Source: Planctomycetota bacterium
GTDB lineage: Bacteria; Planctomycetota; Phycisphaerae; UBA1845
Length of the DNA: 33,062 nucleotides
NCBI GenBank assembly: GCA_013151185.1
Contig: JAADIU010000098.1
Span: 1-33,062 of the forward strand
Direction of reading: 5' to 3'
Shown: positions 1-33,062 of the stretch, piece by piece
Position numbering within the stretch: the stretch's first letter is position 1
How the letters are laid out: each line of letters starts with the position of its first letter
Program-made: the position numbers and the translations under genes
The notes under the pieces: generated by a model
The model's database searches: none
What the model was told of the DNA's origin: nothing
The model's input: only the letters and a program-made list of their open reading frames with translations

Positions 1-1
1 C

Positions 2-304
2 GGCGCAGGCGGAAACGGTGGTAGTGGTGGCGCACGTTTTGGCGGTCAAGGTGAAGGTCGCGACGGTGGAAAAGGCGGTGATGGTGGCATCGGTGGAAGC
101 GGCGGCGGCGGTGGCGGGGGACCGACGGGAGGTATCTACGAAGATGCCGACAGCACATCCACCCGAACCCGAAACCGAAGCCTGCTCGGCGAACCAGGTA
201 ACGGTGGCGAAGGCCCGGACGGTACCGACGGCGAACCCGGCGAACAAGCCGCTTTCGTGCAGATCGACGAATCGGGCGACGTGCAGGTGTTTGCGACCGA
301 GTAG
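2..304 (+). CDS. C-terminal part of a glycine-rich protein (5' end outside the window)
   Basis: The open frame runs from the window edge to a TAG at 302-304 and has no start codon inside the window, which is why the ORF track shows only a wrong-frame shadow here. About 100 residues are visible. The first 45 are almost pure Gly-rich repeat (GAGGNGGSGG, GGKGGDGGIGGSGGGGGGG), then a short charged stretch (EDADSTSTRTRNRS), a second collagen-like stretch (GEPGNGGEGPDGTDGEPGEQ), and a compact non-repetitive end (AAFVQIDESGDVQVFATE). Gly-X-X stretches of this kind occur in secreted or surface proteins such as PE-PGRS-like and collagen-like proteins. The N-terminal part is missing, so neither a signal peptide nor a catalytic domain can be judged. 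A strong terminator follows 27 bases after the stop, supporting this as the true end of a transcription unit. The function is unknown. Confidence 0.7.
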   Translation, partial: GAGGNGGSGGARFGGQGEGRDGGKGGDGGIGGSGGGGGGGPTGGIYEDADSTSTRTRNRSLLGEPGNGGEGPDGTDGEPGEQAAFVQIDESGDVQVFATE

Positions 305-331
305 CTCAACACTTGCAAGAAGAAGTTTTCC

Positions 332-367
332 GCGGGGCGCGCCAACTGGTGCGCCCCGCATTTTTCT
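332..367 (+). terminator. Rho-independent terminator after the glycine-rich gene
   Basis: A perfect inverted repeat GCGGGGCGCGCC / GGTGCGCCCCGC (one G-U pair near the loop) forms a stem of about 12 bp with a 4-base loop and is followed directly by ATTTTTCTT. It lies just after the stop of the glycine-rich gene and before the next promoter, as expected for an intrinsic terminator. Confidence 0.85.
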
Positions 368-368
368 T

Positions 369-401
369 AGGCAGTAGTCGCGGGGTGCGACTGCCTATAA
401 T
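369..401 (+). promoter_or_regulatory. -10 box with overlapping inverted repeat; probable leaderless promoter
   Basis: A perfect TATAAT at 396-401 stands only 8 bases before the ATG at 410, so transcription should begin at or very near the start codon. The region where a -35 box and spacer should lie is an inverted repeat: TAGGCA-(GTA)-GTCGC, loop GGGGT, then GCGAC-TGCCTA, whose right arm runs into the -10 box. No good -35 hexamer is visible (AGTAGT at the expected place). The repeat could be an operator for a repressor or activator, or a second terminator hairpin. No Shine-Dalgarno sequence precedes the gene. Confidence 0.5.
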
Positions 402-409
402 GTCAGGGC

Positions 410-2020
410 ATGAATATCCTTCGATCAAATGGACAACGGTTATTGTTCGCGATGCTGCTTCTGCATTGTGCGGGCAGCGTTGCGCTGGCAGACGGTAAAT
501 TTATGAGCCGCTTGGAGGTGGCTGACGATCCGAGCATTCATGCTCAGCGGGCTATCATCGCCTTCCGAGACGGTATCGAAACGCTGGTCGTTCAATCGGA
601 CGTTGATGGGCAGGGCGCGGGTTACGGTTGGCTGTTGCCTCTGCCCGCGAATCCGGTATCCATTTCAGCGTGTAGTCCCAACGCTATCCGAATGATGATG
701 TCGGCAACAAGTCCGCGCGTCGCCTCTGCCGATAGACTCCATCCGGCGGTTTGTACTGTGCTGCTCCTGCTCGTTGTGCTCGCTTGCTTCGATCACTTGC
801 GCTCCAAGGGCCCCAAGACGACGGGAGTTTCGATCGTTCGGGTTTTGCTCGGGGTTACGTTCGTGCTGGTCATGGCCGTGATGCTCGTGTCAAGCATGGG
901 CGATTCTTCAACGCTTACAACGACAGGCGACGTTGAGATCTTGCAGCGCACCCGCGCCGGTGTGTACGACGTGGCTGTCATCAAAGCCAAGTCAGCCGCC
1001 AACGTTTCTGATTGGGCGAACTCGAACGGGTTTCGATATCCGCAATCGGCCAACGATGTTGTCGGGCAGTACATCGCCGATGGTTGGTGCTTTTTGGCGG
1101 CGAAGGTCGCCCGTGAATCCGAAGGCCCGATCACACATCACCCGCTCAAGATCGAGTTTCCAACGAAGGTTCCCGTGTACCCGATGCGCCTGACGGGAGT
1201 GGGGCAGGACCACCTCGCGTTGGACCTTTGCGTGATTGCTTCGAAGCGAGCGGAGATTCGTTCGATGCGGACATGGTTCTGCGATTCGTACCGACGGGAC
1301 GCGCCCAGTTCTCGCTTCGACGCGTTCCGTGCCCGCACGCCTAAGATATACAAAAGCTCGCTGGTGAGATTTGTTCGCATCGGCCATCCGGATGTTTCGC
1401 CCATGATGTGGCCGGGGTGCGTCGTCACGCGACTTCATGGCGAACTTGGCCCAGACGAAATGTCTGAGGATTTGCTGCTCGGTTGGCAAGCGACGAAGCC
1501 CACACGAAAGACGGTCTATAGCTATTGGGGTGCGATCACGAGAAGTGCAAGCATCGCAATTCTTGTGTTGGCGGGATTGTTGGTGGGTAGAACATTCAGC
1601 GCTGCACGGATGGGCTGGTCGTTTTCACACCTGATGCGAAGAAGCGGCTACCTGGTTCTTGCAGCTTCCGTTCTTGTCGGGGGCATCTGTTTTGCAGTCG
1701 TCGAAGTTGTCCCGACGAACGAATCATTTGCGGGATTGGGAGCCCGGTTCGCAGGTGAGCGGGCTCACCAAAGAATCTTGAACCAACTGGTTGAGAATCC
1801 ACCGCACACACCATTCCCCGAAGCCTATCGATTTCGGTTGCAAGCCTTTCGGTCCGGAAAGTTCCTGGAGAGGATCAAGGGCACCGGCCAATCGGGCGAC
1901 TATGACATCGAGCGCGACGGCGAGGGTTGGCGACTGACCGTTGTGGATGCGGCGGGTGTGTTTATGACCGTGCCAATTTCCTCGAATGGAGTCCCCGTGC
2001 TGGCAGCAGACACCCGGTAG
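410..2020 (+). CDS. DUF2330-like secreted/membrane protein
   Basis: This 536-residue protein starts with a signal-like segment (LLFAMLLLHCAGSVALADG) and continues with the pattern of DUF2330 proteins: an early DGIETLVVQSDVDG stretch, GYGWLLPLPANP, then DVAVIKAKSAANVSDWANSNGF and a YIADGWCFLAAKV segment. These match my memory of the family and were not tested by search. Four further hydrophobic segments are visible at about residues 115-130, 140-163, 383-401 and 417-440, so it is an integral envelope protein with a large extracytoplasmic part. The family has no established biochemical role. The gene stands alone between a terminator and a hairpin (2021-2039). The start is fixed by the signal peptide and by a TATAAT eight bases upstream, with no ribosome binding site, suggesting leaderless translation. 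Family assignment is moderately sure and function is unknown. Confidence 0.75.
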   Translation: MNILRSNGQRLLFAMLLLHCAGSVALADGKFMSRLEVADDPSIHAQRAIIAFRDGIETLVVQSDVDGQGAGYGWLLPLPANPVSISACSPNAIRMMMSATSPRVASADRLHPAVCTVLLLLVVLACFDHLRSKGPKTTGVSIVRVLLGVTFVLVMAVMLVSSMGDSSTLTTTGDVEILQRTRAGVYDVAVIKAKSAANVSDWANSNGFRYPQSANDVVGQYIADGWCFLAAKVARESEGPITHHPLKIEFPTKVPVYPMRLTGVGQDHLALDLCVIASKRAEIRSMRTWFCDSYRRDAPSSRFDAFRARTPKIYKSSLVRFVRIGHPDVSPMMWPGCVVTRLHGELGPDEMSEDLLLGWQATKPTRKTVYSYWGAITRSASIAILVLAGLLVGRTFSAARMGWSFSHLMRRSGYLVLAASVLVGGICFAVVEVVPTNESFAGLGARFAGERAHQRILNQLVENPPHTPFPEAYRFRLQAFRSGKFLERIKGTGQSGDYDIERDGEGWRLTVVDAAGVFMTVPISSNGVPVLAADTR

Positions 2021-2279
2021 GGTGCGTCCCGGACGCACCGAATTATTAAGCGAGACGGTGCGGCCAGGCTACACCTTACGAAGACTTCGGGTAAGGAGCG
2101 ACGAACTGCGATGCAGATGAAGAGCTGCGCCCGCGCGGTGAAGCTGGTCTCGCCGATGATGGAGAGTGCCGCAATCCATTCCCCACCCCTGAAGGGGCGG
2201 GCCACCCGACCGATGCAGATGAGAAGTTGCGTCTGCCGGGTCGGGGATATTTTGGTCGAGTCAGAAGATTTGAGTCGGG
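2021..2279. repeat. Hairpin-rich convergent spacer with a pair of direct repeats
   Basis: The spacer lies between two convergent genes and holds several structures. A palindrome GGTGCGTCC-C-GGACGCACC (2021-2039) begins one base after the stop codon and probably ends the rightward transcript. A second hairpin, CCTTAC-GAAG-A-CTTC-GG-GTAAGG, lies at 2074-2096. A third, CCCCTGAAGGGG within CCCACCCCTGAAGGGGCGGG, lies near 2182-2202 and could serve the leftward methyltransferase transcript. Two imperfect copies of CGATGCAGATGAAGAGCTGCG occur at 2109 and 2211, about 102 bases apart. A short ORF here (2111-2449) overlaps the methyltransferase and is not supported. Confidence 0.5.
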
Positions 2280-3038
2280 TCAGGCCTTCTGTTTCCGTAG
2301 GACTACGCAGGTTGTGTCGTGGTAGTCGTCTGGGCCTACGAGTTTGTAATTTGGAAGACGCTCCCCGCTGTTCCAGAATTTCCCCGCGTAGTAGTGCGCA
2401 AAAATTTGTTTGTCTACCGTTGCTCCGGTTAGTTCGCACCATCGTTTGATTTCGGCATCGCTGTAGATCCGGCAGATGTACGCGACGTTTTTGTGGAACC
2501 GATTGCTGTCCTCGTGTTTGTAGGAATCCTCCATGAACATGTGCCGGTTGAAGGGGAACGTGAGGATGAGCAAGCCGCCAGGTTTCAGGACGCGGCCCAT
2601 ATTGCGGACGGCGCCGTCGCAATCTTCGATGTGTTCCAACGTGCTGATGCACGTCACCGCATCGTAGACGCCATCGGGAATCGAGCAGTCGGTGATGTCG
2701 CCGCTGATCAAATTACAATGCGAGTTCAGCGGTAGAAAACCACGGCGATATTTTGTGTTCTCAAGGCAGTCGATTCGATAATTGCAGGTGGCCAACATCG
2801 CACCGAAAGGGGTGACGCCCGTTCCGACATCCAAAATGCGGATGTCTCTTCCGTAGGGAAGGTGGCTCATCGTGAACCCGTACTCGAACGGACGCTCGTT
2901 GATATCTCGCTCGTTACCAGCGCGGATGCGAATGCGTCGCTGCCAATTTTCGAGGCCGTAGTACCAGCGAAAAACGGGTTTGTGCAAGCGCTTCAGCGCT
3001 TCCGCGAATGCCAAGCAAGCCAACGCTCTTCGACGCAT
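2280..3038 (-). CDS. Class I SAM-dependent methyltransferase
   Basis: The 252-residue protein has the Rossmann-like methyltransferase signature. Motif I is ILDVGTGVTPFGAML (about residue 68), the acidic end of strand 2 is IDCLENTKY, motif II-like VYDAVTCISTLEHIED lies around 125, and motif III-like GRVLKPGGLLILTFPF around 148. This is the Methyltransf_11 pattern of small-molecule, lipid or sugar methyltransferases. An N-terminal basic extension (KRLHKPVFRWYYGLENWQRR) precedes the domain. Many such proteins lie in polysaccharide clusters and act on sugars or carry FkbM-like roles, but no sugar genes surround this one, so the substrate cannot be inferred. It is transcribed leftward, separated from the large upstream cytochrome gene by a strong terminator, so it probably has its own promoter. 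No convincing Shine-Dalgarno precedes the ATG at 3038. Confidence 0.85.
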   Translation of the reverse strand: MRRRALACLAFAEALKRLHKPVFRWYYGLENWQRRIRIRAGNERDINERPFEYGFTMSHLPYGRDIRILDVGTGVTPFGAMLATCNYRIDCLENTKYRRGFLPLNSHCNLISGDITDCSIPDGVYDAVTCISTLEHIEDCDGAVRNMGRVLKPGGLLILTFPFNRHMFMEDSYKHEDSNRFHKNVAYICRIYSDAEIKRWCELTGATVDKQIFAHYYAGKFWNSGERLPNYKLVGPDDYHDTTCVVLRKQKA

Positions 3039-3357
3039 TTTGAGGTATCCGGTGTGGGCTCGCCAAGCCCGGTTTGCGGGTCATCATTCCAGCCCCGAGC
3101 GAGTAGATGTCGGATTGCAGGGCGGCAACCGCCACCCGAACACTGCGTCGAGGCGGTGACATGATAGATTTTCGATTGCGGTTGTCGAGGGGCGTGGGCG
3201 GCGGAGGTCAGCCAACTCCTTGCGCACCGCGGAGTTGGCATCGTCCGCGCAAAAAACCGGCGGGCCCAAGGGACGCAATGTCTGCGCCCTGGCCCGCCAG
3301 CCGCATGAAGCCTCGACCGGGTTTGCGGAGCAGGCTTCGTGGAAAGGGGTTGATTGA
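3039..3357. other. Spacer upstream of the methyltransferase, no gene
   Basis: No supported gene is present. Apart from the terminator at 3251-3300, the spacer contains a clean inverted repeat GCCAACTCC / GGAGTTGGC (3211-3219 and 3231-3239, loop of 11 bases). The short ORFs here on both strands lack ribosome binding sites and recognisable protein character. The methyltransferase promoter should lie here but I see no clear -35/-10 pair. Confidence 0.5.
3251..3300 (-). terminator. Rho-independent terminator for the propeller/cytochrome gene
   Basis: Read on the minus strand, a long GC-rich hairpin (GGCGGGCCA...AGGGCGCAGACATTGCGTCCCTTGGGCCCGCC, with small mismatches) is followed by GGTTTTTTGCG. 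It lies about 58 bases beyond the stop codon of the leftward 1087-residue gene, the expected place for its terminator. Confidence 0.8.
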
Positions 3358-6300
3358 TTACGGTTTCGGACCCGTTTGCAGCAGTTGAATCTCCTCGTAG
3401 TCGACCAGGTCAATCACGTTGTCCTCGTTGGCATCACCAAGGATACAATCGGGCGGCACGCTGAATCCGCTCGGTCCGCCGAAGCACATTTGGAACTTGG
3501 CATAGTCGGTCAGGTCTACGTCACCGTCGATATCGAAATCGCCCGTGTTGTCGTACTGCGCCATCGGGTCGTTCCCGTCGAGCAATCCGTCTGTGTCCTG
3601 ATCGATGCCAATTCGTTTTCCCGATCCCGGTGGAACAGCCGTGAAGATCAACGAATCACCCGCTTGCAGCGAAGCGAGGAGGGCTGGCTGGGTGATCAAA
3701 GTGCCGGTGTTCGACACAAAGGTGCGTACCCCCGCAGGCCCGTTCGTCGTAACGTCCATCAACCAGTATCCGACCTGCGCCGATCCCACCGTGCCCTTTG
3801 CAATGACATCACAATGGGCTGGAACTTTCTGGAACTGGGCAACCATCACATCGATGTCAGTCAGAGTGACCGCAGAGGGTGTGGGCGAGTCGATCAACAA
3901 TTGCCAACCCACCACGTTCATAACGTTGCTCGGAAAAGCGTTGACCGTAGCGATCATGTCGAGTTGCTGTGTGGGTGTGATACCGGTCAGCGACTCCGGG
4001 AAGAACTCGTTGAGGAATGTTTGCAACGGGTGGGCGTTGTCTTCGCGCTCTTCGCGACCATCGTGGATCATGCCAAAACCGTCGTAGACATCACCGATGA
4101 ATTTCTTATGCAACCCGCGCATCTGCGTGACGATCTGAAGCTGAGCCAGGAAACTGGTTGCGTCTATGCCTGCGTCTCCATTCGTTGTGAACGATGCACC
4201 GTCGTGGCCCAACGGGTTTCCAAGCGCGGGGATCATCTGGTGACACGGGTTGCAGGAGGTGATGTATTGCACCAATCCCGTGAGCGCGCGGGGTTCCTTA
4301 TATGCGTTGTTTCTTTTGAAGTATGGGTTCGGACGATACACGACAGTCTTTATGAATCCGTTCAGTGCGTTGATGTCTTCTTCGGGGAGTTCACTTCCGC
4401 CCAGGAGGCCGTCGAACGCTCCATTGAAATCCTGGAACACGGGTTTGTCTCCACGCCAGTGCAACGGCTCATGGTTGTCCAATCCGCGCAGCGATTGGGT
4501 GACCATCGGTCCCTTTAATGGGTGGTTGAAGGCGCCAGGGATATTTGGTGGTCCGGGTTGGGTGGCTGTCCCAAAGGCTCCCAGGTCCCAGGCGAGGCGG
4601 TCGAAGTCTGTGTTGGGGTGGCAGGAGTCGCACGAGTGGGCACCGTTGTTGCTGAACTGCGTGCTGTAGTGGAACTTGCGTCCGATGCGTACTTCGCGCG
4701 GTTCCGGATTGAATAGTTCCAAGCTGCCAACGGTCGTGGGCGCATCCAGGGTGAACAAGTCGATCGCGGTGACGGTCATGGCGTGGCGGCTAAGCACATA
4801 GATGCGGTTGGTCGCTGAGTCGATCGCAAGACCGCGCGGCCCGGACGGCACGTCCAACCGTCCGAGCACGCGGCCTGTCATGCCATTTAGAATGCCGATG
4901 CGGTCCATACCCAAAGACGTCACGACGGCCCAGTCTCCGCTGCCGTGAAACGCGATTGCATTCGGGTTCGCCAGCGAAAACGCCTTGGCGATTGGGTTGG
5001 GTGCGCTCACATCGTGAAAGTTTGGAATACCTTCGTGAAGATCGGCTGATGCAATCGTGGGTGAAGCGGAGGCGTAGTTGCTGACCATTTCGATTTGATG
5101 GTCAATAAAGTGGCCGCGCAGATTTTCTTCCAGTCGAACGTCGTTCAGCGCGGCGAGATTCGTCACGAACAATTCGCCTGTCGCCGGGTTCTGTGCCATG
5201 CCGTTCAGCGTCGTTCCGACATCGCTGACGACGTTGACGATCGGAAGTCCGACGCCAATCGAGGCACCCGGATTCGAAACATCCAGGACGATCAAATCAT
5301 TGTCCAATGTGTCTCTGGTGTCGCTGGCCATGTGCAGAATAACTTCGTCGGCATTGAGGATTCCGAATTCCTGATTCATCAGCGCGACCATCGCCGGGTC
5401 GGGCGTTCCGTTACCGTCGGTCAAAATGTTTTGGGTGATCTCGAACCAGTCCCCGGTGCTGTCGAGCACGATACGCGGAACCAGAGGCGCACCGGTCGTG
5501 CCCAGGTCGTCGGGCCACGGACTGAGTTCGGAGACGTTTCCGGGATTCGGATCAAACACTGCCGCTGTCGCACTGAACTGCTGTGCGACCCAAAGGTTGG
5601 GCATGATCATGCAATCGCAACCGTTTGAACTACACGGATCGGGGATCAGGCAATCCTGTGCCCCGGGCGGGATGCCAACCGATGGCGGTGGATTCGTCGG
5701 TGTCGGAGTTTCAAATTGTAGTTCCACCGGTGTGCCAGCCAGCGACGTGTTGTTTCCCGAGTGGTGCGCCGCGACCACGATTTGAGCGCTCTCTGCGTCA
5801 TACACGATGGCGCGCGGTGTGTTGCAATCGAGAAACGTGTTGCTGACGACTTGGTGTGTAGCCGTGTCGATCGTGACGAGGTTGCCCAGTTCGACAAACG
5901 CGGAGCCAGTGGGGGCTGCGTTGTCGGGAACGAACGGACTGCCCTGAATCACGACGAACGCAAAATCACCCATTTCGTCGAACACGATGTTCACCGGTTC
6001 ATCCCCAACATCGATGATGGCGATGACCTGCCCAAGATTGACATCGACGACCGCGACGGTGTCGGAGATGATGTTGGTCACCCATACGATCGAATCGTCC
6101 GTGCGCGGTTGAACAGCCAGCGACACAGGCTCCAAGCCGACAAAAATTTCGGCGAGTTTGGAAAGTTCGCCCGAGGTGTCTAAGACGACCAGCGAGTTGT
6201 TCGGCGTGTTGACAGCGAAGGCGCGTGAACCGTCGGAACTCAGGGCGATTGGATTGATCGCCGGTGATTCAAAGTTTACAAATTCGCCCGAAGCCAACGG

Positions 6301-6621
6301 TGCAAGCAGGCTCGCAGGAATTTGAAATTCGTTGGGGCCACCTCCAGCCGTTCCCGCGTCGACCGTCTGCTCGATTGCGTTTGCGAAGGTCATCCCCTGC
6401 ATCGCCATCCCCTGCCTCAATGCCATGTCGTCTTCGGAAAGATTCCGGTGTCCTTGTTGCGGGGGCGTCATCAGCGCAGTGGGGTGTCCCGCAGTGCCTC
6501 CCGGAATTCGAGTGGGTTGTAGCGCGGGCCGCAGCGAGAGCGTCGCCGTTGCGATGCCTGCGGTGGCGACGAACGCGACGATTCCGACCCAACGTTCACT
6601 CGAAAGCTGCCAATGACGCAT
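3358..6621 (-). CDS. Secreted YncE-like beta-propeller / di-heme cytochrome c / dockerin-like protein
   Basis: The 1087-residue protein begins with a signal or anchor segment (WVGIVAFVATAGIATATLSL). Residues about 110-620 are propeller repeats of the YncE/PQQ-like type, with returning phrases such as PIALSSDGSRAFAVNTPNNS, GRVLGRLDVPSGPRGLAIDS and ATNRIYVLS. Two c-type heme sites follow, CDSCH (664-668) and CNPCH (790-794), in a MauG/cytochrome-c-peroxidase-like context (SQFSNNGAHSC, DGREERE). The last 70 residues carry two EF-hand-like loops, DIDGDVDLTDYAKF and DANEDNVIDLVDYEEI, which look like planctomycete dockerin-like tails. The combination suggests an extracellular or cell-surface electron-transfer or oxidase protein. 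The substrate is unknown. The start is supported by AGGAAGGG nine bases before the ATG. It is flanked by spacers on both sides, so it is probably monocistronic. Confidence 0.88.
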   Translation of the reverse strand: MRHWQLSSERWVGIVAFVATAGIATATLSLRPALQPTRIPGGTAGHPTALMTPPQQGHRNLSEDDMALRQGMAMQGMTFANAIEQTVDAGTAGGGPNEFQIPASLLAPLASGEFVNFESPAINPIALSSDGSRAFAVNTPNNSLVVLDTSGELSKLAEIFVGLEPVSLAVQPRTDDSIVWVTNIISDTVAVVDVNLGQVIAIIDVGDEPVNIVFDEMGDFAFVVIQGSPFVPDNAAPTGSAFVELGNLVTIDTATHQVVSNTFLDCNTPRAIVYDAESAQIVVAAHHSGNNTSLAGTPVELQFETPTPTNPPPSVGIPPGAQDCLIPDPCSSNGCDCMIMPNLWVAQQFSATAAVFDPNPGNVSELSPWPDDLGTTGAPLVPRIVLDSTGDWFEITQNILTDGNGTPDPAMVALMNQEFGILNADEVILHMASDTRDTLDNDLIVLDVSNPGASIGVGLPIVNVVSDVGTTLNGMAQNPATGELFVTNLAALNDVRLEENLRGHFIDHQIEMVSNYASASPTIASADLHEGIPNFHDVSAPNPIAKAFSLANPNAIAFHGSGDWAVVTSLGMDRIGILNGMTGRVLGRLDVPSGPRGLAIDSATNRIYVLSRHAMTVTAIDLFTLDAPTTVGSLELFNPEPREVRIGRKFHYSTQFSNNGAHSCDSCHPNTDFDRLAWDLGAFGTATQPGPPNIPGAFNHPLKGPMVTQSLRGLDNHEPLHWRGDKPVFQDFNGAFDGLLGGSELPEEDINALNGFIKTVVYRPNPYFKRNNAYKEPRALTGLVQYITSCNPCHQMIPALGNPLGHDGASFTTNGDAGIDATSFLAQLQIVTQMRGLHKKFIGDVYDGFGMIHDGREEREDNAHPLQTFLNEFFPESLTGITPTQQLDMIATVNAFPSNVMNVVGWQLLIDSPTPSAVTLTDIDVMVAQFQKVPAHCDVIAKGTVGSAQVGYWLMDVTTNGPAGVRTFVSNTGTLITQPALLASLQAGDSLIFTAVPPGSGKRIGIDQDTDGLLDGNDPMAQYDNTGDFDIDGDVDLTDYAKFQMCFGGPSGFSVPPDCILGDANEDNVIDLVDYEEIQLLQTGPKP

Positions 6622-6971
6622 GATGCAATTCCCTTCCTGGATGTAATTTTGACCCGTTCGCCTGAGGCATCTTCAATCGCGCCAAGCAAACCCAACCCTC
6701 TCTCGACCCAGGCAAGGTGATGAGACGCAAAACCGATTGAAGACTTATTGTGGCGAGTCGGTGGGCTCGACGCCGTCAGCCCACACCTTCCGCCGAGGAT
6801 AGAGCATGGGGCGTGCCAACGGTGCCCCCGTGTCGGCGAAAAGTTGCAATCTATTGTCCAAGAATAGGTTATGTGAATTCCGGGGGAGTGTGCTGTGCGA
6901 GTGCCGACGGCCGAGGCTGGCTCAGTTTGGCCAGGGTGGGTTGGCGTGTGGCTGGATGCGCGCGCTGTTGG
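6622..6971. other. Spacer between regulator gene and propeller/cytochrome gene
   Basis: No supported gene is found. A hairpin GTGGGCT / AGCCCAC (6761-6767 and 6778-6784, loop of 10) could end the upstream leftward operon, though no T-run follows it. The promoter of the cytochrome gene should lie near 6640-6700. An AT-rich TCAAAATTACATCC just before the ribosome binding site is a possible -10 region. Short ORFs on both strands overlap each other and lack ribosome binding sites. Confidence 0.45.
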
Positions 6972-8369
6972 TCAGGCGTTTGCGTCGCGTTGCATGCCAA
7001 GTTTGTCGAGACGGTGTCGCAAACTGCCGCGTGACAATCCAAGAACGCGGGCGGTTTCGGAGATGTTCCCCTGTGTGTGGGCGAGAGCGGCTTGGATGAG
7101 GCGACGCTCGACGGACTCCACGGTTGCATCTCCGGACTCAAAATCGAACGGTGACGCGGGTCCACATTGCGTTGGTGTTGCGGGGCTTGCCAGAAGATTC
7201 AGCGCCTCGGCGGTAATGGTCGTCCCGTCGGCGAGCAGCGCGGTGCGTTGGATGACGTTGCTGACTTCGCGTACGTTGCCCGGCCAATGGTAGGTGCGCA
7301 GGGCGGTCACTGCGTCGTCGGAAAAAACGAGGTGCGGTTTGCGAAACTTCAGCCGGAACCGATCGAGGAAATGATCGGCAAGCAAAATGATATCGTCTCC
7401 TCGGTCTCGAAGAGGCGGAACGTGCAAGCAAAAAACTTTCAGTCGATAGAACAAGTCGGCGCGGAATTCACCTTTTTCGATCTTGCCTTCGAGGTCGCTG
7501 TTGGTAGCCGCCATCACCCTTGAGCGCGTGACACGCTCGGTGGTTCCACCAAGGCGTCGAAAGCGCCCGCTCTCGATTGCTACGAGCAATTTCGATTGCG
7601 TGGCGAGCGGCATGTCGCCGATTTCATCCAGGAAAAGCGTGCCCTCTTCGGCGACTTCAAAGAGGCCTTTCTTCGCGGATTTGGCGTGCGTGAAGGCACC
7701 GGCTTCGTGGCCGAACAATTCAGACTCAAACAAACTTTCGGGTACGGCGGTGCAATTGACGTGGACAAATGGGCGATTGGCGGAAGCACCTCGGTGGTGA
7801 ATGTATCGGGCCAGCGCTTCCTTGCCCGTGCCCGTATCACCGAGCAACAGAACTGTGGGCAACATACCATCCTGATCCAATGGCAGCGATCCGATTTTGT
7901 CGGCGATGGCGAGCAGCTCGCGCATGGCCCCGCAGTCGCCGATGACGTGTGCGTTTTGCGATTCGCGCTGTTGCGCCTCGCGGTAGGCATCGAGTTGATT
8001 GCGGATGCTTCTGTTTTCAAGGCACCGTTCGACCGAAAGCACAACCTCATCCATCGACAGCGGTTTCTGGATGTAGTCAACCGCACCCTGCTGCATCGCC
8101 GCAACGGCGCTTGCGATCGTTCCAAAACCGGTGATGACGATGACGGGCGTGTCGATGCCTTCGGCGCGCAGCTTCCCGAGAAGCTCCAAACCGTTCGTAT
8201 CGGGCAGGTTGACATCGACAAAGATCAGGTCGGGTAGCTTTGATCGCGCGGAAGCCAGCCCGCGCTCGCCCACATTCTCGACGCGGCAAGTGTGCCCGGC
8301 GCGCTTGAGCGCAAGCTGCATGGAGATGCCCAGGTTTTCTTCGTCGTCGATGACGAGAATGTCGGCCAT
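6972..8369 (-). CDS. NtrC-family sigma-54-dependent response regulator
   Basis: The 465-residue protein has the three classic parts. A receiver domain (1-120) contains acidic residues D8/D9, phospho-acceptor D52 (IFVDVNLPDTNG), T80 and K102. A central AAA+ domain contains Walker A GDTGTGKE (177-184), the sigma-54 contact loop GAFTHA (224-229), Walker B GTLFLDEIGDM (243-253) and an R-finger region FRADLFYRL. A Fis-type helix-turn-helix closes the protein (NISETARVLGLSRGSLRHRL). It should activate sigma-54 promoters once phosphorylated. The contact loop is GAFTHA, not the usual GAFTGA, which is notable because the replaced glycine lies in the loop that touches sigma-54. It follows its histidine kinase by three bases in the same operon. 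Its target genes cannot be named, but the upstream pseudopilin and EF-hand protein are natural candidates. Confidence 0.95.
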   Translation of the reverse strand: MADILVIDDEENLGISMQLALKRAGHTCRVENVGERGLASARSKLPDLIFVDVNLPDTNGLELLGKLRAEGIDTPVIVITGFGTIASAVAAMQQGAVDYIQKPLSMDEVVLSVERCLENRSIRNQLDAYREAQQRESQNAHVIGDCGAMRELLAIADKIGSLPLDQDGMLPTVLLLGDTGTGKEALARYIHHRGASANRPFVHVNCTAVPESLFESELFGHEAGAFTHAKSAKKGLFEVAEEGTLFLDEIGDMPLATQSKLLVAIESGRFRRLGGTTERVTRSRVMAATNSDLEGKIEKGEFRADLFYRLKVFCLHVPPLRDRGDDIILLADHFLDRFRLKFRKPHLVFSDDAVTALRTYHWPGNVREVSNVIQRTALLADGTTITAEALNLLASPATPTQCGPASPFDFESGDATVESVERRLIQAALAHTQGNISETARVLGLSRGSLRHRLDKLGMQRDANA

Positions 8370-8372
8370 GCT

Positions 8373-9770
8373 CTATTGTTCCTCCGTTGCGCGACCGGGC
8401 ATGATGGCTTCAAATCGGCTGCCGGATCCAAGTGTCGATTCGCAGTGGATGCTCCCACCGTGCGTATGAATGACCTTCGCCACCATCGGCAGCCCCAAAC
8501 CGCTTCCCTCTGCCCGAGTGGTGAAGTCGGGGAGAAATATCTTGCCTTTCAAATCGTCGGGAATACCCGAGCCCTCGTCCTCAACAACAACGCACCATTG
8601 ATCCGCATGGTCCCGATCCGGGGTGACACGAATGCGGACGGTCTGATTCTTTTGGGAAGCTTGCACCGCATTCGTGATCAATGCAACCAGCGCTTGCTCA
8701 AAATGAAATCCGTCGACTACCGCGTATCGCGCGACGGGATCGATCATCGCGACAATATGCACACCAACGCGGTCGGCCATCGGAACCAATACGTTGCAGA
8801 CATTTTCGACCAACTCGGCCAGATCGGTGCGCTGCGGATCGATGTTCATGGGTTCGACGGCATGTTGCAAGTCGCGAAGCCACTGCTCCAACCGATCGAT
8901 GGCTTTGATGATTCTGTGTTGGTATTCGTCGATGTCTTCCGCGCTGACGTCTTGACGGCGCGTGGCTTCTGCCAATCCGCGGATGCCAGCCAATGGGTTG
9001 CGTGTGTTGTGGGCGATGCGGCGGAACATCTCGCCAGCCGCTGCCTGCCGCTCCTGCTCGATCAGCTTTGCCTGCATGTCGACAATCGTCGCCGACATCT
9101 GGTTGACTTCGCCCGCCAACTTGCCCAGTTCGTCTGCCGACCGGGGTTCAATTCGGTAGTCGAAGTGGCCTTCCGCAATCTGTTGGGTGGCGACGCGCAG
9201 ACCGGCGACGGGCACCAAGACCCAGCGGCGCACCAGCACCAAGCCAGCCACGCACAACGCGGCACCCACGATGGCGTTGTAGATCAATATTTTGACGACC
9301 CGCTGCTGAGTTCTCGCTGCATGGTCGATGGCATCGCGGCGATTCGTGGTAATCAGCGCGCTGATCTGGCCCAACAGCGAATCGCAATTGCGCAATAGTT
9401 CTGCCGGGAGGCGGGGCGAACTTGCAGCCAGTGCATCTGAAAGGTTTCGCCAGAGAACCGTTTCGTTTGGGTCGGAAGTCGCGATAGATTCATCGATGAG
9501 GCGAGTGGCAACCGCTGCACGGAGGGGGGCCAATGTCGACGCGGGAAGCGTTGCCGTCTGACCGGGTTTCTGAAACTCATACCGCGTTCTTGCGACCTGA
9601 ATCGGAACCCTTAGCCGCTCAATTTCTGTCTGACGCACGAACGAAGATTGCACGTCGATAAACGCGGATTGAAAATACACGACGATGCACCAACCCGACA
9701 TGATGAGGTTGGCCGACAGCGAGAGCACATAGATCAACGCCAGCACACCGAATTTGTGTCGCAGTTTCAT
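8373..9770 (-). CDS. Membrane sensor histidine kinase (NtrB/HAMP type)
   Basis: The 465-residue protein has an N-terminal membrane helix (8-32), an extracytoplasmic helical sensor of about 125 residues, a second membrane helix (159-180), a HAMP linker (RRWVLVPVAGLRVATQQIAEG onward), a dimerisation domain with H-box RIAHNTRNPLAGIRG (H254), and an ATPase domain with N-box ALVALITNAVQAS, G1 DEGSGIP, F-box KIFLPDFTT and G2 GSGLGLPMV. The NP residues after the histidine fit NtrB-like kinases paired with NtrC regulators, and the next gene is such a regulator. The sensor helices contain many predicted coil residues and no known ligand domain, so the signal is unknown. The gene starts 48 bases after the pseudopilin stop, so the four genes are probably one transcript. 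Confidence 0.93.
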   Translation of the reverse strand: MKLRHKFGVLALIYVLSLSANLIMSGWCIVVYFQSAFIDVQSSFVRQTEIERLRVPIQVARTRYEFQKPGQTATLPASTLAPLRAAVATRLIDESIATSDPNETVLWRNLSDALAASSPRLPAELLRNCDSLLGQISALITTNRRDAIDHAARTQQRVVKILIYNAIVGAALCVAGLVLVRRWVLVPVAGLRVATQQIAEGHFDYRIEPRSADELGKLAGEVNQMSATIVDMQAKLIEQERQAAAGEMFRRIAHNTRNPLAGIRGLAEATRRQDVSAEDIDEYQHRIIKAIDRLEQWLRDLQHAVEPMNIDPQRTDLAELVENVCNVLVPMADRVGVHIVAMIDPVARYAVVDGFHFEQALVALITNAVQASQKNQTVRIRVTPDRDHADQWCVVVEDEGSGIPDDLKGKIFLPDFTTRAEGSGLGLPMVAKVIHTHGGSIHCESTLGSGSRFEAIMPGRATEEQ

Positions 9771-9818
9771 GCTGGCGATCCCCGTCCCGAAGATGCGGGC
9801 GTGTGCAAACGCGCTGGC

Positions 9819-10637
9819 CTATTCATTTTCATCGGGCGGTGGTTGATATGCCCAATCCCAACCCGGAGCCGTCGCAGGATTGCGGGAACTCCAGACGTGT
9901 CCGCCAATGAATGCGGCATGAACCTGGCCGGCATGTCGCCCGGCTGGAAACCAAAATTTTCCGGAAGTGTACAAGCCACTCTGCGCGGCGGGCGGTGTCG
10001 AGTAGAACGGTACGAGCGGTTGCGGTCGATTTTGGGCGCTCATTCCATCGACATCAAAAGCCAACGGAGTCCACGGGTGATTCAGAATTCTTGGGGATAG
10101 GGTTACACTGCGCAAACTGTCAAGTTGAATTGTACCGTAGTTGATTTTGATATTACCCATGTGCAGCCGCATGTTGAAACCAATGCTCACATTTTCAAGT
10201 GGCAAGATCGAGAGTTCGGCGGGTTGGATCGTGCCATCGTGGCCGAGTCCGCGCGGCCCAGCCGGGCAAATCAACGGTTGCTTGCGTGCCTCGAAAGTAA
10301 CCTTGTTGACCTGAGTGGCGTCACCTTTGATGAATTCCTCGGTTCCATAGAGGCTGTCTTGAAAATCTTCAAGACGAAACCGGTTGCCACCCAGCCGGTT
10401 GCTTTCGCGGCCCCGATCTCCGTGGGCATAGTCATCTGCAAACATCTGAAATGCCTGGGCAACGCCCTGTAACTTATTTTTGCAGAGCACGCTCTTGGCT
10501 GAGTTTCGTACACTGCTCAACGTCGTGAGTAGGATACTCATGAGGGTACTCATGATGGCCACGACAACGAGCAATTCCACCAGCGTCAGCGCCGGGCGTG
10601 CGCGCGTGCTTCGGGTTGTCGTCAGTCGGCGTCTCAA
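9819..10637 (-). CDS. Type II secretion/pilus-like pseudopilin with planctomycete C-terminal tail
   Basis: The 272-residue protein has a short basic leader (RRRLTTTRSTRARPA) followed by the prepilin N-methylation site ALTLVELLVVVAIMSTLMSILL, with the conserved glutamate at position +5 (E21). This should be cleaved and methylated by a prepilin peptidase and then form a membrane-anchored helix. The rest is a globular domain with two or three cysteines (SVLCKNK, LICPAG). The C-terminus has GRHAGQVHAAFIGGHVWSS, the H-x-G...GGHV pattern of the many DUF1559-type and related planctomycete pseudopilins. The start codon is TTG, whose last bases overlap the TGA stop of the upstream gene (TTGA), a sign of translational coupling. 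Another start inside the leader is impossible without losing the basic region. Its role may be in a pilus, in secretion or in the cell surface. Confidence 0.88.
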   Translation of the reverse strand: MRRRLTTTRSTRARPALTLVELLVVVAIMSTLMSILLTTLSSVRNSAKSVLCKNKLQGVAQAFQMFADDYAHGDRGRESNRLGGNRFRLEDFQDSLYGTEEFIKGDATQVNKVTFEARKQPLICPAGPRGLGHDGTIQPAELSILPLENVSIGFNMRLHMGNIKINYGTIQLDSLRSVTLSPRILNHPWTPLAFDVDGMSAQNRPQPLVPFYSTPPAAQSGLYTSGKFWFPAGRHAGQVHAAFIGGHVWSSRNPATAPGWDWAYQPPPDENE

Positions 10638-12196
10638 GGCACAAGCCCCATATTCGGCACCACGAACATGATGTTTCCGGGCCCGCCCATCGAACCACCG
10701 AACAGTTCGATCTCTGCCGGTGTGACGTTGCCATCACCGTTCGTATCGATTTCGTCGCACTCGGCTGGAATGGGCGTTCCACCGCCCGATTCGACGCACC
10801 GCTGAATGATGGCGAAGTCGACCAGATCCAGATCGCCGTCATGGTCCACGTCATACAACGCGGTGGTATTGACTCCCGGTGGGCGATCATCGGAATTCAC
10901 CAAGCCGTCATAGTTGGCGTCGTGAACGTCAAACCCATCGCCAAAGTTGATGATTGTCAGTGTGCCATCTACCACGCCGTCCGCATCGCAAGCGCCGCCA
11001 TCTTCCGCAGACAGAAACGCGTCGAACATCTCCACGTCTTCCGTGTCAACCACCGCGTCACCGTTGTAGTCGCGCTTCAGCAGGTTTGGTGCGATATCTG
11101 CCCATGCCAAACCGGGCACGAGCGTGCCGGGATCCACAAACACGCTGATGAGCATCACGTTAACATCCCACAATGCGGGATTCAGGTAGTCGTTGGGTAT
11201 CAGGAATTCCCATCCTTCAATCAAAGGATAGTTCACGTCGGACCGATCCACGATCGTTGCGAATTGCGTGCTGAGCACGACGTGGTCCATGGCTTCGCGG
11301 ATGCTGTTCTGGTTGTCGGCGCAACAATCCGGTGCCTCGGGTACCGAGTCGGACATGGCGGCAGAGCCGTTCAGCGTGAGGGGGTAAACGAGTGACACGG
11401 TTGTTCGATCGAACTCGATGGAATGCGAAAACAGCAAGTCGACTTGTGGCGTGTAGGTGGGCAGGCCATTCGAGCAGCACACCAGAATGAAGTCGTCAAA
11501 ACCGTGGGCGCGGTTCAAGAATGGTCCGCGAACGGTCCACACTTCGCCCGGCTCGAACAGAGAGTTGCCGTTGCTCCCGACATCGAACGACGTGACCGAG
11601 CCCCACAAGAATGCGAGATCGAATTCTTCACCACTCCGCTCCGGAAAGTATGGCCCGGTGCTGATGTCAGCGTCAAATGATCCGAGGCAGGAGTCGAGCG
11701 CCATTTTTCCAGAGAAGCGGCTTGCTTGGGGAACCCCGCCAAAGCGCGCGCCAGCCCCTTGATATCGAAACTGTGGACCGAGCAATTCGCCGCCGGTCAA
11801 TTCATTGGCGTCGATATCGAATTCGATAAACCCGAGCAGGGGGTTGTCGCCGAAGAAGAAGATGTTCGTTGGAAAATCCAGACCGGGTGGGTTCACAAGT
11901 CCCTTGAATACCAAGTCCAATCGAAAGAAGTCGGCAGGGGCAGCCGTCCACTGCCCACGAAACAAGGCGTCCGCAGCGTCGTTCGGTGTCCATGCGCCGA
12001 TCTCATAACGGATCAAATCGAGGCGGGGTGCATCGGGCAGGTTGACGGGGCTGCCGTCGAATCGAAGTAGACGTGCATCGCCCGCGCCGTCGAAGTATTT
12101 CTTGGGGACATCCGCCCCGCGCGTGGGTTGTCCCGCGCCGAACAAAACGATTGCACACCCCACAACCGCGCATACTTGCCTCAATGAAATTCCCAT
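10634..12196 (-). CDS. Secreted protein with repeated dockerin-like EF-hand loops
   Basis: The 520-residue protein has a clear signal peptide (VCAVVGCAIVLFGAGQPTRGAD). Residues 30-380 form an unrecognised domain that reads like a beta-rich secreted domain, with several cysteine pairs (LDSCLG, LVCCSNG, PDCCADN). From about residue 385 come at least four calcium-type EF-hand loops: DYNGDAVVDTEDVEMF, DANYDGLVNSDD, DVDHDGDLDLVDFAII and DTNGDGNVTPAEIELF. Such dockerin-like loops are typical of planctomycete extracellular proteins and usually bind calcium or mediate attachment. No catalytic motif is recognised. It is the first gene of an operon with a pseudopilin and a two-component system, which suggests it is a surface or secreted partner of that apparatus. 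The start has a modest GAAAGAG just before the ATG, and signal-peptide position supports it. Confidence 0.8.
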   Translation of the reverse strand: MGISLRQVCAVVGCAIVLFGAGQPTRGADVPKKYFDGAGDARLLRFDGSPVNLPDAPRLDLIRYEIGAWTPNDAADALFRGQWTAAPADFFRLDLVFKGLVNPPGLDFPTNIFFFGDNPLLGFIEFDIDANELTGGELLGPQFRYQGAGARFGGVPQASRFSGKMALDSCLGSFDADISTGPYFPERSGEEFDLAFLWGSVTSFDVGSNGNSLFEPGEVWTVRGPFLNRAHGFDDFILVCCSNGLPTYTPQVDLLFSHSIEFDRTTVSLVYPLTLNGSAAMSDSVPEAPDCCADNQNSIREAMDHVVLSTQFATIVDRSDVNYPLIEGWEFLIPNDYLNPALWDVNVMLISVFVDPGTLVPGLAWADIAPNLLKRDYNGDAVVDTEDVEMFDAFLSAEDGGACDADGVVDGTLTIINFGDGFDVHDANYDGLVNSDDRPPGVNTTALYDVDHDGDLDLVDFAIIQRCVESGGGTPIPAECDEIDTNGDGNVTPAEIELFGGSMGGPGNIMFVVPNMGLVP

Positions 12197-12498
12197 GCTC
12201 TTTCACCGTTGCTTGTGAAACGTCGTTGTCCCGATGGGCGCACACCGCGCCCCGTTCGTACGCTTCCTGCTTCCCCATCGCGCATGCAGAGCACGGGACG
12301 TCGCGAAGATATGGGGGGACATGGAGCAGAGCGCTACCCGGACCATCCACCTACGGCAACCAGTATAGCCGCAAACGGTACCCGGACCCAAGGAGAACTT
12401 CGCGCGATCGAGACAAAGCGTGTCTTGGGGGACCTCACTGCAACAAATCGTTATCGCAGATTACTCTTGGATGCCGCAAGTCGCGATTGAAGGAGGCG
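12197..12498. other. Promoter-bearing spacer before the pseudopilin/two-component operon
   Basis: No supported gene is present. On the minus strand a good -10 hexamer TATACT lies near 12362-12367, followed by about 165 bases to the operon's first ATG, but no convincing -35 box stands upstream. A ten-base direct repeat TACCCGGACC occurs at 12335 and 12379. A GG...GC sigma-54 pattern was searched for and none with correct spacing was found. Confidence 0.35.
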
Positions 12499-13701
12499 TT
12501 ATCGGCCAAGGAAATCGCGTAACCGTCGCAGATCTGAAATGGTGATCGAACCGCGCTTGGCGATGTGTGTCCCGTCCGGTTTGACTGCGATGAACGCGGG
12601 GGCGCGGTCGACGTCGTATTGCCGCATGGCTTCTCCGACGAGCGGATCAGATGCACTTGCTCGACAGTTGACGGTGTCTTTGAAGAGATTTCTGGCACCT
12701 TGCGTATCCAGCAAACGGGCCATCCGCATTGATGTTTCATCCGAGGGTGCCTCGTAGAAAATAAAAAGCCCTCGACTTTCACGTTGCGCGCGGATGCGGG
12801 CTGCGTCGTGTCCTCGCTGCCATTTGAGGGGTGTGGGTACCCTGGTTTGCGTCGACCCGGACGTGCGATGTTGAGCACCTCTTGATCCTCCGACTGGAGG
12901 TTGTTGCCCGCGGTTTGAGGCCATCGCCGACGACAGGAACCCGACGATATCGCGCACACTCCCCAGCCCTTCGCGTTTCTGGAAGGAGCCATTTTGATGC
13001 ACAACGATGATCGCGGGGAATTTCGTCACGCCATATTGAGCGACGTGTTTTCGGTTGGGCGTGTAATCCCAGTCGAGAACACAATTGATCGTCTCGGTAC
13101 AGTGTGCGGCGATCTCAGGCCGGCTCATGCGCGTGATCATCTCGTTGGAGTTTGCGTCGAGCCACCATTTGTAAAGGATCATCATCTTTCTGTTTTGGCG
13201 CCGGGCGCGTTCTCTGGCCCGCTCAAACGTGCCCTCTGCGCGAATCAGATAGTCGGTGGGGCGGGGGATGGCCCGGTTGACGTTTGGCTTTTGCCCCGGC
13301 GGTTTCGCGTTTGACAGGAACGCTCTGATTTGAACAGCATCCGACACGTCTGCAAGCGCATGGTACGTCCCATCAGGATGAATCACGATGAGCGCCGGCG
13401 GTGATGTCACCCCATACTGTGCAACGAACTTACGATTCGGATCGTATGCCGAGATCAGCGAACAGGCGACGTATCCTTCCAGAAGGGCCATCGTTTCGGG
13501 TTGTTCGAGAACCTCGCGGATGCGCGCCGAAGCAACGTCGAGGTGGTCGCGATAGAAAACCAGGATGGGCCTTTCTTTCGGGCGTGCGATGCGCTCGGCT
13601 TCGTTGAATGTGTAAACCCAAGCGGGACCGCAAGCCGCCGCCGAAAACATGAGCAGCGCGCATGAACCGACGAAAGCCATTCGAGCGAGTCTTCGCCGCA
13701 T
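12499..13701 (-). CDS. Triple thioredoxin-fold protein lacking CxxC (DxxS in each domain), probable lipoprotein
   Basis: The ORF track starts at 13806, but the methionine at 13701 is the likely start. It is preceded by GAAAGGG and begins MRRRLARMAFVGSCALLMFSAAAC, a signal with a possible lipobox cysteine at 24. The 400-residue product then repeats one thioredoxin-like unit three times (about 30-135, 155-262 and 295-400). Each has the strand before the active site (ILVFYRDHLDVAS, MILYKWWLDANS, LFIFYEAPSDETS) and a later cis-proline strand (VTSPPALIVIHPDGTY, VTKFPAIIVVHQNGSF, VDRAPAFIAVKPDGTH). Where thioredoxin has CxxC all three have DxxS (DVAS, DANS, DETS), so disulfide redox chemistry at that site is not expected. 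It may act as a chaperone or binding scaffold. The function is unknown. It sits next to an exported redoxin gene but is separated from it by a hairpin. Confidence 0.8.
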   Translation of the reverse strand: MRRRLARMAFVGSCALLMFSAAACGPAWVYTFNEAERIARPKERPILVFYRDHLDVASARIREVLEQPETMALLEGYVACSLISAYDPNRKFVAQYGVTSPPALIVIHPDGTYHALADVSDAVQIRAFLSNAKPPGQKPNVNRAIPRPTDYLIRAEGTFERARERARRQNRKMMILYKWWLDANSNEMITRMSRPEIAAHCTETINCVLDWDYTPNRKHVAQYGVTKFPAIIVVHQNGSFQKREGLGSVRDIVGFLSSAMASNRGQQPPVGGSRGAQHRTSGSTQTRVPTPLKWQRGHDAARIRAQRESRGLFIFYEAPSDETSMRMARLLDTQGARNLFKDTVNCRASASDPLVGEAMRQYDVDRAPAFIAVKPDGTHIAKRGSITISDLRRLRDFLGR

Positions 13702-13942
13702 GAGCCCTTTCAGCCGAATAATTTTAGAAGGGAACGCATTGCCCAAGGGATGTCTCAAACCTTCATGCTTGCTTTCGGGGTCGAATGGGAATCCGTGCCC
13801 ATCCATCCTACGCGGGCCGCAAGTCTAAACGCGCGTCCAGCCAACCGCAACTACCATGCGCAACAACTACAAAGGAATGGGCAGCCACTCCCCTCCATGG
13901 GAGCGACTGCCCAAGTGTAGCCAACATTAGCGCAGGCTGAAA
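13702..13942. terminator. Stem-loop terminator downstream of the redoxin gene
   Basis: At 13878-13913 an imperfect hairpin TGGGCAG-CCA-CTCCC ... GGGAG-CGA-CTGCCCA lies 30 bases beyond the leftward redoxin stop. Read leftward it is followed by a weakly T-rich TTCCTTTGTAGTTGTTG. It probably ends the redoxin transcript. The remainder of the spacer holds the start region of the triple-thioredoxin gene, where TAAAAT lies about 20 bases before the chosen start and could be its -10 box. Confidence 0.55.
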
Positions 13943-14575
13943 TCAGCCCGCGTACTTCACACCGCAACCGTACGGTTTGGTGGAAGCGACTTCGACCGTC
14001 GAGCCTGCGAGGGCAGCTTCGACGGCTTTGGCGACGTAGTTCGTCGCGTCTTTCTTCGCCCCGTGCGGGTTGTCATCGATGGCACCGGAATAGACGAGCG
14101 CGCCTTTCTTGTCGACGACATACATGTGGGGGGTGGTCTTCGCACCATAGGCGCGGCCGACTTTGCCGTCGGCATCGCGAAGGACAGCGTAAGGCAGCTT
14201 GACGCCATCGCTGTTTTTCCATTCGCGGATCATGTCTTCCGTGTACCCGTCCTTGTGGTCTGGCTTGGTGCTGTCGATGGCCAACCACACGACGTCCTTG
14301 CCTTTGAAGGAAGCAAACGTTTTCTGCATGGTTTGTTCCTTCTTTTGGTGGCGAGCAACAACAGGGCAGGTGCAGCAGGTCCATTCCAAGACCACGACCT
14401 TGCCTTTGTAGTCGGAGAGCTTGTGCTCTTTGCCGTCTACATCTTTGAGGGAAAACTCGGGTGCGGCTTTTCCGAGTTCGGCATGGGCATGATCATGTTT
14501 GTCACCGGCGCTTGCCATTTGTGCGAAGGTCAATCCGACGAGGACCGACAGTCCCAACGTGAGTGATTTCTTCAT
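13943..14575 (-). CDS. Exported thioredoxin-like/peroxiredoxin (redoxin) protein
   Basis: The true start is the methionine at 14575 (GGAGAACCCTATC before the ATG, and MKKSLTLGLSVLVGLTFAQMASAG as signal peptide), not the upstream start in the ORF track. The mature part of the 210-residue protein is an AhpC/TSA or redoxin fold: APEFSLKDVDGKEHKLSDYKGKVVVLEW, active site TCCTCPVVARH (C67, C68, C70), DSTKPD, and a cis-proline KTTPHMYVVDKKG (P149). The C-terminus ends in YGCGVKY (C204), a possible resolving cysteine. This is an extracytoplasmic thiol protein of the type that reduces peroxides or disulfides. It resembles planctomycete proteins whose active site is usually NxDCPF. Here the site has three near-adjacent cysteines, which could bind metal or form unusual disulfides. 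It stands alone, with a terminator after it. Confidence 0.85.
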   Translation of the reverse strand: MKKSLTLGLSVLVGLTFAQMASAGDKHDHAHAELGKAAPEFSLKDVDGKEHKLSDYKGKVVVLEWTCCTCPVVARHQKKEQTMQKTFASFKGKDVVWLAIDSTKPDHKDGYTEDMIREWKNSDGVKLPYAVLRDADGKVGRAYGAKTTPHMYVVDKKGALVYSGAIDDNPHGAKKDATNYVAKAVEAALAGSTVEVASTKPYGCGVKYAG

Positions 14576-14901
14576 GATAGGGTTCTCCAAAACTGGTTCG
14601 ACGTCTTTGCCCACTGCGGGCCATTCGTTTGGTACGATGCATCGCCCCCCTTCGTGTTCAAGGGGTTCGTATTTGCGAAGCGCGACAACCTAGCGAGGCC
14701 ATCGGCTGGCGACAAGGCCTCCGACAATCGGTGCCATCGCCGCTACCGTTGTCTAAACCGGCATGTGAAAACATTATTCGCAGTCAGATTGGATCGATGT
14801 GGGATTCTTAGCGTAGACAGTGGAGAAAACCGGCGTTATGGTGTCGCGCCCGTAACAGGATTGTAACCAAAGATTCAGTTCAAAAATTAGAGATACGCAC
14901 G
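14576..14901. promoter_or_regulatory. Divergent spacer with candidate promoter for the SucC-like gene
   Basis: No supported gene is present. Reading rightward, TTGTCT (14749-14754), a 17-base spacer and CATTAT (14772-14777) form a fair sigma-70 promoter about 125 bases before the GTG start at 14902. A second weaker pair, TTGTAA (14861) and AAATTA (14884), ends only 12 bases before the GTG. A short hairpin CCCCTT-CGTGTTC-AAGGGG lies at 14647-14665. No ribosome binding site stands before the GTG. Confidence 0.35.
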
Positions 14902-16425
14902 GTGGCTAGACTACACGAATATCAAGGCAAAGAACTGCTTAAGAAGTATGGCATTCCCATTCCCAAGGGATCGCCAGCCGACAGTCCGCAAGAGGCGAGG
15001 TCGGTGGCGGAGCGCATCGGCGGACCGGTGGTGGTCAAAATTCAGGCGTGGACGACACACCGCGCTGCGCTGGGCGGGATTCAATTTGCCGACACTCCCG
15101 AGGAAGCGGAAGATGCGGCTCAGCGCTTGCTGGGTATTAAGGTGGGCGCGTTCACCGTTGACAAAGTGTTGGTTGAACAGCGCCTCGACATCGAGCAGGA
15201 ATTCTATGCGTCGATCATCATCGATGATGCAGCCCGCAAACCGTTGCTACTATTCAGCACAGCCGGCGGAACGGGCATCGAGGAGCGGGCAGCCAGCGGT
15301 GAGGGGGGCGTCTCGACTTGTCATATCGATGTCAACCGGAAACTCCGCGACTATGAGGCCCGCAACCTGGTGCGGGGCGTCGGGCTGACTGGTAGAGTGC
15401 AGCGGGATGTCGCAAGTGCGCTCGTGCGGCTGGTTGAGCTTTCGATCGAGGTGGATGCCCGGTCGGCAGAGATCAATCCGCTGGTGGTGACCCGGGACGG
15501 CAAAGTGATGGCTGCAGACTGTCGCCTGACCATCGATGATTACGCCGTGTATCGCCATCCGGAGTTGGGGATTGATATTGCCCGCGAGTTGGATCACCCA
15601 CCGACCAAGCTCGAACGGATTGCCCAACACGTCGAAGACGCGGACTTTCGCGGGACGTTCTATTTTGCTCAGTTGGCGGAAGGCTTTACGAATTCGGAAC
15701 GCTATGTGGGATTCCACGGTGCGGGCGGTGGCGGTTCGATGATGAGCATGGACGCCATCACCGATGCGGGATTCAAGCTCGCAAACTTCACCGACACGAG
15801 CGGGAACCCCTCGGCAGCGAAGGTGTATCGTGCGGCGATCGTGATTTTGCATCAACCGAATATCGTCGGATACTTCGGCAGTGGTTCGGGCGTTGCGAGC
15901 CAGGAGCAGTTCCACAGTGCCTATGGGTTGGCCAAGGCGTTCGGCGAAATGGGTTTGAACATCCCTGCCGTCATTCGCCTCGGTGGAAACAGTGAAGACC
16001 GGGCTGTGCAGATTCTGAAGGATTCGGCGAAGCAGTTCGACGCCCCGGTCGAGGGTTACCGGAAGGATGACGCGCCTGCATTTTGTGCGCAGCGTTTCGG
16101 CGAGTTGGTCAAGTCGCACTCCGCTGGCGATCCGATGATGTGGCATAGGTTTGAACCGTGGCCCGAGGCATACTCCTTTCCAATCAAAGATGGCCGCGTG
16201 TATCTGGATCACACGCGCTGCGACAAATCAGTGAATGATGTGCTGACGGAATTCGGCGGCGGGATTTTTGAATTTGAAGATGGGAAACCCGTCCTGGGAA
16301 TTGGCGAGGACGAAGTGGCGGATCGAAACAGTGAGCTTGTTGCGTGCGAGGTCGAACTTCGCAATCGGGGCATGGATGTCATGTATGTATCTCTGCCAAT
16401 TCGAGGATTGCCCCAAGGCGCGTAG
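14902..16425 (+). CDS. Succinyl-CoA synthetase beta-like ATP-grasp protein, elongated, unpaired
   Basis: The 507-residue protein starts with a GTG and the family's standard N-terminus (ARLHEYQGKELLKKYGIPIPKG). It has an ATP-grasp region (PVVVKIQAWTTHRAALGG, KVLVEQRLDIEQEFYASIII), the SAEINPLVVTRDGKVMAADCRL segment found in SucC, and a CoA-ligase domain (GFHGAGGGGSMMSMDAI, GNPSAAKVYRAAIVIL, RLGGNSEDRAVQIL). Usual SucC is about 390 residues. The extra length is C-terminal (about 400-507), with FCAQRFGELVKSH, CDKSVNDVLTEFGGGIFEFEDG and a possible ferredoxin-unlike ending. The ATP-binding loop, normally rich in GGRGKAGG, is WTTHRAALGG here. No alpha-subunit gene lies nearby. It may be an acyl-CoA ligase with a separate alpha, or an unusual single-subunit form. 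Substrate is unknown. Confidence 0.78.
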   Translation: MARLHEYQGKELLKKYGIPIPKGSPADSPQEARSVAERIGGPVVVKIQAWTTHRAALGGIQFADTPEEAEDAAQRLLGIKVGAFTVDKVLVEQRLDIEQEFYASIIIDDAARKPLLLFSTAGGTGIEERAASGEGGVSTCHIDVNRKLRDYEARNLVRGVGLTGRVQRDVASALVRLVELSIEVDARSAEINPLVVTRDGKVMAADCRLTIDDYAVYRHPELGIDIARELDHPPTKLERIAQHVEDADFRGTFYFAQLAEGFTNSERYVGFHGAGGGGSMMSMDAITDAGFKLANFTDTSGNPSAAKVYRAAIVILHQPNIVGYFGSGSGVASQEQFHSAYGLAKAFGEMGLNIPAVIRLGGNSEDRAVQILKDSAKQFDAPVEGYRKDDAPAFCAQRFGELVKSHSAGDPMMWHRFEPWPEAYSFPIKDGRVYLDHTRCDKSVNDVLTEFGGGIFEFEDGKPVLGIGEDEVADRNSELVACEVELRNRGMDVMYVSLPIRGLPQGA

Positions 16426-16515
16426 CGGGCCCGCTGCAAGAAAATGTTCCGTGCTTGGCGCGGAGTTCGAAACCACCCGACCAAATGGATTGGGGATTGA
16501 AAGGATGGATGAGCG

Positions 16516-17232
16516 ATGTTGAAGATGAATCGGTTGTGTGCGTTCGTACTTTTGTCGGCGTTTTGTGCGGTGCCGTGTTTTGCGGAAACGTTTGAAGAGG
16601 TTGAAAAAAAGATTCGCGATGCAGTGAAGAAAACCAAGTCATTCAAAGCCGACATTAAGTCTGAAATGCAGATGAAAATGGAAGGTTTTGAAATGCGCAG
16701 TTTGATGGTCGGGAAGATGGAAAGCGTGCTTGATGGTGAACTTTACAAGATGTATTCCGAAGCGGCGAGCGATTCGACGCAGAAAGTGGCGGGCGTCGAA
16801 CGAAAGACAAAACAGAATATGATTGGCATAAGTGACGGAAAATTTCTCTACACGGTTGTGGAAGAGGACGGAAAAAAGCAGGCGACCAAAACCAAAGCGC
16901 CCAGTCGTGCCGACTCGGAAGTACCCTGGGCGGTGTTTCGCAAGAATGGAGATTTCAAAGTCCTACCCGATGAGAAAATTGATGGGCAGGACTGTTATGT
17001 GATTGAGATGAAGATGAAAACCCCGCCCGTGGGTGGAGGTTTGAAGCGAACGGTTTTCTATTGCCGCAAAGATTGTGGCGCGCAGATCAAGGTTGTCGGG
17101 TACGCGTCAGACGACAAAGTCATGATGACGACGACATACACAAACGTAGAAATCAACAAGGACATACCCGCGAGTCGATTCGTGTTTAAGGCGCCGGAAG
17201 GTGTTACCGTGGTTGACAGGACGGGTGCTTGA
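16516..17232 (+). CDS. LolA-like periplasmic protein
   Basis: The 238-residue protein has a signal peptide (LCAFVLLSAFCAVPCFAET). It continues with a helix rich in charged residues (FEEVEKKIRDAVKKTKSFKADIKSEM), and then strands typical of the LolA/LppX-like half-barrel fold (GELYKMYSE, DGKFLYTVVEEDGKK, LPDEKIDGQDCYVIEMKMK, ASRFVFKAPEGVTVVD). The phrase GQDCYVIE and the C-terminal FKAPEGVTV resemble outer-membrane lipoprotein-sorting proteins. It may carry lipids or lipoproteins across the periplasm. It follows the SucC-like gene by 90 bases in the same direction and has AAGGA ten bases before its ATG. Its base composition appears more A-rich than its neighbours (many AAA and GAA codons), reflecting a lysine-rich protein. 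A LolA function is not proven. Confidence 0.65.
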   Translation: MLKMNRLCAFVLLSAFCAVPCFAETFEEVEKKIRDAVKKTKSFKADIKSEMQMKMEGFEMRSLMVGKMESVLDGELYKMYSEAASDSTQKVAGVERKTKQNMIGISDGKFLYTVVEEDGKKQATKTKAPSRADSEVPWAVFRKNGDFKVLPDEKIDGQDCYVIEMKMKTPPVGGGLKRTVFYCRKDCGAQIKVVGYASDDKVMMTTTYTNVEINKDIPASRFVFKAPEGVTVVDRTGA

Positions 17233-17239
17233 GATGCGA

Positions 17240-17974
17240 TTATCGACGGGCGAAGAACTTGTAGCCCGTCAACTTTGCAACGTGGCGCAGATAAAGCCAT
17301 TGTTGTTTCATTGTTAGCTTGCTGCTGCCGTGACGTCTCTGAGCGAAGTGGATCGGTACTTCGCAGACGTTGCGGCAGTTGCATTTGACGATGAGTTCCA
17401 ATCCGATTTTATAACCCATGGGTTGCAGCGGAGCCGCCGCCCGAAACGTGCTTTGTCGCAGGGCGAAGAAGCCCGAGAGTGGATCGCGCGCCCGCGTCAA
17501 AGGTCTCGCGAGTGCGGTTGCAATCGAACTGTTCATCCGGCGAAATAGGCCCCAATCTGCGTCCGTCCCCGCGCCCTTCACATACCGACTTCCGATAACA
17601 AAATCGACCCCCTGCGTATCCAGCGCTGCGAGCAATTCTGGAAGCATTTCCGGTGGATGGCTCAGGTCCGCATCCATGCAAACCAGGGTCGTTCCCACCG
17701 CCTCGTTGAAACCTCGGATCACCGCAGAGCTGAGGCCTCTCTCCCTCTCGCGAACGATCAGCCGAACAGGGTGCTTTTCATCCCGAAGCCGTTCGACTAC
17801 TTGATCCGTACCGTCTTGGCTGTTGTCGTCGACGATCAGGATCTCGATCGCGCCGGTGGTTGCTGACATGGCGGCGGAGATTCGGCGCACCAATTCACCG
17901 ATGTTGTGAACTTCCTGGAACGTGGGAATGATGATGGAAGTATCAATCATCTGCGACATCAGGCTCAGTACCAT
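17240..17974 (-). CDS. DPM1-like family 2 glycosyltransferase
   Basis: The 244-residue protein has the fold and motifs of polyprenol-phosphate mannosyltransferases: IDTSIIIPTFQEVHNI, the nucleotide-sugar site EILIVDDNSQDGT, the metal-binding DADLSHPPEML, GSRYVKGAG, and the DPLSGFFALRQ segment that marks DPM1-like enzymes. There is no C-terminal membrane domain, so it is the soluble catalytic form. It should transfer a hexose from a nucleotide sugar to a polyprenol phosphate at the inner membrane for later glycosylation. Three in-frame methionines (17974, 17959, 17950) are possible starts and none has a strong ribosome binding site. The conserved domain begins directly after the third. It converges with the LolA-like gene, leaving only seven bases between the stop codons. 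Confidence 0.88.
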   Translation of the reverse strand: MVLSLMSQMIDTSIIIPTFQEVHNIGELVRRISAAMSATTGAIEILIVDDNSQDGTDQVVERLRDEKHPVRLIVRERERGLSSAVIRGFNEAVGTTLVCMDADLSHPPEMLPELLAALDTQGVDFVIGSRYVKGAGTDADWGLFRRMNSSIATALARPLTRARDPLSGFFALRQSTFRAAAPLQPMGYKIGLELIVKCNCRNVCEVPIHFAQRRHGSSKLTMKQQWLYLRHVAKLTGYKFFARR

Positions 17975-18322
17975 ACGATTTCAAAGTGACCGATAAGTGG
18001 CACCTCATTCACGCGATCGTGCCTGTGAATTTTGGCCGACGACCGCGAAGTTTACACAATGTTCCATTTCTCGGCGCGTTTGTGTGTGCTTAGGGGACTT
18101 GCCTCGAAACTCACAGCCCCAAAGCGTGCGATTCTATTCCACCCATTGACATGGCCTAGTCCAGCGCTCCAAACTCACGAGGTGGTTCACGCATCAGCAA
18201 TGGTACATGGTTATGCGGACCAAATCACCTCGCATGATTCGCTCGGCAGCTACCAAGGCCGAGCGAGCAACGTTCGTTCGTCAATTCTTTAGTTTGGTTG
18301 TTCTAATCAAGGAGACGCAGAA
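17975..18322. other. Structured spacer before the micro-gene pair
   Basis: No supported ordinary gene is present (the ORF at 18032-18292 starts with TTG and lacks a ribosome binding site). The spacer contains the stem-loops listed separately and a TTGACA at 18146 without a matching -10 at the proper spacing. The spacer is the leader region of the two small genes that follow. Confidence 0.5.
18178..18264 (+). ncRNA. Candidate structured leader or small RNA upstream of the micro-genes
   Basis: Arms CGAGGTGGTT (18178-18187) and AATCACCTCG (18223-18232) pair over 10 positions with one G-U pair. Inside, CGCAT (18190-18194) pairs with ATGCG (18213-18217), leaving an 18-base loop. A second hairpin follows directly, GCTCGGC-AGCTACCAAG-GCCGAGC (18241-18264). 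The two structures end about 45 bases before a strong ribosome binding site. They could be a cis-regulatory leader, a terminator pair or a small RNA. No known family was recognised and transcription is not shown. Confidence 0.35.
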
Positions 18323-18430
18323 ATGATGGAAGAATTGCTTTTTGGTGGCTGGTTCGAGGACGGAATTGGTGTGTTCGTCGAATGGGTCGAGAACATGATT
18401 CCTATGATTATCATTGGCATGGAAGGTTAA
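18323..18430 (+). CDS. Small hydrophobic/acidic protein, 35 residues
   Basis: This gene is too short for the ORF track. ATG at 18323 is preceded by the strong ribosome binding site AAGGAGAC, six bases away, and the frame ends with TAA at 18428-18430. The product is MMEELLFGGWFEDGIGVFVEWV followed by ENMIPMIIIGMEG. It is acidic, has no lysine or arginine, and could form an amphipathic or membrane-inserted helix. A second small gene with an almost identical ribosome binding site begins 10 bases after the stop, so the two appear to be one transcript. The match of two strong sites to two tiny frames argues against chance. I do not recognise the protein. Small membrane regulators, peptide pheromones and toxin-like peptides all fit the appearance, none of them is shown. 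Confidence 0.6.
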   Translation: MMEELLFGGWFEDGIGVFVEWVENMIPMIIIGMEG

Positions 18431-18440
18431 GGAGATACAG

Positions 18441-18560
18441 ATGCACTACTACCCACTTAGTCAAAATGAACAACGGATCGTGCATTGGAGTGGCCGGCTG
18501 ATGTTGATTGCAGCCGTCGCGGTTTCTGCCTTCCTGGGTGCGGTGTCCTGGTTCGCGTAG
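18441..18560 (+). CDS. Small single-span membrane protein, 39 residues
   Basis: ATG at 18441 is preceded by TTAAGGAGATACAG, a strong ribosome binding site that includes the stop codon of the previous small gene. The frame ends with TAG at 18558-18560. The product begins MHYYPLSQNEQRIVHWSGR and ends with the hydrophobic segment LMLIAAVAVSAFLGAVSWFA, long enough to cross a membrane once, with the polar part presumably on the cytoplasmic side. It is not in the ORF track because it is too short. The gene lies immediately downstream of the 35-residue gene and before the convergent CHASE2 kinase gene. I do not recognise the family. The shared leader and adjacent kinase could mean a regulatory link, but that is only an inference from position. 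Confidence 0.6.
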   Translation: MHYYPLSQNEQRIVHWSGRLMLIAAVAVSAFLGAVSWFA

Positions 18561-18623
18561 CGCAATGATTGCAAAGGCATGGGTACGCAAGGGATCGTTC
18601 ACCCTCGGTTGTGTGCTTTGAGA

Positions 18624-21050
18624 TCACGGCAGGCGCGTCTGACCGGCTGAGTCCTTTGGGAATCGGTGCAGATTCCTGAGGTACTCAACGGACAGCGCAA
18701 GAATCGCCGCTGCCCCGGTGGATGCGCCTGCAATGGTCCAATTTGCGAAATGCCTCGCCGACGGGATAAACATCGTGATCGCGCAGCCAAGCGTGATCGC
18801 AGTCATGATCCCGACGGTGGTGAGGTATGCGCGACGTGTTCGACATCCGCCGCGGCCTGCGATGAGCCGCGCGGTGAGGCAGCCGACGATGGCCATCCCG
18901 ACGATGATCGAGTACGCCCCAATGGGCAACCAGTGTCTTCGGTTCACCGAACGACTCGAAATCAGTCCGCGGATTGCATCGCCCAGGAGGTATCCGCCCG
19001 GAACGTTCCTGATAATGCCTTCATCGTACTTGACCGTGTGGAGGTCGCGCTTGACACCGGGAAATGGGCTTGGGGGTCGCAGGTCGATGCACAAAACGAT
19101 TTTACCCGCAACCAAATCCCAAAGTTCGGTTTCGGACCTGCGCAGCACTGCCTCATAGGCGATCGTTCTTGATTCCTGCGTTTGCAGTGGCGTCAGGTCA
19201 AACGTTTTTGTTGCGGGGATGTCGCCGGGGCGGCTTGACGCACGGCCGTCCCGCATCGCCGGCAATGTCTTGACTTGGATTCGGTCGATGCCTTTGATGT
19301 ATGCCTTCGTGCCTCGCTCCCGGTGTTGGACGGTGAGCGCATCGTCACCCGGATTCCAGGTTACCTCATTTCGCAGTCGCGGGTAGCACACCGCACCGAG
19401 CATCGCCAACGCAAGCGAAGGCAGGCTTTGCTCGCCGCGTCGGGTCACGATGACGAACTCACCAGGCCGCTCGACCATGTCACGCGCCATGATCAAGCCG
19501 TGATGGACGATTTCGCTGAGCGGATCGTAGATGTCCGGGCTGATTTTCGGGATGCCAGCCGCGGAATAGTCGATGGCGGCGAGGGCCACGGGGACGCCAG
19601 CTCGGTCGAGCGCCAAGATGCCTTCGACCAATTCGGGATCACCCCGCTGGCGCGATCGAAAGTAGTAGTCCCACACCACGGCTTTCGGTTTTGCCTTGGC
19701 CAAACGTCTCATGAGTCGGCCATGGACTGCCCGCCATGTACGAATCGAGCCCGTTACATCTGGAATTCCGTTCGTCCGCGCGAATTCTATGACATTTTTT
19801 GCCGTGTCATCACCAACGCCGACAAACACGAAGTCTGTGGGGCCTTGGGTGGCGCTCGACTTGAGCAATGTTGTGCGCGCGTCGGTGCTGTGGTCGTCGG
19901 AGAGTATGCCAAAGTCGATGCCGAGCAGGAACGTTCCGGAACTGATCGCAAACAGGACGCCCGCGACGATGAGCATCCAGACGGCTGTGCGCGAGCGCAG
20001 CATGATCCCGATGGCGATGCGCTGCAAGCGATAAAAAAGCGGCAACGGTTTTGTTTTGATGGCGCTTTCGTTGCAAAGGTTGGCGATGTCGTCGCCCAAC
20101 TGGCGCGCGGACGAAATTCTTCGATGCGACTCCGGTGCAAGGCAGCGCGAAATCAGCGTGGTGAGTCCGCGCGCGTCGGACACGGGCGGTTTTTTTGGCA
20201 CCTCGTGTTGGATGCGATGCAGCAGCGAGTCGCCGGCGTTCTTGCCTTCGATCGGTTCGAGGTTGTACGGGTAGTCACCGTCCGTTGCGATTTCGAAGAG
20301 CATGACCCCGAGTGCCCAGATGTCGCTGGTGTGGTCGATGCGCATCATGCCACCCCAGGATTGTTCGGGTGACATGTATTTGACGGTGCCCATGATTCGG
20401 CCAAGTTGCGTTTGCGTGCGGCGGATACGCGTGGCCCAATCGTCGGATTGAACTGCGGACAAGCCAAAATCAACCAAATGGGGTTGACCGCGATCATCGA
20501 CGAGCAGATGCCTCGGTGTTAAATCGCGATGCACGACACCCTGTTCGTGAACGGCGGCGACCACTTTGCACGCGCGTTCAAAGACGCAGAGTTTACTTTC
20601 AAGCGAGGTTGTGTTTTTGTCCAGGTACTCGTCGAGTGGAATGCCACCCAGCATTTCCATCGCCAAATAATGCGACCCACCCGAATGCCCGGAGTCGAGA
20701 TAGCGTGCTACGTTCGGGCAGTCGAGCGCCTTGAGAATTGCGATTTCGCGTTCGACGAAGCGAAGCGTTTCCTGGTCGGCAGCATGTCGAAGCACCTTGA
20801 GCGCCACCCATTGGGGGGATTTCCCAAAACGCATCGCCTGATACACAACACCGGAACTTCCGTGCCCAAGTCGTCCGCAACAAAGGTATTCCGCGACAAC
20901 GGGAAACTCGCCACCGGGCCAATGTTCGCGCACCATCTTTGACGTGCAGCCGTCGTTCGCCAACTCATCTGCGAAGCGCAAAAGTGCATCGTCATCGGAG
21001 TGACCCGACAAGAGCAATGACACAAAGCGCTGGACGTTCGCGGTGTTCAT
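18624..21050 (-). CDS. Ser/Thr protein kinase with CHASE2 sensor domain and C-terminal membrane helices
   Basis: The 808-residue protein has a cytoplasmic Hanks-type kinase domain (about 53-330): glycine loop GRLGHGSSGVVYQA, VALKVL (K85), HRD at 174-176, DFG at 194-196, and SPEQ with WGGMMRIDHTSDIWALGVMLFEI. The catalytic loop reads HRDLTPRHLL; the usual loop lysine is threonine and the metal-binding asparagine is histidine. A membrane helix (about 357-380) leads to a CHASE2-like extracytoplasmic domain (FVFVGVGDDTAKNVIEF, KPKAVVWDYYF, AGVPVALAAI). Three C-terminal helices follow (around 700-720, 733-755 and 765-790). This kinase-TM-CHASE2-3TM layout is a known planctomycete and cyanobacterial sensor design. 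It diverges from an ECF sigma gene, the frequent ECF-kinase pairing of planctomycetes. The ligand is unknown, and catalytic activity is uncertain. Confidence 0.92.
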   Translation of the reverse strand: MNTANVQRFVSLLLSGHSDDDALLRFADELANDGCTSKMVREHWPGGEFPVVAEYLCCGRLGHGSSGVVYQAMRFGKSPQWVALKVLRHAADQETLRFVEREIAILKALDCPNVARYLDSGHSGGSHYLAMEMLGGIPLDEYLDKNTTSLESKLCVFERACKVVAAVHEQGVVHRDLTPRHLLVDDRGQPHLVDFGLSAVQSDDWATRIRRTQTQLGRIMGTVKYMSPEQSWGGMMRIDHTSDIWALGVMLFEIATDGDYPYNLEPIEGKNAGDSLLHRIQHEVPKKPPVSDARGLTTLISRCLAPESHRRISSARQLGDDIANLCNESAIKTKPLPLFYRLQRIAIGIMLRSRTAVWMLIVAGVLFAISSGTFLLGIDFGILSDDHSTDARTTLLKSSATQGPTDFVFVGVGDDTAKNVIEFARTNGIPDVTGSIRTWRAVHGRLMRRLAKAKPKAVVWDYYFRSRQRGDPELVEGILALDRAGVPVALAAIDYSAAGIPKISPDIYDPLSEIVHHGLIMARDMVERPGEFVIVTRRGEQSLPSLALAMLGAVCYPRLRNEVTWNPGDDALTVQHRERGTKAYIKGIDRIQVKTLPAMRDGRASSRPGDIPATKTFDLTPLQTQESRTIAYEAVLRRSETELWDLVAGKIVLCIDLRPPSPFPGVKRDLHTVKYDEGIIRNVPGGYLLGDAIRGLISSRSVNRRHWLPIGAYSIIVGMAIVGCLTARLIAGRGGCRTRRAYLTTVGIMTAITLGCAITMFIPSARHFANWTIAGASTGAAAILALSVEYLRNLHRFPKDSAGQTRLP

Positions 21051-21287
21051 GGCTAGGGTAAGATCCGTAATGTTCGCGTGCTCGAATCACAACGTTCGTC
21101 GAACTGAAAGATTTTTGCATTCGGTAAGATTTGGATTATATGCTCTGCTCCCGCGCTGCATTGGGTCGCCAGAGGGCGCACCGCAATCAGTCATGCGTGG
21201 GGCAAGTCTTGAAAATCCGTCACCACTCTGAATGCAGTTTGGCTTGAACGCAGCACGGCTGACTGCAGTGTGGATCGTGGAATACTG
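21051..21287. promoter_or_regulatory. Divergent promoter region between the CHASE2 kinase and the ECF operon
   Basis: A shared AT-rich core at 21135-21142 offers a -10 for both directions. Leftward, the minus strand reads TATAAT (complement of ATTATA at 21135-21140). Rightward, TTGCAT (21115-21120), a 16-base spacer and TATATG (21137-21142) form a fair sigma-70 promoter. A GG...GC pattern TGGCTTGAACGCAGCA at 21240-21255 has sigma-54 spacing but only partly matches the consensus. The kinase ATG has no ribosome binding site. Confidence 0.4.
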
Positions 21288-21806
21288 ATGTCAAGCAAGC
21301 CATGGTGGACCGTCATTTCCGCGAGCGAGTTGTACGCTCTGCGCGCCCGCCTCGATCGCGTCGTAATCGATTCGTTCGGACCATCCCTCGACGCCGAGCG
21401 AGAAGACCTGGTTCAACACGCGTTGTTGGTGCTGATACGGAACAAAGAGCGCGTGTTACCGGACGATGACGGTTTGTTCCGCTATGCCCGCCGAGTGCTC
21501 CACCGTGCCGTACTCGATTGCATGAGATCACACCGCCGCGTGACCGATTATGACCGCCTGGCCAGCGCTGAAATTCCACCCAAGCAGCCTGAACCTCCTA
21601 ATTTAATGGACCGGGACGAAAAAATTCAAAAAATTCGCGATATTTTCTGCGAACTTTGCGATCTCGACCGTTTGGTATTATGGAGTTTTGTTGTTGACGG
21701 CCAATCGATCAACACGATTGCGAATCAGCTCGATGTAAATTGGCATCAGGTCGCCCAGATCATCGAGCAGGGTTTACAAACATTTCGACAGCATCTCTCC
21801 GATTAG
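21288..21806 (+). CDS. ECF-type RNA polymerase sigma factor
   Basis: The 172-residue product (from ATG 21288; the ORF track begins earlier at a GTG) has the two domains of an ECF sigma factor. Region 2 covers DLVQHALLVLIRNKERVL and FRYARRVLHRAVLDCMRSHRR, the helix that opens the -10 element. Region 4 covers FCELCDLDRLVLWSFVVDGQSINTIANQLDVNWHQVAQIIEQGLQTF, the -35-binding helix-turn-helix. There is no anti-sigma factor with a zinc motif next to it. A membrane Ser/Thr kinase lies divergently upstream, which fits planctomycete ECF groups regulated by adjacent kinases. It heads a likely operon with an unknown protein (43 bases on), a histidine kinase and a response regulator. It probably directs transcription of a regulon in response to the kinase signal, but target genes are unknown. 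Confidence 0.85.
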   Translation: MSSKPWWTVISASELYALRARLDRVVIDSFGPSLDAEREDLVQHALLVLIRNKERVLPDDDGLFRYARRVLHRAVLDCMRSHRRVTDYDRLASAEIPPKQPEPPNLMDRDEKIQKIRDIFCELCDLDRLVLWSFVVDGQSINTIANQLDVNWHQVAQIIEQGLQTFRQHLSD

Positions 21807-21848
21807 TTTCGTTTTTAGCCTTCTGGCATCGATAAATCGGGGACACAC

Positions 21849-22589
21849 ATGCGCGATCAGCACGACAACACAGGCAATTCAAAGCCAGTTCGACGGCCAC
21901 CCAGCCGGCCAAACCCAACCAGCCAGCCACAAAAGGGCCATTCCGACAGCGATGCGCTGCTTTTCGCGCTGTTCGAGTCGGCATCTTCTGGAGACGACCG
22001 GGCGTTGAGGGAGTTGATCCTGTCGAATCCTGAGTTCGCCGAACGCTATCACCGGGCAGATCCATGCGTGGCCGATCTGCGTGATGCCCTCGGCGAGGCA
22101 TCGCTCGGTACGGATGCGGCGGATTTGGCGTTCGCGGCCATCGCTGCACGAATCAAAGCCCAACTCGCCAGCGGCTCTCTCGCTCAGCCCGAGGTCGCGT
22201 CCGTGGGAGAGGAATCCCCGGAACCGGCGGGCATTCTCACCGACATGACGAGGCAGTTGTCGGCTTCACAGGCGAGAGACCTTTTTGAAAAGCTCGCACC
22301 GATGTTGGTCTACACGGCACTCAAACACCTCGATCTCCCCAGCACGCTGGACGAAGTGGATCGCGTGTCGGCGTGTTTGTGTTCCGACGACGCTGTCGCA
22401 CGCCTCCGCGCTGCGGATCATGTTCGCGATGCGCTGGTTGGTGAGTTCGCGTTGGCGCTGGGCGTCGATGCGGTGCAGGGCAAGATGGATCGCGATCAGA
22501 TGGTCCGACTGTTGGAAGAAAGCGGAACCATGGGCGATTTGGCGGCTATGGCGAACTGCATCACGTTGATCAAAACGCAGGCGGGATAA
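21849..22589 (+). CDS. Unrecognised acidic protein in the ECF operon
   Basis: The 246-residue protein has no signal peptide and no membrane helix. It begins with a basic, proline-rich tail (KPVRRPPSRPNPTSQPQKG), then an acidic helical segment (ALLFALFESASSGDDRALRELI), and continues as alternating acidic helices up to LLEESGTMGDLAAMANCITLIKTQAG. Alanine and aspartate are very frequent. No zinc-binding anti-sigma motif (HxxxCxxC) is present. Its position just downstream of the sigma factor and just upstream of a histidine kinase makes it a candidate sigma partner, phosphorylation target of the divergent kinase, or adaptor. The ATG at 21849 follows GGGGACACAC. I do not recognise a family and the role is inferred from place only. 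Confidence 0.6.
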   Translation: MRDQHDNTGNSKPVRRPPSRPNPTSQPQKGHSDSDALLFALFESASSGDDRALRELILSNPEFAERYHRADPCVADLRDALGEASLGTDAADLAFAAIAARIKAQLASGSLAQPEVASVGEESPEPAGILTDMTRQLSASQARDLFEKLAPMLVYTALKHLDLPSTLDEVDRVSACLCSDDAVARLRAADHVRDALVGEFALALGVDAVQGKMDRDQMVRLLEESGTMGDLAAMANCITLIKTQAG

Positions 22590-22620
22590 GCCCGCCGCAA
22601 GTCGAAAGGGAAGAAGATCA

Positions 22621-23592
22621 GTGGAAGCGTCCCTGCACATGCGACAGTTTTTCCGTGGAAGCGCAGCCGCTCTGCGCCGAGTGCGCCGCCGTTTCGCGTT
22701 ATCGATCGAAGTGAATCGGTGCGAAGACGGCCCACTTGCCGTTCGAGGTGTGGCAGTTCGAGAAGTGCCTGATGAAGTCGCTGCGCCCAGGTTGGAGCAT
22801 CACGACCACGGCATCGCGAATGGTAGCGCAATCGCTCGTGCTTCTGCACGAAGTATCGGTGTTGGATTGGATGCGGCTCAGTTCGCCCACGATCTTGACA
22901 ACTTGTTGATGGTGATCGCCTCGCGCACAGCCCTCGCAAGGATCGCTGCGGATCGCGGTGAGTCGTGTGCGCCGTCGCTGCTTGCGATCGAAACGGCGAC
23001 CCGTCAAGCCCAGGATCTGTCAAAACTGCTTCGGGACGGTGGAACGCGAAGCCGCGTTTCAAAAACTCCCGTAGATTTTGCCGAGACGGTTCAAGCCGCG
23101 CTGACGTCATCGCGGCCTTGGATGCCCTCGAACGTCGCCCTGGTCGAAGACATTCCACCGGACGCTGCGATCTGGATTTTGGGCAATCGTACGCAACTCC
23201 AGCGGGTAATTCACAATCTTCTGGCCAACGCCATTCAGGCAATGACGGTTGGTGGAAAGATTATCGTGTCGCTCGAAACCACTCCGGTGCGCAGCGCCAA
23301 ACCGCATCGGGGAATGGCAATGCCAATCGGTTTCGGACCGAAACGCGTGTGCCTGAACATCACCGACAACGGAGTCGGGATGGATGCCAACGCGCGGGCT
23401 CGGATATTTGAGCCAGGGTTCTCGCAAAGGTGCGAGGGTTCGGGTCGGGGTTTGGGCATGACCATCGTCGGCAATATTGTGCGGGATCACCGCGGCAGTG
23501 TTGAGGTGGAATCATCGTTGGGGCGGGGGACGCGCGTGTGCATCACCTTTCCTATTTCAGCAACGGGGCATGGGGAGAACGGCTATGCCTAA
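22621..23592 (+). CDS. Soluble sensor histidine kinase
   Basis: The 323-residue protein (GTG start, preceded by GGGAAGAAGATCA) has no membrane helix. Residues 1-75 form a basic then histidine-rich region, followed by the H-box QFAHDLDNLLMVIASR (H90), whose form (HDLDNLL) is like PAS-linked NtrB-type kinases (HDFNNLL). The ATPase domain has N-box QRVIHNLLANAIQAM, G1 ITDNGVGMDANARARI, F-box IFEPGFSQ and G2 GSGRGLGMTIV. It overlaps the response regulator gene by eight bases, so the two are translationally coupled and form a two-component pair. The sensor part is short and unrecognised, so it may read a cytoplasmic signal or be controlled by the unknown protein encoded just upstream. Cognate pairing with the downstream regulator is very likely. 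Confidence 0.9.
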   Translation: MEASLHMRQFFRGSAAALRRVRRRFALSIEVNRCEDGPLAVRGVAVREVPDEVAAPRLEHHDHGIANGSAIARASARSIGVGLDAAQFAHDLDNLLMVIASRTALARIAADRGESCAPSLLAIETATRQAQDLSKLLRDGGTRSRVSKTPVDFAETVQAALTSSRPWMPSNVALVEDIPPDAAIWILGNRTQLQRVIHNLLANAIQAMTVGGKIIVSLETTPVRSAKPHRGMAMPIGFGPKRVCLNITDNGVGMDANARARIFEPGFSQRCEGSGRGLGMTIVGNIVRDHRGSVEVESSLGRGTRVCITFPISATGHGENGYA

Positions 23593-24244
23593 CCGTGTCG
23601 TGCGCATCCTGTTGGTTGACGACCATGATCTCGTCCGCTCTGCGTTGGAAGACCTGCTGAATCACAACCTGATGTTTCAGGTCGTCGGATCCGTGGCCAC
23701 ACCGCAAGAGGCGCTGGAAAAATTTCAATCCGTCCACTGCGACATGGTGCTGATCGACATCGAGTTGAAAAACGAATGCGGGACGGAATTGGCTCTTCCC
23801 ATTCGCCGGGGAAGTCCAAAAACGAAAATCGTATTCGTGAGCGGAAACATCCGCGACCAGTATGTGGAGTATGCCATCAACATGAAGGTTGACGGGTTCA
23901 TTTCCAAACGCGACGGGGCAGTCCAATTCGTCGCGGGGCTGCGTCAAATCGCCGACGGTACCAGGTACTTTTCCGACGATGTGCTCGAACGGATGGCCAC
24001 CTGCTCGCGCACCGGGAAACTGCTCTCACCCTTGCACACACGGTGGTCGGTCCTCACGCCACGGCAAGTCGAGGTCTTGAGATACATCGCAAGCGGGTTC
24101 TCGAAGAAGGAGATTGCCATCCTTCTCGGGATCGCGGTCAAGACCATCGACTGTCATTGTGACAATGTCATGCGTTGCCTCGGAGTCCACGACCGTGTTT
24201 CCTTGGCGAGGTATGCCGTTCGTGAGGGCATCGTCGTACCGTAG
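23585..24244 (+). CDS. LuxR/NarL-family response regulator
   Basis: The start is the ATG at 23585, which overlaps the kinase gene by eight bases and has GGAGAACGG upstream; the longer ORF in the track is an extension. The 219-residue protein has a receiver domain with acidic residues D12, D13, phosphate acceptor D58 (MVLIDIELKNECG), S86 and K108, and a LuxR-type helix-turn-helix near the C-terminus (LTPRQVEVLRYIASGFSKKEIAILLGIAVKTIDCHCDNVMRCLGV). The paired kinase supplies the phosphoryl group. It is the last gene of the ECF-unknown-HK-RR group. Its DNA targets are unknown; autoregulation of the divergent region is a reasonable guess. The binding domain is complete and nothing appears damaged. 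Confidence 0.93.
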   Translation: MPNRVVRILLVDDHDLVRSALEDLLNHNLMFQVVGSVATPQEALEKFQSVHCDMVLIDIELKNECGTELALPIRRGSPKTKIVFVSGNIRDQYVEYAINMKVDGFISKRDGAVQFVAGLRQIADGTRYFSDDVLERMATCSRTGKLLSPLHTRWSVLTPRQVEVLRYIASGFSKKEIAILLGIAVKTIDCHCDNVMRCLGVHDRVSLARYAVREGIVVP

Positions 24245-24255
24245 AACCCACCCCA

Positions 24256-24300
24256 CAGCGTCGCTTCCAACAGTGTCGTCTCCAAGAGCGTCGCATCTTG
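24256..24300 (+). repeat. Short imperfect tandem repeat, 15-base unit, three copies
   Basis: CAGCGTCGCTTCCAA, CAGTGTCGTCTCCAA and GAGCGTCGCATCTTG follow one another directly in the spacer after the response regulator gene. The first two differ at three positions and the third is more divergent. The spacer also contains a possible promoter for the next gene, TTGCAG (24299) and TATATA (24320) with 15 bases between. The repeat could be a degenerate coding remnant or a binding-site array. Confidence 0.45.
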
Positions 24301-24373
24301 CAGCCGACCGACTTGCGGTTATATAGGTGATTGAGTTTGGGACATCGATCCCGCCAGTCATCGCGTCGCCAAA

Positions 24374-25105
24374 ATGCCCGATCGGTTTCCCATGCCACTT
24401 TCTAAAATCACCGACGACTTAAACGCAGATCTCGCCCGACTCAGTTTCGATTCACCCGTCGAATACGTTTACAACCCGCTCGAATACGCCCGCGCAGGGT
24501 TCGACGCCTACACCGCACAGTGCGCTCTCGACAAGGCGAAAATCCTGCTGCTGGGAATGAACCCCGGTCCGTGGGGCATGGCACAAACGGGCGTGCCTTT
24601 TGGCGAAGTCGAAGCCGTCCGCGATTGGCTGGGGATCGATGTTGAGATTGGTCACCCCGCGATCGAGCATCCGAAGCGCCCGGTGATGGGACTGAAATGC
24701 CATCGACGCGAAGTGAGCGGTGCCCGTCTTTGGGGTTGGGCCCGAGACACCTTCAAGACACCGCGCCGATTCCTTCGTCGATTCTTCGTGTGCAACTACT
24801 GCCCGCTGGTTTTTATGGAAGAATCGGGCCGCAACCGGACACCGGATAAACTGCCCGTGGCAGAGCGCGGACCACTGCTCGAAGCATGTGACCGCGCTCT
24901 TCAGCGAACGGTGACATTGATGTCACCTCAAATCGTTGTCGGGGTTGGTGCATTTGCTGCCCGTCGCGCAGCGGCTGCTCTCGATGGCATGTCTGTTTGC
25001 GTGGGCAGCATCCTCCACCCAAGCCCAGCCAGCCCCAAAGCCAATCGCGGTTGGGCAGAGCAAGCGAACAAACAGTTTGAAGAACTGGGCATCCGTCTTC
25101 CATGA
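24374..25105 (+). CDS. SMUG1-type uracil-DNA glycosylase
   Basis: The 243-residue protein carries the signature of SMUG1 (UDG family 3). Motif 1 is GMNPGPWGMAQTGVPFGEVE with catalytic-loop N63, the mid segment is REVSGARLWGW and FFVCNYCPLVFMEESGRNRTP, and motif 2 is LHPSPASPKANRGW with H215. These correspond closely to the human enzyme as I remember it. It removes uracil (and some oxidised pyrimidines) from DNA at the start of base-excision repair and acts on single- and double-stranded DNA. Bacterial SMUG1 is uncommon and patchily distributed, so its presence here is a useful taxonomic hint. Two starts are possible (24374 and the methionine six residues later); neither has a clear ribosome binding site. 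Confidence 0.93.
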   Translation: MPDRFPMPLSKITDDLNADLARLSFDSPVEYVYNPLEYARAGFDAYTAQCALDKAKILLLGMNPGPWGMAQTGVPFGEVEAVRDWLGIDVEIGHPAIEHPKRPVMGLKCHRREVSGARLWGWARDTFKTPRRFLRRFFVCNYCPLVFMEESGRNRTPDKLPVAERGPLLEACDRALQRTVTLMSPQIVVGVGAFAARRAAAALDGMSVCVGSILHPSPASPKANRGWAEQANKQFEELGIRLP

Positions 25106-25134
25106 TGGCGCTCGGCAAGTTCGACCCGATCCCG

Positions 25135-25147
25135 TATCCTTGGACGC
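25135..25147 (+). promoter_or_regulatory. -10-like box adjoining the start of the FAD/Fe-S dehydrogenase gene
   Basis: TATCCT (25135-25140) stands seven bases before the ATG at 25148 and no ribosome binding site is visible, so the transcript could be leaderless. The same arrangement is seen at 410, 28153 and 29229. Confidence 0.35.
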
Positions 25148-28075
25148 ATGACACGATTGAATGTCTTGAGTGAGGACGGTGTTCGCACGGACGCTTCAAT
25201 GTTGGCGCTGACGGAGATTGCGTCGACGATTGAGGGCGAGGTTCGCACGGATCCGCTGGTTCGGGCGCTCTATTCCACCGATGCCAGCATCTACGAAATC
25301 ACACCGGATGGCGTCGTCTTCCCGAAATCCGTGGACGATGTGCGTGCGGTGGTTCGGATATGCGAAACGCATCTCGTTCCCGTCACGCCGCGTGGAGCAG
25401 GCACGGGTTTGGCAGGGGGGGCTGTCAACCGGGGTGTGCAACTCGATTGCTCACGACACCTCGACCAAATTCTGGAGATCGATGCAGCCAATCGAACAGT
25501 CCGGGTTGAACCGGGAGTCGTGCTGGACGATCTCAATGCGGCTCTTGAACAACACGGACTGTTGTTCGCCCCGGACGTCGCCACCGCAAGCCGAGCCAAC
25601 ATCGGTGGGATGATCGCGAACAATTCGTGCGGGTCGCATTCCGTCATCTATGGGCGTACCTGCGATCATCTGGTCGCGGTGGACGTGGTGCTTTCCGATG
25701 GCTCACTCGCACGGTGGGGCGCCGATACCGAGACGCTGGAAAATCCACTGGCCAACGAATGCGAGCGGGTTCTCGCCGAAGTGCTCGACGAAGAAGCGGA
25801 AGAAATCGAAGCGAGGATTCCGAAGATACTTCGTCAAAATGCCGGTTATGCTCTGGACCGATTGAAGAAAACCAAAAGTCGCGTCAACGCTGAAACGATC
25901 ATCTGCGGAAGTGAAGGCACCCTTGGAGTCATCGTCGGGGCCACGTTGAAACTGGTGGAAGCGCCAAAGCACAAAGGCCTCGTTGTGGCGCATTTTCACG
26001 ACGTACTCGCCTCCCTTGTCGCCACACCGATCGCCCTCGAACACAAGCCAGCCGCTGTCGAACTGATCGACAAACTCATCCTCGATGCAACCGAAAAAAA
26101 TCCAGCGATGGCGAAGCGCCGAGGTTTCATCAAAGGCGAACCGGGTGCTGTTTTGATATGCGAACTCTATGACGACGATGAGCGCCGTCTGGAGGAACGA
26201 CTCGTCGTATTGGCAGAAGACCTGGAATCGAGAACGGATGGTTACGCTTTCCCTGTCATTCGCGATCACCAAGCCCAAGGCGATGTTTGGGCAGTACGAA
26301 CATCCGGCTTGGGGCTTCTCATGTCCAAACCGGGCGACGAGCAAGCCTACGCGTTCGTTGAAGACACGGCAGTCGATCCGTCGAAATTGCACGACTATAT
26401 CGAACAATTCGCAAAGATTCTCAAAGAGGAGGGCGTCAAACAAGCGGGCTATTATGCCCATGCGAGTGTCGGGTGCCTGCATGTGCGCCCCGTGTTGAAT
26501 CTCAAGAAAGATGAAGACATCCAGCGCATGCACCGCGTAGCCGACCGCATCAGTTCGCTGGCTTTGGCATTCGGCGGGGCTATGACGGGTGAACATGGCG
26601 ATGGAATTCTGCGTTCGTGCTGGCTTGAAAAAATGGTCGGACCGCGCCTACGGGCTGCGATGAAACGCATCAAGCAGACGTTCGACCCGGACGGGATTTT
26701 GAACCCCGGAAAAATTATCGATCCGCTGCGAATGACAGAAAACCTGCGCTACGGCGCATCGTTTGAGTCGAAGGATTTCAAAACCGCGTTCGATTTTTCG
26801 ACGCATGGTGGAATGGCTGGCTTGGCTGGGATGTGCAGCGGTGTCGGGCAGTGTCGGCAGAGTCTCGTCGGGACGATGTGCCCGTCATATATGGCTACGC
26901 AGGACGAACTGCACACCACGCGGGCGCGGGCGAACGCGCTGCGCATCGCCCTGTCGAATCGTTCACTGTTGGACGGGCTTTCCGATCCTGCACTCGATGA
27001 GGTGTTCGACCTTTGCCTGAGCTGCAAAGCGTGCAAGACGGAGTGTCCGACGGGCACCGATGTTGCGAAACTCAAGACGGAGTGGCTGTCTGCGAGGAAC
27101 CGTCGAATGGGCGTATCGCGTCGATCGCGGCTTGTTGCGGACGCGGTCGGGTTGGCCAAGTGGGGAAGTCGCTTCGCACCGTTGAGCAATTGGTTCATGC
27201 GCAGCGCACCTGTACGGCGAATTCTCGACAAACGTTACGGATTGGATCGGCGCATCCCCGCACCGCGGTATGCACGCCGTACATTTCACCAGTGGTTTGA
27301 GCGCCGAAACCGCGCCGAGCCGTCCGCGCCGAATTCGGATCAGAAACGGATCGTCCTGTTTGTCGATACCTGGACGAATCACCACACACCGCAGGTTGGT
27401 ATTGCGGCTGTCGCGGTTTTGGAAGCGATGGGGTTTCGCGTGTTGTGTCCGCAGGGTGCGTGTTGTGGTCGGCCTTTGATCAGTCAGGGGATGCTCGCGG
27501 AGGCGAAGCTGTTGGCGAAGCAAAACGTCGAAGCCTTCGCTGCGTATGCCCACCGCGACATTCCCATCGTGGGATTGGAACCGTCATGCGTGTCGGTTTT
27601 CACGGACGAGCTGCCTCAGTTGGTGCGCACGAACGGTGCAAGACGATTGGCGGCTAGCGTGATGATGCTGGAATCGTTTGTGGCGCGGCAGCTTGAGGAA
27701 GATCCGAGTCGGTTGCGGGTTCGTCAAGGCCGCGTCGGCGCGATTCGTTACCACAGTCACTGTCACCAGAAGGCGCTCTATGGCACGGGCGACGCGATGG
27801 AACTTCTCGCGAGGGTCAGCGACGACGCGGCGGAGATCAACAGCGGATGCTGCGGGATGGCTGGTTCGTTCGGACACGAAGTCGAGCATTACGATGTCGC
27901 CAAAGCAGTGGGTGAGCAGCGGCTATTTCCTGCCGTCCGCGATCGAGGCGACGCATCCATCGCGATTTCGGGCTTTAGTTGTCGAAGTCAAATCGAGCAC
28001 CACACCAAAGTCCGGGCGAAACACGTCATCGAATATGTGGCGGATGCGCTCGACCCAGATGGAGCGAACCTGTAG
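25148..28075 (+). CDS. FAD-linked dehydrogenase fused to 4Fe-4S and CCG domains (YdiJ/GlcD-GlcF type)
   Basis: The 975-residue protein joins the two parts of glycolate-oxidase-like dehydrogenases. Residues about 35-270 are the FAD-binding domain (VTPRGAGTGLAGG, NNSCGSHSVIYGRTCDH, GSEGTLGVIVGATLK). Residues about 280-540 are the FAD-oxidase C-terminal domain, with a GGAMTGEHGDGILR segment and FDPDGILNPGKI. A Cys-rich module (CSGVGQCRQSLVGTMCPSYMA) and a 4Fe-4S site CLSCKACKTECPTG near 623 follow. Two CCG motifs (ACCGRP near 771, SGCCGMAGSFGHE near 898) close the protein. It most likely oxidises a 2-hydroxy acid such as D-lactate, D-2-hydroxyglutarate or glycolate and passes electrons onward. 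E. coli YdiJ is of this fused type and similar length. It starts 42 bases after the SMUG1 gene in the same direction and may be co-transcribed or have its own leaderless promoter. Confidence 0.93.
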   Translation: MTRLNVLSEDGVRTDASMLALTEIASTIEGEVRTDPLVRALYSTDASIYEITPDGVVFPKSVDDVRAVVRICETHLVPVTPRGAGTGLAGGAVNRGVQLDCSRHLDQILEIDAANRTVRVEPGVVLDDLNAALEQHGLLFAPDVATASRANIGGMIANNSCGSHSVIYGRTCDHLVAVDVVLSDGSLARWGADTETLENPLANECERVLAEVLDEEAEEIEARIPKILRQNAGYALDRLKKTKSRVNAETIICGSEGTLGVIVGATLKLVEAPKHKGLVVAHFHDVLASLVATPIALEHKPAAVELIDKLILDATEKNPAMAKRRGFIKGEPGAVLICELYDDDERRLEERLVVLAEDLESRTDGYAFPVIRDHQAQGDVWAVRTSGLGLLMSKPGDEQAYAFVEDTAVDPSKLHDYIEQFAKILKEEGVKQAGYYAHASVGCLHVRPVLNLKKDEDIQRMHRVADRISSLALAFGGAMTGEHGDGILRSCWLEKMVGPRLRAAMKRIKQTFDPDGILNPGKIIDPLRMTENLRYGASFESKDFKTAFDFSTHGGMAGLAGMCSGVGQCRQSLVGTMCPSYMATQDELHTTRARANALRIALSNRSLLDGLSDPALDEVFDLCLSCKACKTECPTGTDVAKLKTEWLSARNRRMGVSRRSRLVADAVGLAKWGSRFAPLSNWFMRSAPVRRILDKRYGLDRRIPAPRYARRTFHQWFERRNRAEPSAPNSDQKRIVLFVDTWTNHHTPQVGIAAVAVLEAMGFRVLCPQGACCGRPLISQGMLAEAKLLAKQNVEAFAAYAHRDIPIVGLEPSCVSVFTDELPQLVRTNGARRLAASVMMLESFVARQLEEDPSRLRVRQGRVGAIRYHSHCHQKALYGTGDAMELLARVSDDAAEINSGCCGMAGSFGHEVEHYDVAKAVGEQRLFPAVRDRGDASIAISGFSCRSQIEHHTKVRAKHVIEYVADALDPDGANL

Positions 28076-28139
28076 CGGGCAGCGCACATGCGTGCGAACA
28101 AGAACACAACTCGGTGGCTGCAACCGTTTCAACAATCGG

Positions 28140-28152
28140 TATAATTCGCGAC
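28140..28152 (+). promoter_or_regulatory. Perfect -10 box immediately before the cation efflux gene
   Basis: TATAAT (28140-28145) lies seven bases before the ATG at 28153, with no Shine-Dalgarno between. Transcription should begin at about the start codon. The -35 region (GCTGCA) is poor. Confidence 0.5.
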
Positions 28153-29127
28153 ATGGCTACCGGCTCCAAAAAAGTGATCTACGCTGCCGCCTTCGGCAAC
28201 GGTGGAATTGCAATCACCAAATTCATCGCCGCATCCATCACCGGCTCGGGGGCGATGCTGGCGGAGGCGATCCATTCGGTCGTCGATACCACCAATCAAT
28301 TGCTTCTCCTTTGGGGGATTCGCCAATCGAATCGACCACCAAGCAAGGCGTTTCCGCTTGGGCATGGCAAGGAGATTTACTTTTGGTCGTTCGTGGTGGC
28401 GATTTTGATTTTCGCTGTCGGGTCTGGCGTCTCTCTTTATGAAGGCGTGAAGCGGACGATTTCTCCGCACCCCGTTGAGAACGTCACCGTCAACTACATC
28501 GTGTTGTCGATCGCAATGGTGTTCGAGGGGGCGGCATGGTGGTACGCGCTGCGGGCGTTTCGCGAAGTCAAAGGCAAACGCAGCTATCTGGAAGCCGCCC
28601 AGTCGGGGAAAGACCCGACCCTGTTCGTGGTTCTCCTCGAAGACTCTGCCGCGCTCATCGGCCTTGTTGTGGCGATGATCGGAATTGCCTTGGGTCAACT
28701 CACCGGAATTCAATACTTCGATGGGATCGCGACGATTGTGATTGGTGTGGTCCTCGCGATGGTTGCGTGTTTCATGGCGTGGGAGACCAAAGGTTTACTG
28801 ATTGGCGAATCGGCAGAGCCCGAAGTGGAAGCCAAAATTCGCGACATCGTTTCGCAGGATGCCCGCATCGATTCGATCAACGAATTGATCACGATTCAAA
28901 TGGGTCCTCACCACCTGCTCGTCAACCTGAGCGTTCACTTCAAAGCCGACCTATCCAGCGGTGCGGTGGAGGAGGCAGTGACCGCTTGCAATCGCAAGAT
29001 CAAAGAGGCGATTCCCATCGTGCATCGGGTGTTCATCGAGGCAGAGTCATGGTCCGCCCACCGGGCCCAGCAGTGTGCCCACCGTCACGATGAATCCAGC
29101 GAGCCCGCCGACTCCACCGACTCGTAA
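28153..29127 (+). CDS. Cation diffusion facilitator, ZnT9-like
   Basis: The 324-residue protein starts at ATG 28153, which sits in the middle of the longer ORF in the track and is preceded by a perfect -10 box. Six hydrophobic segments fit the CDF fold (VIYAAAFGNGGIAI, AMLAEAIHSVVDTTNQLLLL, FVVAILIFAVGSGVSL, VNYIVLSIAMVFEGAAWWY, LLEDSAALIGLVVAMIGIAL, IATIVIGVVLAMVACFM), followed by a cytoplasmic domain (EAKIRDIVSQDARIDSINEL). Metal-site residues include H41 and D45 (HSVVD) and D164. The usual histidine partner of D164 is valine and E163 is adjacent, a pattern of the ZnT9-like branch as I know it. It should export or exchange divalent metals such as zinc or manganese across the membrane. The final His/Cys-rich tail (HRAQQCAHRHDE) may bind metal. 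Confidence 0.88.
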   Translation: MATGSKKVIYAAAFGNGGIAITKFIAASITGSGAMLAEAIHSVVDTTNQLLLLWGIRQSNRPPSKAFPLGHGKEIYFWSFVVAILIFAVGSGVSLYEGVKRTISPHPVENVTVNYIVLSIAMVFEGAAWWYALRAFREVKGKRSYLEAAQSGKDPTLFVVLLEDSAALIGLVVAMIGIALGQLTGIQYFDGIATIVIGVVLAMVACFMAWETKGLLIGESAEPEVEAKIRDIVSQDARIDSINELITIQMGPHHLLVNLSVHFKADLSSGAVEEAVTACNRKIKEAIPIVHRVFIEAESWSAHRAQQCAHRHDESSEPADSTDS

Positions 29128-29130
29128 TCG

Positions 29131-29190
29131 CACACGCCAACCGGGTTTCGCCTCCATGTGGTGGGCTTTTACGACCCCGCAAGCCCGGTT
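29131..29190. other. Long inverted repeat in the spacer after the cation efflux gene
   Basis: CCAACCGGGTTT near 29139 and AAGCCCGGTT near 29181 form a ten-position inverted repeat with about 30 bases between, immediately downstream of the efflux gene stop. No T-run follows. It could terminate weakly or be a decayed palindromic repeat. Confidence 0.3.
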
Positions 29191-29217
29191 CCCCAAGCTG
29201 TGCGCGCGATGGTCCGA

Positions 29218-29228
29218 TATATCATTTG
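29218..29228 (+). promoter_or_regulatory. -10-like box adjoining the HEAT-repeat gene
   Basis: TATATC (29218-29223), or the overlapping TATCAT (29220-29225), precedes the ATG at 29229 by 3 to 5 bases with no ribosome binding site, another candidate leaderless start. Confidence 0.35.
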
Positions 29229-31124
29229 ATGGCTGCGCCCGAAAAAACATCCCTGCCCCCCGTCTATGCAGAGTTGGCCAACTCGCGAAACTTGGCGGCA
29301 GACGCTGCGCTTGCGGTTGGCTTGTCCGACATGGAAGCGGAGTATCAGGGGCTCGCCTTGGGCGTGCTCCTGCGACGCGATCACGACGCATCGCTTGCGC
29401 AGGTCGTCGCGACCTATGCGCACGCAGATGTGTTTCTCAAGACGCTGATTCTTCAACACGCGGACGATCTCGCGGGTGGTGTGCGCGTGTGTATGTCGCA
29501 TGCGCTATTTGAATCGAGGCGGTCGGCGATCCTCTTGGTTCACGACAGCCTCCACGCCAAGGGTGCGTACCTGCTCAGCGAGGCAATCATCAAACCGTGT
29601 CGCCACACTGCCAATCTTGCCGCAGAGGTTCTTCTTTCATTGGCGGAGCGGATCCCGGCAACATCAACAAGGTGGGCGTCTGCGAAGAGGCATCAACCGC
29701 AGGGGCAGGTCGAGTATGTTTCGGCGGCAGTCACCCGTGCGCTCGGTAGTTGGCCGCTGCATTTTCGAAACGAAGTCGCCCTCGCCGCAGTTCTGCTCGC
29801 GGAACCGTTGGAAGATACGATCGTGCGCATGGCGGAAGATTCGCGATCGCATCTGGGCCGAGCGCTCAACAACGCGGTGGCAGGGTCGCGCGATCCGCGA
29901 TTGGTGGGCTATTGCCTGCGCGTGCTGCGGTGCGCCCCACTGCGAAGCGCTGCCGTCAAGTGTCTTGCCTCGATGTCCAACTCCGATGCGGACATCGCTC
30001 TCGCCGACCACGGGTGGTTGTTGCTCGATCCCGAGGTGCGCCGATCGTGCGCGTGGATCAAGGAAGCGCCCTTGCTCAATCGCGAAGATATCGAAACCCT
30101 TGTCGAAAATCCCCGCCGAGCGAATTCTGTCGTTCGCTTCTTGAAGGCGTGTGGATGCAAACCGAATTTGCGGGTGAGCCTGATGGGGCGATTGGCGATG
30201 GAAGCTGATCCGGTGACTCGGCGTGCTGCGTTTTGGTCGTTGATGGAAAGCGAGCACGAAGACAGCGGTGGTATGCTGCAAACCCTCGCGTCCCGTGGAT
30301 GCGGGAGGGATTCATACCTGGCAGCGCTGGAGTTGCGCCGACGTGCGAGCCGCTCCCTTGCGCACAAGTTGCGATCGCCCACCGAGTCTGCCCGAGGGCA
30401 AGTGGATTCAGGTGATGCGTTCGAGCCTTTCTGGATCGAATACGATTCCCTCGATGCAAAAGTTCGCAGAGTCGTCGCCAACAACTTGCTCGAAGGCATT
30501 CCTCAGTTTGATGACCACCTGCGTGGCAAATGGGCGAGTGGCGAAACGGAGGAACAAATCCGCGTGCTCAAAATGGTTGAGGACACCGGGCGGTTCGAGG
30601 TGTTCATCTCGCAGATCCAAGATGCGTCTTCCTCCAGCGACGCAGTGCTGCGGAGCTTGGCTGTGCGGTTGTTGGGCGTGTTCGATGATGCAAAATCGCG
30701 GCGACTGGTGCGGGGCGCTCTTCAGGATGGCGACCTTCGCGTTCAGGCAAACGCGGTGGAGTCATTCGGCCAATCCCAGTCGAGCGATTGCGAATCGCTG
30801 CTGCGCCAGAAACTTTCTTCGGAAAATAACCGAGTGCGTGGGAACGCGGTCAAAGCGCTCCTGCAAATGCGCGTTCGCGATGGAGCCGAGGAACTGTTGC
30901 GAATGCTTTCCAGCCCACATAGCCAGCATCGCTTGAGCGCTTTGTGGGTCGTGGAGCGCCTGAACCTGAAACAATTGATGGCTCGCCTGACAGTGTTAGC
31001 CGACCAAGACGCAGATCCCAAAATTCAGCGCCGGGCCCAGCGCATCACCGCAACGTTTCAATCCGGTTCCGGTGGCAATGCAGAGGCAGACGCGACGGAA
31101 CATCGCAACGAGGTGACCGCGTGA
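29229..31124 (+). CDS. HEAT-repeat protein
   Basis: The 631-residue protein (ATG 29229, one codon after the TTG used in the ORF track) has no signal peptide. It is built almost entirely of helix pairs of HEAT type. The clearest repeats are at the C-terminus: VLRSLAVRLLGVFDDAKSRRL, LRVQANAVESFGQSQSSDCESLL and NRVRGNAVKALLQMRVRDGAEELL. Such alpha-solenoids bind protein partners and act as scaffolds. No catalytic motif is visible, so the partner must be found elsewhere. The next gene, for a small membrane protein, begins at the last base of this gene's stop codon (TGATG), so the two products are made together and probably interact at the membrane. Function is otherwise unknown. Confidence 0.75.
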   Translation: MAAPEKTSLPPVYAELANSRNLAADAALAVGLSDMEAEYQGLALGVLLRRDHDASLAQVVATYAHADVFLKTLILQHADDLAGGVRVCMSHALFESRRSAILLVHDSLHAKGAYLLSEAIIKPCRHTANLAAEVLLSLAERIPATSTRWASAKRHQPQGQVEYVSAAVTRALGSWPLHFRNEVALAAVLLAEPLEDTIVRMAEDSRSHLGRALNNAVAGSRDPRLVGYCLRVLRCAPLRSAAVKCLASMSNSDADIALADHGWLLLDPEVRRSCAWIKEAPLLNREDIETLVENPRRANSVVRFLKACGCKPNLRVSLMGRLAMEADPVTRRAAFWSLMESEHEDSGGMLQTLASRGCGRDSYLAALELRRRASRSLAHKLRSPTESARGQVDSGDAFEPFWIEYDSLDAKVRRVVANNLLEGIPQFDDHLRGKWASGETEEQIRVLKMVEDTGRFEVFISQIQDASSSSDAVLRSLAVRLLGVFDDAKSRRLVRGALQDGDLRVQANAVESFGQSQSSDCESLLRQKLSSENNRVRGNAVKALLQMRVRDGAEELLRMLSSPHSQHRLSALWVVERLNLKQLMARLTVLADQDADPKIQRRAQRITATFQSGSGGNAEADATEHRNEVTA

Positions 31125-31540
31125 TGCTATCTCAAGTCAACCCGGTACCGCCCATGGATCGCTTGCACGCGATTCGCGATCGATTCGCCGCAGGCGGTTC
31201 CGTTTCCGAATTCATTTTGGTATTGACCACGATCCTCGTCATGATGGTGATCCTTTACGCGGTGATGCGTCATGGTGTTCGACGTCGGCAAGGCGTGCTG
31301 AACCACCAGCGAAAACTCTTCGACCAACTCATCCGGTCGCAGGATCTTGGTGTGGGGCATCGTGATATGCTGCGCCGCATCGCCCGCGACTTACGCCTTG
31401 AGCATCCGACGGTGTTGCTCCTCAGCCCGCAGTTGCTCCGCATCCACGCCAACCAGTGGATGAGCGCGACGCAGGTGGTTTCTGATTCCCAGCGGCTACA
31501 GATCGACGAATTGTCGACACACCTGTTTGGCTCGCATTAA
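31124..31540 (+). CDS. Small single-span membrane protein coupled to the HEAT-repeat protein
   Basis: The start ATG (31124) overlaps the stop of the HEAT-repeat gene by one base (TGATG), a sign of translational coupling. The longer ORF in the track is an upstream extension. The 138-residue product has one strong membrane segment (EFILVLTTILVMMVILYAVM, about residues 29-48) followed by basic HGVRRRQGV and a cytoplasmic helical domain (MLRRIARDLRLEHPTVLLLSPQLLRIHA). I do not recognise the family. The pairing suggests the small protein anchors the HEAT scaffold to the inner membrane. The stop codon overlaps the convergent rlmN stop through the palindrome TTAA, so the two genes share four bases. 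Confidence 0.7.
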   Translation: MLSQVNPVPPMDRLHAIRDRFAAGGSVSEFILVLTTILVMMVILYAVMRHGVRRRQGVLNHQRKLFDQLIRSQDLGVGHRDMLRRIARDLRLEHPTVLLLSPQLLRIHANQWMSATQVVSDSQRLQIDELSTHLFGSH

Positions 31541-32604
31541 GCGTTTGTGCCGTGTTCCGTTCGCCTTCTCAATTGGCCGCAGGCGCTGTCGATTTCCATG
31601 CCGCGACTTGGGCGAAGGTGTGCGTTGACACCCTTGCTGCGCAGTGTTTGCAGGAAGTTCCTCGCGGCTTCGTCGGTGGGGCGGCGATACGGTAGGTCGG
31701 GCACGGGATTGTAAAGAATCAGGTTGACGTTGGTGCGCATTTTTCTGCAAAGATCGGCGACAGCGGCAGCGTGGTTGCGGGCGTCGTTGATGCCCTCAAG
31801 CAGCACATATTCCAGTGTGATTTCGCGGCCCGTTTTGTCGAAGTAGTACCGCACCGCATCGACGAGTTCTGCGATGGCGACACCCTCTGCCCACGGAATC
31901 AGTTGTTGACGCAGTTCGTCGGTCGGGGCGTGTAGCGACAGCGCGAGCGTGAACTGCAATTGCTCGTCGGCGAGGCGGCGAATTTGTTTCGGGAGTCCAA
32001 CCGTGCTCACGGTGATCTTGCGGGCACCGATTCCTACCAGGGCGTTGATCTGTCGCAGAGCAGCCACCGTGCAATCGTAGTTGGCCAGCGGTTCGCCAAG
32101 CCCCATGAAGACCACATTCGACAGGCGTTCGTCGGGTTCACAGAGACGCTGCACGCGCATCACCTGTTCGACGATTTGTCCGGTGGTCAGATTTCGCTTG
32201 ACGCCATCGAGTCCGCTTGCACAAAACACGCACCCAACCGGACAGCCCACCTGCGTCGAAATGCACGCGGTTCGCCGACGGTCGCTTGGGATCATGACGC
32301 ATTCGGTCGTCTGACCATCCGCCCACCCCAACAGCAGTTTTTGTGTTCTGTCGGTTGCCTTCGATTCCGTGACGATGCGGGATTCAAATAAATGGAATTC
32401 GCCGGCGAGCTTTTCGCGAAGTGCTTTCGATAGATTGGTCATTTCATCGATGGAGGCAACGTGACGGTCGTAGATCCATTCCAGAATTTGTTTTGCGCGA
32501 TACGGTTTCTCATCCCACCGCCCAAGCAAGTCCCCCATCTCATCCGACGAAACGCCAAGGAGCGATTTCGTTTTTAACTCGGTGTCGTGGATGGGGAGTT
32601 TCAT
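31537..32604 (-). CDS. rlmN: 23S rRNA (adenine-2503-C2) methyltransferase RlmN
   Basis: The 355-residue protein is a radical SAM enzyme. Its motif CPVGCVFC (C121, C125, C128) binds the 4Fe-4S cluster, GLGEPLANYD is the GGE-like SAM motif, and the C-terminal RPSRGMEIDSACGQL includes the catalytic cysteine C342. Residues around RPYRAKQI-like PYRAKQILEWIY and the N-terminal helical region fit the RlmN family. It methylates A2503 in 23S rRNA and A37 of certain tRNAs, and thus affects ribosome function and antibiotic sensitivity. Length and motifs are normal. It follows the Lon gene leftward by 84 bases and may be co-transcribed. Its stop codon is embedded in the TTAA shared with the gene converging from the left. 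No ribosome binding site is obvious before the ATG at 32604. Confidence 0.95.
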   Translation of the reverse strand: MKLPIHDTELKTKSLLGVSSDEMGDLLGRWDEKPYRAKQILEWIYDRHVASIDEMTNLSKALREKLAGEFHLFESRIVTESKATDRTQKLLLGWADGQTTECVMIPSDRRRTACISTQVGCPVGCVFCASGLDGVKRNLTTGQIVEQVMRVQRLCEPDERLSNVVFMGLGEPLANYDCTVAALRQINALVGIGARKITVSTVGLPKQIRRLADEQLQFTLALSLHAPTDELRQQLIPWAEGVAIAELVDAVRYYFDKTGREITLEYVLLEGINDARNHAAAVADLCRKMRTNVNLILYNPVPDLPYRRPTDEAARNFLQTLRSKGVNAHLRPSRGMEIDSACGQLRRRTEHGTNA

Positions 32605-32688
32605 GGTCAGCGTGCGTCAGGAAGGATCAGCCACGGATAGATCGTGCGTCGACGAGTTTGTGCCTGCCACGTCGCACAGCGGACCCTA

Positions 32689-33062
32689 CTATTTTGCGGC
32701 GCGTCTCCTGGACTTTCTGGAGACCGTTGGCTTTTTCTTGGTTTTGGTTTTCTTGGATTTTCCCGCGATCTTTCGCACGGATTTGGCTTTCTTTTTTTCG
32801 ACTATTTTTCGAGTGGTTTTCTTAGCAGCGGACTTCTTCTTCGTTTTCTTCTTTGTGGTTTTTCGCTTTCCGGAAGGCTTCTTCGCCGCCTTTGTCTTCT
32901 TTACCGACTTACGCCTCGACTTCTTGCGGGTTTTCTTGAAAGCGGCTTGGATGACCTGGTCGATGGTTGTCACGGGAACAAACGTGAGATCATCGCGTAC
33001 GTCATCGGGCAAATCGTCGAGGTCTTTCATGTTTGCTTTGGGCAGGACAATTCGCTTGATTC
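32689..33062 (-). CDS. lon: C-terminal end of Lon protease with a lysine-rich histone-H1-like tail (5' end outside the window)
   Basis: The ORF track lists a 113-residue lysine-rich protein, but the frame continues upstream to the window edge without a stop and reads IKRIVLPKAN-MKDLDDLPDDVRDDLTFV, which is the end of the Lon proteolytic domain (typically IILPKRNEKDLEDIPEEVR). The visible MKDLD is therefore an internal methionine. Usual Lon ends soon after the VDQVL/ALF helix, matched here by TTIDQVIQAAF. An extra tail of 82 residues follows, mostly Lys, Arg, Thr, Ser and Ala (KKTRKKSRRKSVKKTKAAKK...), resembling histone H1 C-terminal domains. It is in frame with no break. Such a tail could bind DNA, RNA or polyphosphate, and could localise Lon to the nucleoid. 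The catalytic Ser/Lys dyad lies outside the window. rlmN follows 84 bases downstream. Confidence 0.85.
   Translation of the reverse strand, partial: IKRIVLPKANMKDLDDLPDDVRDDLTFVPVTTIDQVIQAAFKKTRKKSRRKSVKKTKAAKKPSGKRKTTKKKTKKKSAAKKTTRKIVEKKKAKSVRKIAGKSKKTKTKKKPTVSRKSRRRAAK

Follow-up and report, generated by a model that had tools for sequence, protein, structure and literature searches.

A family of probable planctomycete lipoproteins with tandem thioredoxin folds, in which the D-x-x-S that replaces CxxC most likely stabilises a helix and spread by duplication

The window, which is the whole stretch of DNA analysed (33,062 nucleotides of contig JAADIU010000098.1 of a Planctomycetota bacterium), contains a reverse-strand gene encoding a protein with three thioredoxin-like repeats. 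The features of this gene and of the region directly upstream are as follows.

12499..13701 (-): gene of the three-domain thioredoxin-fold protein, a probable lipoprotein, 400 aa, ATG at 13701
13630..13701 (-): signal peptide with lipobox-like SAAAC, residues 1-24, candidate lipidated Cys24 (sequence inspection)
13297..13626 (-): domain 1, residues 26-135 (Pfam, profile, alignment)
13528..13539 (-): DVAS, residues 55-58, CxxC position of domain 1 (alignment)
13462..13464 (-): Cys80, strand 3 of domain 1, invariant in clade A (alignment)
12919..13254 (-): domain 2, residues 150-261 (profile, alignment, AlphaFold2 pLDDT 89.2)
13147..13158 (-): DANS, residues 182-185, domain 2; modelled as N-cap (D) and N3 (S) of helix 2 (alignment, AlphaFold2, Foldseek)
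13081..13083 (-): Cys207, strand 3 of domain 2, invariant in clade A (alignment, AlphaFold2)
12502..12831 (-): domain 3, residues 291-400 (profile, alignment)
12730..12741 (-): DETS, residues 321-324, CxxC position of domain 3 (alignment)
12664..12666 (-): Cys346, strand 3 of domain 3, invariant in clade A (alignment)
13943..14575 (-): exported redoxin of the AhpC/TSA type (Pfam AhpC-TSA, 4.9e-20)
13878..13913 (-): terminator-like hairpin between the redoxin and lipoprotein genes (consensus match only)

The N-terminus of the redoxin is rich in His (HDHAHAE), and its C-terminus carries YGCGVKY; in the genus, it also has a CCxC motif. The same strand (-) also encodes a 520-aa protein with a C-terminal dockerin type I domain (10634-12196), adjoined by a short gene with a prepilin-type methylation motif (9819-10637), an NtrC-type sigma-54 response regulator and histidine kinase pair (6972-9770), and a Ser/Thr protein kinase domain fused with a CHASE2 sensor domain, which is conserved in the genus (18624-21050).

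The three repeats comprise about 110 residues each; one linker is short, and the other is longer and rich in Ser, Gly and Pro. Domain 1 matches Thioredoxin_7 (PF13899, 8.7e-07) and is the sole domain above the Pfam cutoff, with weak thioredoxin matches in the remainder of the protein; the NCBIfam search of the 400-aa protein gave no match. A single profile detects all three domains, and a search with the profile of the three repeats identified nine further proteins with three domains and 20 with two. As the thioredoxin fold is indicated for domain 1 by Pfam, for domain 2 by AlphaFold2 and Foldseek and for domain 3 by the profile, the original prediction of three tandem thioredoxin folds is borne out. 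The signal peptide ends with MFSAAAC-GP, with Ala at position -3 of the box, and inspection of orthologues revealed similar lipobox-like ends (STAC, SVGC, CVGC, CTAC). Judging by these sequences, the protein appears to be exported, as had been proposed, and is probably lipid-anchored and facing the periplasm.

The position of D-x-x-S relative to CxxC was assessed using a family profile of 15 domains (the window protein and four same-genus orthologues). Its alignment with 2LST places D and S on the two cysteines of CPYC without gaps (E 5.8e-04), and a CGPC relative (L051) gives the same gapless register, with D on the first Cys. These two alignments ruled out a register shift, which a DsbD loop seemingly one residue shorter could suggest. 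In the AlphaFold2 model of domain 2, obtained with the 15-domain alignment (pLDDT 89.2, pTM 0.83), helix 2 begins one residue after D, and S is the third helix residue. Thus, the alignments and the domain 2 model, together with its Foldseek matches, agree with the placement of D and S at the CxxC positions that had been predicted. The register of domains 1 and 3 comes from alignment alone, domain 2 being the only one modelled well; the full-length model from the single sequence (pLDDT 54.7) was too poor to use.

The Foldseek search with the domain 2 model returned DsbD-gamma and 2LST at TM 0.75, and further matches included thioredoxins, AGR2, the UAS domain of UBX7 and PDILT b'. The closest folds include domains without a standard CxxC, namely AGR2, PDILT b' and UBX7 UAS. 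The window protein resembles Thioredoxin_7/DsbD-gamma-like domains (PF13899; PDB 2LST, 2FWF) both in fold and, as regards domain 1, in sequence, but its CxxC is replaced and three copies are present in one lipoprotein. AGR2/AGR3 and b/b' domains of the PDI type are likewise non-classical thioredoxin folds used for protein binding, but they are eukaryotic proteins of the endoplasmic reticulum with no close sequence relation; AGR2 retains one active-site Cys. Calsequestrin is composed of three tandem thioredoxin folds without CxxC, but it is strongly acidic and binds calcium, whereas the window protein is basic (predicted pI 9.85, charge about +16.5), and the lack of an acidic surface that this charge implies rules out a calsequestrin-like role.

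A match to the thioredoxin-like protein was found in 49 of 60 related genomes. Among the related genomes searched, tandem forms were found only in two families of the order (f1 and f2), where orthologues occur across genera, and the other families of the order possess single-domain lipoprotein-like relatives. In a wider sample of the class, 15 of 150 genomes contain matches, all within the order that holds UBA1845 (Phycisphaerae). Many f1 and f2 loci have ribBA, often with pgsA, downstream, and dnaK lies upstream in three (identified by sequence reading); these housekeeping neighbours point to vertical descent more than to function, and it seems that the tandem protein was inherited vertically within the order. 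A close same-genus orthologue (L035) is located on a 379-kb contig (JANQQE010000030.1) titled Alphaproteobacteria bacterium, which is probably a mislabelled MAG.

The tandem homologues comprise clade A (19 proteins, 48 domains) and clade B (14 two-domain proteins, 28 domains). Alignment found no CxxC, the mark of an active oxidoreductase at the start of helix 2, in any of them, which makes thioredoxin redox chemistry impossible. Meanwhile, the cis-proline before strand 4, rightly noticed earlier in all three domains, is present in 48/48 domains of clade A and 28/28 of clade B. The coding sequences are also constrained. In comparisons with the window gene by NG86, where some dS values are saturated, domains 1 and 2 gave dN of 0.11-0.13 with dS above 1, and domain 3 gave dN of 0.32-0.36 with dS about 1.7-2.2. 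Loss of CxxC and the behaviour of domain 3, whose rate of change is about threefold that of domains 1 and 2 and which is missing from many relatives, could be taken as signs of a decaying, functionless gene. This is extremely improbable, as dN is far below dS in every domain, reading frames are open in nearly all homologues, and the cis-proline persists in 76/76 tandem domains. It is therefore very likely that these redox-dead folds are under selection, and the part of the original prediction that concerned a selected non-redox role is supported by the absence of CxxC, by the dN and dS values and by orthologues in genera of two families.

The conservation of D and S themselves is less uniform. 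Position 1 of clade A is D in 15 of 19 copies of domain 1 (N, E, S and A occur once each), in nine of 19 copies of domain 2 (with S 6, N 2, Q 1, G 1) and in five of ten copies of domain 3 (with S 4, V 1); most domain-3 copies from outside the genus and several domain-2 copies have Ser here. Position 4 is Ser in 44/48 domains (18/19, 16/19 and 10/10 for domains 1, 2 and 3), and two of the four other residues are Cys, which also occupies this position in several single-domain relatives. Only four of five same-genus genomes and four two-domain relatives have DxxS in all domains of the protein; domain 1 of the fifth genome reads NVRS, and the pattern does not extend to the whole family. In clade B, Pro predominates at position 1 of domain 1, where position 4 is mixed; in domain 2, positions 1 and 4 are S/T and Trp, respectively. 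As read from the alignment, clade B, which appears to be derived, keeps the protein though the D/S pair is gone from most of its domains. Accordingly, the expected conservation of DxxS among homologues holds for position 4 in most of clade A and fails at position 1, where D, S and N alternate, and in clade B; to this extent, homologues carry arbitrary residues at these positions. In the clade B proteins (L021-L032, L053, L054), a different conserved replacement takes the place of CxxC, with motifs of the Pro-Gly type in domain 1 and [ST]xDW in domain 2.

The residues found at position 1 are informative. D, N, S and T account for 76% of this position in 92 domains against a background of 19.5%, and for 12% and 26% of the two adjacent columns, though they also reach 40-49% in columns -3, +2 and +4. 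From this composition we infer a helix N-cap. The CxxC at a helix start has been described as an NCapC-N3C pair, and the catalogue of polar pairs includes NCapD-N3S (PMC4515027). Since the domain 2 model has D as the N-cap and S as N3, the simplest reading, and a likely one, is that DxxS is a remnant of helix capping, where D, S or N at position 1 and S at position 4 would hold the start of helix 2. An N-cap role accounts for the alternation of D, S and N, although the Ser of position 4 in clade A is stricter than capping alone requires. This strictness, along with the identical D and S in all three domains of four of the five same-genus proteins, could instead reflect a selected functional motif present in three copies, such as a metal or ligand site or an unusual catalytic centre. 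Such a motif is very improbable: position 1 is free among D, S, N, E and Q, clade B lost the pair and kept the protein, and no conserved His or acidic partner was found among columns conserved at 70% or more.

Domain trees point to tandem duplication. They were built without the motif columns; their root is assumed (one CxxC outgroup) and many forks are unresolved, with domain-1 and domain-3 groups supported and single-domain relatives outside them in a basal position. DSDS and NEDS occur among the single-domain relatives, and outer branches (L002, L043, L049, L056, L115) carry NxxC, DxxC and SxxC, a pattern suggesting loss of the first cysteine before replacement of the second by Ser. Clade B adjoins L016 and L019, which retain DxxS in domain 1. 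On these sequences, the simplest history is that the tandem ancestor already had [DSN]xxS, duplication copied the motif, and clade B lost it; the tree and the single-domain DSDS relatives rule out three independent conversions to DxxS. The identical change in three copies had been taken as a sign of selection for DxxS, and this argument does not stand, given the single-domain DSDS and NEDS relatives, the tandem duplication, Ser at position 1 and the loss in clade B. Rather than a new active site, the repeated D-x-x-S is most likely a replacement that stabilises the helix and was copied along with the domains. The genome of the window (L002/L050, G000:C324) and another genome (L049, G002:C8) also encode, at a conserved locus, a second, single-domain thioredoxin-like lipoprotein with NSEC or DSQC, which keeps only the second active-site Cys.

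Apart from the cis-proline, only one residue is invariant across the 48 domains of clade A, a Cys of strand 3 that the original prediction had left unmentioned. It is found in 48/48 domains of clade A, 20/28 of clade B and 1/16 of single-domain relatives; the Cys that f4 relatives have close to strand 3 is offset by one in the alignment and is not counted as homologous. This distribution would fit a protein that is still thiol-active through one strand-3 Cys per domain, a chaperedoxin-like thiol adaptor possibly acting with the neighbouring redoxin. A precedent is CnoX (YbbN) of E. coli, a holdase with SxxC that uses another Cys of its thioredoxin domain (PMC8129009). CnoX is alike in its thioredoxin fold, altered CxxC and extra Cys elsewhere in the domain (PMC8129009), but it is cytoplasmic, combines one thioredoxin domain with a TPR part and has the extra Cys at a different place. 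Holdase activity and the passing of clients on to GroEL/DnaK further define CnoX chaperedoxins. Pfam found only thioredoxin-type matches and no TPR repeats in the 400-aa protein. Moreover, the strand-3 Cys lies in the central strand, aligned with Ala of 2LST, and is probably buried, judging by the alignment, whereas Cys63 of CnoX is surface-exposed; a structural role is therefore more likely than a thiol role.

The neighbourhood of the redoxin bears on the thiol adaptor as well. The window and four same-genus genomes, as well as other genomes of f1 and f2, have the redoxin gene directly upstream of the lipoprotein gene. In f5 and f4, the redoxin gene adjoins the single-domain relative or lies close to it, giving four families of the order in all. 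However, nine f1 genomes contain the tandem protein with no detectable redoxin (some of these assemblies are incomplete), and terminator-like hairpins separate the two genes in several relatives as in the window, which also weakens the case for a redoxin-lipoprotein operon. Overall, the thiol adaptor is quite unlikely. A fuller version is about as unlikely: one invariant strand-3 thiol per domain would have replaced the CxxC chemistry, and the protein would be a membrane-anchored, multi-site thiol adaptor or chaperedoxin serving envelope proteins, with the exported redoxin as its historical partner.

It could also be supposed that the protein is a structural or scaffolding envelope lipoprotein without client binding. 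The strong basic charge, the lipobox and the flexible Pro/Ser/Gly linker suit a spacer associated with the wall or membrane, but the cis-Pro groove and the domain cores are conserved beyond the needs of a spacer, and this explanation is unlikely. By analogy with the non-catalytic b/b' domains of PDI and the thioredoxin domain of the SxxC chaperedoxin CnoX, tandem folds with a retained cis-Pro groove may bind other envelope proteins, and the chances of such a putative holdase or adaptor role seem about even.

The best explanation as a whole, with a probability of roughly 50%, is that a Thioredoxin_7/DsbD-gamma-like domain first lost CxxC and later multiplied to two and three copies by duplication, yielding probably lipid-anchored, non-redox, helix-capped folds that would bind proteins. 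What is new is the family, as non-redox thioredoxin folds used for binding are already known and no new chemistry is involved. NCBIfam has no name for the family, its Pfam matches are generic fold matches only, and a literature search for such a planctomycete family gave nothing relevant. Within one order, a graded series can be followed from the CxxC outgroup through N/D/SxxC, single-domain DxxS, two domains and three domains to motif loss, and it illustrates how a redox fold turns into a non-redox tandem module. It also indicates that a motif repeated across tandem copies need not imply repeated selection.

What the first reader, a model, noticed from the sequence alone, without database searches (positions are those of the whole stretch)
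18323..18560. Undescribed pair of micro-genes with matched strong ribosome binding sites
Two tiny frames (35 and 39 residues) sit in tandem, each with an almost identical strong ribosome binding site (TCAAGGAGACGCAGAA-ATG and TTAAGGAGATACAG-ATG). Their spacing is tight. One product is acidic and amphipathic or hydrophobic with no basic residue. The other has a single membrane span. They fall below the ORF track cutoff and would be missed by most pipelines. The strong ribosome binding sites contrast with most other genes here, which have weak or no sites. They may be a small membrane regulator, peptide signal or toxin-like pair.
Basis: partly seen in the sequence, partly recalled or inferred. 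Interest (0 to 1): 0.72.

Follow-up and report, generated by a model that had tools for sequence, protein, structure and literature searches.

The report
Conserved micro-protein pair beside CHASE2 kinase
Two tiny, unannotated bacterial genes turn out to be real, conserved across many planctomycete genera, and present only where one particular membrane-bound sensor kinase is present, so they are probably small partner proteins of that kinase.

Summary
ORF1 (18323-18430, 35 aa) and ORF2 (18441-18560, 39 aa) lie in tandem with strong ribosome binding sites, and ORF2's site overlaps ORF1's stop codon. Both are genuine genes. Profiles of each were searched separately in 114 genomes of the order. 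They find the same genomes, and substitutions are strongly biased to synonymous changes. Its 32 orthologues occur in 29 genomes. All 29 carry the pair, with copy number matching, and none of the other 85 genomes has either. In 30 cases pair and kinase are adjacent, while the upstream flank differs between genera. In two genomes the pair sits elsewhere, yet still matches the kinase by sequence type. No library family recognises either peptide. I think ORF2 is a single-span membrane subunit and ORF1 an acidic, membrane-associated co-subunit, together regulating the kinase, in the manner of MgrB or SafA with PhoQ but in a different kinase class. The functional link is well supported. Direct binding, and the sign of regulation, are inferred. 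A toxin pair is unlikely.

The parts
18309..18314 (+). Shine-Dalgarno site (AAGGAG) of ORF1
   Evidence: sequence; anti-SD duplex -8.5 kcal/mol
18323..18430 (+). ORF1, 35 aa acidic hydrophobic micro-protein MMEELLFGGWFEDGIGVFVEWVENMIPMIIIGMEG (second ATG at 18326 is an alternative start)
   Evidence: ORF1 profile finds 31 places in 28 genomes of the order, all carrying the kinase orthologue; purifying selection
18429..18434 (+). Shine-Dalgarno site (AAGGAG) of ORF2, overlapping the ORF1 stop codon
   Evidence: sequence; stop/SD overlap recurs, mostly as TAGGAG
18441..18560 (+). ORF2, 39 aa single-span membrane micro-protein, motif YPL[S/T]xxE...W..R then one membrane helix
   Evidence: conserved in 29 genomes; purifying selection; AlphaFold2 single helix 8-38
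18624..21050 (-). partner kinase: N-terminal Ser/Thr protein kinase, TM, periplasmic CHASE2 sensor, three C-terminal TMs (808 aa), convergent with the pair
   Evidence: Pfam Pkinase 1.4e-35 and CHASE2 4.8e-07; orthologues adjacent to the pair in 30 of 32 cases; model of C-terminal half
21270..21806 (+). ECF-type sigma factor, divergent from the kinase; present in a subset of loci (type A)
   Evidence: NCBIfam sigma70-ECF 8.3e-14; same neighbour in L061-L065, L070, L076, L152
21849..22589 (+). 246 aa protein of unknown family, following the sigma gene in type A loci
   Evidence: no Pfam or NCBIfam match; conserved in type A loci
22621..23592 (+). HATPase_c (histidine-kinase-like) protein, third gene of the type A neighbour cluster
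   Evidence: Pfam HATPase_c 1.2e-22

Best explanation
The two micro-genes encode small membrane-associated partner proteins of the convergently encoded Ser/Thr kinase-CHASE2 receptor. ORF2 is a single-span membrane peptide: a short cytosolic N-terminus with a YPL[S/T]xxE helix-capping motif, a W/R-rich juxtamembrane turn, then one transmembrane helix. ORF1 is an acidic, hydrophobic peptide that probably lies on or in the membrane beside ORF2, in keeping with its negative charge and ORF2's basic juxtamembrane residues. They are probably translated together, because the ORF2 ribosome binding site overlaps the ORF1 stop codon. The pair most likely packs against the four transmembrane helices of the kinase and sets or tunes its signalling state. 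Shown here: the genes are real by conservation, arranged for coupled translation, under purifying selection, and co-inherited with this kinase alone. Inferred: membrane topology of ORF1, direct binding, and whether the effect is activating, inhibiting or needed for assembly.
For: In 114 genomes of the order the kinase-CHASE2 profile separates 32 orthologues (E <= 8.4e-114) from paralogues (E >= 2.2e-51). All 29 genomes with an orthologue carry the pair, and none of the other 85 does. Copy number matches in the three genomes with two kinases, G022, G029 and G046. Pair and kinase are adjacent in 30 of 32 cases, while window flanks such as GT2 and LolA-like were found only in the own genus. Two pairs lie away from the kinase, G022 (51 kb apart) and G089 (another contig), yet their ORF2 and kinase nearest neighbours agree. 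Distance matrices correlate: r 0.72 for ORF2 and 0.66 for ORF1, Mantel p 0.0005. Synonymous bias: gapless L061/L062, ORF1 pS 0.62 pN 0.08, ORF2 pS 0.60 pN 0.03. ORF2 is modelled as one helix with the [ST]xxE cap at its start. The kinase model has one TM helix before and three after CHASE2.
Against: There is no direct evidence of expression, binding or an effect on kinase activity. Co-inheritance and the distance correlation are partly explained by shared ancestry and physical linkage; only the two unlinked cases and the copy-number match break this. In the window's own genus the kinase catalytic loop is altered (HRDLTPRH instead of HRDLKPRN), so catalysis there is uncertain. ORF1 is less hydrophobic than a typical membrane span in several genomes, so its location is unsure.
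Confidence: 0.62

Rival explanations
1. ORF1 is a secreted or processed peptide signal whose conserved C-terminus (PLIxIGMEG) is the active part, ORF2 helps process or anchor it, and the CHASE2 domain of the kinase is its receptor.
For: The C-terminus of ORF1 is its most conserved part while its length varies from 24 to 45 aa at the N-terminal side. CHASE2 is a sensor domain expected outside the membrane (Pfam; model) and needs a ligand.
Against: Signal peptides usually diverge between species, but this C-terminus is nearly constant across genera. No protease or exporter gene was seen as a constant neighbour.
Confidence: 0.13
2. The pair is a target or effector of the pathway (for example a membrane-acting stress peptide pair) that the kinase controls, not a regulator of the kinase.
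For: Standalone + strand unit with its own upstream region; the pair can lie away from the kinase. S/T at the capping position could be a phosphorylation site.
Against: One-to-one copy number with the kinase and adjacency in 30 of 32 cases favour a physical partner. The S/T position is N in G015 (L155), so an obligatory phosphosite there is unlikely.
Confidence: 0.15
3. Toxin-antitoxin or other selfish micro-gene pair carried along by linkage.
For: Two tiny tandem genes, one with a membrane span.
Against: Not found in any genome of the order without the kinase orthologue; no hit in PADLOC or PHROGs; no plasmid match; one copy per kinase.
Confidence: 0.04
4. The frames are not coding; the conservation reflects a regulatory RNA antisense to the 3' end of the kinase.
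For: Convergent arrangement with 3' overlap of up to 46 nt in many loci.
Against: Codon-position bias, conserved start, stop and ribosome binding sites. In the window there is a 63 nt gap, and in two genomes the pair is unlinked. No Rfam family reaches its threshold.
Confidence: 0.02

Closest known systems
MgrB and SafA, small membrane regulators of the PhoQ sensor kinase (PMC10576120)
   Same: Very small single-span membrane proteins tied to one membrane sensor kinase; MgrB (47 aa) represses and SafA (65 aa) activates PhoQ by direct contact.
   Different: Here the partner is a Ser/Thr kinase with CHASE2, not a histidine kinase; the genes come as a pair arranged for coupled translation; no described sequence family is matched; binding is untested.
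KdpF-type membrane peptides (PMC3618439)
   Same: About 30 aa hydrophobic peptide conserved with a larger membrane system.
   Different: KdpF is co-transcribed with its transporter genes; the pair here is on the opposite strand from the kinase.
Ser/Thr kinases with CHASE2 (listed among cbSTKII kinases of cyanobacteria, PMC2176072)
   Same: Same combination of a Ser/Thr kinase with CHASE2.
   Different: No micro-protein partner is mentioned in the passages read; paralogous CHASE2 kinases in the same order have no pair.
Cytochrome b559 beta subunit (PsbF)
   Same: Weak profile resemblance of ORF2 over the membrane span (E 0.008).
   Different: ORF2 has no conserved histidine in the span to bind heme, and ORF1 matches nothing in the PDB; most likely a generic membrane helix.

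Membership tests
Small membrane regulators of sensor kinases (MgrB/SafA kind; a functional class) | Under about 70 aa with one membrane span | tested here: met
   ORF2 38-42 aa, one hydrophobic span, single helix 8-38
Small membrane regulators of sensor kinases (MgrB/SafA kind; a functional class) | Specific genetic association with one membrane kinase | tested here: met
   29 of 29 genomes with the kinase orthologue, 0 of 85 without
Small membrane regulators of sensor kinases (MgrB/SafA kind; a functional class) | Direct contact with the kinase and change of its activity | not testable with these tools
   needs pull-down, cross-linking or kinase assay
MgrB or SafA sequence families | Sequence match to a described family | tested here: not met
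   no Pfam match; only far sub-threshold NCBIfam hits for the peptides, to unrelated families
Toxin-antitoxin or defence pair | Match to a defence or phage family, or spread independent of host genes | tested here: not met
   no PADLOC or PHROGs match; within the order always with the kinase orthologue
Peptide pheromone | Secretion and processing of the peptide | not testable with these tools
   needs peptidomics of cells and medium
STPK-activated ECF sigma system (ECF43 kind), for the type A neighbour | Acidic DAED motif of sigma region 2 replaced by uncharged residues (PMC8103513) | tested here: not met
   acidic residues are kept in region 2 (REDLVQ, REDIVQ, IEDIVQ)
Cytochrome b559 (PsbF) | Axial heme histidine in the span | tested here: not met
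   no conserved histidine in the ORF2 span

The most novel reading that the evidence does not exclude
Two co-translated micro-proteins are obligatory subunits of a membrane Ser/Thr kinase receptor, giving a three-component eukaryotic-like kinase sensor in Planctomycetota whose sensing depends on peptides shorter than most annotation cut-offs.
Probability: 0.35. Interest if true: 0.78.

Novelty: new variant of a known kind. Interest (0 to 1): 0.6.

Why it matters
Many bacterial Ser/Thr kinases with outside sensor domains have no known partner or signal (general knowledge). A pair of peptides of 24-45 and 38-42 aa that follows one such kinase exactly gives a testable handle on how it is controlled. 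It also shows that genes too short for standard annotation can be fixed parts of signalling systems.

Tried and rejected
A genome-wide name search with the ORF2 alignment failed because no stretch was conserved enough. Weak ORF2 hits inside long open frames in other genomes (e.g. G240, G081, G691) were rejected as chance membrane helices. An sRNA or structured-RNA reading was rejected. A PDB fold search with the CHASE2 model gave nothing at E <= 0.001. The PsbF resemblance was rejected for lack of the heme histidine. A bipartite upstream element CT-N20/21-CGA[TC], mostly about 136-168 nt before ORF1, was found in 20 of 31 loci against 5.3 expected, but it was defined on the same sequences and is absent from the window, so it is only a lead. 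The consensus scan shows no convincing sigma-70 promoter upstream of the pair in the window.

Full report
What is there. ORF1 (18323-18430) and ORF2 (18441-18560) are real open frames with the stated ribosome binding sites. The ORF2 site overlaps the ORF1 stop codon (TAAGGAG), an arrangement typical of coupled translation. Of 31 pairs examined, 28 have a gap of 7-16 nt and often the same stop/SD overlap; only three species of one genus have 54-100 nt. Duplex energies to the anti-SD have a median of -8.5 for both genes. In the window only 2% of ATGs, and 1 of 19 other genes at the first start, reach -8.

Both are genes. A first search with the single sequences found ORF2 relatives at 1e-10 to 1e-8 in all four other species of the genus, and weaker ones across the family, with ORF1-like frames about 20 bp upstream. 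Extracting loci gave a consistent pair: ORF1 of 24-45 aa, mostly ending in (I/L)G[M/T/S/I]E[G/A], and ORF2 of 38-42 aa with M..YPL[S/T]xxE...RW..R followed by a membrane span. Within the genus, gapless codon comparisons show strong synonymous bias, for example L061 against L062: ORF1 pS 0.62 and pN 0.08, ORF2 pS 0.60 and pN 0.03. Pooled pN/pS is 0.07-0.35 for ORF1 and 0.21-0.51 for ORF2 in five groups. Pairs that needed gaps were aligned by protein, which favours low pN, so the gapless pairs are the clean test.

The partner. In the adjacent loci the next gene downstream is a roughly 800-870 aa Ser/Thr kinase with a CHASE2 domain (shorter where the contig ends), on the opposite strand, with 3' ends from 46 nt of overlap to under 100 nt apart. 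The window copy is 18624-21050 (Pfam Pkinase and CHASE2). A profile of its C-terminal half separates 32 orthologues in 29 genomes of the order (E <= 8.4e-114) from many paralogues (E >= 2.2e-51). An independent profile of ORF1 finds 31 places in 28 of these 29 genomes and nothing else; the missing one, G113, has ORF1 close to the contig edge and only its end could be read. The ORF2 profile finds the same genomes, two of them (G015, G089) with weak scores but confirmed by reading the DNA. Sampling of 298 genomes of the class, which includes members of the order, and 392 of the phylum gave no credible pair outside the order. Numbers match too: G022, G029 and G046 have two kinases and two pairs. 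Upstream flanks change between genera, and the window's GT2 and LolA-like neighbours were found only in its genus.

Two exceptions that strengthen the link. In G022 (contig C484) the pair and the kinase are 51 kb apart, and in G089 they are on different contigs. In both, the ORF2 nearest neighbours are the partners of the kinase's nearest neighbours: L151 with L070, L076 and L082, and L154 with L071. Over 30 pairs the distances correlate (r 0.72 for ORF2, 0.66 for ORF1, Mantel p 0.0005); shared ancestry contributes to this, so the value is supportive, not proof.

Anatomy. The C-terminal half of the kinase is modelled (mean pLDDT 82.7) with one long helix before the CHASE2 domain and three after it, which with an N-terminal kinase domain implies a cytosolic kinase and an outside sensor. 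ORF2 is modelled as one helix, residues 8-38, starting right after S7. The S/T-x-x-E motif is therefore best read as a helix-capping box. One relative has N there (L155), which fits capping better than an obligatory phosphosite. ORF1 is acidic, with 0-1 basic residues in all 31.

Two locus types. In the window's genus and in L065, L070, L076 and L152 the kinase is divergent from a small ECF sigma gene, generally followed by a 246 aa unknown protein and a HATPase protein. Other loci lack these, so the core unit is kinase plus pair. The sigma factors keep acidic region-2 residues, so the known phospho-switch of kinase-activated ECFs (PMC8103513) is not supported.

What is known. Neither peptide matches Pfam, PHROGs or PADLOC, and NCBIfam gives only sub-threshold hits. 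The nearest working analogue is MgrB and SafA with PhoQ (PMC10576120). Searches of the paper library found no description of micro-proteins with CHASE2 Ser/Thr kinases; that library is incomplete. Only two named carriers were found, both 'Planctomycetota bacterium' MAGs.

Verdict. A real, conserved and, as far as could be searched, undescribed micro-gene pair, functionally tied to one CHASE2 kinase family. Regulation of the kinase by membrane contact is the most likely mechanism but is inferred.

Noticed in passing
window 18624-21050 (-), L061-L064: The kinase catalytic loop is altered: HRDLTPRH in all five species of the window's genus, and HRDLKPKH in L065, L070 and L076, against HRDLKPRN in most others. 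The kinases with a neighbouring sigma gene that could be read may be catalytically unusual.
   Followed up: partly
window 21270-23592 (+): Conserved cluster of ECF sigma, a 246 aa protein of no known family, and a HATPase protein, divergent from the kinase in several genera.
   Followed up: partly
upstream of ORF1 in 20 of 31 loci, mostly at -136 to -168: Bipartite element CT-N20/21-CGA[TC] at roughly constant distance from ORF1, possibly an alternative-sigma promoter; not in the window.
   Followed up: partly
window 18260-18280: Terminator-like hairpin just upstream of ORF1, close to the expected number in shuffles.
   Followed up: no
L077, L080, L087: Three species of one genus have 54-100 nt between ORF1 and ORF2, so coupling by stop/SD overlap is lost there.
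   Followed up: no
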